A stretch of DNA of 64,000 nucleotides from Actinomycetes bacterium. Its GTDB lineage: Bacteria; Actinomycetota; Actinomycetes; Streptosporangiales; Streptosporangiaceae. Shown one piece after another: positions 1 to 64,000 of the stretch. The notes below the pieces were generated by a model that had not been told where the DNA came from, searched no databases, and was given only the letters and a program-made list of their open reading frames with translations. The stretch lies in NCBI GenBank assembly GCA_021793235.1, contig JAJYTD010000006.1:1-64000 (forward strand). The letters run 5' to 3'. Within the stretch, counting starts at the first letter, position 1. Each line of letters starts with the position of its first letter. The translations under genes and the position numbers were made by a program.

Positions 1-55
1 AGGGCCTCCTGGCGATCGGGTAGATGTCGCAATCCACACCGATACCGGAGGCCCT
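1..55. repeat. Nested inverted repeat at the window edge
   Basis: A perfect 9-bp inverted repeat (AGGGCCTCC at 1-9, GGAGGCCCT at 47-55) encloses a second 5-bp pair (ATCGG at 15-19, CCGAT at 39-43). The two nested stems could fold as a roughly 55-nt RNA hairpin. It lies 50 bases past the stop codon of soxR, so it may terminate soxR or a gene left of the window. No T-run follows. The function is not determined. Confidence 0.4.
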
Positions 56-107
56 CTTCGTGTGTGTCAGGCGGGGTGGGTGTTACCAACCTCCATGGTC
101 AGTACAT

Positions 108-563
108 CTAGCCCTCGAACAGCCGGCGCGGGCCTGATCCGTCCTCTCCCAGTCGGTCGTAGGGGTTGGCCAGCACGCACCGGTCGATCGACAGGCACCC
201 GCAGCCGATGCAGTCGGTGAGGTTGTCGCGCAGCCGCTCCAGTTCCCGGATGCGGTTGTTGAGGTCGTCCTGCCAACGCTGGGACAGGTAGGCCCAGTCC
301 TCCCGGGTGGGAGTGCGCTCTTCGGGAAGCAGACCGAGCACCTCCCGGATCATGGCGAGCGGGATGCCGACGCGCTGGGAGGCGCGGATGAAGGCGACCC
401 GGCGCAGCGTGTCCCTGCTGTAGCGGCGCTGGTTCCCGCTGGTGCGCCTGCTGCGGATGAGCCCTTCCCGCTCGTAGAAGCGCAGCGCCGACGCCGATAC
501 GCCGCTGCGTTCGGCGAGCTCCCCGATGGTGACTTCCTTGGCCTTCCAGGAAAGTCGCGTCAT
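108..563 (-). CDS. soxR: Redox-sensitive MerR-family regulator SoxR
   Basis: This is a 151-residue SoxR. An N-terminal MerR winged helix (about residues 11-80, including SALRFYEREGLI) is followed by a dimerisation helix. The [2Fe-2S]-binding cysteine cluster CIGCGC comes next (Cys118, 121, 123), with Cys129 in the tail. SoxR proteins sense redox-active compounds through this cluster and activate promoters with long spacers. The ATG at 563 was chosen over the longer frame starting at 644 because MerR homology begins only here. A TAGGAT -10 box lies exactly 7 bases upstream, implying a leaderless transcript. A 16-bp palindrome covers the -35 side, so autoregulation is likely (inferred). The neighbouring DJ-1/PfpI gene is broken. 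Confidence 0.92.
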   Translation of the reverse strand: MTRLSWKAKEVTIGELAERSGVSASALRFYEREGLIRSRRTSGNQRRYSRDTLRRVAFIRASQRVGIPLAMIREVLGLLPEERTPTREDWAYLSQRWQDDLNNRIRELERLRDNLTDCIGCGCLSIDRCVLANPYDRLGEDGSGPRRLFEG

Positions 564-599
564 GCCCCGCATCCTAGCTGAACTTAAACCAATGTTTAA
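563..599 (-). promoter_or_regulatory. soxR promoter with 6-4-6 palindrome
   Basis: Read on the minus strand, TAGGAT (571-576) sits 7 bases before the soxR ATG. A perfect palindrome, TTAAAC-CAAT-GTTTAA (584-599), occupies the -35 region. Its TTAAAC arm lies 17 bases from the -10 box. The sequence differs from the classical SoxR box but fits a MerR-family operator placed between -35 and -10. Regulation by SoxR itself is inference. Confidence 0.55.
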
Positions 600-671
600 T
601 GGTGTGGTGTCGCGGCTGGCTGATCCCGGCGACCCACTATGCACGCCCGCGCGGGCCGGGGCAGGCGCCGG

Positions 672-1296
672 TCAGGCCGGCGAGAGTATCCGCGCCAGGT
701 CCTCGACGGCCTCCGGGCGGGCGGTCTCCAGACTGCCCGAGTCGAACGGCGGCTGGGGCACGTACTCGACGGACAACTGGATGGCCTGCGCAGTGCGCTC
801 GTCCCACAGCCGGGCGGCGAGCACAAGCGCCATGTCGATTCCGGCGGAGACCCCTGCGGCGGTGATGACATCACCATCGATGACGACGCGGGCGACCTCG
901 ACCCTCGCGCCGAGTCGCGCAGCACCCCACGTACCGCCCAGTGGGTGGTCGCGGGCCTTCCCGCGAGGATTCCGGCCTTGGCCAGCAGGGTCGATCCGGT
1001 GCACACCGACGTGGTCCAGGTGGCCGAGGTGTGGGCGGCGGCCGGCCAGGCGACCAGGTCGTTCTGCTCTGCCAAGGCCTGCTGCCACCGTCCGGAACCG
1101 GGAACGAGGATGACGTCGGGGCGGGGCACCGAGTCGAACGCCCCGGTCGCCGTGATCTCAAGTCCCGAGTCGCAGCGCACGGGGCCGGGCCGGGCGGCCA
1201 GGTAGTGGGCGGTGACGTCGCGTGGGCGAGGATCTCGTGCGGCCCGGTGAAGTCGAGTGCGGCCATCCCGTCGTATAGGGCGAATGCGATGTCCAT
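672..1296 (-). pseudogene. DJ-1/PfpI family protein, two frameshifts
   Basis: Three overlapping minus-strand frames give consecutive pieces of one DJ-1/PfpI-family protein (isonitrile hydratase/ThiJ type). The first piece starts at ATG 1296 (MDIAFALYDGMAALDFTGP). Homology jumps frame around 1210-1230 into a piece carrying the nucleophile-elbow region VCTGSTLLAKAGILAGR. It jumps again around 905-930 into GVSAGIDMALVLAARLWDE and the C-terminus at 672. No single frame covers more than part of the fold, so the gene is inactive unless the two indels are sequencing errors. It lies upstream of soxR on the same strand. In related actinomycetes such genes are about 200-230 codons, matching the summed pieces. 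Confidence 0.75.
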
Positions 1297-1366
1297 GGCG
1301 GCGGCTGCCGTCCCTTCGTTCGTAGGGCGGTGCTCTTTGGACCGTCCGGGAAGGAGAACACCGCGT

Positions 1367-1384
1367 CTCCAATGAGTATTGGAG
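1367..1384. promoter_or_regulatory. Perfect 18-bp palindrome, candidate operator
   Basis: CTCCAAT and ATTGGAG are perfect 7-bp arms separated by 4 bases. The site lies about 70 bp upstream of the DJ-1/PfpI pseudogene and about 200 bp upstream of the divergent ABC operon. The geometry suits a dimeric repressor or a MerR-type activator. The regulator is unknown. Confidence 0.45.
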
Positions 1385-1585
1385 CGGCGCCGCCGTGGCA
1401 GCGATGACACGTACCCCTCGGATCCTGCCATCACTCCCCGAGCACGGCCGCACGATTAAAAACGGCGGCGGCTGATGATGCCTGGCGGGGTGCCGCGTAG
1501 AGTGTTATTGCGAAAGCTTTGCAACTGATTCCGGCAGGCCGATGAGTGGATCCGTGTGCCGGGCGATCCGCCGGGGGGACGGGGT

Positions 1586-2518
1586 ATGCACAACACCGCC
1601 GCGGTCGTTTCCGTTCCGGGCGACGCAGGTCCGGGCGAGGTCGGCCCGGGAAGCGCGGATCCGCGCGGGCTCCTGACCGCGCGGATCCGGCTTCCCGGTG
1701 CACGCGGACGAACGGCGTTCTGGACGGCCCTCGCACTGCTCGCGCTCATGGGGGCCGCCGCCCTTCTGGCTCCTTGGCTGGCCGGGCACGACCCCACCGC
1801 CACCGATACCGGGGCGGCCTCACTGCCGCCTGGCACGTCCGGGCATCCGTTGGGAACGGACCCCCTGGGCCGAGACACCGCATCCCGAATGCTCCATGGC
1901 GCCCGCAACTCGCTGGCGGTCGGACTGGCCGCGGCGGTGATCACGGTCGCCGCCGGTACCGTGCTGGGAGCCCTGGCGGCTGTCGGCCCGCGCTGGATCG
2001 ACGCGGTCATCACCCGGACCGCTGAAGCCCTGCTCGCCCTGCCGATGATCCTGGTGGCCCTGGCTTTCGCCGCTGTCGCGGGGGCGTCGATCACCACGGT
2101 CGTGACGGCCATCGCCGCCACCGCCTGGATGCCGGTCGCGCTCGTCGCCCGGGCCGAGGTTTCGGCGCTGCGCGAGCGCCCTTTCGTCCGCGCCGCATAC
2201 GGGCTCGGATTCTCCCGTACACGTGTGTTCCTGCGCCATCTGGTGCCCAATGCCATGCCGCCGATCACGGCCATAGCGGCATTCGAGGTCGGGCACGCCA
2301 TCCTGACCGAGTCGACACTGAGCTTCCTCGGTGCCGGAATCCCGCCCAACACTCCGAGCTGGGGCAACCTCCTCACCGACGCGCGCTCCCACCTGCTCAC
2401 CGGGCAGTGGTACACCGTGGCCCTGCCCGCAGCGGCGATCGTCGTCGTGATCATCGCGGTGAACGTGGTGGCCACCGGTCTGGACCGGCGCGCGGCCGTC
2501 GAAGGGAGGACGTGGTGA
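1586..2518 (+). CDS. Dipeptide/nickel-type ABC transporter permease (DppC/NikC family)
   Basis: This is an inner-membrane permease subunit of a peptide/nickel-family (PepT) ABC importer. It has an N-terminal hydrophobic segment (ALLALMGAAALLAPWLAG), the periplasmic signature GTDPLGRDTASRMLHGARNS that is typical of DppC/NikC, and at least four further hydrophobic stretches. An EAA loop around RAAYGLGFSRTRVFLRHLVPN contacts the ATPases. ATG 1586 follows a G-rich RBS; GTG 1556 is an in-frame alternative. The stop overlaps the next start by 4 bp. The usual partner permease (DppB/NikB) and solute-binding protein are absent upstream, so the operon looks 5'-truncated. The substrate cannot be assigned. 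Confidence 0.85.
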   Translation: MHNTAAVVSVPGDAGPGEVGPGSADPRGLLTARIRLPGARGRTAFWTALALLALMGAAALLAPWLAGHDPTATDTGAASLPPGTSGHPLGTDPLGRDTASRMLHGARNSLAVGLAAAVITVAAGTVLGALAAVGPRWIDAVITRTAEALLALPMILVALAFAAVAGASITTVVTAIAATAWMPVALVARAEVSALRERPFVRAAYGLGFSRTRVFLRHLVPNAMPPITAIAAFEVGHAILTESTLSFLGAGIPPNTPSWGNLLTDARSHLLTGQWYTVALPAAAIVVVIIAVNVVATGLDRRAAVEGRTW

Positions 2519-3324
2519 GCGGCCCCGTGCTGGCGGTCGCCGACCTGGCCGTGTCCGTCGCCGGACGGCGGGTGGTCGACGGTGCCGACATCGTCCTCGC
2601 GCCAGGGGAGGTGACAGCCCTGGTCGGGCGTAGCGGTAGCGGTAAGAGCCTCATGGCGCGCTCGCTCCTCGGCCTGCTGCCCGGTAGCGCGCGGGCAACG
2701 GGAACAGCGCTGTTGGACACCGGGGACGGCCGCGTCCACGATCTGCTGAAGCTGCCTCCACGTCTGCTGCACCCGTTGCGCGGGCCCGGCATCGGGTACG
2801 TCTTCCAGGAGGCGCAGGCGAGCTTGAATCCGACGGTCACCATCGGCGGGCATCTGCAAGAGACCCTGAAGGCCCACGGTGTTCACCGCGCGCAGCGGCG
2901 CGCCCGAGGTCTGGATGTGCTGCGGCAGGCGGGAATCCAGGCGCCCGAGCGGATCTGGCCGGCCTACCCGTTCGAGCTGTCCGGGGGCCAGGCCCAGCGT
3001 GTGGCGATCGCGTTGGCCTGGGCGCGGGCGCCGCGGCTGCTGATCGCTGACGAGGTGACCTCCGCCCTGGATCCGGTGGCCCAGGCCGACGTGCTGGACA
3101 TGCTGCGGGCGGGGACGGCTGCGGGAGATCGGGCGCTCCTGCTCATCACGCACGACCTCGCGGTCGCCGGCCGGTGGGCGGACCGTGTCGCCGTGCTCGA
3201 CGGGGGCCGGATCGTGGAGGAGGGACCGGCCGAGCGCCTCCTGCGCGACCCGGCGCATCCGTTCACCTCCGCCCTGGTCCGGGCGAGCGGATCCATTCAC
3301 GCCACTGTGGGGAGACACCATTGA
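2515..3324 (+). CDS. Peptide/nickel-type ABC transporter ATPase (DppD/NikD family)
   Basis: This ATP-binding subunit has Walker A GRSGSGKS, a Q-loop (YVFQEAQASLNP), signature LSGGQAQR, Walker B LLIADE and an H-loop (LITHDLAV). The first residue after the Walker B Glu is Val instead of the usual Pro (ADEVTSALD). The C-terminal DPAHPFTSAL segment is characteristic of oligopeptide/nickel ATPases. GTG 2515 overlaps the permease stop (GTGA) and sits behind GAAGGGAGGA, so it is preferred to the longer upstream frame. It would pair with the next gene as a heterodimeric ATPase. Confidence 0.88.
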   Translation: MSGPVLAVADLAVSVAGRRVVDGADIVLAPGEVTALVGRSGSGKSLMARSLLGLLPGSARATGTALLDTGDGRVHDLLKLPPRLLHPLRGPGIGYVFQEAQASLNPTVTIGGHLQETLKAHGVHRAQRRARGLDVLRQAGIQAPERIWPAYPFELSGGQAQRVAIALAWARAPRLLIADEVTSALDPVAQADVLDMLRAGTAAGDRALLLITHDLAVAGRWADRVAVLDGGRIVEEGPAERLLRDPAHPFTSALVRASGSIHATVGRHH

Positions 3325-4061
3325 GCGCGCTGATCTCCTGCCACGGCATTGTCCGGACCTTCGGTGGACGCCGGCGCCGCGTCGAGGCGCTGCGCGGTGT
3401 GAGCCTGGAGATCACCACGGGAGAGTCGGTCGCGGTCGTCGGGCGCAGCGGGTCGGGCAAGTCGACTCTGCTGGGGGTCCTGGGGGCGCTGGATCGGCCG
3501 CAGAGCGGCGAACTCCGCATTGGGGGGGTGAACGTGTGGTCCGCTGCGGAACGGGAGCGCAGGGCCGTTCGACGGCGTTTCGGATGGGTGCCTCAGGACG
3601 CGCTCAGCTCGTTCGATCCCCGCTACAGCGCGGGCGACGTGGTCGCCGAAGCCCTCACGCCGGCGGCGGCCAAGGACTCCAAAGCCGTGGCGGAGCTGTT
3701 CGGACGGGTGGGGCTTACCGGGGGCTTCGCCGCCCGGCGGCCGGCCACCCTTTCGGGAGGGGAGCGCCAGCGGGTGGCGATCGCCCGGGCTCTGGCGGTG
3801 GCCCCGGACGTACTGCTGGCGGACGAGCCGACGACCGGCCTGGACGTGCTGGCCCAAGAGCGGGTGCTGGACGTGCTCGCGGCCGAAAGGCGGGACCGTA
3901 CGCTCGTCATGGTCACCCATGATCTTCGCGTCGCCCGCCGAATGGCGGACCGGATCATCGTCATGGACGGGGGGCGGGTGGTCGCCGATGTACCGGCGGA
4001 TATGCCGGGATCCGGTGGCCGGGAGCTCATGCGGCTGCTGGAGGCCACGCCGGGGCTTTGA
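3321..4061 (+). CDS. Peptide/nickel-type ABC transporter ATPase (DppF/NikE family)
   Basis: This is the second ATPase of the truncated importer, about 246 residues from a TTG start that overlaps the preceding stop (TTGA). It has Walker A GRSGSGKST, a Q-loop (WVPQDALSSFDP), signature LSGGERQR, Walker B LLADEPTTGLD and an H-loop (MVTHDLRVA). It is shorter than typical DppF (about 320 residues) because the C-terminal oligopeptide-binding tail is missing, as in NikE-like proteins. A strong hairpin follows 40 bases downstream, so the surviving operon is permease-ATPase-ATPase. Translational coupling across all three genes is apparent. Confidence 0.87.
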   Translation: MSALISCHGIVRTFGGRRRRVEALRGVSLEITTGESVAVVGRSGSGKSTLLGVLGALDRPQSGELRIGGVNVWSAAERERRAVRRRFGWVPQDALSSFDPRYSAGDVVAEALTPAAAKDSKAVAELFGRVGLTGGFAARRPATLSGGERQRVAIARALAVAPDVLLADEPTTGLDVLAQERVLDVLAAERRDRTLVMVTHDLRVARRMADRIIVMDGGRVVADVPADMPGSGGRELMRLLEATPGL

Positions 4062-4100
4062 CGCGCCCGGGAGGCGGATCCGCGAAGCCGGTGGAACGGC

Positions 4101-4134
4101 CGAGGGCGGGCCGCCCGCAGGCGGCCCGCCCTCG
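4101..4134 (+). terminator. Hairpin terminator of the ABC operon
   Basis: A perfect 15-bp GC-rich stem (CGAGGGCGGGCCGCC and its complement) encloses a 4-base loop. No T-run follows, which is common for actinobacterial terminators. It lies between the ABC operon and the convergent bldC gene and can serve both. Confidence 0.8.
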
Positions 4135-4203
4135 TTGATCGGGGACGTCTGTCGCTTTCCCCGGTCGCCGCTCCCCCCGGATACGACACAAGCCGGGGAG
4201 AGA

Positions 4204-4407
4204 TTACTCCGAGCGCTGGTTGGGGATACCAGCCAGCAGAGCGCGGACCTCGGTCTCGCGGTAGCGGCGGTGGCCGCCCAGGGTCCGGATCGAGGTTAGT
4301 TTGCCCGCCTTTGCCCAGCGCGTAACGGTCTTGGGGTCCACGCGGAACATGGTGGCGACCTCGGCAGGGGTCAACAGGGGCTCCGCCTCGGGCGTGCGAG
4401 TTGACAT
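4204..4407 (-). CDS. bldC: Developmental transcriptional regulator BldC
   Basis: This 67-residue one-domain MerR-like DNA-binding protein matches Streptomyces BldC almost throughout, including LTPAEVATMFRVDPKTVTRW and the RTLGGHRRY recognition wing. BldC lacks an effector domain, binds direct repeats cooperatively, and controls entry into reproductive development in sporulating actinomycetes. A strong GGAGGAG ribosome-binding site precedes the ATG. The gene has an unusually long upstream region with several palindromes, which suggests elaborate transcriptional control (inference). Its presence supports a mycelial, differentiating host. Confidence 0.97.
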   Translation of the reverse strand: MSTRTPEAEPLLTPAEVATMFRVDPKTVTRWAKAGKLTSIRTLGGHRRYRETEVRALLAGIPNQRSE

Positions 4408-4505
4408 GTGTACGGCCTCTCCTCCTGGATCTGTGTGCCGATCCTGAGCCTTAATCCTGGCACTTGGCCCGGATGTCCAATAATGCCCTCTAGGTCTATA
4501 TTGGC

Positions 4506-4520
4506 ATCACCCGAGGTGAT
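4506..4520. promoter_or_regulatory. 15-bp palindrome upstream of bldC
   Basis: ATCACC-CGA-GGTGAT forms a perfect 6-3-6 inverted repeat about 100 bp upstream of the bldC start, beside CCAATA/TATTGG. The position suits an operator. TCAC/GTGA half-sites recall developmental regulators such as BldD, but the arm orientation differs from the BldD consensus, so no factor is assigned. Confidence 0.35.
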
Positions 4521-4998
4521 CGCGCGACAACTTAACGCGACTTTGTTGGATGGGAGGTCCCAAAGTTGCCCATGACGCGCGTCACGCTGAGTGATTCTAG
4601 CGACACGTTTAGTGGCATGTGGCGTATTCGGTCAAAACTTCGTCCTCCGGCCCTGATTTTCTCGATCCGGCGGGCCGAAAGTGTTAGGGGTGTCCGGACT
4701 GAAAAGGGCTCCGGTCCCTGGCACGCGTGCGGCCGCGGTTTCTGCGCCCGGGTCTCGCGCGGGCCAGGCCGGCGCGGCAGGTGTATCTGTCTTGTCTCAT
4801 CGACTGCTCTCCTGTGTCACGTGTATCCGCGGCGTGGCACGGGTTCCGGTTACACGTGGTGCGCTCGGTGACGAGCCGAACACAGTCTATGTCGATATCT
4901 ATCGACGGGTATGCCCAATTTCGACAAAGTTGATGCCGACTGTGAAGATCGTCCTGACCTATCGGCCTCTGATATGGGAAAATTTCGCTCCGTACGGA

Positions 4999-5022
4999 AG
5001 AAACCTGGTACACCAGGTTTCT
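4999..5022. repeat. 24-bp near-continuous palindrome
   Basis: AGAAACCTGGT and ACCAGGTTTCT form perfect 11-bp arms around a 2-base centre, 67 bases past the stop of the 5089 gene. The very short centre is more like a repressor operator than a terminator loop. A terminator for the minus-strand gene cannot be excluded. Confidence 0.5.
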
Positions 5023-5088
5023 GTCGGCGTGGCGCGCGGCCGGAGAGCAGGCCGAATCTGCACGCCGCACCTGGCCGAACAGTGACTC

Positions 5089-6015
5089 TCAGTTGGCGTG
5101 CTCCAGCGCCTGGACCGATGCCCAACGGTAAGTGGTCCGCCGGTACATGCCCACTGCCAGTTCTCGCTGGTCGGTTTCGAGGCCGGTGATAGCGGCCGCC
5201 ACCTCGGCGACCGATTCATCGCCGCGCAGGGCCTGGTCGCCGAGCAGGTGCACCAGGCCGCCGTAATCGAGTTCGAGCAGCGCGTTCGGATGGGCGACAC
5301 CCGACAGCCAGTCCTCCAGCCTTTCGGCCGCCTCCAGGACCGGGGTGTCACCGATCTTCTTCCGCAGCACCCCGATGGCGTGCTCCAGTCGACCGAGGGC
5401 CCGGCTCGCCTCGGTGACGTAGAGCAGGGTGCGGGGCGGCCGGCCGCCAATCGGCCGCGGCTCGCCGGCCGCTTCGCCGGTCGAGCAGCGGATGCGCGTT
5501 CCCGTCTCGCCGCGCGCCGATGCGGGGTCGGGCCCGGTCTCCAAGGCCAGGCAGCGTTCCCCTGACGTAAAGGGGAGGAACCACGGTAGCGGAATCGTCC
5601 ACGTGCTGGTCAGAATCTGGGTACGCAGCGGTTCTCCCCGGTCGCGCCAGCGCTGGAACGCGCTCTCCGCCGCCTCCGCGGCGGCGCCGGGCAAAAACGC
5701 CGTGCTGATGCCGGCCGGGAACTCGGAGCGGAATTCGCGGAGCCCCAGCCACGAGCGCAGCCGGGTCTGCCATGGGCAGACGTAGATATCGTTGCCGATG
5801 CGGCGTACGTAGGCGTCGGTGCTCTCCTGCTCGGGGGCTGGAATCGGCGGCGTGGCCACCAGCCGACGCAGGCTCTCCGCGTGCTCGGCCGCCACGGCCC
5901 CGACCCGCCGGGGACGCTCCGGGGACTCCGCGTAGACTTCCCAATAAGCCCGTTCCCGACTTGAAAACGCGGTAATGGGCTGGTAGATGCGGAGATAGGC
6001 GATGTAGGGCAGCAC
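5089..6015 (-). CDS. Conserved actinobacterial hypothetical protein
   Basis: This soluble protein of about 308 residues has no signal peptide or membrane segment. I recognise it only as a conserved actinobacterial hypothetical found near bldC/purMF-type loci. It starts with LPYIAYLRIYQP and contains a WQTRLRSWLGLREF segment and a charged C-terminal half (GLVHLLGDQALRGDE). The GTG at 6015 is preferred because the longer frame to 6279 is low-complexity and lacks the conserved opening. No catalytic motif is evident and no function is proposed. It lies upstream of bldC on the same strand but is separated from it by 680 bases. Confidence 0.7.
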   Translation of the reverse strand: MLPYIAYLRIYQPITAFSSRERAYWEVYAESPERPRRVGAVAAEHAESLRRLVATPPIPAPEQESTDAYVRRIGNDIYVCPWQTRLRSWLGLREFRSEFPAGISTAFLPGAAAEAAESAFQRWRDRGEPLRTQILTSTWTIPLPWFLPFTSGERCLALETGPDPASARGETGTRIRCSTGEAAGEPRPIGGRPPRTLLYVTEASRALGRLEHAIGVLRKKIGDTPVLEAAERLEDWLSGVAHPNALLELDYGGLVHLLGDQALRGDESVAEVAAAITGLETDQRELAVGMYRRTTYRWASVQALEHAN

Positions 6016-6450
6016 GCACGCATCGTGGCACACATCTCGGCGCACGGCATTCCTCAGCCGCGATCCGGCTTGGCCCGAAACCGCGGCCGGGCGCTCAGCG
6101 GCGCAGACCGGAGGTGGTAGGAGCGGCAATACGGGACTTTGGCCGGAGGTAGCAGGCCCTGGCCGCTCGTCGCCCGCACCAGGAATCCCTGAAGGGCAAC
6201 GAGCATTACACAAGTAGGGTGCCGGGTGCACTGACACGCCCGGTTCGGCGGTCACGGGCGCACTCCCAGTGCGTCGCACGACCCGTTGGACTCGGGCGGC
6301 GTAGGCAGGTCAGGCCCAAACCGGGTACGGTTGTAGGCGTACGTAAGCTGGCGCCTGTCGTCAGTGTGGTGACGGCCGTCAGCCCGGCATTGCGGTTTTG
6401 CTAAGTGATCTGGGGTTTCTTCAAACCCAATCGTTGAGGGGGTCGAGCCA
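6016..6450. other. Divergent intergenic region
   Basis: There is no supported gene in these 435 bases, which separate the minus-strand hypothetical from the plus-strand DUF3073 gene and must hold both promoters. A small perfect hairpin, GGGTTT-CTTC-AAACCC (6413-6428), lies directly before the DUF3073 ribosome-binding site and could affect its translation. Confidence 0.5.
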
Positions 6451-6711
6451 ATGGGGCGCGGCCGAGCCAAGGCCAAGCAGCAGAAGGTCGCTCGGAGACT
6501 GAAGTACAGCTCTGGCGGTACAGACCTTGAGCGGCTGCGGGCAGAGCTGGGTGTCGCTGAGGAAAGTAGGTCGTCGGCGAAGTCGCCGGATGGTGCCTAC
6601 GAAGACCCTTACGACGACCTGGTCGACCGTTATGCGGATCTTGCTGACAAGTACCCCGGCGGTGACGATCCGTCAGAGGAAGAGTCCGATCGTTCGGACA
6701 GCTTCCGCTGA
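6451..6711 (+). CDS. DUF3073 domain-containing protein
   Basis: This 86-residue protein has the conserved basic N-terminus of DUF3073 (MGRGRAKAKQQKVARRLKYS, then GGTDLERLRAELG) and an acidic C-terminal half rich in Asp/Glu (YDDLVDRYADLADKYPGGDD). The family is confined to Actinobacteria and has no established function. The bipolar charge suggests nucleic-acid or protein binding (inference). The ATG follows GTTGAGGGGG. It is monocistronic and ends at a bidirectional terminator shared with purM, in the conserved bldC-DUF3073-purM-purF order. Confidence 0.93.
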   Translation: MGRGRAKAKQQKVARRLKYSSGGTDLERLRAELGVAEESRSSAKSPDGAYEDPYDDLVDRYADLADKYPGGDDPSEEESDRSDSFR

Positions 6712-6777
6712 CCCGTCGCACTGAGCCGCCGATAACGAGCACTATCCGCACAACCGGGTCCGCTGGTACGCAGGCAG

Positions 6778-6821
6778 ACATAGCCGGTCCGAGCCACGCA
6801 TGTGGCCCGGACCGGCTATGT
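6778..6821. terminator. Bidirectional terminator between DUF3073 and purM
   Basis: A 20-bp stem with one mismatch (arms 6778-6797 and 6802-6821) and a GCAT loop is followed by TTTGT on the plus strand. It sits between two convergent genes and can terminate both. Confidence 0.85.
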
Positions 6822-6880
6822 TTGTATACCGAGCAGGATCGAGTGGGGGCCGTTGTGCGGCGACCCCACCCGGCGCATCG

Positions 6881-7939
6881 CTAAACATATTCGCCTCTGA
6901 GCCGTGCTCGGCCGTTTCCGGGCCGGACCGATCCCGCGATCCAGGCCGTAAGCCCACGTTCGGCCAGGAAGGAGACCGCGCGCTCCGCCGCGTCCGCGGG
7001 GACGATCGCGGCCATGCCTACTCCCATGTTGAAGGTGGCCTCCATATCCTCCCGCGACAGCGCGCCCCGGTCGGCGAGGAAGGCGAAGACGGGCCCCGGG
7101 CTCCAGGTGGCCCGGTCGAGTTCGGCGTCGACGTTATCGGGCAGTGAGCGCGCCAGGTTCGACGCCAGTCCGCCCCCCGTGATGTGGGAGAACGCGCGCA
7201 CTTCGACCTCGGCGGCCAGCGCGAGACAGTCCTTGGCATAGATCCGCGTGGGAGTCAGCAGCACCTCGCCCAGGACACCGTCCAGTTCGGGTATGTGCTC
7301 GTCGAGCTCCACCCCGGCCTGGTCGATGATCCGGCGGACCAGTGAGTACCCGTTGGAGTGCAGACCGGAGGAGGCCATCGCGATGACGGCGTCGCCCGCA
7401 CGGACCCGGTCGGGGCCCAGGATCGCGTCGTCCTCGACGATGCCGGTGCCCGCTCCGGCCAGGTCGTACTCGTCGGGGCCCATGGCACCGGGATGTTCGG
7501 CCGTCTCTCCGCCAATGAGCGCGCACCCGGCCTGGTGGCAGCCCTCGGCGATACCGCCGACGATCTCGGCGATGCGCTCGGGAACGACCGAGCCGCAGGC
7601 GATGTAGTCGGTCATGAACAGCGGCTCGGCGCCGCAGACGACGAGGTCGTCCACGACCATGCCCACCAGGTCGATGCCGATGGTGTCGTGCCGGTTCATC
7701 CGCTGGGCCAGCAGCACCTTGGTCCCTACGCCGTCGGTGGAGGTGGCGAGGACCGGCGCACGGTACTTGGCGGTATCGATCCGGAACAGTCCGGCGAAAC
7801 CACTGGCGTCGGTGACCAGCTCCGGCCTGCGGGTGCGGGCCACATGCTGTTTCATCAGGTCGACGGCGCGCTCTCCGGCGGCGATGTCGACTCCGGCGGC
7901 GGCGTAGGCCCCCGCAGAGCTGTTGGCACCCTCTGCCAC
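6881..7939 (-). CDS. purM: Phosphoribosylformylglycinamidine cyclo-ligase (AIR synthetase)
   Basis: PurM converts FGAM to aminoimidazole ribonucleotide with ATP, step five of de novo purine synthesis. The protein is about 352 residues, the usual length. It has the ATP-binding TDGVGTKVLLA motif, VNDLVV-like loop LVVCGAEPLFMTDYIACG, GLHSNGYSLVR and FSHITGGGLASNL. GTG 7939 with an upstream GAGAGG was chosen over the longer frame because the extra N-terminus is not PurM-like. purF lies 96 bases upstream on the same strand, as in Streptomyces. Confidence 0.96.
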   Translation of the reverse strand: MAEGANSSAGAYAAAGVDIAAGERAVDLMKQHVARTRRPELVTDASGFAGLFRIDTAKYRAPVLATSTDGVGTKVLLAQRMNRHDTIGIDLVGMVVDDLVVCGAEPLFMTDYIACGSVVPERIAEIVGGIAEGCHQAGCALIGGETAEHPGAMGPDEYDLAGAGTGIVEDDAILGPDRVRAGDAVIAMASSGLHSNGYSLVRRIIDQAGVELDEHIPELDGVLGEVLLTPTRIYAKDCLALAAEVEVRAFSHITGGGLASNLARSLPDNVDAELDRATWSPGPVFAFLADRGALSREDMEATFNMGVGMAAIVPADAAERAVSFLAERGLTAWIAGSVRPGNGRARLRGEYV

Positions 7940-8035
7940 GCGAAACCTCTCAGTCGATCGTGCCCGCGCGGTGCGGTCGGCGCACCGGCTTGTGCGGTGC
8001 TGCAAGGCGGTCGACCGCCCCGGAACGGGCGGGGA

Positions 8036-9505
8036 CTACTTCGGTGCGGCGGCCAGCGGTGCGGCTGTACCGCAGGCCTTCTCCAGTAGGTACTTGCCGC
8101 GTGCGCCTTCGTTGACCTCGATGGGGTACGCGCCGTCGAAGCAGGCGCGGCACAGCCGGTTCTTGGGCACCTCGGTGGCCGCGACAAGCTCATCGAGGGG
8201 GATGTAGGCCAGCGAGTCCGCGCCGATGGAGTCCCGGATCTCCTCGGTGGAGAGGTTGCCCGCGATGAGTTCGGCCTTGGTGGCGAAGTCCACACCGTAG
8301 TAGCACGGCCACAGCACCGGCGGGCTGGATATGCGCACGTGCACCTCGGCGGCCCCGGCATCGCGCAGCATGTGGACCAGTGCGCGCTGGGTGTTGCCGC
8401 GCACGATGGAGTCGTCGACGACGACCAGCCGCTTGCCCTCGATGACGTCGCGGAGCGGATTCAGCTTGAGCCGGATACCGAGCTGGCGCAGGGACTGGCT
8501 GGGTTGGATGAACGTGCGGCCCACATAGGAGTTCTTCACGAGCCCTTGGGCGAACGGGATGCCGCTGCCGTCGGCGTAGCCGACCGCGGCGGGCGTACCC
8601 GACTCCGGGACCGGAATGACGAGATCAGCGTCGGCCGGATGCTGCTTCGCCAAACGGCGGCCGACTTCGACGCGGGCCGAGTTGACGTTGCGGCCGGCGA
8701 TCGTGGTGTCGGGCCGAGCCAGGTAGACGTATTCGAACAGGCAGCCTTTTGGCGCGGCCGCCGCGAAGCGGAGGGAGCGCACCCCGCGCTCGTCGATCGT
8801 GAGCAGCTCGCCGGGCTCGATCTCCCGGACCAGTGTGGCCCCCACGATGTCCAGAGCCGCGGTCTCGCTGGCCACCGCCCAGCCGCTGTCCAGGCGGCCG
8901 AGGACGAGCGGGCGGATGCCCTGCGGGTCGCGGGCCGCGTACAGGGTGGTCTCGTCCATGAAGACGAGCGAGAATGCTCCCTGTGCCTGAGGCAGCCGCT
9001 CCATGGCCGCTTCCTCGATGCTGAGTCCCGGGTTGTCCGCGAGGAGGCCGGTCAGGATCTCTGTGTCGGTGGTGGCGCCGCGCCGCTCGTTGGGGAGCAT
9101 GGCCGCGAGTTCGGGCGTGTTGACCAGGTTGCCGTTGTGGCCCAGGGCCAGGCCGCCGTCGCGGGCCGTGTAGAACGTCGGTTGTGCGTTCTCCCACACC
9201 GGGGAACCCGTCGTGGAGTAGCGGCAGTGGCCGATTGCCAGGTGGCCGCGGAGTGAGTCCAGCGTCGCCTCGTTGAAGACTTGGGAGACGAGTCCCATGT
9301 CCTTGTAGACGAGGATGCGTTCGCCATCGCTCAGTGCGATCCCCGCGGACTCCTGACCGCGGTGCTGCAGCGCGTAGAGGCCGAAATAGGTGAGTTTGCT
9401 GACTTCTTCGCCGGGAGCCCAGACCCCGAACACTCCACAGGCGTCCTGCGGTCCGCGTTCGAGTGGATCGATATCCGTGGTGAGCCGGCCGTCGGGATGC
9501 GACAC
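8036..9505 (-). CDS. purF: Amidophosphoribosyltransferase
   Basis: PurF commits PRPP to purine synthesis by transferring glutamine amide nitrogen. The protein has 489 residues. A 22-residue propeptide precedes the nucleophile Cys23 (DACGVFGVW), followed by the N-terminal glutaminase domain (YALQHRGQESAGIA, GHCRYSTTG). The PRPP-binding motif VVDDSIVRGNT and a C-terminal Cys pair typical of the Fe-S class of PurF (NRLCRACFDGAYP) are present. GTG 9505 is the start. The SCP-like gene lies 44 bases upstream and purM 96 bases downstream. Confidence 0.97.
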   Translation of the reverse strand: MSHPDGRLTTDIDPLERGPQDACGVFGVWAPGEEVSKLTYFGLYALQHRGQESAGIALSDGERILVYKDMGLVSQVFNEATLDSLRGHLAIGHCRYSTTGSPVWENAQPTFYTARDGGLALGHNGNLVNTPELAAMLPNERRGATTDTEILTGLLADNPGLSIEEAAMERLPQAQGAFSLVFMDETTLYAARDPQGIRPLVLGRLDSGWAVASETAALDIVGATLVREIEPGELLTIDERGVRSLRFAAAAPKGCLFEYVYLARPDTTIAGRNVNSARVEVGRRLAKQHPADADLVIPVPESGTPAAVGYADGSGIPFAQGLVKNSYVGRTFIQPSQSLRQLGIRLKLNPLRDVIEGKRLVVVDDSIVRGNTQRALVHMLRDAGAAEVHVRISSPPVLWPCYYGVDFATKAELIAGNLSTEEIRDSIGADSLAYIPLDELVAATEVPKNRLCRACFDGAYPIEVNEGARGKYLLEKACGTAAPLAAAPK

Positions 9506-9549
9506 GCGTTCCAGCTTAGTGGCTGATCACTATCGCCGCGCCACTCGGG

Positions 9550-10017
9550 TCATGGTGAGGTCCACAACGGCAGCAGCGAGGACAGGTCCGCTCGGACGCC
9601 GCTGGCGGAGACGGTGTGCGCCGCTGTGGCCGATTCCCAGGTCTGCCGCCCCAGAGCAAGGGCGAGCCAGGTGGTCGGATCCGTCTCGACGACACCGGGC
9701 GGGGTGCCGCGGGTGTGCCGGGGGCCGTCGATCACTTGGACGGCGCCGAACGGCGGGACACGCACTTCGAGGCTGTGGCCGGGCGCGCGCTCGGCGAGTT
9801 CGGCGAGGGTCCCGCGGACCGCGGCGCGGACCGCGGCGCGGTCGGGAGCGCGGCCGGTGTCGTGGGCCCGCAGCACGGCCTCGGCACACGCGGACAGCAC
9901 GAGTGAGGGCTGGTCGGGACCCCCGTAGGGGGGTTCGCCAAGAGCGGCGAGCTGGGCGTCGAGAGCAGAACGCAGGGCGGCGCGGCGCCGCTGCGCGGCG
10001 GTTGGCTTGGCCGGCAT
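9550..10017 (-). CDS. Sterol-carrier-like family protein
   Basis: This 155-residue protein matches the sterol carrier family protein regularly found immediately upstream of purF in Streptomyces-type genomes. An Arg/Ala-rich N-terminus ([21 protein letters not shown]) leads to a central Ala-rich helical region, then an SCP2-like C-terminal half ([30 protein letters not shown]). The last motif is the typical end of SCP2-fold actinobacterial proteins. There is no signal or membrane segment. It is probably the first gene of a purF-purM transcript. The biological ligand is unknown. Confidence 0.75.
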
Positions 10018-10506
10018 GTCCCCGAGGGTAACCGCCGCCGTGCCGCCCGGAGCGCTCTCCGGCTGTCGACCCGCGGGCGGGGCTCCCCGGCGTTGCCGCG
10101 GCTGTTTTGCGGGGATGGTTGCCTTGCCCCGCTAACGAGGGGAAACTGTCGCTTGAGGGAACTTGTCCCGACACAGTGGTGAATGGCCCGGTGTCGGAGA
10201 GAGGGAACGGAGGTCGCGCAGGCGAGCGGGGCGTATCCCCTTGCGGGTCCGCACCTCGTTCACGGCGTCCGCTGCGATGGTCTGTCGGCGCGGCGTGGAT
10301 GCGGCCCGTGGGTCACGGTGCTGAGCCGAGCCCCCTGCCGCACCGGTGATGACGGTTGTCGACGTAATCCACACGAGCGAGGAGCGAGACCCCCAGGGCC
10401 ATGGCGAAGGGCGACATACGGGCCATACTTGAGTTGGTTGACCCTTTTGTCCGATTGATGGAAATAGCATCCTCACGGACGATCACCGCACTTCGGGGAG
10501 ATGGAT
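10018..10506. other. Divergent intergenic region before the Pit operon
   Basis: These 490 bases hold no supported gene. They contain a small inverted repeat, CCGACAC/GTGTCGG (10168-10197). An AT-richer stretch just before the DUF47 gene (TTGAGTTGGTTGACC and following) probably holds its promoter. I looked for the two-repeat PHO box seen upstream of pstS and found no clear match. Confidence 0.4.
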
Positions 10507-11124
10507 GTGCGTCTACGCCTTACTCCGCGTGACGACAGCTATTACGAGATGTTCGCTGATTCGGCGAACAACCTCGTCATTGGAGCACGTCTGCTGGTAG
10601 AGCTCATCAGCGACGGTGCCGACCGCGACGCCATCAGCGAGAAGATGCGCGCCTGCGAACACGCCGGAGACGAGAGAACACACGCGATCATGCGGCGGCT
10701 CAACGAGAGCTTCGTCACCCCGTTTGACCGCGAGGACATCTACCGGCTCGCCTCCTGCCTGGACGACGTCATGGACTCCATGGAGGCCGCTGTCGACCTC
10801 ATCGGCCTCTACGGGCTCGACCACCTGCCCAAGGGCATCATCGACCAGGTGGAGGTGCTGGAGCGTGCCGCGGAGCTGACCGCCGAGGCGATGCCCCGGC
10901 TGCGCTCGATGAGCGATCTGACCCGGTACTGGATCGAGATCAATCAGTTGGAGAACCAGGCCGACCAGATCTATCGGAGGCTCCTGGCCCACCTCTTCAG
11001 CGGCGAGTACGACGCCCTGACCGTGCTCAAACTGAAGGACGTCATCGAGGAGCTGGAGACCGCGGCCGACGCATTCGAGCACGTGGCCAACACTGTTGAG
11101 AGCATTGCGGTGAAGGAATCCTGA
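10507..11124 (+). CDS. DUF47 (PhoU-like) accessory protein of the Pit phosphate transporter
   Basis: This protein of about 205 residues is all-helical with PhoU-fold features: repeated Glu/Asp-rich helices, ADSANNLVIGARLLVELI, EDIYRLASCLDDVMDSMEAAVD and a C-terminal LKDVIEELETAADAFEHVANTVE. DUF47 proteins are encoded next to Pit permeases and modulate phosphate transport. GTG 10507 is preferred over ATG 10501 because the GGGGAG ribosome-binding site ends at 10500, leaving 6 bases of spacing. The pit gene starts 28 bases downstream. Confidence 0.92.
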   Translation: MRLRLTPRDDSYYEMFADSANNLVIGARLLVELISDGADRDAISEKMRACEHAGDERTHAIMRRLNESFVTPFDREDIYRLASCLDDVMDSMEAAVDLIGLYGLDHLPKGIIDQVEVLERAAELTAEAMPRLRSMSDLTRYWIEINQLENQADQIYRRLLAHLFSGEYDALTVLKLKDVIEELETAADAFEHVANTVESIAVKES

Positions 11125-11152
11125 AGCCCAGACACCGAATCCCGGCTGCACC

Positions 11153-12154
11153 GTGCCTCCAGAAACCACCGCGCTGACCGCCGTCCTGCTCATGGCGGCG
11201 GTGTTCGCCTACACCAACGGCTTCCACGACGCCGCCAACTCCATCGCCACGTCCATCTCGACGCGCTCCCTGAGGCCCCGAGCCGCCGTCATCATGGCCG
11301 CGAGCATGAACATGGTCGGCGCCTTCCTCGGTGAAGGGGTGGCCCGGACCATCGGCCAGAGCATCATCGCGCCGCCGAGTGGAACCGAAGGACTCTCCGT
11401 ACTGCTGGCCGCGCTCATCGGTGCCATCGCCTGGAACATCGCGACCTGGTACAAGGGCATGCCGAGCTCCTCCTCGCACGCGCTGGTCGGCGGGATGATC
11501 GGCGCGGCTCTGGCCTCGGCGACCACTGTCGACTGGGAGGGCGTCAGCGCCGACTTCGTGCTGCCGATGGTGCTGTCCCCGCTCATCGGCGGGGTCGTCG
11601 GCTACCTCGCGATGCTCGCCATCCTGTGGGCGTTCCGTAGCGCCAGCCCGCGCAGGGTCGGCCGGAAGTTCAAGATCGCACAGAGCGTGTCCGCATCGGC
11701 GATGGCGCTGGGCAACGGCTTGCAGGATGCGCAGAAGACCATGGGAGTCGTCGTCCTCGCCCTGGTCACCACCGGATACCAGACCGAGTACGACGTTCCT
11801 CTGTGGGCGGTCTGCCTCGCGGCGGTGGCGATGTCCCTGGGGACTCTCACCGGCGGCTGGCGCATCATGCGGACCTTGGGTCGCCGGGTGATCCAGCTCG
11901 ATCCGCCCAAGGGCTTCGCGGCGGAGAGCACGGTGGCGCTGGTGACCTACGCGACATCGTTCATCTGGCAGGTGCCGATCTCCAGCACCCACACCATCAC
12001 CTCGGCCATTGTCGGTGTCGGCGCCACACAGCGGCTCTCGGCCGTCCGCTGGGGGGTGGCGGGCAACATCGTCGCCGTCTGGATCCTCACCCTCCCCGGA
12101 GCGGCCGTCATCGCCGCTGCCGCCTACGCCCTGACCAGGATCGCGGGGTTCTGA
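11153..12154 (+). CDS. pit: Low-affinity inorganic phosphate transporter (Pit)
   Basis: This 333-residue multi-pass membrane protein belongs to the PiT family. It has two copies of the family signature: TNGFHDAANSIATSISTRSL near residues 20-40 and ISSTHTITSAIVGVG in the C-terminal half. About ten hydrophobic segments are visible. It imports phosphate as a metal-phosphate or cation symport. The GTG start follows closely on the DUF47 gene. It is shorter than E. coli PitA because the central cytoplasmic loop is reduced. With pstSCAB 8 kb away, the window holds both low- and high-affinity phosphate uptake. Confidence 0.94.
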   Translation: MPPETTALTAVLLMAAVFAYTNGFHDAANSIATSISTRSLRPRAAVIMAASMNMVGAFLGEGVARTIGQSIIAPPSGTEGLSVLLAALIGAIAWNIATWYKGMPSSSSHALVGGMIGAALASATTVDWEGVSADFVLPMVLSPLIGGVVGYLAMLAILWAFRSASPRRVGRKFKIAQSVSASAMALGNGLQDAQKTMGVVVLALVTTGYQTEYDVPLWAVCLAAVAMSLGTLTGGWRIMRTLGRRVIQLDPPKGFAAESTVALVTYATSFIWQVPISSTHTITSAIVGVGATQRLSAVRWGVAGNIVAVWILTLPGAAVIAAAAYALTRIAGF

Positions 12155-12234
12155 CCGAGCGGTTTCGGCATCCAGGGGCGGAACGGCCCAGGACATCGTC
12201 CCGGAGAGGTGAGCATGACACTTTGGACGCAAAG

Positions 12235-12284
12235 AACCCGGCATAGCATGCGTTCCACTCGCGTGGTGCTCGCTATGCCGGGTT
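12235..12284. terminator. Bidirectional terminator between pit and the SMP-30 gene
   Basis: AACCCGGCATAGC (12235-12247) pairs perfectly with GCTATGCCGGGTT (12272-12284), with an inner CCAC/GTGG stem and a TCGC loop. It lies between convergent genes and can serve both. Confidence 0.8.
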
Positions 12285-12341
12285 TCATGCGGTGACCGTG
12301 CTTTTTCGGCGATTCCGGGGACGGGCCGACGCCCGCACGAC

Positions 12342-13208
12342 CTAGTGGGCCATTCCCGGGATGTCGACCGTGGCGGCTTCGATCCGGGCCTTGCCGTTGA
12401 AGTCGTCCGCCATCTGCTCGAACGTTATGTCCGCGGCGCACACATACAGTGTCCGCAGGTCCGGCCCGCCGAGGGCGCAGGCGATCGCCATATGCCCATC
12501 GGTCTCTACCTTGACGCGGTCGGTGATCTCGCCGCCGTCCAGGATCCGGCGCACTTCTCCGGCGAACGGGCAGGCCACCCATACGGCTCCTGCGGAGTCG
12601 ACGCAGAGCCCGTCCATGACGTTGGCCTCGGTCTGCTCGAATTGCGCGAAGACACGCTGGTCGGAGAGTCGCCCTTGGGAGTCGACAGCAAAGGCGCTGA
12701 TCCGCTGGGCGAAGGACTCCACGACGATCAGTGTCCGCCCGTCCGGGGTGAGTCCGATGCCGTTGGGACACACCAGACCGGTGCCCGCTGTGCTGACGGA
12801 ACCGTCCGGATCGGCCACGAGTACATGCGTGCCTTGGGGCTCCGCCCCTCCGAAGACGTCGTAGCCGAGCTGGCTGATGTAGGCGCGGCCCGTGGAGTCC
12901 ACCCACATATCGTTGGGCGAGAACGAGACCTCGCTCAGGTCGGCCGCTTTTTCACTGCTGCCGTCTGCCTGGATCCGCAGTAGTTCGCGGTTCTCCATAC
13001 CGACGACGAGTACCGTGCCGTCCGGGGCGAAACCCAGTCCCGAGGGGTGGGGCTGCCCGCTCGCCACCACGTCCAGTTCCCCTTCGGGGCTCATCCGGTA
13101 CACCTTGCCCTGCGGGATATCGGAGAACCACAGCGCGCCGTCGTGCCACCGTGCTCCCTCCAGGTACTGGAAGCCGTCCCGGACAGCGGCGGATCTTCTA
13201 ACCGTCAT
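12342..13208 (-). CDS. SMP-30/gluconolactonase/LRE family protein
   Basis: This 288-residue six-bladed beta-propeller has no signal peptide. The family hydrolyses sugar lactones such as glucono- or xylonolactone, using a Ca/Zn site built from Glu, Asn and Asp. Visible family motifs are LEGARWHDGALWFSDIPQGKVYRM (catalytic Glu in LEGARW), SFSPNDMWVDSTGRAYISQLG, GLVCPNGIGLTPDGRTLIV (Asn ligand) and VMDGLCVDSAGAVWVA (Asp ligand). The substrate is not identifiable. It is a single gene, oriented away from the lipid cluster that starts 400 bases to its right. Confidence 0.9.
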   Translation of the reverse strand: MTVRRSAAVRDGFQYLEGARWHDGALWFSDIPQGKVYRMSPEGELDVVASGQPHPSGLGFAPDGTVLVVGMENRELLRIQADGSSEKAADLSEVSFSPNDMWVDSTGRAYISQLGYDVFGGAEPQGTHVLVADPDGSVSTAGTGLVCPNGIGLTPDGRTLIVVESFAQRISAFAVDSQGRLSDQRVFAQFEQTEANVMDGLCVDSAGAVWVACPFAGEVRRILDGGEITDRVKVETDGHMAIACALGGPDLRTLYVCAADITFEQMADDFNGKARIEAATVDIPGMAH

Positions 13209-13607
13209 GAGTCACTCCTTACCCCGATGCCCTCGGATGTCTCTGGTTCCGAAGCGGTCCCGGTAAGTTAACGCCAACTAGCCTCTGTTTCCAAGGGGTC
13301 ATCCAGACAAACCGGGGATATTGATGGCTATGTGTACGGATGATCTGCTCTTCGGGGGGCTATGCAAGCGTGGTGCAGCGAGAGTCGAGGCGCCCCAGCG
13401 GGTCGCCGACGGCGCTGGGGCCCTGCGGACCACGAGGGCGGGGCGCCACGTACGTGACCCTCTGTTGCCACGCCATCACTTTCGGAAGGGCGGGGGGTGC
13501 TCCTTCCTGGCTGGTGAACTGACCCTTGTGCTCTTAAGTGAACTTGTATTAGCTTCGTTCAAAGAGTCTGGAGGTTAGTGAAGAGCGCCTGACTCGGGAG
13601 GAAGATA
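13209..13607. other. Divergent intergenic region before the acyl-CoA cluster
   Basis: There is no convincing gene in these 400 bases; the small open frame at 13321-13578 lacks coding character. The AT-richer end (13530-13600) should hold the promoter of the lipid operon. The loose pair GAAC...GTTC (about 13540-13560) is the only repeat there that could be a TetR half-site pair. Confidence 0.4.
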
Positions 13608-14795
13608 ATGACGGAACGTGCGCGGATTGCCGGAGTTGGGATGGTCCCCTTCTCAACACCGAGCAAGAGCAGGACATACGATGTGCTCGCGGAGCAGGCG
13701 GTCATCGCGGCGTTGTCCGACGCCGGGCTTGATTACACCCGCATCCAGCAGTCGTACGTTGGTTATGTGTACGGTGATTCGACTTCAGGGCAGAATGCTC
13801 TCTACCGCGTCGGTATGACCGGCATCCCCGTGGTGAATGTGAACAACAACTGCTCCACCGGGTCTTCGGCCCTGTGGCTGGCCCGCCAGGCGATCGAGAG
13901 CGGTGCCGCCGACTGCGTCCTGGCCCTCGGCTTCGAGCAGATGCGCAAGGGGCCGCTCGCCGCACAGTGGGACGACCGCCCGACCCCTTTCGACCGTTTC
14001 GACGAAGTGGCGCACGCAGCGCAAGGCACGAAGGAGGGCGTACCGCTCGCCGCGCAGTACTTCGGCGGCGCGGGTGCGGCTTTCGCCGAACGCCACGGCA
14101 TCCGGCCGGAAACGTTCGCGGCGATCTCGGTAAAGGCGAGGAAGCACGCGGCACACAACCCCTATGCTGTGTTCCGCGACGCCGTCACCGTCGAAGACGT
14201 CTTGGCCTCGCCCCATATCTTCGGTCCGCTGACCCGGTTGCAGTGCTGCCCTCCCACGTGTGGTGCCGCAGCCGCCGTTCTGTGCAGTGCGGACTTCGCC
14301 AAGACCTTCGGCCTGCGCGCCGACGTGGAGATCGCGGCTCAGGCGATGACTACGGACCGCCCCAGCAGCTTTGACGCCGACGACATGGTGCGGCTTGTCG
14401 GGTACGACATGTCGGCGGAAGCGGCATCCCAGGTCTACGAAACGGCTGGCGTGGGTCCCCAAGACGTTGCTGTCGTGGAGCTGCACGACTGCTTCACCTC
14501 GAATGAACTGCTGACCTACGAGGCACTCGGCCTGACCCCGGAGGGGACCGCCGAGAAGTTCGTACTCGACGGTGACAACACCTATGGCGGACGGGTCGTC
14601 ACCAATCCCTCCGGGGGACTGCTGTCCAAGGGGCATCCCCTCGGCGCCACCGGATTGGCCCAGTGCGCGGAACTCGTCTGGCAGCTGCGCGGCCAGGCCG
14701 AGAATCGCCAAGTCGCGAACGCGGATATCGGCCTGCAGCACAACATCGGCCTCGGCGGAGCCTGCGTCGTGTCCATGTACCAGAAGGTGGACTGA
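13608..14795 (+). CDS. SCP-x-type thiolase / lipid-transfer protein
   Basis: This 395-residue thiolase most resembles the thiolase domain of sterol carrier protein X. The nucleophilic cysteine is Cys82 in VNNNCSTGSSALWLARQ. The C-terminal catalytic His/Cys segments are LHDCFTSNELLTYEALG, SGGLLSKGHPLGATGLAQ and GLGGACVVSMY. Such enzymes cleave 3-oxoacyl-CoA, often branched or steroid side-chain substrates. Unlike many actinobacterial relatives it has no adjacent DUF35 (OB-fold) partner gene. GGGAGGAAG precedes ATG 13608. It is the first gene of the acyl-CoA block; the next gene starts one base after its stop. Confidence 0.9.
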   Translation: MTERARIAGVGMVPFSTPSKSRTYDVLAEQAVIAALSDAGLDYTRIQQSYVGYVYGDSTSGQNALYRVGMTGIPVVNVNNNCSTGSSALWLARQAIESGAADCVLALGFEQMRKGPLAAQWDDRPTPFDRFDEVAHAAQGTKEGVPLAAQYFGGAGAAFAERHGIRPETFAAISVKARKHAAHNPYAVFRDAVTVEDVLASPHIFGPLTRLQCCPPTCGAAAAVLCSADFAKTFGLRADVEIAAQAMTTDRPSSFDADDMVRLVGYDMSAEAASQVYETAGVGPQDVAVVELHDCFTSNELLTYEALGLTPEGTAEKFVLDGDNTYGGRVVTNPSGGLLSKGHPLGATGLAQCAELVWQLRGQAENRQVANADIGLQHNIGLGGACVVSMYQKVD

Positions 14796-14796
14796 C

Positions 14797-15255
14797 ATGG
14801 CCATCGATCCGCGGGCCGTCGGCACCGAGCTCGAACCGGTCACCATGGACGTGGAGCGCGGCAGGCTGCGGTCCTTCGCCAAGGCGATCGGAGAGACAAA
14901 CCAGATCTACTTCGATGTGGACATCGCCCGAGAGGCCGGGTACCCCGACATCCCGGCACCTCCGACCTTTCTCTGCGCCCTCATGCTCGAACGCCCCGAC
15001 CCTTTCGACTGGCTGGCCGATCTCGGTGTGGAGCTGCAGCGGATTCTGCATGGCGAGCAGAAGTTCACCTACCACGCGATGGTCTATGCCGGATCTCGGC
15101 TGACCGCCCGTTCGCGCATTGTCGATGTCTACGCGAAGAAAGGCGGGGCCTTGGAGTTCATCGTTCGTGAGACGGAGGTGACCAACGGCGACGGCACGAA
15201 GGTCGCCGAACTCAACGATGTGGTCATCGTCCGCAACCCGGAGGTGAGGGCATGA
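14797..15255 (+). CDS. MaoC-like dehydratase, N-terminal-type subunit
   Basis: This 152-residue hot-dog protein corresponds to the N-terminal half of double hot-dog hydratases (FAS1-like/MaoC-N): MDVERGRLRSFAKAIGETN, DIAREAGYPDIPAPPTF and HGEQKFTYHAMVYAGSRL. The catalytic Asp/His signature is absent, as expected for the structural half. It should pair with the next gene to make a heteromeric enoyl-CoA hydratase, as in HadAB and ChsH1/ChsH2. The next gene overlaps by 4 bp (ATGA), supporting coupled translation. Confidence 0.88.
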   Translation: MAIDPRAVGTELEPVTMDVERGRLRSFAKAIGETNQIYFDVDIAREAGYPDIPAPPTFLCALMLERPDPFDWLADLGVELQRILHGEQKFTYHAMVYAGSRLTARSRIVDVYAKKGGALEFIVRETEVTNGDGTKVAELNDVVIVRNPEVRA

Positions 15256-15665
15256 CCACGGCACACGGCGTCGAAGTCGGCACGGAGCTGCCGCCGCTGC
15301 GCATTCCACCCATCACCAGGACGACTCTGGCCTTGTTCGCCGGCGCGTCCGGCGACCACAACCCGATCCATATCGACATCGACGTCGCCCGCTCAGCCGG
15401 AATGGAGGACGTGTTCGCCCACGGCATGCTCTCCATGGCTTACTTGGGTCGCCTGCTCACCGAGTGGGTGCCGCAGGAACGCATCCGCTCCTACAGCGTG
15501 CGGTTCAGCGCGATCACCCCCGTACACGCCGAACCGACGTGCAGCGGCCGAGTAACCAGCATCGACAGTGTCCACGGCGAACGCCGGGCGACTCTGGACC
15601 TCACCGTGGAACTGGCCGACGGCACCACCACCCTTCTGGGTGAAGCGGTCATCGCCCTTGACTGA
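15252..15665 (+). CDS. MaoC-like enoyl-CoA hydratase, catalytic subunit
   Basis: This 137-residue hot-dog protein has the R-hydratase signature GASGDHNPIHIDIDVA, giving the catalytic dyad Asp35/His40, and FAHGMLSMAYLGRLL. It hydrates 2-enoyl-CoA to 3-hydroxyacyl-CoA. With the preceding non-catalytic subunit it forms a complete hydratase. Its place between the thiolase and a short-chain dehydrogenase fits a beta-oxidation role. Confidence 0.9.
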   Translation: MTTAHGVEVGTELPPLRIPPITRTTLALFAGASGDHNPIHIDIDVARSAGMEDVFAHGMLSMAYLGRLLTEWVPQERIRSYSVRFSAITPVHAEPTCSGRVTSIDSVHGERRATLDLTVELADGTTTLLGEAVIALD

Positions 15666-15693
15666 ACCACCCGACTACGGAAAGGACCGCCAC

Positions 15694-16524
15694 ATGGGAA
15701 ACCTCGACGGAAAGGTCGCACTCGTATCCGGCTCAGGCCGGGGAATCGGCCGTGCCATCGCGGTGAAACTGGCATCGGAGGGAGCCCGGCTCGTCGTCAA
15801 TGACCTCGACGCCGGGCCGGCCGAGGAGACCGTCGCCGACATCACGGCCGCAGGGGGGCAGGCCGTGGCATGCACCGGAAGCGTGACCGATGCCGGTTTC
15901 GGCGAACGGTTCGTGAAGACGGCGGTCGACTCCTACGGCGGAGTGGACATCATCGTCAACAACGCCGGATACACCTGGGATAACGTCATTCAGAAAATGA
16001 GCGACGAACAGTGGAATGCCATTATGGACGTCCATCTCGCCGCCCCCTTCCGGATCCTGCGCGCGGCTCAACCCGTGATCTCCGCCGCGGTTAAACGGGA
16101 GCGCGCTGCGGGGGAAGAAGTCCCTTGCCGCAAGGTCGTGAACATCTCCTCGATCGCCGGACTCGGCGGGAACGCCGGTCAATCCAACTACGCCGCCGCC
16201 AAGGCGGGGGTGACCGGTCTGACCAAGACTCTGGCCAAAGAATGGGGCCGCTACAACGTCACGGTCAACAGCGTGGCCTTCGGGCTCATCCGTACTCGCC
16301 TTACCGAGATACCCGCAGGTGAGGGCGGCACTATTGAAGTGCAGGGCAGAGACATCAAGGTCGGTGTCAACCCTGATCTGCTGGCCAACATGGAGCAGAC
16401 GATCCCTCTCGGCCGCAGCGGTACCCCCGAAGAAGCAGCAGGATCGGTGTACCTGCTCTGCACGCCGGAATCAGACTACATCAGTGCCCAGACCCTGGTC
16501 TGCGGAGGCGGCTTCACCGCCTGA
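15694..16524 (+). CDS. SDR-family 3-hydroxyacyl-CoA dehydrogenase-like protein
   Basis: This 276-residue classical short-chain dehydrogenase has the NAD(P)-binding motif GSGRGIG (13-19), NNAG (89-92) and the catalytic Ser152/Tyr166/Lys170 in NISSIAG and SNYAAAKAG. It is closest in style to the dehydrogenase domain of peroxisomal multifunctional enzyme 2 and to FabG-like proteins, with an insert in the middle (KRERAAGEEVPCRK). Context indicates oxidation of the 3-hydroxyacyl-CoA made by the MaoC pair. The ATG follows GGAAAGGACC. The longer frame from 15568 was rejected because SDR homology starts at 15694. Confidence 0.88.
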   Translation: MGNLDGKVALVSGSGRGIGRAIAVKLASEGARLVVNDLDAGPAEETVADITAAGGQAVACTGSVTDAGFGERFVKTAVDSYGGVDIIVNNAGYTWDNVIQKMSDEQWNAIMDVHLAAPFRILRAAQPVISAAVKRERAAGEEVPCRKVVNISSIAGLGGNAGQSNYAAAKAGVTGLTKTLAKEWGRYNVTVNSVAFGLIRTRLTEIPAGEGGTIEVQGRDIKVGVNPDLLANMEQTIPLGRSGTPEEAAGSVYLLCTPESDYISAQTLVCGGGFTA

Positions 16525-16569
16525 GCCGCGAAGCACCGCAACGTTTCCGTACCAACGATCGGAGTATCC

Positions 16570-17715
16570 GTGACCCCCTACCGATCACCGTGGATGAATG
16601 ATGAACTCGACGCGCTGCGTGATCTCGCTCGTCAGTTCTGCACCAAGGAACTGACCCCCAACCTCGATCGGTGGCGGGAACAGCACCATGTCGACCGACA
16701 GTTGTGGACGGCGGCCGGATCGGTGGGGCTCCTGGGTCTATCGATCCCCGAAGTCTACGGCGGCGGTGGCGGTACATTCGCCCACGAGGCGGTCCTGCTG
16801 GAAGAGCAGGTGCGCGCCGGCGACAACGCGTGGGGAGTAGGCGTGCACAGCGTCCTCGTCGCGCACTATCTGCTGGCTTATGGCAGCTTGGCGCAGAAGG
16901 AACTGTGGCTGCCGAAACTGCTCAGCGGCGAGGCGGTGGGCGCTATCGCCATGTCGGAGCCCGGAGCCGGGTCAGACCTCCAAAGCATCCAGACCAAGGC
17001 GATCCGAGACGGCGACGACTACCTGGTCAGTGGGGCTAAAACATTCATCACCAACGGTTCCCAAGCCGACCTCGTCATCGTCGTGGCCAAGACCGATCCC
17101 AAGGCGGGGGCGAAGGGCATTTCGCTGATCCTGGTGGAGGCCGAGCGCGAGGGTTTCCGGCGCGGTCAGATCCTGGACAAGGTCGGACAACGGGGCCAGG
17201 ACACCTCTGAACTCTTCTTCGATGACATACGGGTACCGGTCTCGAACCTGCTCGGCACGGCGGAGGGCGAAGGGTTCGTCCAGCTCATGCGGCAGTTGCC
17301 GCAGGAGCGGCTGGTCATCGCTCTGACCGCTGTGACCGCGATGGAGGTCGCTCTAGAGCAGACGCTGCGCTACACCAAGGAGCGCAAGGCGTTCGGTCGG
17401 CCGGTCTTCGATTTCCAGAACACCAAGTTCACCCTGGCCGAGGCGGCCACCCAGACGCGTGTGGCACGCGTTTTCGTTGACGACTGCGTGGTCAGGCACC
17501 TGCGCGGCGAGCTCGACGCTACTACCGCCGCCATGGCCAAGTGGTGGACCACTGAGCAGGCCATGCGGGTCATCGACGAGTGCCTGCAATTGCATGGCGG
17601 CTACGGCTATATGAACGAATACCCGATCGCCCGCTTGTGGGCGGACCAACGCGTACAGAAGATCTACGGCGGCACCAACGAAATCATGAAGGAAATCATT
17701 TCACGCGGTCTGTAG
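16570..17715 (+). CDS. Acyl-CoA dehydrogenase, long-chain type
   Basis: This 381-residue flavoprotein has AMSEPGAGSDL (127-137) for FAD and substrate binding and the ACAD C-terminal RKAFGRPVFDFQ and QLHGGYGYMNEYPIAR. The usual C-terminal catalytic Glu position is Gly (IYGGTNEI). Glu246 in LPQER, the place used by mammalian LCAD and isovaleryl-CoA dehydrogenase, is present and is the likely base. That predicts a pocket for long or branched acyl chains. GTG start, 45 bases after the SDR stop. It performs the first oxidative step of the pathway encoded by this block. Confidence 0.92.
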   Translation: MTPYRSPWMNDELDALRDLARQFCTKELTPNLDRWREQHHVDRQLWTAAGSVGLLGLSIPEVYGGGGGTFAHEAVLLEEQVRAGDNAWGVGVHSVLVAHYLLAYGSLAQKELWLPKLLSGEAVGAIAMSEPGAGSDLQSIQTKAIRDGDDYLVSGAKTFITNGSQADLVIVVAKTDPKAGAKGISLILVEAEREGFRRGQILDKVGQRGQDTSELFFDDIRVPVSNLLGTAEGEGFVQLMRQLPQERLVIALTAVTAMEVALEQTLRYTKERKAFGRPVFDFQNTKFTLAEAATQTRVARVFVDDCVVRHLRGELDATTAAMAKWWTTEQAMRVIDECLQLHGGYGYMNEYPIARLWADQRVQKIYGGTNEIMKEIISRGL

Positions 17716-17730
17716 ACGAGGGAGTGTTTC

Positions 17731-19278
17731 ATGTATATCACGCAGTCCCTGCACCAAATGCTGCAGCAAGACCCCCACCGTCCCCTAACGGTATACGGAG
17801 ATCGGATCCGCACCGTCGCCGAATCCGCAAGCCGAGTTTCCCGCCTGGCTGGTGGACTGCGTGCTCTCGGGGTCGCCAGCGGCGACCGGGTAGCGATCCT
17901 GAGTCTCAACTCCGACCGTTATCACGAGTACCTGTTGGCGGTGCCCTGGGCCGACGCAGTGATCACCCCGGTCAACACCCGATGGAGCGTGGTGGAGATC
18001 GCCACCGCGCTGCGTGAGTCGCGGGCCCGGGTGCTCCTCGTCGACGACACCTTTAACTCGATAGCCGAGGAGCTCCAAGAGCAGTGCCCCGAACTGACCA
18101 CCGTGGTGCATTGCGGTGATGAGGCCTGTCCCCCGGGCATGGCCGACTATGAACAGCTCATCGCGGACTCCGAGCCGGTCGAGGACGCCCGGCGGGGAGG
18201 TGACGCGCTGTTCGGGCTGTTCTATACAGGCGGCACCAGCGGCTCCCCCAAGGGCGTGATGATCAGCCACAACAACATCATGATCTCCGCGCTCGGCAGC
18301 CTGGCCACCTGTGGGTTCATCAGCCCGTGGGGGCGTCTGTTGCATGTGGCACCGATGTTTCATCTCGCCGACATCGGTGTGTGGAGCATGGCGATGCTGG
18401 CCAGCTCCGCACATGTGATCCTGCCGGCTTTCGTTCCCCGGGACACCCTGAAGGCGATAGCAGAGCATCAGGTCACTGACGCATTGCTCGTACCCACGAT
18501 GATGCAGATGATCGTGGACCTCCCCGAGGCGTCCTCCTACGACCTGTCCAGCGTCACCAACGTGCTCTATGGCACCTCGCCCATCTCGGAGAAGCTGCTG
18601 CAGCGGATCCGTGGGACCTTTAGCGGCGCCGCGTTCATGTCGGCGTACGGAATGACAGAGCTCTCTCCCATCGCGACCATTCTCACCGATGCCGACCATG
18701 AGACCCCCGAACTGCGCCGCTCGGCCGGCCGGAGCGCCGCGCACTCCGAGGTCCGGATCGTCGACGCCGACGACAACGAGCTGCCACGCGGAAGCGTGGG
18801 CGAGGTCGTGGTCCGCGGGGACCACATGATGCTCGGCTACTGGCAGCGCGAGGAGGAGACCGCACAGGCACTGCGCGGCGGCTGGATGCATACCGGTGAC
18901 GGTGGCTACATGGACGAGAACGGCTACGTCTTCATCGTCGACCGGATCAAAGACATGATCGTGAGCGGCGGTGAGAATGTCTACTCCATCGAGGTCGAGA
19001 ACGCTCTCGCTCATCACCCGGCAGTGTCCGCATGTGCGGTCATCGGGATCCCCGACGAACAGTGGGGAGAGAAGGTCCACGCGGTGGTGGTTCTGCACCC
19101 GGACCATCAGCCGGGCGCAGCCGAACTCCAGGACTTCTGCCGTAAGACCATCGCCGGCTACAAGGTGCCGCGCAGTTTTGCGTTCGTCGACAGCCTGCCT
19201 CTCTCGGGTGCCGGTAAAATTCTCAAGCGCGAGCTGCGGAAACAGTATTGGCCTCAGGAAGGACGGCAGGTCAACTGA
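17731..19278 (+). CDS. Fatty-acyl-CoA ligase (AMP-dependent synthetase)
   Basis: This 515-residue ANL-superfamily enzyme has the P-loop FYTGGTSGSPKGVM, A5-like SAYGMTELSP, A7-like HTGDGGYMDENGYVFIVDR, A8 KDMIVSGGENVYSIEVE and the A10 lysine in SGAGKILKRELR. It adenylates a carboxylic acid and transfers it to CoA. It starts 15 bases after the dehydrogenase stop and closes the catabolic gene set. The motifs fit medium/long-chain or steroid-side-chain ligases; the exact substrate is not readable from sequence. Confidence 0.92.
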   Translation: MYITQSLHQMLQQDPHRPLTVYGDRIRTVAESASRVSRLAGGLRALGVASGDRVAILSLNSDRYHEYLLAVPWADAVITPVNTRWSVVEIATALRESRARVLLVDDTFNSIAEELQEQCPELTTVVHCGDEACPPGMADYEQLIADSEPVEDARRGGDALFGLFYTGGTSGSPKGVMISHNNIMISALGSLATCGFISPWGRLLHVAPMFHLADIGVWSMAMLASSAHVILPAFVPRDTLKAIAEHQVTDALLVPTMMQMIVDLPEASSYDLSSVTNVLYGTSPISEKLLQRIRGTFSGAAFMSAYGMTELSPIATILTDADHETPELRRSAGRSAAHSEVRIVDADDNELPRGSVGEVVVRGDHMMLGYWQREEETAQALRGGWMHTGDGGYMDENGYVFIVDRIKDMIVSGGENVYSIEVENALAHHPAVSACAVIGIPDEQWGEKVHAVVVLHPDHQPGAAELQDFCRKTIAGYKVPRSFAFVDSLPLSGAGKILKRELRKQYWPQEGRQVN

Positions 19279-19338
19279 TCCGCTGTCCAGGTGCCTTAGC
19301 CAAGGCAATGGAGGTAGGCGAGAACCATCGGCGATGCA

Positions 19339-20514
19339 CTGCCAACAGCCCCGCCCAAGGGGACCCGGCCACGTAACAGGCGTGCGCTCATCATCGCAGC
19401 GGCCGCCGACCTCTTCTACCGCATCGGCTACCCGGAAGTAGGAATGCGCCACGTTGCCGAAGCGGTCAACGTGCGCCCGTCAGCCCTCTACCGACACTTC
19501 AGTGGTAAACCGGAGCTGCTCACCACCGTCATCATCGAAGAGATGGGGCCGTTCAAGCAGATCTTCACCGAGCTGTCCGGGGCACCGCTGGAGAAAGTCC
19601 TGCGGCGCTTGGCGTCCGCCATACTGGACGGTCACCGCCTTGGCGCCCTGTGGCAACAGGAGGCCCGTCATCTGCCGACCGAGGAGTACGCCCAGGTCCG
19701 CCGGGAGGTGCGCGACCTGGTCCTCCGGCTCAGTCGGCTGATCCGTGCGCAACGCCCCGATCTTGGTCGGCGCGATACCTGGATGCTGGCCCTGTTCTTG
19801 GGGTCAGTGTTCTCCAGCATCTCCTACCGCACGGCCGAGCTTCCCCACCCAGAGTACAAACGGGTGCTGCGTGCGATCTTCCGCCAAGTCCTGAAGACCA
19901 CTCCGGTCAAACCGTACCCGCCACCCGAACCACCACCCGCGGGATTCACCCCATCCTCCCGCCGGGAACGTCTTCTCACCTCGGCGCTCGAGCTGTTCGC
20001 CGAATACGGTTACGCCTCGGTCAGTATGGAGGACATCGGTGTGCGGGCCGGGATCGTCGGCCCCAGCACCTACCATCACTTCGAATCCAAGCAGCATCTG
20101 CTGCTCGCCGCATTCACCCGCGGCGACGAATGGCTGCGCTACGACATGCACCGGGCGCTCGCCCGAGCCACCGATCACACTGGTGCCCTCCGCGAACTCA
20201 TGGCGTCCTATGTCGACTTCGCCACCAGACACAGCGATCACGTGTCCATCATGTACACCAAGAGCCGCTATCTTCCTGAAGAGCACTCGGCCCGAATCAA
20301 GCAGAGCCAGCGTGAGTACATCAGCGAATGGCTCAACCTGATGCCCCAGGTGCATACGTCGATGAGTCTGGCAGAGGCCAAGATCCGGGTGCACGCCGTG
20401 CTTACCATCGTCAACGACCTCGCCCGCACGCCGGGGCTGCGCGACCGGCGCGAGGCCAAGGAGACGGCCAAGCACGTGGGCCAAGCGCTTCTGCTGCCAG
20501 AGGCCGAATCTTGA
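19339..20514 (+). CDS. Tandem-domain TetR/AcrR-family regulator, non-canonical start
   Basis: Two TetR helix-turn-helix domains lie in one chain. The first spans RALIIAAAADLFYRIGYPEVGMRHVAEAV...RPSALYRHFSG and the second SRRERLLTSALELFAEYG...ISTYHHF-like (GPSTYHHFESKQ) near the middle. The first ATG in frame (19444) would remove helix 1 of the first domain. Homology extends upstream to about 19345, but the open frame back to the TAG at 19315 has no ATG, GTG or TTG. CTG 19339 is used here as the plausible start, with GGAGG at 19309-19313. A frameshift linking ATG 19308 is the alternative. It probably represses the adjacent acyl-CoA genes (inference). Confidence 0.72.
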   Translation: MPTAPPKGTRPRNRRALIIAAAADLFYRIGYPEVGMRHVAEAVNVRPSALYRHFSGKPELLTTVIIEEMGPFKQIFTELSGAPLEKVLRRLASAILDGHRLGALWQQEARHLPTEEYAQVRREVRDLVLRLSRLIRAQRPDLGRRDTWMLALFLGSVFSSISYRTAELPHPEYKRVLRAIFRQVLKTTPVKPYPPPEPPPAGFTPSSRRERLLTSALELFAEYGYASVSMEDIGVRAGIVGPSTYHHFESKQHLLLAAFTRGDEWLRYDMHRALARATDHTGALRELMASYVDFATRHSDHVSIMYTKSRYLPEEHSARIKQSQREYISEWLNLMPQVHTSMSLAEAKIRVHAVLTIVNDLARTPGLRDRREAKETAKHVGQALLLPEAES

Positions 20515-20634
20515 ACACCCTGACCGGTGACCGCCGGCGACGGTGACCGCCTCGGAGGCGCTTTGGCGCAGGTCCCGGCGGGACCGTACCGTGGGCGTAC
20601 CCGGACGATGGCCGCGATCGCTCTCTTCTGAGCT

Positions 20635-20678
20635 GAGAGAAGCGGTGGGCAGGGCGACCCCTGCCCACCGCTTCTCTC
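20635..20678. terminator. Strong bidirectional terminator between TetR gene and pstB
   Basis: A perfect 20-bp stem (GAGAGAAGCGGTGGGCAGGG and its complement) with a CGAC loop lies between convergent transcription units. It is the longest perfect stem I found in the window. Confidence 0.88.
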
Positions 20679-20699
20679 ATGGTGTCGGTCCCGCCCGGG

Positions 20700-21479
20700 C
20701 TATCCGAAGCGGCCGGTGATGTAGTTCTCGGTCTCTTTCTTCTCGGGCTTGGTGAAGATCCTGTTGGTATCGCCCATCTCGATCAGCCTGCCGGGTTTGC
20801 CGGTGCCGGCCAGGTTGAAGAACGCGGTCCGGTCACTGACGCGCGCGGCCTGCTGCATGTTGTGAGTCACGATGACGATCGTGTAGTTCTCTTTGAGGTT
20901 GGCGATCAGGTCCTCGATCGCCAGGGTCGAGATCGGGTCCAGCGCAGAACAGGGCTCGTCCATGAGCAGCACCTCGGGCTCCACCGCGGTAGCGCGGGCG
21001 ATGCATAGGCGCTGCTGCTGTCCACCGGAGAGCCCGGCACCCGGCTTGTGCAACCGGTCCTTGACCTCTTCCCACAGGTTCGCGCCGCGCAGTGAGCGCT
21101 CGACGATCTCGTCGGCCTCCCGTTTGCTGAGCCTCTGGTTGTTCAGTTTGGCTCCGGCGATGACGTTGTCATAGATCGACATCGTCGGGAACGGGTTGGC
21201 GCGCTGGAAGACCATGCCGATCTCCCGGCGTACGGCCACCGGGTCCACGTCGGGTCCGTAAATGTCCAGGTCGTCGAGCATGACCTTGCCCTCGACCCGC
21301 GCGTTGGGGTTCACCTCGTGCATGCGGTTGAGCGTGCGCAGGAAAGTCGACTTGCCGCAGCCGGACGACCCGATGAAGGCGGTCACCGACCGGGGTTCGA
21401 TCGTCATCGACACGTCTTCGACGGCCAGGAAGTCGCCGTAGTAGACGTGCAGTCCGGAGACGTCAATGCGTTTGGCCAC
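20700..21479 (-). CDS. pstB: Phosphate ABC transporter ATP-binding protein
   Basis: This is the 259-residue ATPase of the high-affinity phosphate importer. It has Walker [10 protein letters not shown], a Q-loop ([17 protein letters not shown], a PstB hallmark), signature LSGGQQQR, Walker [13 protein letters not shown] and an H-loop (IVTHNMQQ). The C-terminal [18 protein letters not shown] is typical of PstB. It is the last gene of pstS-pstC-pstA-pstB, 53 bases after pstA. Confidence 0.97.
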
Positions 21480-21532
21480 TGGAAGTCCTCAGGTGAGTCA
21501 GAGTGGAGCGGTGTCGGTCATTCAACGTGTGG

Positions 21533-22645
21533 TCATCGTCCGAGTTTCGGTGCGAAGAGACGCGAGATCAGCCGGGCGGCGAAGAACAGCAGCATCACGA
21601 TCAGGATCAGGGTCAGCGCGGCGGCCCAAGCCCGTTCCTCGGCGTAGATACCGGCGTCGCCGGATGATCCCATTGCCCGGACCTGCTGGTAGATGAACAC
21701 CGGGAGGCTCATCATCTGGCCCTCGAAAGGGTTGGCGTTGATTCTGGTGGACGCGATTCCCGCGGTGAGGATCAGTGGTGCGGTCTCTCCGATAACGCGT
21801 GCGAGGGCCAGCATGATTCCCGTGGTGATTCCGGCGATCGCCGTCGGCAGCACGACCTTCACGATGGTCAGCCACTTGGGCACGCCCAGCGCATAGGACG
21901 CTTCGCGCAGCTCGTTGGGGACCAGCCGCAGCATCTCCTCGCTGGAGCGCACGACCACCGGGATCATCAGAACGGACAGGGAGATCGCGCCGGCCAGGCC
22001 GCTGGTGTTGCCGGGGCCGAAGATCATGATCCACAGCGCGACCACGAACAGGCCCGCGACGATCGACGGGATCCCCGTCATGACGTCGACGAAGAACGTG
22101 ATGGCCTGTTTGAGCCTGCCCTTGCCGTACTCCACGAGGTAGATCGCCGCCAGCAGGCCGATAGGTATCGAGATCAGCGCGGCGACACCGGTGATCACCA
22201 GGGTTCCGACGATGGCGTGGTAAACACCGCCCGCGTCCATGCTCGGGATCACACCGTTCATGGAGACGGTCAGGAAGTAGCCGTCGAACCGTTTGAGGCC
22301 GTTCACCAGCACTGTCCACAGCAGTGATATCAGGGGCGCCATCGCCAACCCGAAGCAGCAGTAGACGACACCGGTGACCAGCCGGTCCTTGGCCTTGCGG
22401 CCGCCCTCCACAGCGCGGGAGGCGACGGTGATGGCGATCAGGTAGACCCCGGCCGTCAGCACCGCGAAGGAGACCAGGTGGAACAGGCCCAACGCGAACA
22501 GGGCACCGCCTACGACGACGGCTGTTCCCGCGAGCAGCAACGGAGCAAAGGAACGCGGAAGCGACCCGGTGAGAAGGGACGACGATGACAGCCGCGGCCC
22601 GTCACCGGAGGAACCGGTCGATGGCGTTGTGGTCGTGGTGGTCAT
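21533..22645 (-). CDS. pstA: Phosphate ABC transporter permease PstA
   Basis: This 370-residue permease is longer than E. coli PstA because of an N-terminal extension with two or three extra hydrophobic segments (residues 30-85). The permease core has VDVMTGIPSIVAGLFVVALW and the EAA loop EMLRLVPNELREASYALGVPKW, followed by ARVIGETAPLILTAG. Its ATG directly abuts the pstC stop codon, so the pair is translationally coupled. Confidence 0.95.
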   Translation of the reverse strand: MTTTTTTPSTGSSGDGPRLSSSSLLTGSLPRSFAPLLLAGTAVVVGGALFALGLFHLVSFAVLTAGVYLIAITVASRAVEGGRKAKDRLVTGVVYCCFGLAMAPLISLLWTVLVNGLKRFDGYFLTVSMNGVIPSMDAGGVYHAIVGTLVITGVAALISIPIGLLAAIYLVEYGKGRLKQAITFFVDVMTGIPSIVAGLFVVALWIMIFGPGNTSGLAGAISLSVLMIPVVVRSSEEMLRLVPNELREASYALGVPKWLTIVKVVLPTAIAGITTGIMLALARVIGETAPLILTAGIASTRINANPFEGQMMSLPVFIYQQVRAMGSSGDAGIYAEERAWAAALTLILIVMLLFFAARLISRLFAPKLGR

Positions 22646-23608
22646 TTAGCTGAACTCCTTGCGCCGCGCGACGATGAAGCGCGCACCCATGTTGACGGCC
22701 AGAGTGATCGCGAAGAGTACGAGGCCGGCGGCGATCAGCGCGGACACGCCGTACCCGGTGGCCTCGGGGTACTGCAGCGCGATGTGCGCCGCGATGGTCT
22801 GATTGCCGCTCTGCAGCAGGAACGGGGAGATGACCAGGGACGGGGAGAGGATCATCGCAACGGCCATGGTCTCTCCGAGCGCCCGGCCGAGGCCGAGCAT
22901 GGCGCCGCCGATGACACCGGGGCGCCCGAAAGGCAGCACCGCCATGCGGATCATCTCCCACCGGGTCGCCCCCAGCGCGAGCGCCGCCTCCCTGTTGGCC
23001 TGCGGCACCTGGTGGAAGACATCGCGCGACATCGCGGTGATGATCGGCAGGATCATCACCGCGAGGACGAGGCCGGCGCTCAGCATCGTCCGGCCGGTGG
23101 CCGACACGGGGCCGGCGAACAGCGGTATCCAGCCGAGGTAGTTCTCCAGCGCGTCGTAGAAGGGGCGGAGCTGGCCTACGAGGAAGACGACGCCCCACAG
23201 GCCGTAGACGACGCTGGGGATCGCCGCCAGCAGGTCGACGATGTAGCCGAGGAGCGCTGCTACGCGGCGCGGTGCGTAGTACACGATGAACAGCGCGATG
23301 CCGATGGCCACGGGAGTCGCGAGGAGCAGCGCGATGGTCGCGGCCAGCACCGTGCCGAAAGCGAGGGCGGCGACGCCGAACGCGGGGTCTTCCCGGGTAC
23401 TCGCGTTCCAGTCAGTGGTGGTGAAGAAGTTGACCGTGTTGGCGCGCAGCGAATCCATCGACTGGATGATGAGGAACGCGGCGACACCCGCCAGGATGAG
23501 CAGGATCAAGGCGCCCGCTCCACTGGCGGTGTTGGCGAAGATGACGTCGCCGATACGACGCCTGCCCGTTGGTACGCGGGCAGGCGTTGACGAGTCCGTG
23601 GTGGTCAT
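22646..23608 (-). CDS. pstC: Phosphate ABC transporter permease PstC
   Basis: This 320-residue permease has six hydrophobic segments, YIVDLLAAIPSVVYGLWGVVFL, and the EAA loop DVFHQVPQANREAALALGATRWEM followed by GLGRALGETMAVAMI. It forms the membrane channel with PstA. It follows pstS after 243 bases that contain a strong hairpin, which would lower permease expression relative to the binding protein (inference). Confidence 0.96.
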   Translation of the reverse strand: MTTTDSSTPARVPTGRRRIGDVIFANTASGAGALILLILAGVAAFLIIQSMDSLRANTVNFFTTTDWNASTREDPAFGVAALAFGTVLAATIALLLATPVAIGIALFIVYYAPRRVAALLGYIVDLLAAIPSVVYGLWGVVFLVGQLRPFYDALENYLGWIPLFAGPVSATGRTMLSAGLVLAVMILPIITAMSRDVFHQVPQANREAALALGATRWEMIRMAVLPFGRPGVIGGAMLGLGRALGETMAVAMILSPSLVISPFLLQSGNQTIAAHIALQYPEATGYGVSALIAAGLVLFAITLAVNMGARFIVARRKEFS

Positions 23609-23789
23609 GTGTGGCTCCGGTCGAGATCGGTCAGGATTTGCCGCCGGGCGATTCGTGCTTTTCGCTACTGGTCCGACATGCGGTGACGATGCCTGTTACA
23701 TTCTGGATCTTGCCCGGAGGCGGCCGGGTAACCGGGGGGTGTGCGATGGCCGTGGTGCCACCGGTCGAAAACAGTCCTGAACATGCCTG

Positions 23790-23828
23790 AAGGGTGAGGC
23801 CGCACCCAGCGGTGCGGGCCTCACCCTT
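23790..23828 (-). terminator. Intra-operon hairpin between pstS and pstC
   Basis: The stem AAGGGTGAGGCCGCACC (23790-23806) pairs with GGTGCGGGCCTCACCCTT (23811-23828) around a CAGC loop, with one bulge. It starts 23 bases past the pstS stop. It probably acts as a partial terminator or 3' stabiliser giving excess PstS over the membrane subunits. Confidence 0.65.
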
Positions 23829-23851
23829 GGTGAGGATCGGCGGCGTTGGGA

Positions 23852-24964
23852 TCAGGCGCCCGCCGAAATGCTGTCGATCGTTTCCTGAAGGGCGTCCCGG
23901 GTCTCCTGCGAGAGCGGGGCGGAACCGGCCTCATCGGCGGCGGCCTGCTGCCCGGCCTCGCTGTTCACGTAGGACAGGAAGCTCTTGACCAGGTCGGCGT
24001 CGGCCTGCTCGGCGTACTCCATGCAGGCGACCTCGTAGGAGATGAGGACGATCGGGTAGACCCCCTCTTCCTCGGTGGTGTAGTCGAGCTCGATGGCGTG
24101 GTCGTTCTCGGTGTTGCCCTCGCGGGCGGGGGAGGCGTCCACGATCTTGGCCGCGGCCTCGGGGCTGTACTCGGTGAAATCGTCGCCGACACCCACCGCG
24201 GCGGTGCCCAGGTCGCCCACGTGCGAGGCGTCGACGTAGCCGATGGTGCCCTCGCCGCCCTCAAGGGCGTTGACGACACCGGAGGAGCCCTGCGCGGCCT
24301 CCTTGGGCTCGATCGGCCAGTCGCCGCTGACCTCGTGCGGCCAGGCGTCCCCGGCGGCCTCGGACAGGTAGGCGACAAAGTTCTCAGTGGTGCCGGACTC
24401 GTCGGAGCGGTTCACCGGGACGATCTCGGAGTCGGGCAGATCGACGTCGGGGTTGTCCTCCGCGATCTTCTCATCGTTCCACTTCGTGATCTTCTGGTCG
24501 AAGATCTCGGCGATCACCTCGGGCTTGAGGTTCAGGGAGTCGACACCCTCGAGGTTGAAGGCGACGGCGATCGGGGCGACGTAGCCGGGCAGGTTGACGA
24601 CCTCGGAGCCGCTGCAGCGCTCGGTGGCCTGTTCGGTCTCCTCCTCGTCGAGAGCGGCGTCAGAGCCCGCGAAGGCCACCGCACCGTCGATGAACTGCGA
24701 TCGGCCCGAACCCGAGCCGACGGAGTCGTATTCGAGCGTAGACCCCTCGCAGGCGCCTTCCCAGGCGGCCTTCCACGCCGCCATGGCGTTCTCCTGCGAG
24801 CTGGCGCCCGCGCCGGCCAGCGTTCCGCCGCCTTCGACGCAGTCGACGTCGCCCGCGGCGGCGCTGTCCTCGGGGTCGACGGCCTGGTCGCTGCCGCAGG
24901 CCGAAAGCGCAAGAGCGCCGGCCAGGGCGATTCCGGCGACCTGACCATACTTGGAGAGCTTCAC
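23852..24964 (-). CDS. pstS: Phosphate ABC transporter substrate-binding lipoprotein
   Basis: This 370-residue phosphate-binding protein has a signal peptide ending in the lipobox LSACGS (Cys near residue 25). Phosphate-contact motifs are GAGASSQENAM, YDSVGSGSGRSQFIDG, AFAGSDAALDEEE and PVNRSDESGTTENF. GTG 24964 was chosen because the lipoprotein signal starts there; the longer frame has no homology. AGAGGAAGGA lies upstream. It is preceded by a PHO box, indicating PhoP control under phosphate starvation. Confidence 0.96.
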   Translation of the reverse strand: MKLSKYGQVAGIALAGALALSACGSDQAVDPEDSAAAGDVDCVEGGGTLAGAGASSQENAMAAWKAAWEGACEGSTLEYDSVGSGSGRSQFIDGAVAFAGSDAALDEEETEQATERCSGSEVVNLPGYVAPIAVAFNLEGVDSLNLKPEVIAEIFDQKITKWNDEKIAEDNPDVDLPDSEIVPVNRSDESGTTENFVAYLSEAAGDAWPHEVSGDWPIEPKEAAQGSSGVVNALEGGEGTIGYVDASHVGDLGTAAVGVGDDFTEYSPEAAAKIVDASPAREGNTENDHAIELDYTTEEEGVYPIVLISYEVACMEYAEQADADLVKSFLSYVNSEAGQQAAADEAGSAPLSQETRDALQETIDSISAGA

Positions 24965-25063
24965 AGCCCCGGTGTCCTTCCTCTGGACTTCGTCACCTTC
25001 CGGCGAGCATGACCTCGCCAAATGTGAAGGTAAGCAGGTGAAGTGACCAGCACTCCCAAGAAG

Positions 25064-25081
25064 GGTGAACGCGGAATGAAC
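25064..25081 (-). promoter_or_regulatory. PHO box upstream of pstS
   Basis: On the minus strand two direct repeat units, GTTCATT and GTTCACC, occur with an 11-bp period (plus-strand positions 25075-25081 and 25064-25070). This matches the PhoP-binding direct-repeat architecture known from Streptomyces pstS. A third GTTCACC unit lies at 25130-25136. The box is 100 bp upstream of the pstS start. Confidence 0.75.
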
Positions 25082-25243
25082 GACAGGGCGAGGGTGGTGG
25101 AAGGGTGGGGGGCCCTTCGGTGGCCACCGGGTGAACCGCAGCAAAGTCACGCCGACACGCAGCGGATGACCTGGGAATATCACGCATGATCGAGAAAAAC
25201 TCACTGGGAGTGTGTGTTTCCCCAGGTGGGCGCGGGTGTCACC

Positions 25244-27428
<2,185 letters not shown>

Positions 27429-27633
27429 GGGTGTGGCCTCCTTGGGTCGGGTCACCGCCGGCGCTGGACCGGTACCGATGCGACCAGGGCGGGGGGCAGA
27501 CCCTGGCATAATGCCGACTGGTCCAGCATCCTAGACGGTCGTCCGACCTATTCCGAGACCTGTCCCGGAACAAATCGCGTCGATGGTGTCACGAGCTGTG
27601 CAGGGCGCTGTGCTCGGCAGTACCGGACCGCGG

Positions 27634-28407
27634 TCAGCCGGACGAGGGCGCGGGATGCGGAAAAGCGGGATCCCCGGGATCGCCGGGCTGGGCGGTGGCA
27701 CCGCCGGAGGCCTTGGCCGCCGGGCCCAGGACGAACCGGTAGCCCACGTTGCGCACGGTGCCGATCAGCGATTCGTGCTCGCTGCCCAGCTTCGCCCGGA
27801 GCCGCCGCACGTGGACGTCGATGGTGCGGGTGCCGCCGAAGTAGTCGTAGCCCCAGACCTCCTGGAGGAGCTGGTCGCGGGTGAACACCCGGCCCGGGTG
27901 CTGGGCCAGGAATTTCAGCAGCTCGAATTCCTTGAACGTCAGATCGAGGATGCGGCCGCGCAGGCGGGCGATGTAGGTCGCTTCGTCGATGACGAGGTCG
28001 CCGCGGCGGATTTCGTCGGGATCGTCGGTGCCGGCTTCGGGCTGGCCGATCGCCAACCGCAGCCGTGCCTCGACTTCCGCGGGGCCGGCGGTGGTGAGCA
28101 GGAAGTCGTTCACCTGCCAGTCCGGGGTGAGCGCGGCCACTCCGCCTTCAGTGAGGACCGCGATGAGCGGGCAGTCCAGCCCGGTGGTGTCGAGCAGCCG
28201 GCAGAAGTTGCGCATCGCAGTGAGGTCACTGCGGGCATCCACGAGAATGGCATCAGCAGACATGCTGGAAGAACGGTCGGATCCCAGGGCGAGTAGCGCA
28301 CTCGCTTCAGCGGGCGAGACACTCACGGAGTGCAGGAGCAGGCCGAGGGCAGGCAGAACGTGGTCCGACGGTTCATTGGAGTTCGTGAGTAGCAGCAGAT
28401 GGCTCAT
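27634..28407 (-). CDS. glnR: Nitrogen-metabolism response regulator GlnR
   Basis: This 257-residue orphan OmpR-family regulator opens with the GlnR-specific [20 protein letters not shown] instead of a classical receiver start. It keeps the Asp57 equivalent ([10 protein letters not shown]). The C-terminal winged helix is nearly identical to actinobacterial Gln[55 protein letters not shown]. GlnR controls ammonium assimilation genes without a cognate kinase. A short insert (GSDRSSSMS) precedes the Asp. ATG 28407 fits the family; the 16-codon extension does not. Confidence 0.93.
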
Positions 28408-28516
28408 GCGTCTCTTCCCGTCACCCCGCATGTCGGGGTTGATCGAAGGCGACATTGCCCTCGGTTAGGAGAATGTTTCGGTCACTGCCTCCGATACCTT
28501 CAAGGATAATCAATCA

Positions 28517-28777
28517 ATGACGAGTGGAACCATCCGGTATTGGGCCGCCGCGAAAGAAGCCGCCGGAACGGCGGAAGAGAGCGTCGAAGGCGAGACGCTG
28601 GAGGCCGTGCTGAAGTCGGTACGGGACAAGCGGTCCGGTGACGACCGGCTGTCGAGGATCCTTGAGCGGTCATCGTTCCTGGTGGACGGCGCTCCTGTCG
28701 GCACGAGGGCGCATTCTGAGGTGCGGATCACACAGGGGAGTGTGATCGAGGTACTGCCCCCCTTCGCCGGGGGGTGA
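28517..28777 (+). CDS. MoaD/ThiS family sulfur-carrier-like protein
   Basis: This 86-residue ubiquitin-fold protein ends in the adenylatable Gly-Gly (EVLPPFAGG). It has MoaD-like IRYWAAAKEAAG and TLEAVLKSV segments. It could act as sulfur carrier in molybdopterin or another thio-cofactor pathway. No moaE or moeB gene is nearby, so the pathway is unassigned. It lies divergent to glnR; the ATG follows AAGGATAATCAATCA. Confidence 0.85.
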   Translation: MTSGTIRYWAAAKEAAGTAEESVEGETLEAVLKSVRDKRSGDDRLSRILERSSFLVDGAPVGTRAHSEVRITQGSVIEVLPPFAGG

Positions 28778-28827
28778 GGTGATCGCGGAACAGAACAGGC
28801 GCAACCACAGGGCATGGGGGAGGAATT

Positions 28828-29100
28828 GTGAGCAATAGTGAGCGGAATGGTCGCTCTGCCCGGCAGAAGATCACCATGCTCGGCAAGCCGGGATGCCACC
28901 TGTGCGACGAGGCGCTGAAGGTGATCGCCCGTGTCGCCGACGACACGGGAGTGCCCTACGAGGTGAAGGACATCACGGTCGCCTCTGCCGAGGACAAGGA
29001 GGAGTACTGGGAGAAGATCCCGGTGACCTTCATCAACGGGGAACAGCACGACTTCTGGCGGGTGAGCGAGAAGCGCCTGCGCGCGGCACTGGGTAAGTAG
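28828..29100 (+). CDS. Glutaredoxin-like (DUF836) thiol-disulfide protein
   Basis: This 90-residue thioredoxin-fold protein has the redox motif CHLC (MLGKPGCHLCDEAL) and the cis-Pro segment KIPVTFINGEQ. It starts at GTG. It lies 50 bases after the MoaD-like gene and upstream of rex-hemA, the position this small glutaredoxin-like gene often holds in actinomycetes. It is presumably a cytoplasmic reductase coupled to mycothiol or thioredoxin (inference). Confidence 0.87.
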   Translation: MSNSERNGRSARQKITMLGKPGCHLCDEALKVIARVADDTGVPYEVKDITVASAEDKEEYWEKIPVTFINGEQHDFWRVSEKRLRAALGK

Positions 29101-29124
29101 AGCCGTGCCGACCGGCCGCCAGGG

Positions 29125-29199
29125 CCGGGGCAGAGCAGCAAAGGGACGTGCCCGTGGGCGCCCCGGAGGGCCCTTCGCCTGGGCACCGCCCTGCCCCGG
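29125..29199 (+). terminator. Candidate hairpin after the glutaredoxin-like gene
   Basis: CCGGGGCAG (29125-29133) pairs with CTGCCCCGG (29191-29199) across a GC-rich loop that can itself fold. It starts 25 bases past the stop and ends 60 bases before the rex promoter, so it plausibly insulates the two units. The long loop keeps confidence low. Confidence 0.4.
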
Positions 29200-29260
29200 G
29201 CGCGTCCGGGGCGGTTTCGCGCAACTCAGCCAGTGGGATCGGCCGTTCCGCCACCCCACT

Positions 29261-29289
29261 TTGTGCGTACTTTCACAAGGGCGTAATCT
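29261..29289 (+). promoter_or_regulatory. rex-hem promoter overlapping a Rex operator
   Basis: TTGTGCGTACTTTCACAA (29261-29278) matches the Rex operator (TTGTG, six bases, TTCACAA type). A TTGTGC -35 (29261-29266) and TAATCT -10 (29284-29289) are separated by exactly 17 bp. The operator therefore covers the -35 and spacer. Binding of NADH-free Rex would block transcription, giving negative autoregulation and redox control of haem synthesis (the mechanism is known for Streptomyces Rex). Confidence 0.85.
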
Positions 29290-29358
29290 ATGGACCAAAA
29301 CCGACGTCTGCCGGGTCTTGACAGGCGAAATCCGCGCCCGTAAGGGAGCATCGGACCT

Positions 29359-30111
29359 ATGTCGGCCCAACTCCAGAACGCACCGACGATCGCCGCTCAG
29401 GAGCACACGCCTGTGACCCCCCGTACATCACAGCCCCGGGAGAGGGGAATCCCGGAGGCGACCGTCGCCAGACTCCCGGTGTACCTGCGCGCCCTGCAGG
29501 CGCTGCATGAGAGCGGTACCCCTACCGTCTCCTCTGAGGACCTCGCCGAGATCGCCGGAGTGAATTCGGCGAAACTCCGCAAGGACCTATCGCACCTGGG
29601 CTCCTACGGCACTCGCGGTGTCGGCTATGAGGTCGAGTACCTCATCTACCAGATCTCCCGTGAGCTTGGTCTCACCCAGGACTGGTCGGTGGCCATCGTC
29701 GGCATCGGCAACCTCGGGCGCGCACTGGCCAACTACGGTGGCTTCGGTACGCGCGGGTTCCGCATCGCGGCACTGCTCGACGCGGATGTGTCGATCGTGG
29801 GCGACAAGGTCGCGGGCCTGGCGGTAGGGCATATCGACACCCTGGAAGATGTTGTCGAGAAAGAGAACGTCTCCATCGGGGTCATCGCCACCCCCGCTTC
29901 GGCGGCCCAAGGCGTGTGCGACCGTTTCATAGAGGCGGGTGTCACCAGTGTGCTGAACTTCGCACCCATGGTGCTCAATGTGCCACCGGGCGTCGATGTG
30001 CGTAAGGTCGATTTGTCTATCGAACTGCAGATCCTGGCCTTCCACGAGCAGCGGAAGTCCGACGGCCACGTGGAATCGGGGCGGATCGGGCAGACGGGGA
30101 ACGCGCGATGA
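29359..30111 (+). CDS. rex: Redox-sensing transcriptional repressor Rex
   Basis: This 250-residue repressor senses the NADH/NAD ratio. The N-terminal winged helix carries SSEDLAEIAGVNSAKLRKDLSHLGSYGTRGVGY. The C-terminal Rossmann domain has the nucleotide-binding VAIVGIGNLGRAL and NFAPMVLNVPPGVDVRKVDLS. The N-terminus has a roughly 20-residue extension compared with Gram-positive model Rex, as in Streptomyces. Its own promoter carries a Rex box. hemA follows after 112 bases. Confidence 0.96.
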   Translation: MSAQLQNAPTIAAQEHTPVTPRTSQPRERGIPEATVARLPVYLRALQALHESGTPTVSSEDLAEIAGVNSAKLRKDLSHLGSYGTRGVGYEVEYLIYQISRELGLTQDWSVAIVGIGNLGRALANYGGFGTRGFRIAALLDADVSIVGDKVAGLAVGHIDTLEDVVEKENVSIGVIATPASAAQGVCDRFIEAGVTSVLNFAPMVLNVPPGVDVRKVDLSIELQILAFHEQRKSDGHVESGRIGQTGNAR

Positions 30112-30223
30112 CCGACAACGGTTCGGACGGCCGTCCAGCACCCGTGTGCCACGGGCGCCGCACGCGCCCGGTAGAAGCCGAAGAGGTACGGAGAAGCGGT
30201 ACGCCGCTCGTATTGGAGTCCAG

Positions 30224-31747
30224 ATGAGTGTCCTCGCCGTAGGCATGAGCCATCGAAGCGCGCCCATAGCGCTTCTGGAGCGTGTCGCGCTTGACGGACA
30301 CACGCGCCTCAAGGTCATGTCGGAGATGGTGAACGCCCCATCGGTCAACGAGGTGCTGATGGTCTCCACATGCAACCGCACGGAGATCTACGCCGATGTG
30401 GACAAGTTCCACCCCGCGGTCACGGCCGTCACCGAACTGCTCTCCTGGCACACCGGCGTCTCCCTGAGAGAACTCTCACAGCACTGCTATGTGCACTACG
30501 AGCAGCGCGCGGTCCAGCACCTCTTCTCCGTCACCTGCGGACTCGACTCCATGGTGGTGGGAGAGGGGCAGATCCTCGGCCAGATACGCAACGCCCTGAA
30601 AGACGCCCAGCACGCCGGAACCCTCGGGCGGGTCCTCAATGATCTCGGGCAGCGCGCCCTGCGCGTCGGCAAACGGGCGCACACGGAGACACACCTGGAC
30701 CACGCCGGTGCCGACATGGTCAGCCTCGGTCTGACAGTCGCCGGCCAGCGGCTCCGGCCCTCGACGGAGGCGGACGGGCCCACCGCGTCAGCGGGGTGCG
30801 CGCTCACCGGCGCCGAGCCGGGCGCTGCCGTCGAAGCCGCGCTTCCGCAGCCCCAGGCACTCACCGGAATGCGCGTACTGGTGCTCGGCGCCGGATCGAT
30901 GAGCGCGCTGGCGGCCAACACCGTGGCCCGGCAGGGCGCGAGCACCGTCATCGTCGCGAACCGCACGTTCGACCGGGCCGCCCGCCTGGCGGAGTGCCTC
31001 ACCGAGGCCTACGAGCCCATCCAGAGCCGCGCCGTCCCGTTCGAGGCGGCCGCCGACACGCTGACCGGCGTCGACCTGGTGATCTCCTGCACGGGAGCCC
31101 AGGACCTGGTACTCACCCGCGACGGCATCGAGAGCGCCATCGCGTCCGGGTCCGACAGCGGCGACGCGCCGGCTCGCTCGGCGGCCCGACCGCTGGTCTT
31201 CCTCGACCTTGCTCTTCCGCGCGACATCGATGAGGCGGCCCGGGAGATCCCCGGCGTCCATCTTGTCGATATCGAGGACCTGCGGCAGGCCGCCGCCGAC
31301 GGGGCAGACGACGCTGAGGGGCGTTCCGGGGCCCTTGCCGGAGTCCGCGATATCGTTGAGGAGGAGGTCGCCGAGTACGAGGCCACACGCCGCGCCGAAC
31401 TCGTCGCACCGACCGTTGTCGCGCTGCGCAGTAAGGCCAAGATGGTCCTCGACACCGAACTCTCCCGGCTGCAGGGGCGACTGCCCGACCTCGACGACAA
31501 GACGCGCGGTGAGGTCACCTACGCGATGCGCCGGGTCGTGGACAAACTGCTGCACCAGCCCACGGTGCGGGTGAAGGAGCTCGCGACGCAGCCCAACGGC
31601 GACTCCTACGAAGCGGCGCTGCGCGAACTGTTCGACCTCGACCCCGCCCGGCCTGACGCGGTGACCCGCATGGAGAGCCCGAACGGGAAGGCATCGGCTG
31701 CCAGCGTTCCAAAGGAGAACAGGCGTACACCAAAGGAGGAACCATGA
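30224..31747 (+). CDS. hemA: Glutamyl-tRNA reductase
   Basis: HemA reduces glutamyl-tRNA to glutamate-1-semialdehyde, the first step of C5 haem synthesis. The catalytic Cys50 lies in MVSTCNRTEIY; VGEGQILGQIRNA and the NADPH-binding VLGAGSMSAL are present, with a C-terminal dimerisation helix. At 507 residues it is longer than the usual 420-460. An acidic/Ala-rich insert (around residues 170-205) and a hydrophilic tail account for the difference. ATG 30224 was selected by family start (MSVLAVGMSHRSAP). hemC overlaps its stop by 4 bp. Confidence 0.96.
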   Translation: MSVLAVGMSHRSAPIALLERVALDGHTRLKVMSEMVNAPSVNEVLMVSTCNRTEIYADVDKFHPAVTAVTELLSWHTGVSLRELSQHCYVHYEQRAVQHLFSVTCGLDSMVVGEGQILGQIRNALKDAQHAGTLGRVLNDLGQRALRVGKRAHTETHLDHAGADMVSLGLTVAGQRLRPSTEADGPTASAGCALTGAEPGAAVEAALPQPQALTGMRVLVLGAGSMSALAANTVARQGASTVIVANRTFDRAARLAECLTEAYEPIQSRAVPFEAAADTLTGVDLVISCTGAQDLVLTRDGIESAIASGSDSGDAPARSAARPLVFLDLALPRDIDEAAREIPGVHLVDIEDLRQAAADGADDAEGRSGALAGVRDIVEEEVAEYEATRRAELVAPTVVALRSKAKMVLDTELSRLQGRLPDLDDKTRGEVTYAMRRVVDKLLHQPTVRVKELATQPNGDSYEAALRELFDLDPARPDAVTRMESPNGKASAASVPKENRRTPKEEP

Positions 31748-32718
31748 CGGCCGCACCGGCCAGGCTCGGCACGCGCCGCAGCACCATGGCCACCACGCAG
31801 TCGCGTGCGGTCGCCGACGCGATCACCGATCGCACCGGAGTACCGATCGAGTTGGCACTGATCACCAGCTTCGGCGACGTTACCAAGGCGCATCTGACCC
31901 AGCTCGGCGGTACCGGAGTGTTCGTCAACGCGCTGCGCGACGAACTGCTGGCCGGAAACATCGATTTCGCCGTGCACTCCCTGAAGGACCTGCCCACGAC
32001 ACCCGCCGACGGGCTCACCCTGGTCGCCATCACCGAACGAGACGATCCGCGCGATGCGCTCTGCGCCCGTGATGGCCGAAAATTCGCCGATCTGCCTGCT
32101 GGGGCGACCATCGGAACCGGGTCCCCGCGCCGTGTCGCACAGCTCGCGGCGCTCCGGCCGGACCTGAATTATGTTCCGATCCGCGGCAACGCCGAAACCC
32201 GGCTGGGCAAGGTCACCTCGGGTGAGCTCGACGCGGTCGTACTGGCCTACGCGGGCCTGGCCCGAGTAGGCCGCCTCGACGACGTCACCGACGTGTTCGA
32301 GCCGGAGCAGGTACTGCCCGCTCCAGGCCAGGGCGCGCTCGCCGTGGAGTGCCCGACCTCGCGTGCGATGGGCGACCTGTCCTACCTCGCCGCTGTTGAC
32401 GACACGGCCACTCGGACGGCTGTCACCGCCGAGCGCACCATCCTGGCCGAGCTGGAGGCGGGCTGCGCCGCTCCCGTCGGGGCCTGGGCCGAATACCACG
32501 AGAACCGGCTGCGGTTGCGGGCCGCGGTCGTCGCCACCGACGGCTCCCATGCGGTGCGCCGTGAGCGGACCGTGGTGGTCGACACGCCCGGAACGGAGGC
32601 GGCTATCGCCGCCGACCTCGGCCGGGAGCTGGCTCGCGAGATGATCGCCGAAGGCGCGGACCGCATCGTGGCGGACACCGCCGTTGAGACGGGCCCCGGA
32701 CGTTCGGAGTCGCACTGA
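31744..32718 (+). CDS. hemC: Porphobilinogen deaminase (hydroxymethylbilane synthase)
   Basis: This 324-residue enzyme polymerises four porphobilinogens. It has HSLKDLPT with the catalytic Asp (Asp82), IGTGSPRRVAQL, RGNAETRLGK and the dipyrromethane-anchoring Cys241 (ELEAGCAAPVGAW). The start codon overlaps the hemA stop (ATGA). It belongs to the Rex-controlled hem operon. Confidence 0.97.
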   Translation: MTAAPARLGTRRSTMATTQSRAVADAITDRTGVPIELALITSFGDVTKAHLTQLGGTGVFVNALRDELLAGNIDFAVHSLKDLPTTPADGLTLVAITERDDPRDALCARDGRKFADLPAGATIGTGSPRRVAQLAALRPDLNYVPIRGNAETRLGKVTSGELDAVVLAYAGLARVGRLDDVTDVFEPEQVLPAPGQGALAVECPTSRAMGDLSYLAAVDDTATRTAVTAERTILAELEAGCAAPVGAWAEYHENRLRLRAAVVATDGSHAVRRERTVVVDTPGTEAAIAADLGRELAREMIAEGADRIVADTAVETGPGRSESH

Positions 32719-32757
32719 CCGCGCACCGGGGCTGGGAGAGCAAGGAGCAAGCGCACA

Positions 32758-34440
32758 TTGAATCCGCAGAGTGAGAATCAGCCGCAGCCAGAGGTACCGG
32801 GTACGCCGGCAGCAGGCCATGTCGCCCTGGTCGGGGCCGGACCAGGCTACGCGGAGCTGCTGACACTGCGGGGCGCGGCACTGCTCGCCAAAGCGGACGT
32901 GGTCATCACCGTCCGCGAACCAGGCCCCGAACTGGCGAAGCACCGTGCTGCTCTGCTCAACCACTGCCGCAGCGACGTCACGGTGGTGGAACCGGCCGAG
33001 TGCGGTGGTGAGATCGATGCGCTCGCCGTCGGCCATGCCCGGGACGGACGCCGCGTGGTGCGCCTGTACAGCGGCGACCCGATGCTGGGCTGCCGGGGTG
33101 CCGAACTGGCCGCCGCATGCCTGCGGGCCGGTATCGAATTCGAGGTCGTCCCCGGCCTGTCATCGGTGACCGCCGTGCCCGCCTACGCCGGCATCCCGCT
33201 GATGCCCGAAGGCACCAGTGAGCTTCGCGTGGTCAATGCCAAGGACCCGGGGCTTGACTGGGAGCGCCTGGCCGATGGGGAGGCCACACTCGTCGTGATG
33301 TTCCCCGACGCGCCCGAAGGCGAGGACCCGAACCACACTGGGCCGGGGTTCGACCGGCTGTGCAAGTCGCTCATCGCCGCCGGCCGCCCGGGTACCACGC
33401 CGGTCGCCGTCATCCGCATGGGCAGCACGACCGAGCAGAGCACCGTGATCTCCTCGCTTTCCCGGCTCACCGCCGACCTCAAGGCGGCCGACGCCAAGGG
33501 CCACAACGTCACCTCCCCGGCGATGTTCATCATGGGTGCGGGTGTCAGCAGGCAGAAGGACCTCTCGTGGTTCGAGAGCCGTCCGCTGTTCGGCTGGCGG
33601 GTACTCGTGCCGCGGACCAAGGAGCAGGCGGCAAGCCTGTCCGAACAGCTTCGCGGCTATGGCGCCGTGCCCGAGGAGGTGCCCACGATCTCCGTCGAGC
33701 CGCCCCGCACCCCGCAGCAGATGGAGCGGGCCGTCCGCGGCCTGGTCACCGGGCGGTACCAATGGGTCGCGTTCACTTCGGTCAACGCGGTCAAAGCCAT
33801 CAGGGAAAAGTTCGAGGAGTACGGCTTGGACGCGCGGGCGTTCGCCGGAGTCAAGGTGGCCGCTGTCGGTGAGCAGACCGCGGCCGCGCTGCTCGACTTC
33901 GGTATCCAGGCCGATCTCACCCCGCACGTTGAGAACCAGTCCGGAGCCGGCCTGGTCGAGGTGTGGCCGCCCTATGACCCCGAACTCGACCCGATCGAGC
34001 GGGTGCTACTGCCGCGCGCGGACATCGCCACGGAGACACTGTCGGCCGGCCTGATCGACCTCGGCTGGGAAGTCGACGACGTCACCGCCTACCGCACAGT
34101 GCGCGCCGCACCGCCGCCCGCTCCGATCCGCGAGGCGATCAAGGGCGGCGGGTTCGACGCGGTGCTGTTCACCTCCTCCTCCACGGTCCGCAACCTCGTG
34201 GGGATCGCGGGCAAGCCGCACAACACCACGGTGATCGCGGTGATCGGCCCCGAGACCGCCAAGACGGCGCAGGAGTTCGGGCTGCGAGTCGACACCATGG
34301 CCCCGAAAGCCTCGGTTTCGGCTCTTGCCACCGCTCTTTCGGAGTACGGTGCTGCGCAACGGGCCGAGGCCATCGCCGCCGGAAAACCGGTCCTCAAGCC
34401 CAGCCAGAAACGCCGCGGGCGGCGGCGTAAGACCATGTGA
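32758..34440 (+). CDS. hemD: Uroporphyrinogen-III synthase fused to SUMT-like methyltransferase domain
   Basis: This 560-residue two-domain protein has an N-terminal tetrapyrrole-methylase domain (about 20-265: VALVGAGPGYAELLTLRGAAL, RLYSGDPMLGCRGAEL, VVPGLSSVTAVPAYAGIPL). The C-terminal HemD domain (about 275-530) contains WVAFTSVNAV, LLPRADIATETLSAGL and VLFTSSSTVRNLVGI. The methylase motifs are altered from canonical SUMT (GAGPGDP and GGDP positions), so only the synthase activity is secure. A basic tail (QKRRGRRRKT) ends it. The TTG start follows AAGGAG. This fusion is standard in actinomycetes. Confidence 0.93.
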   Translation: MNPQSENQPQPEVPGTPAAGHVALVGAGPGYAELLTLRGAALLAKADVVITVREPGPELAKHRAALLNHCRSDVTVVEPAECGGEIDALAVGHARDGRRVVRLYSGDPMLGCRGAELAAACLRAGIEFEVVPGLSSVTAVPAYAGIPLMPEGTSELRVVNAKDPGLDWERLADGEATLVVMFPDAPEGEDPNHTGPGFDRLCKSLIAAGRPGTTPVAVIRMGSTTEQSTVISSLSRLTADLKAADAKGHNVTSPAMFIMGAGVSRQKDLSWFESRPLFGWRVLVPRTKEQAASLSEQLRGYGAVPEEVPTISVEPPRTPQQMERAVRGLVTGRYQWVAFTSVNAVKAIREKFEEYGLDARAFAGVKVAAVGEQTAAALLDFGIQADLTPHVENQSGAGLVEVWPPYDPELDPIERVLLPRADIATETLSAGLIDLGWEVDDVTAYRTVRAAPPPAPIREAIKGGGFDAVLFTSSSTVRNLVGIAGKPHNTTVIAVIGPETAKTAQEFGLRVDTMAPKASVSALATALSEYGAAQRAEAIAAGKPVLKPSQKRRGRRRKTM

Positions 34441-34472
34441 CCAGACCGGACGTATTTTCGAGGGAGTCCCGC

Positions 34473-35456
34473 ATGAGCGCCCGCTACCCCATCGCCCGCC
34501 CCCGCCGGCTGCGCCGCACGTCGGCGCTGCGGCGCCTGGTGGCCGAGACGAGCGTGCGGCCCGGGGACCTCATCCTGCCGATGTTCGTCAAGGAGAGCAT
34601 CGACGAACCGCGGCCGGTCGGCTCCATGCCCGGTGTCCTCCAGCACACCCGGGACAGCCTGCGCAAGGCGGCTCAGGAGGCGGCCGAAGCCGGTGTGGGC
34701 GGACTGATGCTGTTCGGGGTGCCCGAGCTCAAAGACGAGCGCGGATCGGCGGCCGACGACCCGGGCGGGATCGTGCAGGGGGCACTGCGCGACCTGTCAA
34801 CCGACCTCGGCGACGACATCGTGATCATGGCGGACCTGTGCCTGGACGAGTACACCTCGCACGGGCACTGCGGTCTGCTCACCCCCTCGGGAGAGGTGGA
34901 CAACGATGCGACGCTGGAGCGCTACGCCTCCATCGCCGTGGCCCAGGCGGCGGCCGGTGTCGATGTCGTCGGCCCGAGCGGCATGATGGACGGCCAGGTC
35001 GGTGCCATCCGCACGGCATTGGACCAGGCCGGCTACACCGACGTCGTGATCCTCGCCTACGCGGTGAAGTACGCTTCGTCGTTCTACGGCCCCTTCCGCG
35101 ATGCGGCAGAAGGCGCGCCGCAGTTCGGCGACCGGACCGGCTACCAGCAGGATCCGGCCAACGTCCGAGAGTCCTTGCGCGAGGTGGAGCTGGACATCGC
35201 CGAGGGGGCCGACATGGTCATGGTGAAGCCGGCCCTGGCCTATCTGGACGTGGTCGCGAAGGTGGCGGAATCGGTGACCGTTCCAGTCTCGGCCTACCAG
35301 GTCAGCGGCGAGTACGCGATGGTCGAGGCCGCCGCGGAGAAAGGCTGGCTGGACCGGGAGCGCGTCATCATGGAGACACTGCTCGCCTTCCGCCGGGCAG
35401 GGGCCGGCCAGATCCTCACGTACTGGGCTACCGAGGCGGCGCGGCTGCTCCGGTAG
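34473..35456 (+). CDS. hemB: Delta-aminolevulinic acid dehydratase (porphobilinogen synthase)
   Basis: This protein of about 327 residues condenses two ALA molecules. The active-site lysines are in AVKYASSFYGPFRDA and MVMVKPALAYLD. The metal segment is DLCLDEYTSHGHCG, retaining two Cys of the zinc type. YQVSGEYAM is present. ATG 34473 follows GAGGGAG and matches family starts; GTG 34437, overlapping the hemD stop, is an alternative. A hairpin follows the stop. Confidence 0.97.
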   Translation: MSARYPIARPRRLRRTSALRRLVAETSVRPGDLILPMFVKESIDEPRPVGSMPGVLQHTRDSLRKAAQEAAEAGVGGLMLFGVPELKDERGSAADDPGGIVQGALRDLSTDLGDDIVIMADLCLDEYTSHGHCGLLTPSGEVDNDATLERYASIAVAQAAAGVDVVGPSGMMDGQVGAIRTALDQAGYTDVVILAYAVKYASSFYGPFRDAAEGAPQFGDRTGYQQDPANVRESLREVELDIAEGADMVMVKPALAYLDVVAKVAESVTVPVSAYQVSGEYAMVEAAAEKGWLDRERVIMETLLAFRRAGAGQILTYWATEAARLLR

Positions 35457-35479
35457 CCGGGGACCACCACGCTCCCCGG
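35457..35479 (+). terminator. Hairpin after hemB
   Basis: CCGGGGA (35457-35463) pairs with TCCCCGG (35473-35479). The arms start right after the hemB stop codon. A second small stem, CCCCGC/GCGGGG, follows. It is a weak candidate terminator because the Prim-Pol-like gene continues on the same strand. Confidence 0.4.
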
Positions 35480-35551
35480 TCGCCCCGCAGGCGAGCGGGG
35501 AGGACAGACGATCGAGGCTCCCTCCAGGTGATCGGGAGCACAGGGGGCACC

Positions 35552-36211
35552 ATGGTTGATGTGATCTATCGGCGCAGACGCCGCCGAAATACGCATGACA
35601 TGCTCGGTGCGGCGCTCGGCTATGCGGCGCTGGGTTGGCCTGTGTGCCGCGGTGCGGCGCCGTCGACGGCCACCGGGCGATCGTGCGACTGCGACCGGTT
35701 GGGCTGTCCTGACCCGGCCGCGCACCCGGTGTCGCAGGCATGGGGACTGGAGGCCACCACCGATGCCGACACCGTCCGCAGGTGGTGGGAGGCCACCCCC
35801 GGGGCCAACATCATCCTGCCGACGGGCCGTGTCTTCGACGTCTTCGACGTCCCGGCCGGAGCCGGGGTCATGGCGCTGGCCCGGATGGGCCGTGCCGGTG
35901 TGCCCACGGGGCCGGTCGCGGCAGTGGAGGCCCAGCGCTACCTGTTCTTCGTCGCGACGCGCTCCCCGGCGGACGAGGACGAATGGTGGTCCTGCCACCT
36001 CGACTGCGTTCCCGAAAGCATCAGCGACACACCCGGCTTGCGCTGGCACTGCCGCGACAGCTACGTCCTCGGCCCCCCATCCCGGTTGCCGTCCGGCAAC
36101 CACGTGGCCTGGATCCGCGCCCCCCGCGACAGCGAGTCCCCCGCCGACCTCCCCGACCCCATCGCCGTCCTGGACATCCTCTCCGACGCCTGCGAGGAGT
36201 TCCTGCCGTAG
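35552..36211 (+). CDS. Prim-Pol N-terminal-like protein (bifunctional primase/polymerase fold), probably catalytically degenerate
   Basis: This 219-residue protein resembles the N-terminal archaeo-eukaryotic primase domain found in plasmid and phage replicases. It has LGYAALGWPVCRG, then a Cys/His cluster (CDCDRLGCPDPAAHP) and GANIILPTG. At the usual metal-binding hDhD motif it reads FDVFDVP, so the second acidic residue is displaced and polymerase activity is doubtful. Such stand-alone proteins accompany hemB in several actinomycetes. The ATG was chosen by homology. The role is unknown. Confidence 0.72.
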   Translation: MVDVIYRRRRRRNTHDMLGAALGYAALGWPVCRGAAPSTATGRSCDCDRLGCPDPAAHPVSQAWGLEATTDADTVRRWWEATPGANIILPTGRVFDVFDVPAGAGVMALARMGRAGVPTGPVAAVEAQRYLFFVATRSPADEDEWWSCHLDCVPESISDTPGLRWHCRDSYVLGPPSRLPSGNHVAWIRAPRDSESPADLPDPIAVLDILSDACEEFLP

Positions 36212-36244
36212 GCAGGGGGCCGGGACAGGATGCTCCTATAGATG

Positions 36245-36364
36245 TCAGGCGAAGAGGTCCTCGGTGCGTTCGACGGTGCTGGATCGGTCCACCCAGGTGC
36301 CGAGCTGTTCGAGGTCGGTGCGGGATGTGATGCGTCCGCGTATGCGCTTACGCTCGGCTATTCG
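36245..36364 (-). pseudogene. C-terminal remnant of an Rpn-family nuclease
   Basis: A short minus-strand frame reads GRITSRTDLEQLGTWVDRS followed by STVERTEDLFA and a stop. This is the typical C-terminal end of Rpn-family PDDEXK (recombination-promoting nuclease/transposase-like) proteins, which close with RI..CTDLEQLDTWI-type sequence. The nuclease domain is absent; upstream sequence is occupied by rraA in another frame. It is a decayed fragment marking past insertion or deletion at this junction. Confidence 0.6.
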
Positions 36365-36852
36365 GGAAGGTCGAGTTTCTCCTCGCTGACGAGGATGCCG
36401 TCGTCGTCGCTGTAGAGCCATGCCTCCGGGGGGAAGACGACGTTGCCGAACGCAACCGGGATGTCCAGGGAGCCGGCGCCCGTCTTGGCGGACTTGCGCG
36501 GGTTGGACCCCAGAGCCTTGATCCCGAGGTCGAGCGTAGCGAGTTCGGCCACGTCGCGGACTGCTCCGTGGATGATGACCCCGGCCCACCCGTTGTCGGC
36601 GGCGGCCTTGGCGACCATGTCACCGAGCAGCGCCGTGCGCAGTGAGCCGCCGCCGTCCACCACCAGTACCCAGCCCTCACCCGGCTGGTTCAGCTGCTCC
36701 TTGACCAGTGCGTTGTCCTCGTGACACTTGATGGTCGCGATAGGGCCGTGGAACGCGGTGCGCGCCCCGAACTGGCGGAACTGCGTCTCGCAACTGGCGA
36801 GCGCGTCCCCGTGCGCGTCGATCAGGTCGGCGGTGGCGAAGACCTCGGTCAT
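36358..36852 (-). CDS. rraA: RraA-family protein (HMG/CHA aldolase-like, RNase E inhibitor homologue)
   Basis: This 164-residue RraA-fold protein has the family signatures [51 protein letters not shown] and [14 protein letters not shown]. Members are either 4-hydroxy-4-methyl-2-oxoglutarate aldolases or regulators of RNase E. The divalent-metal aldolase residues (GDMV, RD) are present. ATG 36852 follows AGAGGAG. It stands alone at the left edge of the accessory patch. Confidence 0.92.
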
Positions 36853-37096
36853 GGAACTCCTCTGCGGGTCGCGGGGTGGTGCGCCCACAAAACTACCGAT
36901 CCCGCGCGTTCCGGGGCGGGGGTGGGCGGTTTCCCTCTGCCTGGGAGGGGTGCGGGTGCTCTTCGCCGCGCGCCGTCACCGGTATCGATCGTGAACTTTC
37001 TGCCGGAGTCGCCCCCCCGAAGTGACCATAAGAGCACGGTGGATGCGCGAGACCCCACATGAGGGGCGGGGCGGTCGTGGGGCACGTAGTGGGTGT

Positions 37097-38302
37097 TCAC
37101 CTCGGAGTCGACCCCAGAAGAGTGCGCACCGCGTGGTCGTAGACGGCTTGGGCGAGGGGGATCGTGTCGATGCGCACCCGTTCGTCGGTGGCGTGCAGCC
37201 CTTGGTAGGCGGGCCCGAATCCAGCGGTGGCGGGGATCTTCAGCCCGGCCAGGAAGTTGCCGATGTTGGAGGGGCCGGCGATCTTGGTTCCCAGGTCGAG
37301 CCCATGGGCGGCGGCGGCCCCGGTGAGGGCGGCGCGCAGTGGCGCTTCCTCTGCTAAAGCGTAGGGAGGCCACCGGGTGTGGGCCTCGACCAGGGTAGGC
37401 GGTGTGGTCGGCCATGCCGCGTCCACGGCGGTCACTACATCGGTCACCAGGTCGGCGGCTCGGGTTCCGTCGAAGGCAGGGGTGGTGCGGATGTCCACGT
37501 TCACCGTGCACAGGTCGGGAACCACCGAGTATCCCTGGCCGGCGTCGATCGCGGTGACCGTTGCCTTGGCTGGGGGAAAGCCCTCGGCCGGTCCGGGGAG
37601 GGGGCGTGCGTTCAAGCTCTGCACGATCTCCACCGCCTTGTCGATGGCGTTGGGAGCGGTGCGGCTGCTTCCGGAGTGCGCGGCTATTCCGTGTACGCGC
37701 AGCCGCATCCGGTGGACACCGCGCCCGCCGATGACGAGCGTGTCCATGCCGGGGTAGCCGATCATCACCCCGCCGATGTCGGGAGGAGTCTCGGGGCCCG
37801 CAAAGAAGCGTTTCGCGCCGCCGAAGCCGCCGGTGTGCTCGTCCAGGTCGAACAGCAGTACCAGGTCGCCGTGCATGAGTTCGGGGACCGTCCGCAGGTG
37901 GGTGGCCAGGTGACAGAACATGGCGATGGCGACCTTGGAGTCGGCCGAGCCCCGGCCCCACAGCCACCCGTCCTCGATCGCTCCGCTGAAGGGGGAGTGG
38001 TGCCAGGCGGCTTGGTCGCCGACCGGTGCGGTGTCCAGGCAGGCGTCCAGTACCCAAGTCGGCCCCGGGTGGAGACCGTGGACCCGGGTGGTGACGGCGA
38101 CCGGTGCGCCGGTGGCGTCACACAGTACTTCGGGGGCCAGGCCTTGGTCGTTCATCCACGCACTCAAGTGGTCGATGGCCTTGTCGTAGGGGTCCACGCC
38201 GCCGCGGGTGGGGATGCGGACCAGCTCCCGGGCCAACTCCACCACTGAGTCGAGGTCGGCTTGGGCGCGGGCCAGAGCAGGCGTGAGGCGGGGAGGGCTC
38301 AT
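37097..38302 (-). CDS. M20-family peptidase-like protein with altered metal ligands
   Basis: This protein of about 401 residues has M20/ArgE/CPG2 architecture: N-terminal catalytic half, central dimerisation domain (VHRMRLRVHGIAAHSGSS) and a return to the catalytic fold with GLHATDERV. Expected metal-site residues deviate. The canonical G-H-x-D is A-C-L-D (Cys88, Asp90), and the canonical Glu-Glu is Glu155-His156. Asp121 (GRGSADSK) is kept. The enzyme may use an unusual metal set or substrate. ATG 38302 overlaps the stop of the upstream regulator gene (ATGA), so the two are co-translated. Confidence 0.8.
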   Translation of the reverse strand: MSPPRLTPALARAQADLDSVVELARELVRIPTRGGVDPYDKAIDHLSAWMNDQGLAPEVLCDATGAPVAVTTRVHGLHPGPTWVLDACLDTAPVGDQAAWHHSPFSGAIEDGWLWGRGSADSKVAIAMFCHLATHLRTVPELMHGDLVLLFDLDEHTGGFGGAKRFFAGPETPPDIGGVMIGYPGMDTLVIGGRGVHRMRLRVHGIAAHSGSSRTAPNAIDKAVEIVQSLNARPLPGPAEGFPPAKATVTAIDAGQGYSVVPDLCTVNVDIRTTPAFDGTRAADLVTDVVTAVDAAWPTTPPTLVEAHTRWPPYALAEEAPLRAALTGAAAAHGLDLGTKIAGPSNIGNFLAGLKIPATAGFGPAYQGLHATDERVRIDTIPLAQAVYDHAVRTLLGSTPR

Positions 38303-38978
38303 GCGGTGTCCTGGTGGGGCGGAGTAAAGGTTGGGCTCAGCGCGTGCAGGGCCGCAGGGTCCTCCACACGCTCGGCGGCGGCGTAGCACTGGCGGGCGTG
38401 GTCCAGGAGCCGTTCGGCGGCTTGGGGGCCCAGAACGACCCCGGAGTCGAAGCCGTAGGCAGATGTGAGCGAGGGGATCGGGACGACAGCGGCTCGTTCA
38501 GAGGCACAGAAGAACCGTTCGGGCATGTCTCTTTCGTCATCGATGAGACCAATGTGCAGGGTTTTCATTCCGAGAGATCGGTCCTGGGGGTCGCGGATGT
38601 GAAGTAGACGGGAGATGTGGTCGTGCAGTGGGGAGTTGCGCGGCGGACCGAACAGCAGCCGGTAATGCACGAGTTCGGGGCGGTTGGTGAGCACTTCCTC
38701 GATGGCGTTCAGGTACGTCGAATCCCGGGATCGGGAACCGGCTACGGCCAGGTGCTGTTGCGCCCGCCGGACCACTCCGACCATGGTGTCGCGAAGGTCG
38801 CGGGGGCCGACCACGAGCTGTGGAGGGTTGGCGGCAATCTCTGTGGTGTCTTGGTGAGCGAACAGTTCTTCGGAGGGGCGGCCGTAGTAAGCGGTGAGCA
38901 TTGCCCGGTAGCGGCGGCGAGTTCGTCGGCGGGAAATAGGGCGTCCTGCACGTTCGTCCTCACAAGGAAGTCGGCCAT
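38299..38978 (-). pseudogene. HTH regulator with damaged N-terminal domain
   Basis: The C-terminal 200 residues (from ATG 38901) form an intact open frame: LVVGPRDLRDTMVGVVRRAQQHLAVAGSRSRD, YRLLFGPPRN, LGMKTLHIGLIDDERDMPERFFCA. This is the sensor half of an actinomycete XRE-type regulator. The matching N-terminus (MADFLVRTNVQDALFPADEL) lies in another frame from ATG 38978. The two meet near 38895-38915 with the recognition helix missing, consistent with a deletion of roughly 70 bp plus frameshift. The truncated 200-codon frame may still be translated because the M20 gene overlaps its stop. Confidence 0.6.
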
Positions 38979-39183
38979 GGCCGCTCCGCTGGGACGGCTG
39001 GGGCCACGGTAGCCGGGGTGCTCCGTGAGCCGCAGGGGTTCGGCTAATCCGGTGCTTCGTCCACCGCCGGTGGACAGCCGCCGAACAGAGGATGAGTAAA
39101 ACGGTGGCCAACCGGTGATCTGGCCTTGCGCCTCCCGCACGGTGACGCTGGGAACGTCCATTGACGCACCGGTTGGAGGCACC

Positions 39184-39351
39184 GTGCCCTTCCGCGCCGA
39201 GCCTTTCGGCCGCATCCCATTGGAAGCGTTCGCTGTCGGAGCCGCCCCCGTCGTCACCACCACAGCGGGCGTGGCGGTCGTGGGGGAGTTCGTGTTCGGT
39301 GGTGGGTGCTCTATGGCGCATTGGGGGAGTCCTCGTCGGGGGCGGGGATGA
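39184..39351 (+). pseudogene. Fragment of a GT-B glycosyltransferase
   Basis: A 55-codon plus-strand frame with coding-like third positions reads EPFGRIPLEAFAVGAAPVVTT. This is the donor-binding EX7E motif and following strand of GT4-type glycosyltransferases. Nothing before or after completes the fold; an ATPase gene overlaps it on the opposite strand. It is probably a relic of a deleted glycosyltransferase. The call rests on one short motif. Confidence 0.45.
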
Positions 39352-39781
39352 TCGCCCACACGGAGCGGTACCCGTTGGGGTGGCGGGTGGTGCCCCAATC
39401 GGTGGTCACGGCTTCTACCAGGAGCAGGCCCCGTCCCTGTTCCGCGTCGATCCCGGGGGTTCGCGGGAGGGGGATGGCGGGGTTGGTGGTGAGCGGTCCC
39501 GCGTCGATGACCTCGACCCGCACCCCGGCCGGGACGTGTTCGACGGCGACCCCGATCTCGCCACCGGACAGACCGCTGCGGGTGTGGCGCGCCGCATTGG
39601 CCACGAGTTCGGACATGACCAGCTCGGTGTCGGCCAGTGCGGGATGGCCCGCGCCGAGCACCGTGGCCGCGTAGCGGCGGGCATCTCTGGCAGCCCCGAA
39701 GGTGCCCGGGATGCACCGCTGCCCGGTCGGTGTACCTGTACCTGCCAGTCGGCCGGGGTGGGGTCCCATCGAGGCCGCCAT
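39311..39781 (-). CDS. ATP-binding protein of the anti-sigma (RsbW/SpoIIAB-like) HATPase family
   Basis: This 156-residue protein has a GHKL ATPase fold: the N-box VMSELVANAARHT, VEVIDAGP in place of the G1 box, and EQGRGLLLVEAVTTDWG as G2. These small HATPases occur beside XRE/DUF397 pairs in actinomycetes (the Scr/WhiJ-AbaA type of locus). It is divergent from the XRE gene across a 200-bp region carrying a palindrome. No sigma-factor partner is present nearby. Confidence 0.87.
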   Translation of the reverse strand: MAASMGPHPGRLAGTGTPTGQRCIPGTFGAARDARRYAATVLGAGHPALADTELVMSELVANAARHTRSGLSGGEIGVAVEHVPAGVRVEVIDAGPLTTNPAIPLPRTPGIDAEQGRGLLLVEAVTTDWGTTRHPNGYRSVWAIIPAPDEDSPNAP

Positions 39782-39886
39782 GGTGAATCACCTCTGTCAG
39801 ATTTCCCCTGAACAGGGAGAGCGAGTGCGCTCATTTCTCTACGATGCAAGTATCAACAGAAAGTGATCGCCAGATCAATAGGTTCT

Positions 39887-39901
39887 AGAGAAATTTTCTC
39901 T
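39887..39901. promoter_or_regulatory. 15-bp palindrome between the ATPase and XRE genes
   Basis: AGAGAAA-T-TTTCTCT is a perfect 7-1-7 palindrome in the AT-rich divergent region. A second TTTCTCT half-site occurs at 39834-39840. It is a good operator candidate for the adjacent XRE regulator (inference). Confidence 0.5.
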
Positions 39902-39981
39902 GAGTTGGATTGCGGTAGATTGGCTTCAGGGCCGTGGGTGCGTCAAACTGGAACACGACAGACGATCCCTGGAGGTAGCTG

Positions 39982-40848
39982 GTGGGGCAGAGCCCTGCGG
40001 GTGTCACGCGGCGCACGATCTCTCGCGTTATGCGGCAAGCCCGTCTCCGCGCAGGTATCAAGAGTGGTGCCGCTGCGCAGCACGCGGGGATCGCTGCTGG
40101 CACGCTGACGAAGTATGAGAAGGCGGAGAACCCGTGGCCGGTACCCGTCGTTCACATCCTCGCCGAGTACTACGGGCTCTCCAATGAGGACCGTGACAAG
40201 GTCGTGGACTTGGCGCGGCGGCGGGAGCTCGGTTGGTGGCAGCGTCACCAGGACATCCCCGAATGGTTCGAGGCCTACGTCGGTTTGGAGGCCGAGGCAC
40301 ACACCGTCCTCAACTATGAGGACGGCACGATTCCAGGGCTTCTACAGACCGGTGACTACGCTCGCGCGGTGATCGCGGCCGATATCGACGCCGGAAGCAG
40401 CGAGCAGATCGAATCCCACGTCTCGGTCCGGATGCGGCGCCAGGAACGGCTGACCGCCGACACTCCGGTCACGTTCAGCGCGGTATTCAACGAGTCCGCT
40501 CTGTACCGCGAAGTAGGCGGATCGGCAGTGATGCGGGAACAGCTCCGCCTGTTGATCGACCGGTCCGAGCTGCCCAATCTTGACGTGCGTGTACTGCCGT
40601 TCGAAGCCGGGGCGCACGCTGCCAGTGAGGGCAGTTTCGTCCTCATGCAGTTCCCGAACCTGCTTGAAGGCGTCTCGTTTGGAGATGTCGTCCTGGTTGA
40701 GTACCGGGTAGGGGCGCTGTACCTCGAAGAGGAGCACGAGACCGCATCGTTCGCGCGAGTCTTCCAACGACTACAGGAGACCTCGCTGGACCCGCATGAG
40801 TCTGTGAAGCGCATCCGGCGGGTGCTGGATGAGAGATATGAGGGATGA
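39982..40848 (+). CDS. XRE-family regulator with DUF5753 (Scr1/WhiJ type)
   Basis: This 288-residue protein has an N-terminal helix-turn-helix (about 12-65: MRQARLRAGIKSGAAAQHAGIAAGTLTKYEKAEN) and a DUF5753 C-terminal domain (ILAEYYGLSNEDRDKVVDLAR, WFEAYVGLEAEAHTVLNYED, TIPGLLQTGDYARAVI, RQERLTADTP). This family is confined to actinomycetes and is normally encoded with a small DUF397 protein that modulates it. Members such as WhiJ influence development and secondary metabolism. The GTG follows CTGGAGGTAGCTG. The DUF397 gene overlaps the stop by 4 bp. Confidence 0.93.
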   Translation: MGQSPAGVTRRTISRVMRQARLRAGIKSGAAAQHAGIAAGTLTKYEKAENPWPVPVVHILAEYYGLSNEDRDKVVDLARRRELGWWQRHQDIPEWFEAYVGLEAEAHTVLNYEDGTIPGLLQTGDYARAVIAADIDAGSSEQIESHVSVRMRRQERLTADTPVTFSAVFNESALYREVGGSAVMREQLRLLIDRSELPNLDVRVLPFEAGAHAASEGSFVLMQFPNLLEGVSFGDVVLVEYRVGALYLEEEHETASFARVFQRLQETSLDPHESVKRIRRVLDERYEG

Positions 40849-41051
40849 GGAACATAGTGGTGTTCGACCGGCTCGACTGGCGGAGATCAAGCTACTCCGG
40901 CGGTGCAGGTGGCAACTGCGTTGAGGTGGCTGATCTTCCCGCAGGCCGCCGGGCGGTCCGGGACAGCAAGCGCCCCGAGGAGGGTTTCCTCCTGTTCTCG
41001 CCCGAGGAATGGGCGGCGTTCGTGGGCTCTGCCCGGGACGGGGAACTCTAG
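40845..41051 (+). CDS. DUF397 domain-containing protein
   Basis: This 68-residue protein is a typical DUF397 member: [51 protein letters not shown]. It partners the preceding XRE/DUF5753 regulator, with which it overlaps (ATGA). Known pairs act like a regulator/antagonist or toxin-antitoxin-like module. There is no separate promoter. Confidence 0.93.
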
Positions 41052-41113
41052 GACCCGGCACTTGCCCCCCGGGGGCGGTCCCAACTGCCGCGCACAACTG
41101 CCAAACTGGAACC

Positions 41114-42409
41114 GTGGGTACCCAGAAGACTTCCGCTGAGCTGTTCCAACGAGCCGCATCCGTCGTTCCGGGAGCGGTCAACTCCCCGGTCCGGGCGTTC
41201 GGGGCGGTGGGGGGCACTCCTCCGTTCATGGCATCGGGCACGGGCCCCTACCTCACCGATGCCGACGGCAACACCTACGTCGACCTCATCTGCTCCTGGG
41301 GGCCGCTCATCCTCGGGCACGCCCACCCGGCGGTGGTCGAGGCGCTGACCGAGGCCGCCGCACGGGGCACCTCCTACGGCGCCCCGACCCCGGGGGAGGT
41401 GGAGCTGGCCGAGGAGATCGTCGCCCGCGCCCCCGTGGAGCAGGTGCGGCTGGTCAACTCCGGCACGGAGGCCACCATGTCGGCGATCCGGCTGGCCCGC
41501 GGCGCCACCGGGCGCAGCAAGGTGGTCAAGTTCGCCGGAAACTACCACGGCCACGTGGACGCGCTCCTGGCCGCCGCGGGATCGGGCGTGGCGACGTTCG
41601 CGCTGCCGGACTCGCCGGGGGTGACGGGGGCGAGCGCGGCGGACACGCTGGTGCTGCCCTACAACGACATCAAGGCGGTGGAGCGCGTATTCGCCGAGTC
41701 CGGTGGCGACATCGCCTGCGTGATCGCTGAGGCGTGCCCGGCCAACATGGGCGTCGTCCCGCCGAAGGACGGCTTCAACGCCCGGCTCAAGGAGATCGCC
41801 GCCGCCCACGGGGCGCTGCTGGTGCTCGACGAGGTCCTGACGGGTTTCCGTGTCAGTCCGTCCGGCTGGTACGGGCTGGAGGGGGTAGCACCCGACCTCA
41901 TGACGTTCGGCAAGGTCATGGGCGGCGGGCTGCCGGCGGCGGCGTTCGGCGGCCGGGCCGACCTCATGGCGCAGCTCGCTCCGGCCGGCCCCGTCTACCA
42001 GGCCGGAACCCTGTCGGGGAACCCGCTGGCCACCGCCGCCGGCCTGGCCACTCTGCGCAACGCTACCCCTGAGGTCTATGCGCACATCGACCGTGTGGCA
42101 GCGCAGGTCGCCGAGGCGGTCGGGCAGGAGTTGAGCGCGGCCGGGGTCGCGCACCGCATCCAGCGAGGCGGGAACCTCTTCACGGTGTTCTTCACCGACG
42201 CGGAGGTCACCGACTTCGACGGCGCCCGCGCCCAGGACGTCGGCCGGTTCGCGGCGTTCTTCCACGCGATGCTGGAGCAGGGCGTCTACCTGCCGCCAGC
42301 GGCGTTCGAGGCGTGGTTCTTCTCCGCCGCGCACGATGACGCGGCGATCGACCGGGTCGTCTCGGCACTGCCGAAAGCCGCCCGCGCCGCTGCCGCGGCC
42401 GGTTCGTGA
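41114..42409 (+). CDS. hemL: Glutamate-1-semialdehyde 2,1-aminomutase
   Basis: HemL converts glutamate-1-semialdehyde to 5-aminolevulinate, downstream of HemA. The 431-residue PLP enzyme has [38 protein letters not shown] and the PLP lysine Lys267 in [20 protein letters not shown] 41114 with GGAACC upstream matches the family start; the longer frame does not. It is separated from the rex-hemACDB operon by the 36.2-41.1 kb accessory patch. Confidence 0.96.
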
Positions 42410-42436
42410 GGCACGGTATCGGCGACGCGAGGCGGG

Positions 42437-42459
42437 ACGGCGCCCGTGGTGGGCGCCGT
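42437..42459 (+). terminator. Hairpin after hemL
   Basis: ACGGCGCCC and GGGCGCCGT are perfect 9-bp arms with a GTGGT loop, 27 bases past the hemL stop. It is probably a terminator, as the next gene starts 170 bases later. Confidence 0.65.
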
Positions 42460-42628
42460 GGTGGGCGCGGCGCAGGAGGCGGCCGCTAAGTTGGAGGGTA
42501 CGCGGTCCCCTGACGTCACACCAGGCACACCGTGGGCGGTACTCGGGGCAGGCCGAAGCCCGGTGGTAAAGACGTGCGGGATGCGCGCTGTGCCGTGAGA
42601 ACCAACCGAAGGGAAACGGTCGCCTGTG

Positions 42629-43264
42629 ATGACCACGACCACCGTCGTCCACCTCCTCAGACATGGCGAAGTGCACAACCCCGAGGGGGTGCTCTACGGT
42701 CGGCTGCCGGAATTCCACCTGAGCAAGACCGGGGTCCAGATGGCCGAACTCGCCGCATCGTGGTTCGCCGGGCGGGACATCGCGGTGCTGTACTCGTCAC
42801 CGCTGGACCGCACCCAGGAGACCGCGATGCCGCTGGCGGAGAACTTCGGTCTCGCCGTTCACCTGGACGAGCGGCTGATCGAGGCCGCGAACCGGTTCCA
42901 GGGAATGGCCCTGTCCGCCCGTTCGGTACGCGATCCCCGCGTGTGGAGCCGGCTGTACAACCCGTTCCTGCCGTCCTGGGGCGAACCGTACACGGAGATC
43001 GCCGCCCGCATGGTCGAGGTCATCAAGGCCGTACGCAAGGAGGCGTGGGGGCGCGAGGCCGTCTGCGTCAGTCACCAGTTGCCGATCTGGATGGCGCGCC
43101 GTTCTGCGGAGCGTCAGCGGCTGTGGCACCGGCCCGACCGCCGCCAGTGCAACCTCGCGAGCGTGACCTCCCTGACGTTTGAGGACCAGAAGCTGGTCAG
43201 CGTGGGTTACACCGAGCCCGCGGCGGAGCTCTACACAAAGGGGCCGGCGGTTCCCGGGGCCTGA
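42629..43264 (+). CDS. Histidine phosphatase family protein (phosphoglycerate mutase-like)
   Basis: This protein of about 211 residues belongs to the histidine phosphatase superfamily: LLRHGEVHNPEGVLYGRLPEF with the nucleophilic His, YSSPLDRTQETAMPLAENFGL, and the second catalytic His in VCVSHQLPIWMARR. It is a cytoplasmic phosphatase of unknown substrate. A GTG (42626) lies directly before the ATG used here. In many actinomycetes this gene follows hemL and precedes cytochrome-c biogenesis genes; those genes are not here. Confidence 0.9.
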   Translation: MTTTTVVHLLRHGEVHNPEGVLYGRLPEFHLSKTGVQMAELAASWFAGRDIAVLYSSPLDRTQETAMPLAENFGLAVHLDERLIEAANRFQGMALSARSVRDPRVWSRLYNPFLPSWGEPYTEIAARMVEVIKAVRKEAWGREAVCVSHQLPIWMARRSAERQRLWHRPDRRQCNLASVTSLTFEDQKLVSVGYTEPAAELYTKGPAVPGA

Positions 43265-43494
43265 CCCCGGTTGAGAGGCGGCGAGAGTAGCCACGGCACA
43301 TTCCGGACACACCGCATGCGTCCAGACACTGGTCGAGAAGGTAGGGTGGTGCGCTGGGTGCGGTGTCCATCACTGGCGCGTTGTCCGCGCGCCCCCTCAG
43401 GGAGGGCGACGCTCCCCATCGTCCCGGCGGTGCCCGCGTATTCGCGCGCACGATAAACCGCCGTGTCTTTTTACTGTTGGCGAGAGGTGGTCCC

Positions 43495-43593
43495 ATGGGT
43501 TCCGTCGTCAAGAAGCGCCGAAAGCGCATGGCAAAGAAGAAGCACCGCAAGATGCTGAAGAGGACTCGCATCGCGCGCCGCAGCAAAAAGTAG
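43495..43593 (+). CDS. 30S ribosomal protein bS22 (AURKAIP1/COX24 domain)
   Basis: This 32-residue, extremely basic protein (MGSVVKKRRKRMAKKKHRKM then LKRTRIARRSKK) matches the actinobacterial bS22 protein seen in mycobacterial ribosomes. GAGAGGTGG precedes the ATG. Expression is monocistronic, closed by a hairpin. It is easily missed because of its size. Confidence 0.9.
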   Translation: MGSVVKKRRKRMAKKKHRKMLKRTRIARRSKK

Positions 43594-43598
43594 GTTCG

Positions 43599-43652
43599 TT
43601 TCTCCGCGGACGCCGCATGGCCGCTATCGCGGCCGCGGCCGACGCGGAGAAA
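43599..43652 (+). terminator. Terminator after bS22
   Basis: TTTCTCCGCG (43599-43608) pairs with CGCGGAGAAA (43643-43652), with an additional GGCCGC-rich inner stem. It begins 5 bases past the bS22 stop. Confidence 0.65.
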
Positions 43653-43692
43653 CCCCCCTCAACACGAACCCGATCTGTGGAGGCGTGCCGTC

Positions 43693-44706
43693 ATGGGCCG
43701 CATCGTGCTCGTTACCGGTGTCTCCCGCTACCTGGGAGCCCGGGTAGCGGAGGCGTTGCAGGCGGATCCCGGTGTCGAACGGGTCATCGGGGTGGATCCC
43801 GTACCACCCCGGCAGGAAGCCGGACGCGCGGAATATGTCGCGACCGACCTGCACAGCGACAGTGTGAACCGCGTTGTCCGCGATTCCGGCGCGGACACCG
43901 TCCTGCATCTGGGCCTTGCCACCATGTCCGAGGACGTCGGCGGCCGGGCGGCGATGAAGGAGAACAACGTCCTCGGGACCATGCAGCTGCTCGCGGCCTG
44001 TCAGCGGTCGCACACGGTCCGCCGACTGGTGGTGCGCTCCAGCGCGGCCGTCTACAGCGAGCCGGAACACGACCCTGGCCTGTGCACCGAGGACATCGAG
44101 GCCCGTTCGATGCCGCGCTCGGCCTACGCTCAGGACGCCGCCGAGGTGGAGTTCCATACGCGCGGCCTGGCCCGGCGGCGCCCGGACCTGTCCGTCGCGA
44201 TCATGCGGTTCGCCAATTTCATCGGACCGTCGATGGAGACACCGCTCACCCGCTACCTGGGGCTCAGGGTCGTGCCCACGGTGCGCGGATACGACCCTCG
44301 GATGCAGTTCCTCCACGAGGACGACGGGGTCGAGGCCATACGCAGGATGGCACTGGGTGACGGGAACGGTGTCTTCAACGTCGCCGCACCCGGCTCCCTC
44401 ACGCTGTCGCAGTGCTTGCGCAGAGCGGGCCGTCCGGGCCTGGCCATGCCTGAACGCGGCTTGCGGATGCTCGGCGGGCTCGCCCGCCGGGGCAGGCTCG
44501 ATTACTCGCCCGATCAGCTTCGGCTGCTCTGCTCCGACCGGGTACTGGATTTCAGCAAGCTGGAGCACACCCTCGGCTGGACGCCGACCTACACCTCGCA
44601 GGAGGCGTTCGAGTCTTTCCTGCGGGAGCGTTCGGCACAGCGTGCGCATCCGAAACGGCGCCGACGCAATGAGCGACACCCCCAGATCGGCAGTGCAGCG
44701 GCATAG
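43693..44706 (+). CDS. NAD-dependent epimerase/dehydratase family protein
   Basis: This 337-residue extended SDR has the Rossmann motif VLVTGVSRYLGARVAEAL (the usual GxxGxxG is G-V-S-R-Y-L-G), NVLGTMQLLAAC and RSSAAVYSEPEH. The usual YxxxK catalytic motif is replaced by SAYAQDAAEVE: Tyr is present and Lys is absent. It is therefore likely an atypical or binding-only member. The C-terminal substrate domain has QFLHEDDGVEAIRRMA and VFNVAAPGSLTLSQ. The substrate is unknown. It is convergent with the HAD gene. Confidence 0.82.
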   Translation: MGRIVLVTGVSRYLGARVAEALQADPGVERVIGVDPVPPRQEAGRAEYVATDLHSDSVNRVVRDSGADTVLHLGLATMSEDVGGRAAMKENNVLGTMQLLAACQRSHTVRRLVVRSSAAVYSEPEHDPGLCTEDIEARSMPRSAYAQDAAEVEFHTRGLARRRPDLSVAIMRFANFIGPSMETPLTRYLGLRVVPTVRGYDPRMQFLHEDDGVEAIRRMALGDGNGVFNVAAPGSLTLSQCLRRAGRPGLAMPERGLRMLGGLARRGRLDYSPDQLRLLCSDRVLDFSKLEHTLGWTPTYTSQEAFESFLRERSAQRAHPKRRRRNERHPQIGSAAA

Positions 44707-44753
44707 GCACCTCGGCATAGTGCGGTTCCAAGGCGCCGGACGTTCCCGCCGCC

Positions 44754-45713
44754 TCAGCCGCCCCGGCGGCGGCGCAGTATGCCCATGGCCGCACCACCGG
44801 CCACCGCGCCGGCGACAGCCGCGGGAACGCCTATGCGTAGCGTTGTGCGGTGGCGGCGGAAGTCGTACACCGGCCACCCGTGCGCCCGCGCGTGGTCGCG
44901 GAGGCAGTTGTCGGGGTTGACCGCGTGGGGATGGCCGACAAGGGACAGCAGGGGCAGATCGTTGCTGGAATCGCTGTAGGCGGCGCAGGCCGTCAGATCC
45001 AGTCCTTCGTTGCGTGCCAGGGCGCTGATGGCAGCGGCCTTGGCGGGACCGTGCATGAGATCGCCCACGAGCCGTCCGGTGTAGACACCGCCGACCGTCT
45101 CCGCGACGGTGCCGAGTGCGCCGTCGAGTCCCAACCGCCGCTTGATGATGTCGGCGAGTTCCACGGGAGTGGCCGACACCAGCCAGACGCGCTGGCCGAG
45201 GTCGCGGTGGCGCTGGATGAGGCGGTGCGCCCCTTCCCAGATCCGGTCGGCCATGGTGTCGTCGTAGATCTCCTCACACAGAGAGATGAGGTCCTCGACG
45301 CTGTGCCCGGCGACGAAGGCGAGAGCCGCCTCGCGGGCGGTGCTGATGTGCTGTGGATGCTCATTGCCGCTGATGCGGAAGACCATCTGTCCCCATGCGA
45401 ACCGGAGCAGGTCGCGTGTTGTGAAGAGGTCGCGGGCGGCGAGCCCGCGGGCGAAGTGGTAGATGGAGGCTCCGCGCATGAGGGTGTTGTCGACGTCGAA
45501 GAACGCGATCGGGGACGCGGCGGGGAGTGCGGAGCGGGATGGCGCCTCGTGCTCGTCGGCGAACGCGCGAGAGCGCTCCGTTTCGGGGGCCGATCCACTA
45601 TCGGCTCCATCGCTTTGGTGGTTTCGGCCGTGCCTGGATTCGGCGGCAGCGGCGGCCGCCTCCCCGGCGAAGGCGGTGCGGCCGTTGTCGTCTTGACGGA
45701 GATGGCGCCACAT
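44754..45713 (-). CDS. HAD-IB family hydrolase, membrane-tailed
   Basis: This 319-residue HAD phosphatase of the SerB-like IB subclass has motif I FFDVDNTLM (Asp73, Asp75), a motif II-like Ser in VWLVSATP and motif III/IV AAYSDSSNDLPLL. A C-terminal hydrophobic helix (VPAAVAGAVAGGAAMGI) ends in RRRR. The N-terminal 65 residues are low-complexity and the true start may be internal. Homologues act on phospholipid-type or small phosphate esters; the substrate is not known. Confidence 0.85.
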   Translation of the reverse strand: MWRHLRQDDNGRTAFAGEAAAAAAESRHGRNHQSDGADSGSAPETERSRAFADEHEAPSRSALPAASPIAFFDVDNTLMRGASIYHFARGLAARDLFTTRDLLRFAWGQMVFRISGNEHPQHISTAREAALAFVAGHSVEDLISLCEEIYDDTMADRIWEGAHRLIQRHRDLGQRVWLVSATPVELADIIKRRLGLDGALGTVAETVGGVYTGRLVGDLMHGPAKAAAISALARNEGLDLTACAAYSDSSNDLPLLSLVGHPHAVNPDNCLRDHARAHGWPVYDFRRHRTTLRIGVPAAVAGAVAGGAAMGILRRRRGG

Positions 45714-45896
45714 GGTTTGAGCCTATGGCGCTGGGCGGCACTTCGTGCATCTTGGTGGATACGCCGCGATGTCTGGTGAGCTAACTCACAACTCAAACGT
45801 CAGTTTGCCGTCAATCACCCACCAAAAGGGCAAATCGGCTCGGATGATGGCATGCCGTGTGCACGATGGGGGTGAACGTGCAGCATCATTAGCGGG

Positions 45897-47093
45897 ATGG
45901 TCGAGGTAGGACTGGCATTCGTCTGCGCGATGGTGGCCTGGAGCGCCACCGCTGCGTTGATCGCGCGTTGTTACCGGAAACCGCAGGTCTACACGGTCGC
46001 ATGGGTGGCGTCGGCGGTGGGCGTAGCAATCGCTCTCAGCGCGGCCTTTCCCGGTGCGCTGCTGGACTTCTCGCGGGTGACCTTCCGCATCTTCCAGATC
46101 GGCACCGGTCTGCTCGGGCCGCTGCTGCTCGGCTGGGGCCTGGTGGAGTACGCCGTCGGCTCACCGAGAGCACGGTTCGGCACCCGTCTCGTGGTGACGG
46201 CCCTGACAATCGTTCCGCTGGTGATTCTCACCATGGACCGCTTGCGGGGACGCTTCGACAACGGTTACCCGGTCATGTCCGAGCACTACGACATCATCCC
46301 GGCGGCAGCGCTCGGCCTGGTTCATACATTCGTCGTCATCGCGATCCTCGCCTGTACCATCGTCGCGATACAGCGGATGCGTGAGCGTCCGCGCCTGGCA
46401 CAGCACCAACTGGCGGTGATCGGGCTCGCGGGACTCGCGGCGATGCTGGAGATCCTGGTCGGCCGCTTCGGCCTGGGCGCCCTGGGCCAGCTCCTGATGC
46501 TCGGCGCGATCACCTGCCTGTGGGTGGCCTTCATGCGGGCGCAGAACCCGCCGCAGGAACGGCGGGGCCGGCGCCGCGGTGGCCGGCGCCGCACCGCGGA
46601 GGCACCGGACGACCTCGATGGTTTCGACGACGATGACCGCTTCGGCGAGGAGGAGGACGGCGTGTGGGGCAGACGCCGAAAGGCCGCTGACTATGACGAT
46701 TACGACGACTACGCGGACGACTACGACGACGCGGCATCGGCTTCCGCGCGTCCGGCGCCGCGATTGCAGGGCATCATCACCATCTACACGCTGGCCAATG
46801 GGCGCGGCGACACCTTCGACGACTACATGGACGAGCTCGTCGACGAGGTCGCCCGCCGGGAACCGGACACCCTCCTGTTCGCCTGCCACACGGTGCCCAG
46901 CGCGGCGCAGCAGCGCATCGTCTACGCCATATACCGCGATCAGCTCGCCTACGAGGAGCACGAGCAGCAGCCGCACGTCATGGAGTTCACCCGGCGTAGC
47001 GCGAACTGCGTCGCCGCGACGAATGTGATCGAACTGGCATTGTCCGGCGCCTCGGCCACGGACAACCTTGCGGACATGCTGATGCCGCACTGA
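45897..47093 (+). CDS. Seven-TM membrane protein with C-terminal ABM-like domain
   Basis: This 398-residue protein has seven hydrophobic segments (about 5-23, 31-52, 67-85, 97-113, 133-158, 171-187, 195-213). A highly charged linker follows (RRGRRRGGRRR, then Asp/Glu/Tyr-rich DYDDYDDYADDYDD). The soluble domain (about 288-380: ITIYTLANGRGDTFDDYMDE, then LVDEVARREPDTLLFACHTV and YRDQLAYEEHEQQPHVMEF) has the pattern of antibiotic-biosynthesis-monooxygenase (YgiN-like) dimeric ferredoxin folds. The combination suggests a membrane-tethered redox or stress-sensing protein. The function is unknown. Confidence 0.75.
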   Translation: MVEVGLAFVCAMVAWSATAALIARCYRKPQVYTVAWVASAVGVAIALSAAFPGALLDFSRVTFRIFQIGTGLLGPLLLGWGLVEYAVGSPRARFGTRLVVTALTIVPLVILTMDRLRGRFDNGYPVMSEHYDIIPAAALGLVHTFVVIAILACTIVAIQRMRERPRLAQHQLAVIGLAGLAAMLEILVGRFGLGALGQLLMLGAITCLWVAFMRAQNPPQERRGRRRGGRRRTAEAPDDLDGFDDDDRFGEEEDGVWGRRRKAADYDDYDDYADDYDDAASASARPAPRLQGIITIYTLANGRGDTFDDYMDELVDEVARREPDTLLFACHTVPSAAQQRIVYAIYRDQLAYEEHEQQPHVMEFTRRSANCVAATNVIELALSGASATDNLADMLMPH

Positions 47094-47290
47094 ACCGCGG
47101 CGTGGCCCTCCCTGTGCGGATCTTCAGAGTTGACTGGGAAAATCCACCGGAAAGCGGCGGAAGGGAACACGTGAAGTACCCTTTTGCCAAGTATTCAGCT
47201 TGGGCGTCCTTCTGACGCCGCTGTGCGGCGCGCCCGTCGGACAATGCCGACCCGAGGCGCCAGAACTAACGGGAGCGTGCTGGAAGCCCG

Positions 47291-47983
47291 ATGCGTAAGT
47301 TTCTCGTCTTCCTCGTCTTTCTGCTGATCATGCTGGTCGTGGCCGACCGCGGGCTGCACTATGCGGCGCAGAGCGAGATCGCCAAGCGGGTCAGCCAGCA
47401 GTACGAGATGTCCGCAGAACCCGAGGTCACCATCGGCGGTTTCCCCTTCCTGACCCAGGCGATCAGTGGAGAGTACTCCGAGATCCAGATCGTCACCGGT
47501 GCCATTACCGTCGACGAGGTACAGCTGGAGCGGGTCGATGTCACCGCTCGCGACGTCGAGGCGGCCCTCAGCGACTTGATGACCGAGCCGAAGGTCGTCG
47601 CGGGTACCGCGGAGGCCACGGTCATGCTGCCCTACAGCGAACTGCAGAAGCGGCTGCCCGAGGGGATCGTCATCGAAAACGTGAACGGTGAACCACGGAT
47701 GACCGGTGACCTGGCGGTCTCTGGGGTGAGCGTCCCGGTCTCGGCCGATCTGGACATCGGCGTCGAGGACGACACGTTCACCGCCACTCCGTCGGGCATC
47801 GAGGTGGGCGAGGCCCCGATCGATGTCAGTGCTGTCGTCAGTGAGCGGCTGACGATCTCCTTCCCCATCCCCCGGTTGCCGTTCGACCTGCAGGTGACCG
47901 GTATCGAAGCGCTGCCCAACGGCATCGAGGTGTCCGCCGAGGCGAGCGACCTCGCACTGGTGGGCGGAGAAGGCCAGCGGTAG
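47291..47983 (+). CDS. DUF2993 / LmeA family phospholipid-binding protein
   Basis: This 230-residue protein has an uncleaved or lipid-proximal N-terminal membrane anchor (FLVFLVFLLIMLVVADRG). A DUF2993 beta-rich domain follows: VTIGGFPFLTQAISGEYSEI, VDVTARDVEAALSDL, ISFPIPRLPFDLQVTGIEA. Mycobacterial LmeA binds phosphatidylinositol mannosides in the periplasm and aids lipomannan maturation. The same role here is inference. The thioredoxin gene follows 7 bases later. Confidence 0.9.
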   Translation: MRKFLVFLVFLLIMLVVADRGLHYAAQSEIAKRVSQQYEMSAEPEVTIGGFPFLTQAISGEYSEIQIVTGAITVDEVQLERVDVTARDVEAALSDLMTEPKVVAGTAEATVMLPYSELQKRLPEGIVIENVNGEPRMTGDLAVSGVSVPVSADLDIGVEDDTFTATPSGIEVGEAPIDVSAVVSERLTISFPIPRLPFDLQVTGIEALPNGIEVSAEASDLALVGGEGQR

Positions 47984-47990
47984 AACCGGA

Positions 47991-48443
47991 GTGCCCGCGG
48001 AGCAGTTCACCGGTGTCGCGGTGGTCGCCGCGACCCTACTGCTGGCGGTGCTGGCCGGTGTTCTCTGGCGCCGCGGAAACGGACGCTTCCGCGGCGGCCC
48101 CGCAGCGGCGAAGGGAGAAGCGGACATGGCGGGGGCCCTGACGGACGAGGACATCGGGTCCGACCTCGGCAGGCGGGCGACCCTCGTCCAGTTCTCCTCG
48201 GCGTTCTGCCAGCCCTGTCGTGCCACACGTCGGGTGCTCATCGAAGTCAGCGGCATGGTCGAGGGGGTCGCGCACGTGGAGATCGATGCCGAGTCCCGAC
48301 TGGACCTCGTGCGGCGGCTGGGCATCATGCGTACGCCCACGGTCCTGGTCCTGGACTCCGCCGGATGTGTCATCCGGCGGGCGAGCGGCCAGCCGCGCAA
48401 GGCCGACGTCATCGCCGCCCTCGGCGAGGCGATCAAGCCCTGA
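47991..48443 (+). CDS. Membrane-anchored thioredoxin-family protein
   Basis: This 150-residue protein has an N-terminal membrane helix (FTGVAVVAATLLLAVLAGVLW) and a thioredoxin fold with active site FCQPCRAT and cis-Pro MRTPTVLVLD. The domain presumably faces the outside (inferred from the anchor). The GTG start is 7 bases after the lmeA-like gene. It lies upstream of the sulfur-transfer operon, separated from it by a hairpin (48515-48535). Confidence 0.88.
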   Translation: MPAEQFTGVAVVAATLLLAVLAGVLWRRGNGRFRGGPAAAKGEADMAGALTDEDIGSDLGRRATLVQFSSAFCQPCRATRRVLIEVSGMVEGVAHVEIDAESRLDLVRRLGIMRTPTVLVLDSAGCVIRRASGQPRKADVIAALGEAIKP

Positions 48444-48514
48444 CCCGCTTTCTACGAGGGCGCCGACGCCGCGCGGTGCGTCCGGCGTCCTCCGTGCCCC
48501 GGTATGGACGGCTC

Positions 48515-48535
48515 CACGGCGGTCCGCCCGCCGTG
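48515..48535 (+). terminator. Hairpin before the sulfurtransferase leader
   Basis: CACGGCGG (48515-48522) pairs with CCGCCGTG (48528-48535) around a 5-base loop, 72 bases past the thioredoxin stop and just before the leader-peptide promoter. It plausibly separates the two transcripts. Confidence 0.5.
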
Positions 48536-48560
48536 CCTGTGCCTGTGAGGAAATCCACTG

Positions 48561-48597
48561 ATGACATCGCTCCTTCCAGGCCCTAGGATTGTGTACG
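48561..48597 (+). promoter_or_regulatory. Leaderless promoter of the sulfurtransferase operon
   Basis: ATGACA (-35, 48561-48566) and TAGGAT (-10, 48584-48589) are separated by 17 bp. The predicted start of transcription (48596-48597) coincides with the GTG of the leader peptide, implying a leaderless mRNA. Confidence 0.65.
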
Positions 48598-48686
48598 TGA
48601 CTTCTCCGACGCGTGCGTTCCTGACGAAGCGGCGCGCGGTCGACTTCTGCCACGTCGCCACCGCGCTCTGTCGCGCTTCCCTGTAA
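48597..48686 (+). CDS. Putative Cys-containing leader peptide (attenuator)
   Basis: This 29-codon ORF from GTG 48597 encodes MTSPTRAFLTKRRAVDFCHV continuing ATALCRASL. It has the actinobacterial leader-peptide pattern R-R-x-V-D-[LF]-C-x-V-[AS]-x-A-L-C-R, found upstream of sulfur-metabolism genes. The two cysteine codons could make ribosome transit depend on Cys-tRNA supply and control the downstream DUF4395-sseA-DUF1416 genes (inference). The promoter is positioned for leaderless translation. Confidence 0.85.
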   Translation: MTSPTRAFLTKRRAVDFCHVATALCRASL

Positions 48687-48792
48687 AGCGGAATCCCGTG
48701 GCGCTGGGCGCCCTTCTCCGCTGACCCGGCCGCGTTCGGCCGTGCCCATCCCAATCCCCTTTCGCACCGTCCACGGCATCTGGGAAGTCGCA

Positions 48793-49215
48793 ATGCAGGT
48801 CGACCCGCGAGGGCAGCGTTTCGCTGCCGCCCTCACAACCGTCGTTCTGGCCATTGTCGTGATCACCGGTAACGCCTGGCTGCTGGCCGCTCAGGCGCTG
48901 GTCTTCGCGATCGCGGTGGTGGCGGGGGTCCGGTTCTCTCCCTATGGGCTGCTCTTCGCCCGTGCGGTGCGCCCCAGGATCGGCCCTCCAGCGGAATGGG
49001 AGGACGCGGCGCCGCCGCGGTTCGCCCAGGGAGTGGGCCTGGCCTTCGCTCTCGCCGGATTGGTCGGCTACCTGCTGGCCGTCCCCTGGATCGGCATGGG
49101 CGCCACGGCACTCGCGCTCTTCGCCGCTTTCCTCAACGCCGCTTTCGGCTTCTGCCTGGGCTGCGAGATGTATCTACTGCTTCGCCGCCTGCCCGCCCCG
49201 GGCAGGACCGGATAG
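48793..49215 (+). CDS. DUF4395 membrane protein
   Basis: This 140-residue protein has about four transmembrane helices: TTVVLAIVVITGNAWLLAAQ, ALVFAIAVVAGVRFSPYG, GVGLAFALAGLVGYLLAV and GMGATALALFAAFLNAAFGF followed by CLGCEMY with a Cys pair. It is regularly encoded between the leader peptide and sseA, suggesting a membrane component of sulfur transfer. ATG 48793 (MQVDPRGQRF, a conserved family opening) was preferred over GTG 48742. Confidence 0.9.
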   Translation: MQVDPRGQRFAAALTTVVLAIVVITGNAWLLAAQALVFAIAVVAGVRFSPYGLLFARAVRPRIGPPAEWEDAAPPRFAQGVGLAFALAGLVGYLLAVPWIGMGATALALFAAFLNAAFGFCLGCEMYLLLRRLPAPGRTG

Positions 49216-49296
49216 CCGCAACGGGCGGCGCCCGAACACGACCCGACCGACACCGCTGCACAACCACTGCTGCACAACGAATCAAGGAGGTTCCCC

Positions 49297-50136
49297 ATGA
49301 GCCGCTCCGACGTCCTGGTAGACGCCGACTGGGTGGAGGCTCACCTGGATGACGACGATGTCGTCCTCGTGGAGGTCGACGAGGACGCCTCGGCCTACGA
49401 CAAGGGCCACATCCGCAACGCCATCAAGCTCGACTGGAAGAAGGACCTCCAGGACCCCGTCCGGCGCGACTTCCTCGACAAGACCGGCTTCGAGAAGCTG
49501 CTCTCCGAGCGCGGCATCTCCAACGACGACACCGTCGTGCTCTACGGCGGCAACAACAACTGGTTCGCTGCCTACGCCTACTGGTACTTCCGCCTCTACG
49601 GCCACGAGAAGGTGGTGCTGCTCGACGGCGGCCGCAAGAAGTGGGAGCTGGACTCCCGCGAGCTGGTGGAGGCCGTCCCCGAACGCGCCAAGACCAACTA
49701 CACCGCCAAGGAGCAGGACACCTCGATCCGCGCCTTCCGCGACGAGGTCGTCGACGCCATAGGCACGAAGTCCCTGGTGGACGTGCGCTCGCCCGACGAG
49801 TTCGTCGGCAAGCTGCTGGCGCCGGCGCACCTGCCGCAGGAGGCTTCGCAGCGCCCCGGCCATGTCCCGACGGCGCGCAACATCCCGTGGGCCAAGACCG
49901 CCAACGAGGACGGCACGTTCAAGTCCAACGAGGAGCTGCGCAAGCTCTACACCGAGGCCGGCGTGGACCTGGACAAGGACATCATCGCCTACTGCCGTAT
50001 CGGTGAGCGCTCGTCGCACTCGTGGTTCGCGCTGCACGAGCTGCTCGGCCTGGAGAACGTGAAGAACTACGACGGCTCGTGGGCCGAGTACGGCTCGCTG
50101 GTCGGCGTACCGGTGGAGCTGGGGGAGGCCAAGTGA
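49297..50136 (+). CDS. sseA: Thiosulfate/3-mercaptopyruvate sulfurtransferase (SseA/CysA type)
   Basis: This 279-residue two-domain rhodanese has an inactive N-terminal domain and a C-terminal active loop CRIGERSS with Cys233. WYFRLYGHEKVVLLDGGRKKW and VDVRSPDEF are the domain hallmarks. It transfers sulfane sulfur to a thiol or cyanide acceptor. A perfect AAGGAGG precedes the ATG. The DUF1416 gene overlaps the stop by 4 bp, and the whole unit is likely controlled by the upstream leader peptide. Confidence 0.95.
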   Translation: MSRSDVLVDADWVEAHLDDDDVVLVEVDEDASAYDKGHIRNAIKLDWKKDLQDPVRRDFLDKTGFEKLLSERGISNDDTVVLYGGNNNWFAAYAYWYFRLYGHEKVVLLDGGRKKWELDSRELVEAVPERAKTNYTAKEQDTSIRAFRDEVVDAIGTKSLVDVRSPDEFVGKLLAPAHLPQEASQRPGHVPTARNIPWAKTANEDGTFKSNEELRKLYTEAGVDLDKDIIAYCRIGERSSHSWFALHELLGLENVKNYDGSWAEYGSLVGVPVELGEAK

Positions 50137-50441
50137 GCGACAACGGATGCGGCGCGCCCGTCGGGGGCGTGGCCCTGGCTGACGTGGACGCCGGAAACCA
50201 GGCGGTCATCCAGGGAGTCGTGCGCCGCGGCGGGGCACCGCTCAGCGGAGCCTACGCGCGGCTGCTGAACTCCTCCGATGACTTCGTGGGCGAGGTCGCC
50301 ACCGGTGAGGAGGGCACGTTCCGCTTCTTCGCCGCCGACGGCGAGTGGAAGGTGCGCGTGCTGGCGTCCCAGGGCTTCACCGCGGAGTACGCCATCACGG
50401 CCGAGACCGGAAAGGTCATCGACCTCCACGTCGACGCCTGA
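50133..50441 (+). CDS. DUF1416 domain-containing protein
   Basis: This 102-residue protein has a Cys near the N-terminus (SDNGCGAPVGG) and a predicted beta-sandwich (VIQGVVRRGGAPLSGAYARLL, TGEEGTFRFFAADGEWKVRVL). DUF1416 genes consistently follow sseA in actinomycetes. The Cys may accept sulfur (inference). The GTG overlaps the sseA stop. A textbook terminator follows. Confidence 0.92.
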   Translation: MSDNGCGAPVGGVALADVDAGNQAVIQGVVRRGGAPLSGAYARLLNSSDDFVGEVATGEEGTFRFFAADGEWKVRVLASQGFTAEYAITAETGKVIDLHVDA

Positions 50442-50452
50442 GCGGTCGCTGC

Positions 50453-50496
50453 GCCGGTGTCGGCGGGACTGTGTCCCGCCGACACCGGCGTTTTTC
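50453..50496 (+). terminator. Intrinsic terminator of the sulfurtransferase operon
   Basis: A perfect 18-bp stem (CGCCGGTGTCGGCGGGAC and its complement) with a 3-base loop is followed by TTTTT. It is the most canonical Rho-independent terminator in the window. Confidence 0.95.
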
Positions 50497-50744
50497 ACGC
50501 ATCGGCGTCCGCGGCGGACCGGTGCCATGGTCAACGGTCAGCGGCGTGAACATGCGGATCGGCGCGCTCTCCGGCCGCCGAAGCGGCGGCCGATCCTCCC
50601 CCGCCGTTGAATCGGACCTTTGAATCGGAGACGGCGCTGCTTCGAGTGGGGCCGTGACAGCTCGGCGGGCTCCTGCCACTATCTGTACGTATCGAGCCGG
50701 TGCCGTCCCAGCCGCCGGCACCGCCGGGCAGGAGGTGCTTCGAG

Positions 50745-52742
50745 GTGGCCGACTCCGTTTCCGAAACCCACGCCCGTTCGACCTATGTCGGATGGCGGTA
50801 CGAGACCCTGGTATCCGACCCCGGCCCGCCGCCGCGCCGCCCCGCCCCCTCCGAACAGGCACAGACCAGCAAGGAGTGGATCGCGTCCCAGCGGCAGGCC
50901 GACGCGCTGACCCACCGGCCCCTGTTCATCGCGCTGGGGGCACTGACCGGCATCGTCCTGCTGTGCCTCCTGCTGTGGCCGCTGCGTATCCTCCCGGGCA
51001 TCGTCGTCCTGGGCGTGTGCCTGGCTTGCCTGGCCGTGGCCGCGCCCGCCCTGGTCGCCCTGGGCCAGGGCCGTCGGGTGACGCGCGAACGCCTGGCCCA
51101 AGAGCAGCAGCGACTGGAAACCGAGCGGCGCGAACAAGAGGAGGAACTGCGTCAGCGGCAGGAGGAGCATGCCCGCAGCTACACCGAGTGGCAGCACCGC
51201 AAGCGCGTCTACGATGCGCAGCCCCGCTGGTACGGGGTGAAGGTCCCGGACAGCGCCCGGCTCGTCGTCGTCGCCGGAGGTACCGATACCGGATGGTCGG
51301 CTCTTGCGACCACGATCGGTGCGTCCCGGCTGCGCAACGGCGGCGACCTCACCGTGGTCGACCTCTCCGGCCGCGCCGTCGCCGGAGACCTCACCTCCCT
51401 GGTCAAACGCTGCGCGGTGGTACCGCGGCTCTGGGTGCTCCCAGCCGACCTGCCGCGGATGAACCTGGGCACCAACCTGGAAGCCGGGCAACGCGCGCAC
51501 ATCCTCACCTCGGTCGCCCGCGCCTTCGGCGCCGAGGCCGACTCCGAAGCCGACAAGGCCCTGCTGCTCCACATCTTCGAGGTTGTGGGGCCGGAGGCGA
51601 ACATCGCCACGGTCATCGGCGGGCTCCGGGCCCTGGCGGCACCGGAGAGCGACACCGATACCGAGGACGATCCCGCACTGAAGCTGCTCTCCACGTCCCA
51701 GCGCAAGGAGATCCGCGAACGGTGCGGGGAGGAGCGCGCGACGCTGGAACGCGCCTGGGAGCTGGAACGCCGCCTCTCCCCATTCGAGGGGGTCGGAACC
51801 CGGGCCGCGGACGAGCCCTACGCCCAAGTCAAGGTGATCGCGACGGACCGGGCGTCAGGAGACGTCGCCGCACGCGCCTACGGCACCTACACCATCGCCG
51901 CCCTGAGTCAGCTGCTGGAACTGAGGGCGAGCCAGGCGGAGCGGGACAGCGGCCACAACAGCGCATCCGGCGAGCACGCTCCGACCGCGGAGCCGTGGGC
52001 GCACACGATCATCGTCTGCGGAGCCGACGCTCTGCCGGCTGATGAGGTGGAACAACTGGTCTCGACCGCGGAAAGGGCCGGCGCCGGCCTGGTGCTGATG
52101 TTCCGCGAGGCCGGCGCAGAGATCGAGCACCTGCTCTCGCACGACGACGGCTTCCCAGTGGTCATGCGCCAGCCGGATGCCGATTCGGCGGCCCGCGCCC
52201 TCGCCCGGCTCACGGAGGAGCGGCAGAGCGGAACCGACGATCCCCTCCGGATCCCGATACACCGCCTCACCGAGGTCATCGGCGAGGCGCTCAGCGACAC
52301 GGTGGCCGACAGCTACGTCGAGGACACCGCGGAAGGAGTGACGGTGCCGGTGGCGATGCGTTACGCCGCCACGTCAGTGGCCCCACTCGACCTTGTCCGG
52401 CACCTGCGTTCGGCGACGGTGTGGGGACGCACCACCAGCCAGGCCGCCGAGATCGGTGACACCGAGGATCCCGGACGGCTGCGCGATATCCGGCTCGACG
52501 CGCACTGCCTGCGGAACCTGCCGTCCACGGCGATACTCCTCCCCGGCGACGACGGCCCGCTGATCGCCGACGCCAATCCGGGGGTCCTGACGCTGCCTAC
52601 CGCCACCCTCAGCACGGTGGAGGAGGCTCCCACCACCCTCGTTGATGCCGCCGATCAGGTCGGCGAGCGTGTCGACGCCGGCGCCGGGCCGCCGCCCAAT
52701 CTGGGGCCGCCCTCCGAGCGCCTGGACTGGCGCTCCGCCTGA
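50745..52742 (+). CDS. Large two-TM protein with degenerate P-loop
   Basis: I do not recognise this 665-residue protein beyond actinobacterial hypotheticals. It has a cytoplasmic N-terminus (about 1-58), two adjacent membrane helices (about 59-80 and 82-104), a Gln/Glu/Arg coiled coil (about 108-155) and a large cytoplasmic region. That region opens with VVVAGGTDTGWSALATTIGA, which has the spacing of a Walker A strand-loop-helix but Trp in place of the essential Lys. VVDLSGR follows, and IIVCGADAL later looks like a Walker B strand. It may be a non-hydrolysing relative of FtsK/TraG-type pump ATPases. GTG 50745 follows GGAGG. Confidence 0.7.
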   Translation: MADSVSETHARSTYVGWRYETLVSDPGPPPRRPAPSEQAQTSKEWIASQRQADALTHRPLFIALGALTGIVLLCLLLWPLRILPGIVVLGVCLACLAVAAPALVALGQGRRVTRERLAQEQQRLETERREQEEELRQRQEEHARSYTEWQHRKRVYDAQPRWYGVKVPDSARLVVVAGGTDTGWSALATTIGASRLRNGGDLTVVDLSGRAVAGDLTSLVKRCAVVPRLWVLPADLPRMNLGTNLEAGQRAHILTSVARAFGAEADSEADKALLLHIFEVVGPEANIATVIGGLRALAAPESDTDTEDDPALKLLSTSQRKEIRERCGEERATLERAWELERRLSPFEGVGTRAADEPYAQVKVIATDRASGDVAARAYGTYTIAALSQLLELRASQAERDSGHNSASGEHAPTAEPWAHTIIVCGADALPADEVEQLVSTAERAGAGLVLMFREAGAEIEHLLSHDDGFPVVMRQPDADSAARALARLTEERQSGTDDPLRIPIHRLTEVIGEALSDTVADSYVEDTAEGVTVPVAMRYAATSVAPLDLVRHLRSATVWGRTTSQAAEIGDTEDPGRLRDIRLDAHCLRNLPSTAILLPGDDGPLIADANPGVLTLPTATLSTVEEAPTTLVDAADQVGERVDAGAGPPPNLGPPSERLDWRSA

Positions 52743-52903
52743 CGCCGGGCGGCGGCCCGGCCGGAGGCTGCCGCGGCGCCCTGGAATGTCCGAAGGGTCC
52801 GCGCGGGAACCAACGGGCAATAGGCTAAGGGGACCGCCTGCTCCCTCAGGCGTTTCGTACCGCCTTCCGGTAGGTACTTCCAGCAGCAACCGGGTTGGGG
52901 ATT

Positions 52904-54160
52904 ATGAGCGAACTTTCCTTGCGTGCCCAGCTCGCCGCGGTACTGGGTAAGGGCGCGGCGACGCTGTCCCGGGCCACCGGGCGCGGCGACGGGTCGGTCA
53001 TCGGCGGCCGAATCGCGCTGAAAGTCGAGCCGGACCTGCTCGCCCAGTTGGCCCGAGGGCGGCGACTGGCACTGGTCAGCGCGACGAATGGCAAGACGAC
53101 GACGACGCGGCTGATCGCGGCGGCGCTGCGCGAGCTCGGTGACATCGCCACCAACGAGCACGGCGCCAACATGCCGACCGGCCATATCACCGCTCTGGCG
53201 AACAGCCCTAACGCTCGCAACGGCGTCCTGGAGGTTGACGAGAAGTACCTGCCGCAGGTGCTGCAAGCGACCAATCCGGCCGTCGTCGTGCTGATGAACC
53301 TGAGCCGTGACCAGATGGACCGCGCGTCCGAGATCAATCTGCTCGCCAAGAAGTGGCGCGAGACCCTGCAGCAGAGTGAGGCGCACGTGGTCGCCAACGC
53401 TGACGATCCGCTCGTGGCCTGGGCCGGTCTCGGCGCGCGAAACGCCACGTGGGTGTCAGCGGGGCAGCGCTGGAAAGAGGACTCCTGGTGCTGCCCGGCG
53501 TGCGGGGGACACCTCAAGCGCGAACCCGATCCGCACTGGGAGTGCCCTGAATGCGGCATGCGGCGCCCTGACACCACATGGGCCGTCGACAACCAGGCTG
53601 ATGTGGTCATCGACCCCAACGGGCAGCGGTTCCGACTCCAGCTCAACCTGCCGGGCGACGCCAACCGGGCGAACGCGGCCATCGCGATGGCCACGACCGC
53701 CGCTTACGGCATCCACCCCGATCAGTCCCTGCCGCGGTTGCGCGAGATCCACTCGGTCGCGGGACGCTACACCTCGGTCGTCACCAACGGAGTCGAGATA
53801 CGCCTGCTGCTGGCGAAGAACCCGGCCGGCTGGCTGGAGTCGTTCGCTGTCCTGGACCCGCCGCGGGTGCCGGTCATCCTCTCGGTCAATGCCCAGATCC
53901 CCGACGGCAAGGACACCTCCTGGCTGTGGGACGTCGACTACACGGTGCTGCGCGGCCGGAGAGTGTTCGTCATGGGGGAGCGCCGGACGGACCTGGCCCT
54001 GCGGCTGGAGACCGACGAAGTCCCGTTCGAGGTCGCAGACCGGGTGGACGAGGTCATCGCCAAGCTCAAGGGCGAACAGCCCGATATCACCAAGGTCGAC
54101 GTCATCGCCAACTACACGGCCTTCCAGCAGATCCGTACGGCCTACGGCCGCGTGCAGTAG
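52904..54160 (+). CDS. murT: Lipid II isoglutaminyl synthase subunit MurT
   Basis: MurT, with GatD, amidates D-Glu of lipid II. This 418-residue Mur-ligase-like protein has the ATP-binding SATNGKTTTTRL (59-70), an inserted zinc ribbon (WCCPACGG ... WECPECGMRR) and the DUF1727 C-terminal domain (DVDYTVLRGRRVFVMGERRTDLALRL). ATG 52904 was preferred to TTG 52895. gatD follows 12 bases after its stop. Confidence 0.97.
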   Translation: MSELSLRAQLAAVLGKGAATLSRATGRGDGSVIGGRIALKVEPDLLAQLARGRRLALVSATNGKTTTTRLIAAALRELGDIATNEHGANMPTGHITALANSPNARNGVLEVDEKYLPQVLQATNPAVVVLMNLSRDQMDRASEINLLAKKWRETLQQSEAHVVANADDPLVAWAGLGARNATWVSAGQRWKEDSWCCPACGGHLKREPDPHWECPECGMRRPDTTWAVDNQADVVIDPNGQRFRLQLNLPGDANRANAAIAMATTAAYGIHPDQSLPRLREIHSVAGRYTSVVTNGVEIRLLLAKNPAGWLESFAVLDPPRVPVILSVNAQIPDGKDTSWLWDVDYTVLRGRRVFVMGERRTDLALRLETDEVPFEVADRVDEVIAKLKGEQPDITKVDVIANYTAFQQIRTAYGRVQ

Positions 54161-54172
54161 GAGAGGGGCACA

Positions 54173-54883
54173 ATGAGCGACACCAGCAGCGCTCTGCGCA
54201 TCGTCTGGATCTATCCCGATCTGCTCAGTACCTACGGCGACCAGGGCAACGTCTTGATCCTGCGCCGACGCGCGGAACTGCGCGGCATCCGCACCGAGAT
54301 CGTGCACGTCCACTCCAGTGACGCGGTTCCGGTGGAGGGTGACATCTACCTGCTGGGCGGTGGCGAGGACCGGCCGCAGATCCTGGCAGCGGAGCGGCTG
54401 CGCGCCGACGGCGGGCTCAAGCGGGCCGCCGAGCGGGGAGCGGCGGTGTTCGCCGTCTGCGCCGGCTACCAGATCATCGGTGAGAGCTACGGCGACGACG
54501 CCGATAACCCGCTTCCGGGTGTGGGGATCCTGGATATTCGCAGCGGCCGCGGCGAGACCCGCGCGGTCGGCGAGATCGTCGCCGATGTCGACCCCGCCCT
54601 CGGGGTCGGGCGGATCACCGGTTTTGAGAACCACCAGGGACGTACCGCCCTGGGGCCGTCCGCCACAGCGCTGTCCCGCACGGTCACGGGGACCGGAAAC
54701 GACGGCCAGACAGAGGGTGCCTTCCAGGGGCAGGTCCTGGGGACCTACCTGCACGGTCCGGCGCTGCCGCGCAACCCGGAACTCGCCGACCTGCTGCTGC
54801 GCTGGCGTGTCGGCCAGATCCCGCCGTTGGAGCCGTCGTGGGGCGAACGCCTCCACGAAGAGCGGCTCGCCGCGGCGCTGTAG
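54173..54883 (+). CDS. gatD: Lipid II isoglutaminyl synthase glutaminase subunit GatD
   Basis: This 236-residue CobB/CobQ-like class I glutaminase has nucleophile Cys96 in AVCAGYQIIGESY, RITGFENHQGRT, and the catalytic His in GTYLHGPALPRNPELAD. It supplies ammonia to MurT for lipid II amidation, needed for mature peptidoglycan cross-linking. It is translated with murT and followed by a strong hairpin. Confidence 0.97.
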   Translation: MSDTSSALRIVWIYPDLLSTYGDQGNVLILRRRAELRGIRTEIVHVHSSDAVPVEGDIYLLGGGEDRPQILAAERLRADGGLKRAAERGAAVFAVCAGYQIIGESYGDDADNPLPGVGILDIRSGRGETRAVGEIVADVDPALGVGRITGFENHQGRTALGPSATALSRTVTGTGNDGQTEGAFQGQVLGTYLHGPALPRNPELADLLLRWRVGQIPPLEPSWGERLHEERLAAAL

Positions 54884-54885
54884 AG

Positions 54886-54918
54886 TCCGCCCCGCCGTTG
54901 CGGCAACGGCGGGGCGGA
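54886..54918. terminator. Bidirectional terminator after gatD
   Basis: A perfect 15-bp stem (TCCGCCCCGCCGTTG and its complement) with a CGG loop lies immediately after the gatD stop, between convergent genes. Confidence 0.85.
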
Positions 54919-54970
54919 AGGGCCGTGTCCCGCCCCGGGGCAAAGCGGCGCGGCCGACGCGTGACGCGGG

Positions 54971-55999
54971 TCAGCGAGGACTGCGCCGGAGGGTGATGTT
55001 CGCGTTGGCACCGGTGTCCGGGGAGACGATGACCTCCTGGGCCGCCGCGATGCCGTCGACTATGAACTCGGCATCGACCGGGATGTTCCGCTTGACCAGC
55101 CCCAGGGCGATCGGCCCCAGTTCGTGGTGGCGGGCCGAGGACCCGACAGAACCCACAGAACGCCCGTCCAGTTCGATCGCGGCGCCCCGTTCGGGGAGGC
55201 GTTCGGCGGTACCGTCCAGGTGCAGGAAGACCAGTCGGCGCGGCGGGCGGCCCAGGTTGTGCACCCGGGCGACCGTCTCCTGGCCGGGATAGCAGCCCTT
55301 CTCCAGGTGTACGGCCGGACCGATCCAGCCCATCTCGTGCGGAATGGCGCGATGGTCGGTGTCCAGGCCCAGCCGGGGCCGGTGCTCGGCGATCCGCCGG
55401 GCCTCATAGGCCCACATTCCCACCGGACGCACCCCTGCGGCGGTGAGCGCTTCGGCGGCCGGAGAGAGACGCTCGACGGGCAGAAAGAGATCGATCTCGT
55501 CGCCGCCGCGGCGGACCGGGGCATCCTGTGCGACCTCGGCGACGGCCGAGAACGCGGTTTCCCGGTCCGGCCCGGCCAGCGTGAGCACGCTGTACGTGTC
55601 GCTGAGGTCCTCGACCTCCACGCGGAGCATGAACCGCATGGAGTCCAGGAAGGCGGCGAGCTCAGCGGCGGTGCCCGGTTCCGTGTGCGCCCACACGGCG
55701 GTGCCGTCCTCAAGGATCGACATGTGGTGCTTGATGCGGCCCTTGGTGTCCAGGACCAGGGATTCGGTAGCGGTGCCGGGCGCGGCGCCTTCCAACATCT
55801 GGCTGGTGAGGCTGTGCAGCCAGCTCAGGCGGTCGGGGCCGGTTACCCGGACGACACCGCGGTTTCCGCGGTCGATCCAGCCCGATGCGTGCTCCAGCGC
55901 GCGCCCCTCGCGTACAGGGTCTCCGTAATGGGCGGCGACGTCGGTGTCCGGGGCATTGGCGGCGACCGCTCCGGCACGCGTCAACAGAGGCGAAGTCAT
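54971..55999 (-). CDS. ygfZ: YgfZ/GcvT-like folate-binding protein
   Basis: This 342-residue GcvT-fold protein has the YgfZ signature KGCYPGQETVARVHNLGRPPR (Cys in CYPGQ) and SWLHSLTSQMLEG near the N-terminus. YgfZ-type proteins use tetrahydrofolate and assist Fe-S cluster enzyme repair or assembly. ATG 55999 fits homologues; the frame extending to 56368 is a shadow of the fur-family gene. It lies 43 bases downstream of that gene on the same strand. Confidence 0.93.
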   Translation of the reverse strand: MTSPLLTRAGAVAANAPDTDVAAHYGDPVREGRALEHASGWIDRGNRGVVRVTGPDRLSWLHSLTSQMLEGAAPGTATESLVLDTKGRIKHHMSILEDGTAVWAHTEPGTAAELAAFLDSMRFMLRVEVEDLSDTYSVLTLAGPDRETAFSAVAEVAQDAPVRRGGDEIDLFLPVERLSPAAEALTAAGVRPVGMWAYEARRIAEHRPRLGLDTDHRAIPHEMGWIGPAVHLEKGCYPGQETVARVHNLGRPPRRLVFLHLDGTAERLPERGAAIELDGRSVGSVGSSARHHELGPIALGLVKRNIPVDAEFIVDGIAAAQEVIVSPDTGANANITLRRSPR

Positions 56000-56042
56000 A
56001 CCTTCGATGGTATGCGCGGTCGTTGGACCGTGGGGCTGCCTC

Positions 56043-56465
56043 TCACGTGTCGCCGCGGCAGCGGCTGCACGTGCCGAACACGGTGAGGTGGCGGGCGTCC
56101 GCGTCGAACCCGATCTCCTGGCGGAGCCGTTCGACCAGGCCGTCGGCGAGGTCGAGTTCGGTGTCGGTGACCTCATCGCACGACCGGCACACCACATGCA
56201 GGTGGTCGGCCTCCTCCGTGAGGTGGTAGGAGGGCGAGCCCGCACCGAGGTGGGTGTGGGTGACCAGACCGACCTTTTCCAGCAGGTCGAGGGTGCGGTA
56301 CACGGTGGACAGGTTGAGCCCGGCGACGGTCTTCTGCACCTCGGTGCAGATCGCGTCCGGGGTTGCATGGTCGAGTCCGCGGACGGCCTCGAGTACCAGT
56401 TGCCGCTGCGGCGTCACACGATAGCCGCGGGAGCGCAGTTCTTCGCGCCAAGTGTGGTGCGACAT
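56043..56465 (-). CDS. Fur-family metalloregulator, probably Nur-like
   Basis: This 140-residue Fur protein has a winged helix (GYRVTPQRQLVLEAVRGLDHATPD, NLSTVYRTLDLLEKVGLV), the metal-site region EADHLHVVCRSCDEV and structural-zinc cysteines Cys93/96 and Cys133/136. The locus (next to nitrobindin-like and ygfZ-like genes) resembles that of the Streptomyces nickel-responsive Nur, but metal specificity cannot be read from sequence. It diverges from the micro-ORF element at 56595. Confidence 0.88.
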   Translation of the reverse strand: MSHHTWREELRSRGYRVTPQRQLVLEAVRGLDHATPDAICTEVQKTVAGLNLSTVYRTLDLLEKVGLVTHTHLGAGSPSYHLTEEADHLHVVCRSCDEVTDTELDLADGLVERLRQEIGFDADARHLTVFGTCSRCRGDT

Positions 56466-56594
56466 GGAGGCAAGTCTATGAGCAGCCGGGTGATGGGGGT
56501 AGCCGCGGAATGCGCCGCTACGGGCATCGGCGCTCGGGTGCGGGCCAGGTCAGAGCGGGTACCGCAGGCCTGCGGCGGGTGGGCGAAAAAACAT

Positions 56595-56623
56595 TTGTCC
56601 TGGCAGCGGGTGCGGCGTACTGT
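56595..56623 (+). promoter_or_regulatory. Near-consensus promoter of the micro-ORF element
   Basis: TTGTCC (-35, 56595-56600) and TACTGT (-10, 56618-56623) are separated by exactly 17 bp. It is among the best housekeeping-type promoters visible in the window. It drives transcription into the element starting near 56630, only a few bases before the Shine-Dalgarno. Confidence 0.7.
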
Positions 56624-56635
56624 CGGACCCACGCA

Positions 56636-56651
56636 GGAAAGGAGGTGGTCC
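56636..56651 (+). promoter_or_regulatory. Extended Shine-Dalgarno sequence
   Basis: GGAAAGGAGGTGGTCC is complementary, apart from one G-U-tolerant position, to essentially the whole 3' end of bacterial 16S rRNA. Ordinary sites in this window match 5-7 bases. It lies 5 bases before the GTG of a 12-codon ORF. Confidence 0.7.
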
Positions 56652-56656
56652 TGACA

Positions 56657-56695
56657 GTGAAGACGTCGAGGACTTGCGAGGTGTCCGCCCGCTAG
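56657..56695 (+). CDS. 12-codon micro-ORF after an extended Shine-Dalgarno
   Basis: GTG 56657 to TAG 56695 encodes MKTSRTCEVSAR. Support comes from the strong upstream promoter, the exceptional ribosome-binding site with 5-base spacing, and the fact that the ORF ends inside the left arm region of a conserved-looking hairpin (56680-56742). It may be a regulatory leader or a way to load ribosomes onto a structured RNA rather than a functional peptide. I do not recognise a named family. Confidence 0.55.
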   Translation: MKTSRTCEVSAR

Positions 56696-56742
56696 GGCGA
56701 CACGAGGAATCGGATCGCTCTGGCGAATCCACAGCGGACACC
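56680..56742 (+). ncRNA. Stem-loop overlapping the micro-ORF end
   Basis: GGTGTCCGC (56680-56688) and GCGGACACC (56734-56742) are perfect 9-bp arms closing a 45-nt loop. The left arm is the end of the micro-ORF, so ribosomes translating it would block the hairpin. That arrangement is typical of translation-coupled RNA switches (inference). Confidence 0.5.
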
Positions 56743-56744
56743 CA

Positions 56745-56817
56745 GACCCCGGGCGGCCGGACCTTGTCCATCCGGCACGGCTCTGCCGCGAAAGCGGTGG
56801 CGGCCACGCCCGGGGTC
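56745..56817. terminator. Second hairpin, probable bidirectional terminator
   Basis: GACCCCGGGCG (56745-56755) pairs perfectly with CGCCCGGGGTC (56807-56817). The loop contains a further CCGC-GAAA-GCGG stem. It lies between the micro-ORF transcript and the convergent nitrobindin-like gene and can end both. Confidence 0.6.
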
Positions 56818-56870
56818 CGACATGCCCGTTGGCGGATAGGTCCGTCGACCGGCTGCCGAGCGCGGACCGC

Positions 56871-57407
56871 TTACGTGCCGACCTGCTTGAGCTGCGCCGA
56901 CATGTAGGACCGCAAGTCATGGCCACGGGCCGCCATGTCCCAGGCATAGCCCAGTGTCTCGCGGTTGTCCCCGAACAGGCCGTAGAGGCGGTGCCCGGCG
57001 GAGACGTGTGCCCCGGTCTCGGTGCGCAGTACGGCGTCGGTGGCGAGTTCGACGCGGTTGGCGAACACGGTGCCCAGGTATACCTCGCTGTAGCCTTCCG
57101 GATGCGAGATCAGCACCTCCAGGTGCACGGTGGGGGTGTCGGGGGCCGGCTCCTGGTCCGTCTCCGGGGTGGAGGGGCGCACCCGCCAGTAACCGGACTC
57201 GGAAGTCCAGAAGTCACCGAGTGAGCCGTCCGCACCGATCCGCCATACGCTGCTGCGGTAGGCCAAATAGGGGCCGCCGTCGTGCGTGAACGCGATCTCC
57301 TGGCCGAACTGGAACTCGTCCATATCCGCGTAGCCGGCGACACCGACTCCCTCCCAGCGGCCGATCAAAAACGAAAGCTTCTCCAGCTCGGGGTGTAGAA
57401 CGCTCAT
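56871..57407 (-). CDS. Nitrobindin-like / FABP-family heme-binding protein
   Basis: This 178-residue beta-barrel protein of the THAP4/nitrobindin group has the N-terminal GRWEGVGV motif (GxWxGxG) and PYLAYRSSVWRI. The C-terminal proximal-His candidate is in AARGHDLRSYMSAQL. Family members bind ferric heme and can isomerise peroxynitrite or bind NO. It is adjacent to the fur-family regulator but convergent with the element between them. Confidence 0.88.
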   Translation of the reverse strand: MSVLHPELEKLSFLIGRWEGVGVAGYADMDEFQFGQEIAFTHDGGPYLAYRSSVWRIGADGSLGDFWTSESGYWRVRPSTPETDQEPAPDTPTVHLEVLISHPEGYSEVYLGTVFANRVELATDAVLRTETGAHVSAGHRLYGLFGDNRETLGYAWDMAARGHDLRSYMSAQLKQVGT

Positions 57408-57798
57408 GGGACCTCTTAGTCGTCGTGCACGTGCCCCCAGACTATTAGCGTTGCACCGCAGTGCCGTTGGCCAGACGGCCGGGGAGAGCCGCGCTGCCTT
57501 TTGGCCACCCCCATTGCCGCAATCGTGCGGAGAGGCATCCGCTGACCTGGCCGGTATGGATCCGTTGCCCAGGGCGGATCGATGCCCGTTATCAATCCGT
57601 TATTCACCGGGTGGTCGCTCCGCGCCGGTATGACGGTGTTCACCCGCACAGGTCCAGAACCCGAGGTCGGCCTGTTTCGGGGAGAGGTTCCGGGATCGGG
57701 GCCGCCACGGAACCTGGTAGAGAATAGTCCAGCGCCGTGGTGGTCGACAGAACCGATGGCGGCGACATGATGAGCGAAATGAATCGAGGCGGCCGGTG
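57408..57798. other. Divergent intergenic region
   Basis: There is no supported gene in these 390 bases. They separate the minus-strand nitrobindin-like gene from the plus-strand GIDE-like gene and must hold both promoters. I saw no strong repeat or operator here. Confidence 0.4.
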
Positions 57799-58572
57799 AT
57801 GCTGGTGATCGGGACGGTCCTCCTCCTCGGCGCGGCGGTCCTGACCCCCTTGGCCTTTCGGGCCGTGCGCCGCTGGTCCGTGCAGCGGGCCATCGCCGAG
57901 GTGCGTCCGCGGGCGGTGGCCACGCGCACCGGACAGGAAGTCAGGATCGCGGGCATCGCGGTGCCCGGCCCCGACGGCGTCATCGAATCGCGGCTGGCCC
58001 GCACCGACTGTGTCTGGCACGGTCACGAGGTCCTACGCCACTACTGGTCGCCGGCCCGGGACGTGACAGCGGGCGAACGCGGCCGCGAACGGGCCTGCGA
58101 CTCCATCGCCGATTACGGCTCAGACGAGCCGTTCGGCATCATCGGCCGGGGCGACCCCCGCAGAGAGCCCCCGGTGCTGGTCGCCCCGGAGGACGCCGCG
58201 GTCTCGGGAACCGACATGTGTCTGCAGCGGGTGGTCGGGCGGCCGCAACGGGGCGTGCCCGCGCCGGCGGACGATCTCCTGCCCCGCGTCAAAGGACGGA
58301 TCTCCGGGCTCTTCCGAGGTGAGACGATCGAGTTCGAGTACCGGGAGTGGGTCATCCGTCCGGGGGACCCGATCGTTGTGCACGGACTCCTGAAGATGCG
58401 CGATGGCCGTCCCGTGATCACCGCACCGACCGACGGGCGGCTGCGCATCGAACACGGCCATGCCCCACAGGAGGACCAGAGCCGTCACCGGTTCACCGGC
58501 GCTCTGCTGCTCAGCGGCGGAACCATCGCTTCGGCGGCAACGGGACTGCTGCTGCTCCTGGCCGGCGGCTGA
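57799..58572 (+). CDS. Membrane protein with GIDE-like domain
   Basis: This protein of about 257 residues has an N-terminal membrane helix (VIGTVLLLGAAVLTPLAF), a central beta-rich domain and a C-terminal helix (GALLLSGGTIASAATGLLLL). The central segment (VRIAGIAVPGPDGVIESRLARTDCVW, VKGRISGLFRGETIEFEYREWVIRPGDPIVVHGLL) follows the GIDE (BAM-domain) pattern. That domain is found in mitochondrial MULAN/MAPL and in bacterial membrane proteins of unknown function. A GTG directly precedes the chosen ATG. Confidence 0.75.
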   Translation: MLVIGTVLLLGAAVLTPLAFRAVRRWSVQRAIAEVRPRAVATRTGQEVRIAGIAVPGPDGVIESRLARTDCVWHGHEVLRHYWSPARDVTAGERGRERACDSIADYGSDEPFGIIGRGDPRREPPVLVAPEDAAVSGTDMCLQRVVGRPQRGVPAPADDLLPRVKGRISGLFRGETIEFEYREWVIRPGDPIVVHGLLKMRDGRPVITAPTDGRLRIEHGHAPQEDQSRHRFTGALLLSGGTIASAATGLLLLLAGG

Positions 58573-58590
58573 TCTGGGGAAAGCGCCGAA

Positions 58591-58630
58591 CGCCGACCGG
58601 GCACCGACCGGGCGCCGACCGGACCGGGCG
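58591..58630. repeat. Short direct repeats of CCGACCGGGC type
   Basis: Three imperfect copies of an 11-12-base unit (CCGACCGGGCA, CCGACCGGGCG, CCGACCGGACC) follow the stop of the GIDE-like gene. They have no coding role and are probably slippage-derived. Confidence 0.45.
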
Positions 58631-58685
58631 ATCAGGGTGGTCAGGTGCCTCCGAAGGACGCACGGCAAAGGGCTACGCTGGCCGC

Positions 58686-59048
58686 ATGAGTCGTGCGTTG
58701 GTGATCAAGGTCACGGTAGGCGAGGACGGGTCTGAACGTTGCAACCAGGCGTTCACGGTGGCGGCCGCGGCAGTGGCGAGCGGGGTGGAGGTATCGCTCT
58801 GGCTCACCGGTGAGTCCACGTGGTTCGCCGTCCCGGGGCGCGCCGAGACGTTCTCCCTGCCGCATGCCGCTCCCCTGGCGGACCTGCTGGCCGGTGTCCT
58901 GGCCGGTGGCCGGGTCACGGTCTGCACCCAGTGCGCCGCCCGGCGGGAAATCACCGAGGCAGACCTGATCGACGGCATCCGCATCGCCGGAGCCCCGACC
59001 TTCGTCGAGGAGATCACGCAGGACGGCGTCCAAGCCCTCGTGTACTGA
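58686..59048 (+). CDS. DsrE family protein
   Basis: This 120-residue DsrE/DsrF-fold protein opens VIKVTVGEDGSERCNQAFTVAAAAV and contains VTVCTQCAARREITEADLI with a Cys-x-x-Cys pair. Family members carry persulfide sulfur or fold as small trimers. The context gives no partner; the ATG was chosen by homology. It is convergent with gpmA. Confidence 0.87.
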   Translation: MSRALVIKVTVGEDGSERCNQAFTVAAAAVASGVEVSLWLTGESTWFAVPGRAETFSLPHAAPLADLLAGVLAGGRVTVCTQCAARREITEADLIDGIRIAGAPTFVEEITQDGVQALVY

Positions 59049-59087
59049 AGCCGGGGCCGGAACGGGTTCAAGCTCCGAAAATGTTCG

Positions 59088-59120
59088 CGGCCCGCGCCCC
59101 GGATCTCGGAGCCCGGGCCG
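59088..59120. terminator. Hairpin between DsrE-like gene and gpmA
   Basis: CGGCCCG (59088-59094) pairs with CGGGCCG (59114-59120), with a second inner GC pairing (CCCCGG/CGGAG). It lies between convergent genes and is a candidate bidirectional terminator. Confidence 0.5.
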
Positions 59121-59143
59121 ACGTGCGGGACCGTAAGCAGGGA

Positions 59144-59890
59144 TTATTTCTTGCCCTGGTTCTTCACGGCTTCGATGGCGGCCTTGGCGGCCTCCGGGTC
59201 GAGGTACTCACCGCCGGTCTTGCGCGGGGTGTAGTCGTCGTTGAGCTCGTAGACGAGCGGGATCCCGGTCGGGATGTTCAGGCCGGCGATGGTCTCGTCG
59301 TCGACCTTGTCCAGGTGCTTGACCAGGGCGCGCAGCGAGTTGCCGTGTGCGGCGACCAGAACGGTGCGCCCGGCGGCGATGTCCGGAACGATCGCGTCGT
59401 ACCAGTACGGCAGCATCCGTTCGACGACATCGGCCAGGCACTCGGTGCGGGGCATCAGCTCCGGCGGCAGATCCGCGTAGCGGCGGTCGCCGACCTGAGA
59501 GTAGGTGTCGCCGTCGGCGATCGGCGGCGGCGGGGTGTCGTAGGAGCGCCGCCAGATCATGAACTGCTCGTCGCCGTACTGCTCGCGGGTCTGGGCTTTG
59601 TTCTTGCCCTGCAGCGCCCCGTAGTGCCGCTCGTTGAGCCGCCAGGAGCGGTGCACCGGAAGCCAGTGCAGGTCGGCCGCTGAGAGCGCGATCTCGGCGG
59701 TGCGGATCGCGCGCTTGAGCACCGATGTGTGCACGATGTCGGGCCGAAGGTCGGCGTTGAGCAGCAGTTCGCCACCTTTGCGTGCCTCTTCCTCGCCTTT
59801 CGTGGAAAGGTCGACGTCCACCCAGCCGGTGAACAGTCCTTCAGCGTTCCAGACGCTCTCGCCGTGTCGAAGCAGTACCAGAGTCCCCAT
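59144..59890 (-). CDS. gpmA: 2,3-bisphosphoglycerate-dependent phosphoglycerate mutase
   Basis: This glycolytic enzyme interconverts 3- and 2-phosphoglycerate. The 248-residue protein has phosphorylated His9 in [31 protein letters not shown], and the second catalytic His in [20 protein letters not shown] 59890 is preferred; the frame to 60064 adds unrelated sequence. It stands in the conserved mshA-ybjN-gpmA arrangement. Confidence 0.97.
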
Positions 59891-59943
59891 GGCGGCCAGC
59901 CTAGCGAGTCGGTGCGCGGAGAGGGACGGAGGGGAGAAGTGGT

Positions 59944-60489
59944 CTAATCCATTTTCGGGGGTTCGGCGGGCGGGGCGGCAGGGGGGTCGTCCGGTGCCTC
60001 GGCGATGTGCCGGAACGCCTCCAGGTTGCGCAGACTGTGTCCGCTCTTCACCCGCCACCTCCATTCTTTGCGGATCGAGGAGGCGAATCCCCGCTCCAGA
60101 GCCGGGTTGAAATTGTCGTCGGAATAGGTCAGCACACAGCCGAGGAGCCGGTCGACCTCCTCCGGTGTGACCCCCGCCAGTGGGATCCGGCCGGTGATGT
60201 AGACGTCGCCGACCTCGTCTGTGGTGAACGCCATCCCGTACATGTCGGCGTTCTTCTGCAGCAGCCAGCGGTAGAAATCGGCGTGGTTCTCGTCGGGCCG
60301 GCGACAGAAGAACGTCTTCACCTGCAGACTGTGCTCACCGACGCTGAGCAGGACCAGTGTCTTGAGTTTGCGCCGCCCGGGAAGGGTGACGACGAACACT
60401 TCCGGACGGGGGCGCTCGAAGTCGAGTTCCGCCTCCTTGACCGCGGTTTCGACCGCTGCGAGGGCGGCCGGCCGCTCCTGTACTGACAT
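59944..60489 (-). CDS. YbjN domain-containing protein
   Basis: This 181-residue YbjN-fold protein resembles type III secretion chaperones: [70 protein letters not shown]. It ends in a Pro/Ala-rich tail. The cytoplasmic function is unknown in actinomycetes, but the gene invariably sits beside mshA. The mshA stop is 18 bases upstream. Confidence 0.9.
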
Positions 60490-60507
60490 GCGTGTGTCCT
60501 CTAACGG

Positions 60508-61830
60508 TTACTGGCAGGCCGCAAGGGGCAGCGGCGCACGGATCAGCGTTCCACGGTAGATGCTCAGCAGGCCCTCCACGGTCGCCTCCCAACTGAGCCC
60601 CGCCGCGTGGTCGACGGCGGCGGCGCCCAAAGTGTCGCGCCACGCCGGTTCGGTGATCATCCGGTGCAGGACGCGGGCGTAGTCGCGGGGATCATGGCCG
60701 TCGATGAGCACCCCCGACACCCCGTCGTGCACGGCCGTGGGCAGGCCGCCCACGCGGGCGGCGACCACGGGGGTGCCGCAGGCTTCGGACTCCACCGCGA
60801 CCAGACCGAACGATTCGGAATACGACGGCACGACCGTGGCCGTCGCCGCCCTGTAGTAGTCGGCCAGTTCCCGGCGGGAGCGAGGCGGCTCCATGCGTAC
60901 GACGTCGGCGATACCGAGCGAACGGGCGAGTTCGGAAAGCCGCTGCGGCTGTGCGGTGTCCTCCCCCGACAGGCCGCCGACCACGGCCACTACCAATCGA
61001 TCGCGCAGCGAGGGGTCGTACTCCAGCAGTGCCGCTGCGGATCGCAGCAGGACATCGGGGGCCTTCAAGCGCTGCACCCGGCCGACGAAGAGCAGTAGTT
61101 CGGTGTCCTCGGACAGCCCGATACGGCGGAGGGCATCGCGGCGCGGGCCCGGTGTGAAGACGTCCAGGTCGACACCCGGGAAGACCGTGCTGACCCGGCA
61201 GGGGTCGGCGTTGTAGTGCTCGACCAACTGGTGGGCTTCGACAGCGGTGTTGGCGACGAGGTGGTCGGCGTATCTGATGAGGTGGTCTTCCCCGCGGACG
61301 CGGGTCTCGGGTTCGGGGGTGTCGCCCTGCGCCAGGGACTGGTTCTTCACCCGGGCCAGCGTGTGCATCGACTGGACCAGCGGCACGCCCCAGCGCTGCG
61401 CGGCGGCGAGCCCCGCACGTCCTGAGAGCCAGTAGTGGCCGTGTACGAGGTCGTAGTGGCCGGACTCGTTGCTCGCCTCGGTCTGCAGCACGCCGAAGAT
61501 GAACGGGCACAGGTAGTGGGCGAGAGCGTGCTTGTCCAGGGAGCCGAACGGTCCGGCGGGAATGTGGTGGACCGTGACGCCCGGCAGCATCTCGACCTCG
61601 GGAGGCTGATCCCGGTGGGTGGCGCGGGTGAAGACGTCAACAGCGGTGCCGCGCGCGGCCAGGCGCTTGGCGACCTCGACCGTGTAGACGTTCAGCCCGC
61701 CGGCGTCACCGGTCCCGGGCTGGTCCAGCGGTGATGTGTGCAGGCTGATGGAGGCGATCCTGGCGGGGACAGCGGGAGGCGCGGAGGCGTTGAATCCCGC
61801 TTCAGGCGTGCAAACACTCTCCGGCACCAC
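60508..61830 (-). CDS. mshA: D-inositol-3-phosphate glycosyltransferase (mycothiol pathway)
   Basis: MshA transfers GlcNAc to inositol-3-phosphate, starting mycothiol synthesis. This 440-residue GT4 enzyme has an N-terminal acceptor domain (LHTSPLDQPGTGDAGGLNVY, HGHYWLSGRAGL). The C-terminal domain has LLFVGRVQRLKAPDVLL and the EX7E motif in SESFGLVAVESEACGTPVV. GTG 61830 follows GGGAAGGGG; the longer frame to 62355 is unrelated upstream sequence. mshD lies at 25.2 kb. Confidence 0.97.
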   Translation of the reverse strand: MVPESVCTPEAGFNASAPPAVPARIASISLHTSPLDQPGTGDAGGLNVYTVEVAKRLAARGTAVDVFTRATHRDQPPEVEMLPGVTVHHIPAGPFGSLDKHALAHYLCPFIFGVLQTEASNESGHYDLVHGHYWLSGRAGLAAAQRWGVPLVQSMHTLARVKNQSLAQGDTPEPETRVRGEDHLIRYADHLVANTAVEAHQLVEHYNADPCRVSTVFPGVDLDVFTPGPRRDALRRIGLSEDTELLLFVGRVQRLKAPDVLLRSAAALLEYDPSLRDRLVVAVVGGLSGEDTAQPQRLSELARSLGIADVVRMEPPRSRRELADYYRAATATVVPSYSESFGLVAVESEACGTPVVAARVGGLPTAVHDGVSGVLIDGHDPRDYARVLHRMITEPAWRDTLGAAAVDHAAGLSWEATVEGLLSIYRGTLIRAPLPLAACQ

Positions 61831-62021
61831 TGCTGTTGTCCCCTTCCCGGTGCTCTCCGGTTCTGTGCTGCCCGTTCGCCTATTCAACAGTGACGGCAAC
61901 GCACGGTGTTCCCATAATGGACACCAGGGGCGGAACAGGGTGCGACCGGGGTCGGTGTATCGGGTGCTGTGCCGGGCACCCTCCGCTTTCCGGGCGGGAA
62001 CTGATACGGGCCGTGCCCGGG

Positions 62022-62987
62022 TCAGCCGCCGTCGTCTGCTGCGGAGCCGCTCCAGCCCTCGGTAAGGAAGCCCACGGCCTCGGGAATGCTGGGCCGCCAC
62101 GCGTCGTAGGTGTGGCCGCCTTCGGGAAACGACGTCCGCACCGCCATGTCGTGCTCGCGCAGCAGTTTCTCGAAGCGTTTCGCCTCCCCGCGAATGCTGC
62201 CTTCCTGCAGCGGGGTGCGCTCGCCTTTGCCCTCGATGAGCATGAACCGGATGTCGCGCACACCAGGTTCGTCCAGAAGCTGGTCGGGCGCGTGGGCGTC
62301 GGTGTCCTCGCCGAAGGTGCCGCTCGGGTCGTCCACCTTGAAGTAGCCGGCCCAACTGACCGCCTGGGAGTACAGTTCGGGGTGGCGCAGCGGCAGTGCG
62401 GCGGCGGCGTAGCCGCCCATGGAGAAACCGCCGATCGCGCGGAGGGCGCGCGGGCGCCGGTGGTCGCCCTCCACTGCGTCGACGGCCTTTTCTGTGACGA
62501 AGGTCTCGATGCTGAAGTCCCCGTCGACCGCGTCACCCCACTCGGTGTCGCTGCCGCCGACCTCCTGGCCGAACGGTGCTGCGATGACGAACTCCACCCC
62601 GGAGCGGCACATCGCCTCGTCCATCGCGGGGCCGATGCCGGCGTTCTTCACGGTCAGGTGGGTGGTCGTGGAACCGTGCAGCAGGTAGAGGACCGGAAGG
62701 TCGGCGCTGTCGGCCGTGGGCGGCCGGCGCACCCAGATGGGGCGCCCGCTGTCCGGGGCGCCTTTGTCGGGGACCTCGATGATCTCGTCCGTCCCGGGCT
62801 CGTCGCAGACGGCGACACCGCCGGGACGGGGCTGGACCGTGGCGCCCTGCTGTGCCTCCGCTGCGGTGTGGGCACTGGCCCCCAGTCGCGCGTCCCCGCT
62901 CTGCACGGTGGCGACCATGCCCGCGGTGGCTACGGTGAGTGATGCTGCTACGAGAAGTGAGGTCTTTCGGGAAAGCGCTGTGAACAC
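62022..62987 (-). CDS. Secreted esterase-family alpha/beta hydrolase
   Basis: This 321-residue protein has a signal peptide (KTSLLVAASLTVATAGMVA). The esterase domain of the antigen-85/esterase-D type has the nucleophile motif GGFSMGGYAAA, LYLLHGSTTTHL and the catalytic His in FPEGGHTYDAW. It is likely exported and acts on acyl esters at the cell envelope; the substrate is unknown. It stands alone, 190 bases upstream of mshA. Confidence 0.87.
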   Translation of the reverse strand: MFTALSRKTSLLVAASLTVATAGMVATVQSGDARLGASAHTAAEAQQGATVQPRPGGVAVCDEPGTDEIIEVPDKGAPDSGRPIWVRRPPTADSADLPVLYLLHGSTTTHLTVKNAGIGPAMDEAMCRSGVEFVIAAPFGQEVGGSDTEWGDAVDGDFSIETFVTEKAVDAVEGDHRRPRALRAIGGFSMGGYAAAALPLRHPELYSQAVSWAGYFKVDDPSGTFGEDTDAHAPDQLLDEPGVRDIRFMLIEGKGERTPLQEGSIRGEAKRFEKLLREHDMAVRTSFPEGGHTYDAWRPSIPEAVGFLTEGWSGSAADDGG

Positions 62988-63020
62988 ATCGAGATCCTCA
63001 GATGTACTACAAAGTGCTGG

Positions 63021-63533
63021 TCAGGTTCGCGACACCACGCGTTTGAAGGCAGCGTGGGCGTTCGCGTTGAACAGGACGAACCGGACCTCACTTACTGTAG
63101 TCGATGATTCCCGTACCGACCGCACAGCGATCTCGGCCGCGTCGTCCATCGGCCAGCCGTAGACGCCGGCCGAGATAGCGGGGAACGCGATGGTGCGCAC
63201 TCCGATGCGGTCGGCGACGGCCAGGGACTCGCGATAGCAGGAGGCGAGGAGAGCGGAGCGGTCTTCGGCCGTGCTGTAGACGGGGCCGACAGTGTGGATC
63301 ACCCAGCGCGCGGGCAGCCGTCCAGCGGTCGTGGACACGGCCTGTCCGGTCGGCAGGCCGTCTCTGTAGGCAGAAGAGCGCAGCGCACGGCATTCGGCGA
63401 GGATCTCCGGACCGCCCTTGCGGTGGATGGCGCCGTCTACGCCTCCGCCGCCGAGCAGCGAGGAGTTCGCGGCGTTGACGATGGCATCCGCCTGCTCTTC
63501 GGTGATGTCGCCTTGGATGAGTCGGATCTCCAC
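63021..63533 (-). CDS. Macrodomain protein (ADP-ribose binding)
   Basis: This 170-residue macrodomain of the MacroD/YmdB type has the conserved IRLIQGDITEEQADAIVNAA, the Asn/Gly loop NSSLLGGGGVDGAIHR and AFPAISAGVYGWP. Members hydrolyse O-acetyl-ADP-ribose or remove mono-ADP-ribose. GTG 63533 matches the family opening; the extended frame to 63950 is a shadow of the divergent thioesterase gene. A perfect palindrome lies in the 48-bp divergent promoter. Confidence 0.93.
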   Translation of the reverse strand: MEIRLIQGDITEEQADAIVNAANSSLLGGGGVDGAIHRKGGPEILAECRALRSSAYRDGLPTGQAVSTTAGRLPARWVIHTVGPVYSTAEDRSALLASCYRESLAVADRIGVRTIAFPAISAGVYGWPMDDAAEIAVRSVRESSTTVSEVRFVLFNANAHAAFKRVVSRT

Positions 63534-63557
63534 GGGGTACGCGTCCTTTCTCGTGGG

Positions 63558-63573
63558 ATTACTCGTGAGTAAT
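63558..63573. promoter_or_regulatory. 16-bp TetR-type palindrome in a divergent promoter
   Basis: ATTACTC-GT-GAGTAAT has perfect 7-bp arms and lies in the 48 bases between the macrodomain and thioesterase starts. TTACT/AGTAA half-sites are typical of TetR-family operators of lipid genes. One site here could control both genes. The regulator lies outside the window or is unlinked. Confidence 0.6.
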
Positions 63574-63581
63574 ATTTGGCC

Positions 63582-64000
63582 ATGAGCTCTCAGCCGCACG
63601 GTCGACCAGAGGCGTTCTACCTGCCCGCAGGCGACGGCCGCTACCTCCCGACCCTGGCGACGCAGAGTCCGTGGGAGGCCGAATGCCAGCACGGTGGGCC
63701 CCCGACAGCGCTGCTCGCCGCCGCGATCGCCGACCACACGAGAAACGACGGCCTGCGCATCGGGCGTGTCACCGCGGATTTCCTGGGGCCGATCCCGCTC
63801 GCCGAGGTCGAAGTGCGGGTGCGGACGCTGCGCCCCGGGCGCCGTGTGCAGTTGGCCGAGGCCGAAATGCTGCATGACGGCGTTGCGGTGGTGATCGCGC
63901 GAGCCTGGCAGTTCGCCGTCCGGCCCGATGGCGGCCCCGCCACCGCGCAACCTGCCGCGCCCGTTCTGCCGGAGCCGGAGGCCGCGGCAGAACTCCAGGC
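63582..64000 (+). CDS. Acyl-CoA thioesterase family protein (truncated by window end)
   Basis: The 139 codons visible before the window ends encode the N-terminal hot-dog of a TesB-like thioesterase: FYLPAGDGRYLPTLATQSPW, ECQHGGPPTALLAAAIADH, RVTADFLGPIPLAEVEVRV. The conserved QHGGPP segment and the acyl-thioesterase opening support the call. ATG 63582 follows the divergent promoter region closely. The substrate is probably an acyl-CoA. The gene continues beyond 64000. Confidence 0.82.
   Translation, partial: MSSQPHGRPEAFYLPAGDGRYLPTLATQSPWEAECQHGGPPTALLAAAIADHTRNDGLRIGRVTADFLGPIPLAEVEVRVRTLRPGRRVQLAEAEMLHDGVAVVIARAWQFAVRPDGGPATAQPAAPVLPEPEAAAELQ

Follow-up and report, generated by a model that had tools for sequence, protein, structure and literature searches.

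A Streptosporangiaceae member of the Ms_IGR-5 family of small RNAs with a conserved mini-ORF, and a possible role for ribosome passage in switching its structure

The window analyzed here is a stretch of 64,000 nucleotides at the start of contig JAJYTD010000006.1 (positions 1 to 64,000, forward strand; assembly GCA_021793235.1), from an actinomycete in the family Streptosporangiaceae. Near its 3' end, a compact element on the plus strand lies next to a Fur-family gene, a THAP4-type heme-binding (nitrobindin-like) gene and a folate-binding GCV_T-type gene, and the neighboring gene is convergent. The putative promoter (56595 to 56623) comprises a -35 element, TTGTCC (56595 to 56600), a 17-nucleotide spacer and a -10 element, TACTGT (56618 to 56623), with an A-rich stretch immediately upstream. 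A comparison of upstream regions reveals that the TTG...TANNNT layout recurs 5' of homologues. The promoter is followed by an extended Shine-Dalgarno sequence, a GTG-initiated mini-ORF of 12 codons and two hairpins, which we call P2 and P3. Reading of the sequence, together with an inverted-repeat search, places every part of the element where the original prediction had put it, including the promoter hexamers, the 16-base Shine-Dalgarno site and the ORF. The two tandem perfect hairpins in that prediction were recovered by the independent search as perfect inverted repeats of 9 bp (56680-56688 with 56734-56742) and 11 bp (56745-56755 with 56807-56817).

The latter repeat supplies the arms of P3, a terminator-type hairpin at 56745 to 56817 whose predicted fold has a z-score of -4.4. 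The 195-nucleotide transcript as a whole has a predicted folding energy of -108.2 kcal/mol (z = -5.4), and none of 200 shuffled sequences was as stable. A generic sigma-70 promoter scan and a scan for T-run terminators gave no match at the element, because the promoter hexamers are poor matches to the consensus and no run of T residues follows the terminator hairpin.

Although the original prediction assigned the element to no named family, cmscan matches positions 56631 to 56825 to the whole model (1 to 184) of RF02471, Ms_IGR-5, with a score of 86.4 bits (E = 2.3e-19; gathering cut-off, 45 bits). The locus adds a member to this Rfam family of small RNAs, which is known from Mycobacterium and Streptomyces. 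Expression has been reported for the homologues of S. lividans (PMC8079986), S. avermitilis (PMC8780764) and M. smegmatis (PMC10454040). The literature searched yielded no M. tuberculosis name for the RNA and no paper on its mini-ORF.

Of 60 relatives, 53 carry RF02471. The family also occurs in 222 of 345 genomes of the class and, with other classes represented, in 54 of 297 genomes of the phylum, almost always as a single copy. None of 14 control genomes, among them Corynebacterium glutamicum, contains a match. Because many small-genome actinobacteria as well as C. glutamicum lack it, the RNA is dispensable in some lineages. Two matches each occur in genomes G016 (where they are adjacent, G016:C299:989-1297), G114 and G351, and these are possibly duplications or split matches. 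No match to the element was found in a plasmid search. The sequence AAGGAGGTGRTCC has just two sites in the 4.8-Mb source assembly, one at the element and the other within a coding region. This other AAGGAGGTGGTCC (L245, G000:C47:515182) encodes NKEVVLYLFGTPGQ inside a GTPase-like gene, and was rejected as a second genomic copy.

The genes around Ms_IGR-5 RNAs are not conserved. The Fur gene adjoins the RNA only within the family of the source organism and among close relatives in the order. The nitrobindin-like gene stays adjacent in one other, mycobacteria-like family, and elsewhere both flanks differ. In 41 neighborhoods, the downstream genes differ in family and in strand, and the lack of a common downstream gene makes attenuation in cis unlikely. 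The varying downstream genes, and a family match that spans the entire transcript, agree with the original view of a stand-alone small RNA of roughly 190 nucleotides, rather than a leader. In contrast, its suggestion of a metal- or redox-controlled RNA was not supported, given the restricted Fur adjacency.

The extended Shine-Dalgarno sequence, GGAAAGGAGGTGGTCC (56636 to 56651), can pair with the 16S rRNA tail GGAUCACCUCCUUUCU over 16 uninterrupted positions, of which two are G-U. The tail was read from four relatives, because the source assembly has no assembled 16S gene. The pairing energy of -29.3 kcal/mol is the strongest among 18,280 sequence windows sampled here, and is close to the family median of -29.5 kcal/mol. 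In the predicted fold, GGACT (56670 to 56674) within the ORF can alternatively pair with the GGTCC end of the Shine-Dalgarno sequence. No same-branch changes link these two sites in the covariation test, and thus this alternative is proposed from its energy and from the cross-table.

The mini-ORF (56657 to 56695; 12 codons plus TAG, MKTSRTCEVSAR) was compared across 194 to 195 loci, or 161 after dereplication. About 119 of the 195 came from a search pattern that fixes GGAY and GAGGTG but leaves start and stop free, so the constancy of those two motifs counts only in copies found by the Rfam model. In the 161 loci, the distance from the Shine-Dalgarno sequence to NGGAY spans all three phases (34, 88 and 39 loci). 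An in-frame start codon is nonetheless located exactly four codons upstream of NGGAY in 151 loci, and three, five or six codons upstream in seven more. A stop codon occurs at a fixed place in 160 of the 161 (by type, TAG in 139 loci, TGA in 12, TAA in 10 and TGG in none). The exception, L111, is on a contig of a Chloroflexi metagenome-assembled genome, and has the Shine-Dalgarno, GGAY and GAGGTG pattern, but its frame is cut short (WTSEV-stop) and lacks a start codon. It is probably a chance match.

Among the copies found by the Rfam model, 93 were scored, and six others that the script mislocated were regular on inspection. All 93 keep the frame, contain GAGGTG and have a stop codon five codons past the start of GAG. 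Their start codons are ATG (37 copies), TTG (34, about 37 percent), GTG (12) and the near-cognates ATC, CTG, ATT and ACG (10 in total). Nearly every copy in Actinomycetota has a frame of 12 to 15 codons 3' of the giant ribosome-binding site. Copies from other classes have a longer ORF, and in some of them GGACC is off by one base relative to GAGGTG, although the frame is intact. The near-cognate starts CTG, ATT and ATC are frequent in L225-L240, which belong to other classes of the phylum, and also occur in L050. Such starts are reminiscent of infC-type genes, and suggest sensitivity to IF3 or to the quality of initiation.

Translation of the mini-ORF is supported by this conservation and by published ribosome profiling of mycobacterial homologues. 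In both M. abscessus and M. smegmatis, ribosome reads map to MS_IGR-5, with the authors' own caution that footprints may stem from other ribonucleoproteins (PMC4974804).

By contrast with the frame, the encoded peptide drifts. Across the family, codon 5 is NGG (Arg, Trp or Gly), codon 6 is AYN (Thr, Met or Ile) and codon 7 is NGY, with Cys, Arg, Ser, Gly or Glu at position 7. Codons 8 and 9 are always GAGGTG (Glu-Val), which at the source locus occupies positions 56678 to 56683 and forms a second Shine-Dalgarno-like hexamer nine bases 5' of the stop codon. What is kept is bases, most of which are paired, while the residues change class. This pattern suggests that selection acts on the RNA and on its being translated, and seemingly not on the product. 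A Cys-containing micropeptide had been proposed earlier, but the drift at position 7 leaves no conserved Cys in the mini-ORF, and Cys sensing was rejected.

The left arm of P2, GGTGTCCGC (56680 to 56688), falls within codons 8 to 11 and pairs with the right arm, GCGGACACC (56734 to 56742), which resembles the 16S anti-Shine-Dalgarno sequence. In homologues, the position of the right arm was set by an anchor, yACC preceding the C-rich arm of P3, and complementarity to the left arm was not used. Pairs 1 to 4 are formed in all 174 copies so located, where pairs 1 to 3 fall within letters fixed by the anchor. Outside the anchor, seven of eight left-side changes at pair 7, and all four at pair 8, are accompanied by a compensating change on the same tree branch. 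These compensatory changes indicate, at the level of sequence comparison, that P2 is a real helix. The original prediction had expected a conserved Shine-Dalgarno sequence and ORF, and compensatory changes in the first hairpin, and all of these are seen across the family.

A pseudoknot is also predicted, in which GGAYN in ORF codons 5 and 6 pairs with the terminator-loop sequence NRUCC. Copies with GGAC have GUCC, and copies with GGAU have AUCC. For five of eight changes in GGAY, the loop carries a compensating change on the same branch, whereas 0.6 were expected, and none of 3,000 simulations reached this number. The neighboring pair has 94 Watson-Crick cells against about 50 expected (p = 0.0007), the covariation of the outermost pair is not significant, and two register controls for the pseudoknot gave no covariation. 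Deep copies combine GGACC with GGUCC. At the source locus, the strands are GGACT (56670 to 56674) and the P3 loop GUCC (56766 to 56769), and the fifth pair is a T-T mismatch that leaves a four-base core, GGAC:GUCC. The trees used for covariation were built from the RNA itself with the ORF motif masked and the loop unmasked, which limits the pseudoknot test.

The curated RF02471 consensus structure includes neither P2 nor the pseudoknot. Its first stem, which pairs the Shine-Dalgarno end with codons 10 and 11, was not upheld, because at most two of its six pairs are Watson-Crick in the register tested. These results point to a revision of the RF02471 consensus structure. The conserved frame, the peptide drift, P2 and the pseudoknot appear to be new, in that they are undescribed in the literature searched, which does not include the original discovery paper (Li et al., RNA 2013).

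Between the ORF and the right arm of P2 is a conserved linker, UGGCGAAUCC (56721 to 56730), which was recognized by column conservation and is predicted to be unpaired from position 56726. Pairing of the linker with rRNA was rejected, as the four loci containing 16S genes have no stretch complementary to GGCGAATTCC or GGCGAATCCC, and a single 8-base match (L244) is at chance level.

We consider it about an even bet that Ms_IGR-5 is a stand-alone regulatory RNA of about 195 nucleotides, whose working step is the translation of the mini-ORF and not the peptide. A 30S subunit would dock through the extended Shine-Dalgarno sequence and start at an often weak codon. The moving ribosome would then open the pseudoknot, which involves codons 5 and 6, and subsequently P2, whose left arm is codons 8 to 11. 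At the stop codon, the ribosome would cover the left arm of P2, and thereby free the right arm (NCACCC) and the UGGCGAAUYCC linker, which together are likely the active site. With poor translation, P2 and the pseudoknot would remain closed. The RNA could thus sense ribosome traffic and toggle between two forms, closed and open, the second of which most likely base-pairs to other RNAs or is targeted for degradation.

Footprint-constrained folding is consistent with this scheme, as P2 persists when the ribosome is initiating and disappears when it is terminating, in which case about half of the right arm is left unpaired. The ORF is also about one ribosome footprint long, and the Shine-Dalgarno-like hexamer precedes its stop. 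For these reasons, closed and open forms set by ribosome passage are favored. Since GGAY can pair with the Shine-Dalgarno end as well as with the loop, the alternative structures would be in competition, and the sequence of steps is a guess. Comparison of homologues shows the membership, frame, peptide drift, P2, pseudoknot and non-conserved neighbors, and we infer that ribosome passage probably switches the shape of the RNA in the direction described. The earlier idea of a ribosome-loading sensor fits this anatomy.

The extreme Shine-Dalgarno sequence, with which the transcript all but begins, could also be explained without any switch. In this unlikely scenario, the Shine-Dalgarno sequence and ORF only keep ribosomes close to the 5' end and so shield the RNA from nucleases, as with STAB-SD elements, while the 3' part is an ordinary antisense RNA. 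Actinobacteria do possess the 5'-to-3' exonuclease RNase J. However, a bare Shine-Dalgarno sequence would suffice for protection, yet frame, start and stop are all kept, and the ORF is woven into P2 and the pseudoknot. The 16-bp duplex with the 16S tail, the TTG starts (about 37 percent), the near-cognate starts (10 of 93) and the placement of GAGGTG at Shine-Dalgarno spacing 5' of the stop could also reflect a trap or sponge for 30S subunits, which would slow ribosomes and tune translation capacity. This is quite improbable, because a single-copy RNA must be very abundant to count against the ribosome pool, and because covariation in P2 and the pseudoknot would be left unexplained.

That the 12-residue peptide is the product that matters is very improbable. 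The ORF is conserved and has Glu-Val at codons 8 and 9 everywhere, but this dipeptide is always encoded as GAG-GTG, which is part of P2 and of the Shine-Dalgarno-like hexamer. Other positions change class (R/W/G at one, C/R/S/G at another) while the pairing bases stay. Control of the first hairpin by ribosome position would also be expected of a leader-peptide attenuator of a downstream gene. We regard this explanation as scarcely credible, and it was rejected: there is no conserved co-directional downstream gene (the neighbor at the source locus is convergent), terminator-type P3 follows directly, and conserved regulatory codons are lacking, with no run of any one codon and with position 7 varying among C, R, S, G and E and position 5 among R, W and G.

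Returning to ribosome-dependent switching, a more far-reaching version is tentative and rather doubtful. Ms_IGR-5 could be a switch as old as the phylum for which the ribosome is the ligand. By shuttling over the footprint-long ORF between two Shine-Dalgarno-like anchors, a single ribosome would open the pseudoknot and then the hairpin, and the exposed strand resembling the anti-Shine-Dalgarno sequence would act on other mRNAs. If true, such a switch would turn translation status into regulation in trans. Ms_IGR-5 has so far been listed as an expressed, conserved RNA without a function. On the present evidence, what stays constant in it is a translated frame, whose peptide drifts and which two covarying pairings tie to the RNA's 3' half. 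This would add a class of small RNA governed by its own translation.

Several known systems share parts of this design. Ms_IGR-5 as curated has the same 5' extended Shine-Dalgarno sequence, terminator hairpin and length of about 190 nucleotides, but P2 and the pseudoknot are missing from it, and a description of the ORF was not found in the literature searched. In leader-peptide attenuators, such as mycobacterial cysteine-responsive leader ORFs, a ribosome on a short ORF likewise decides the fate of a hairpin, whereas here the downstream gene is absent, the peptide is not conserved and the terminator is independent. The STAB-SD elements of Bacillus (aprE and cryIIIA type) share a very strong 5' ribosome-binding sequence, but need no ORF, and here start, frame and stop are kept. 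RF01867 (CC2171), a Caulobacter small RNA, resembles the element in its 5' extended Shine-Dalgarno sequence, GAAAGGAGGUGAUCC, and its 3' hairpin. Its match to positions 56629 to 56721 scores 21.1 bits, below the cut-off of 75, and covers only the Shine-Dalgarno sequence and one hairpin. The resemblance is possibly a convergent design. Dual-function, or translated, small RNAs also combine a Shine-Dalgarno sequence, a short ORF and a structured RNA in one molecule. A short ORF kept in frame, as in such RNAs, was found here, and a conserved peptide was not, in that the peptide drifts and the pairing bases stay. Their second function is the peptide, whereas in Ms_IGR-5 it is the act of translation that is kept.
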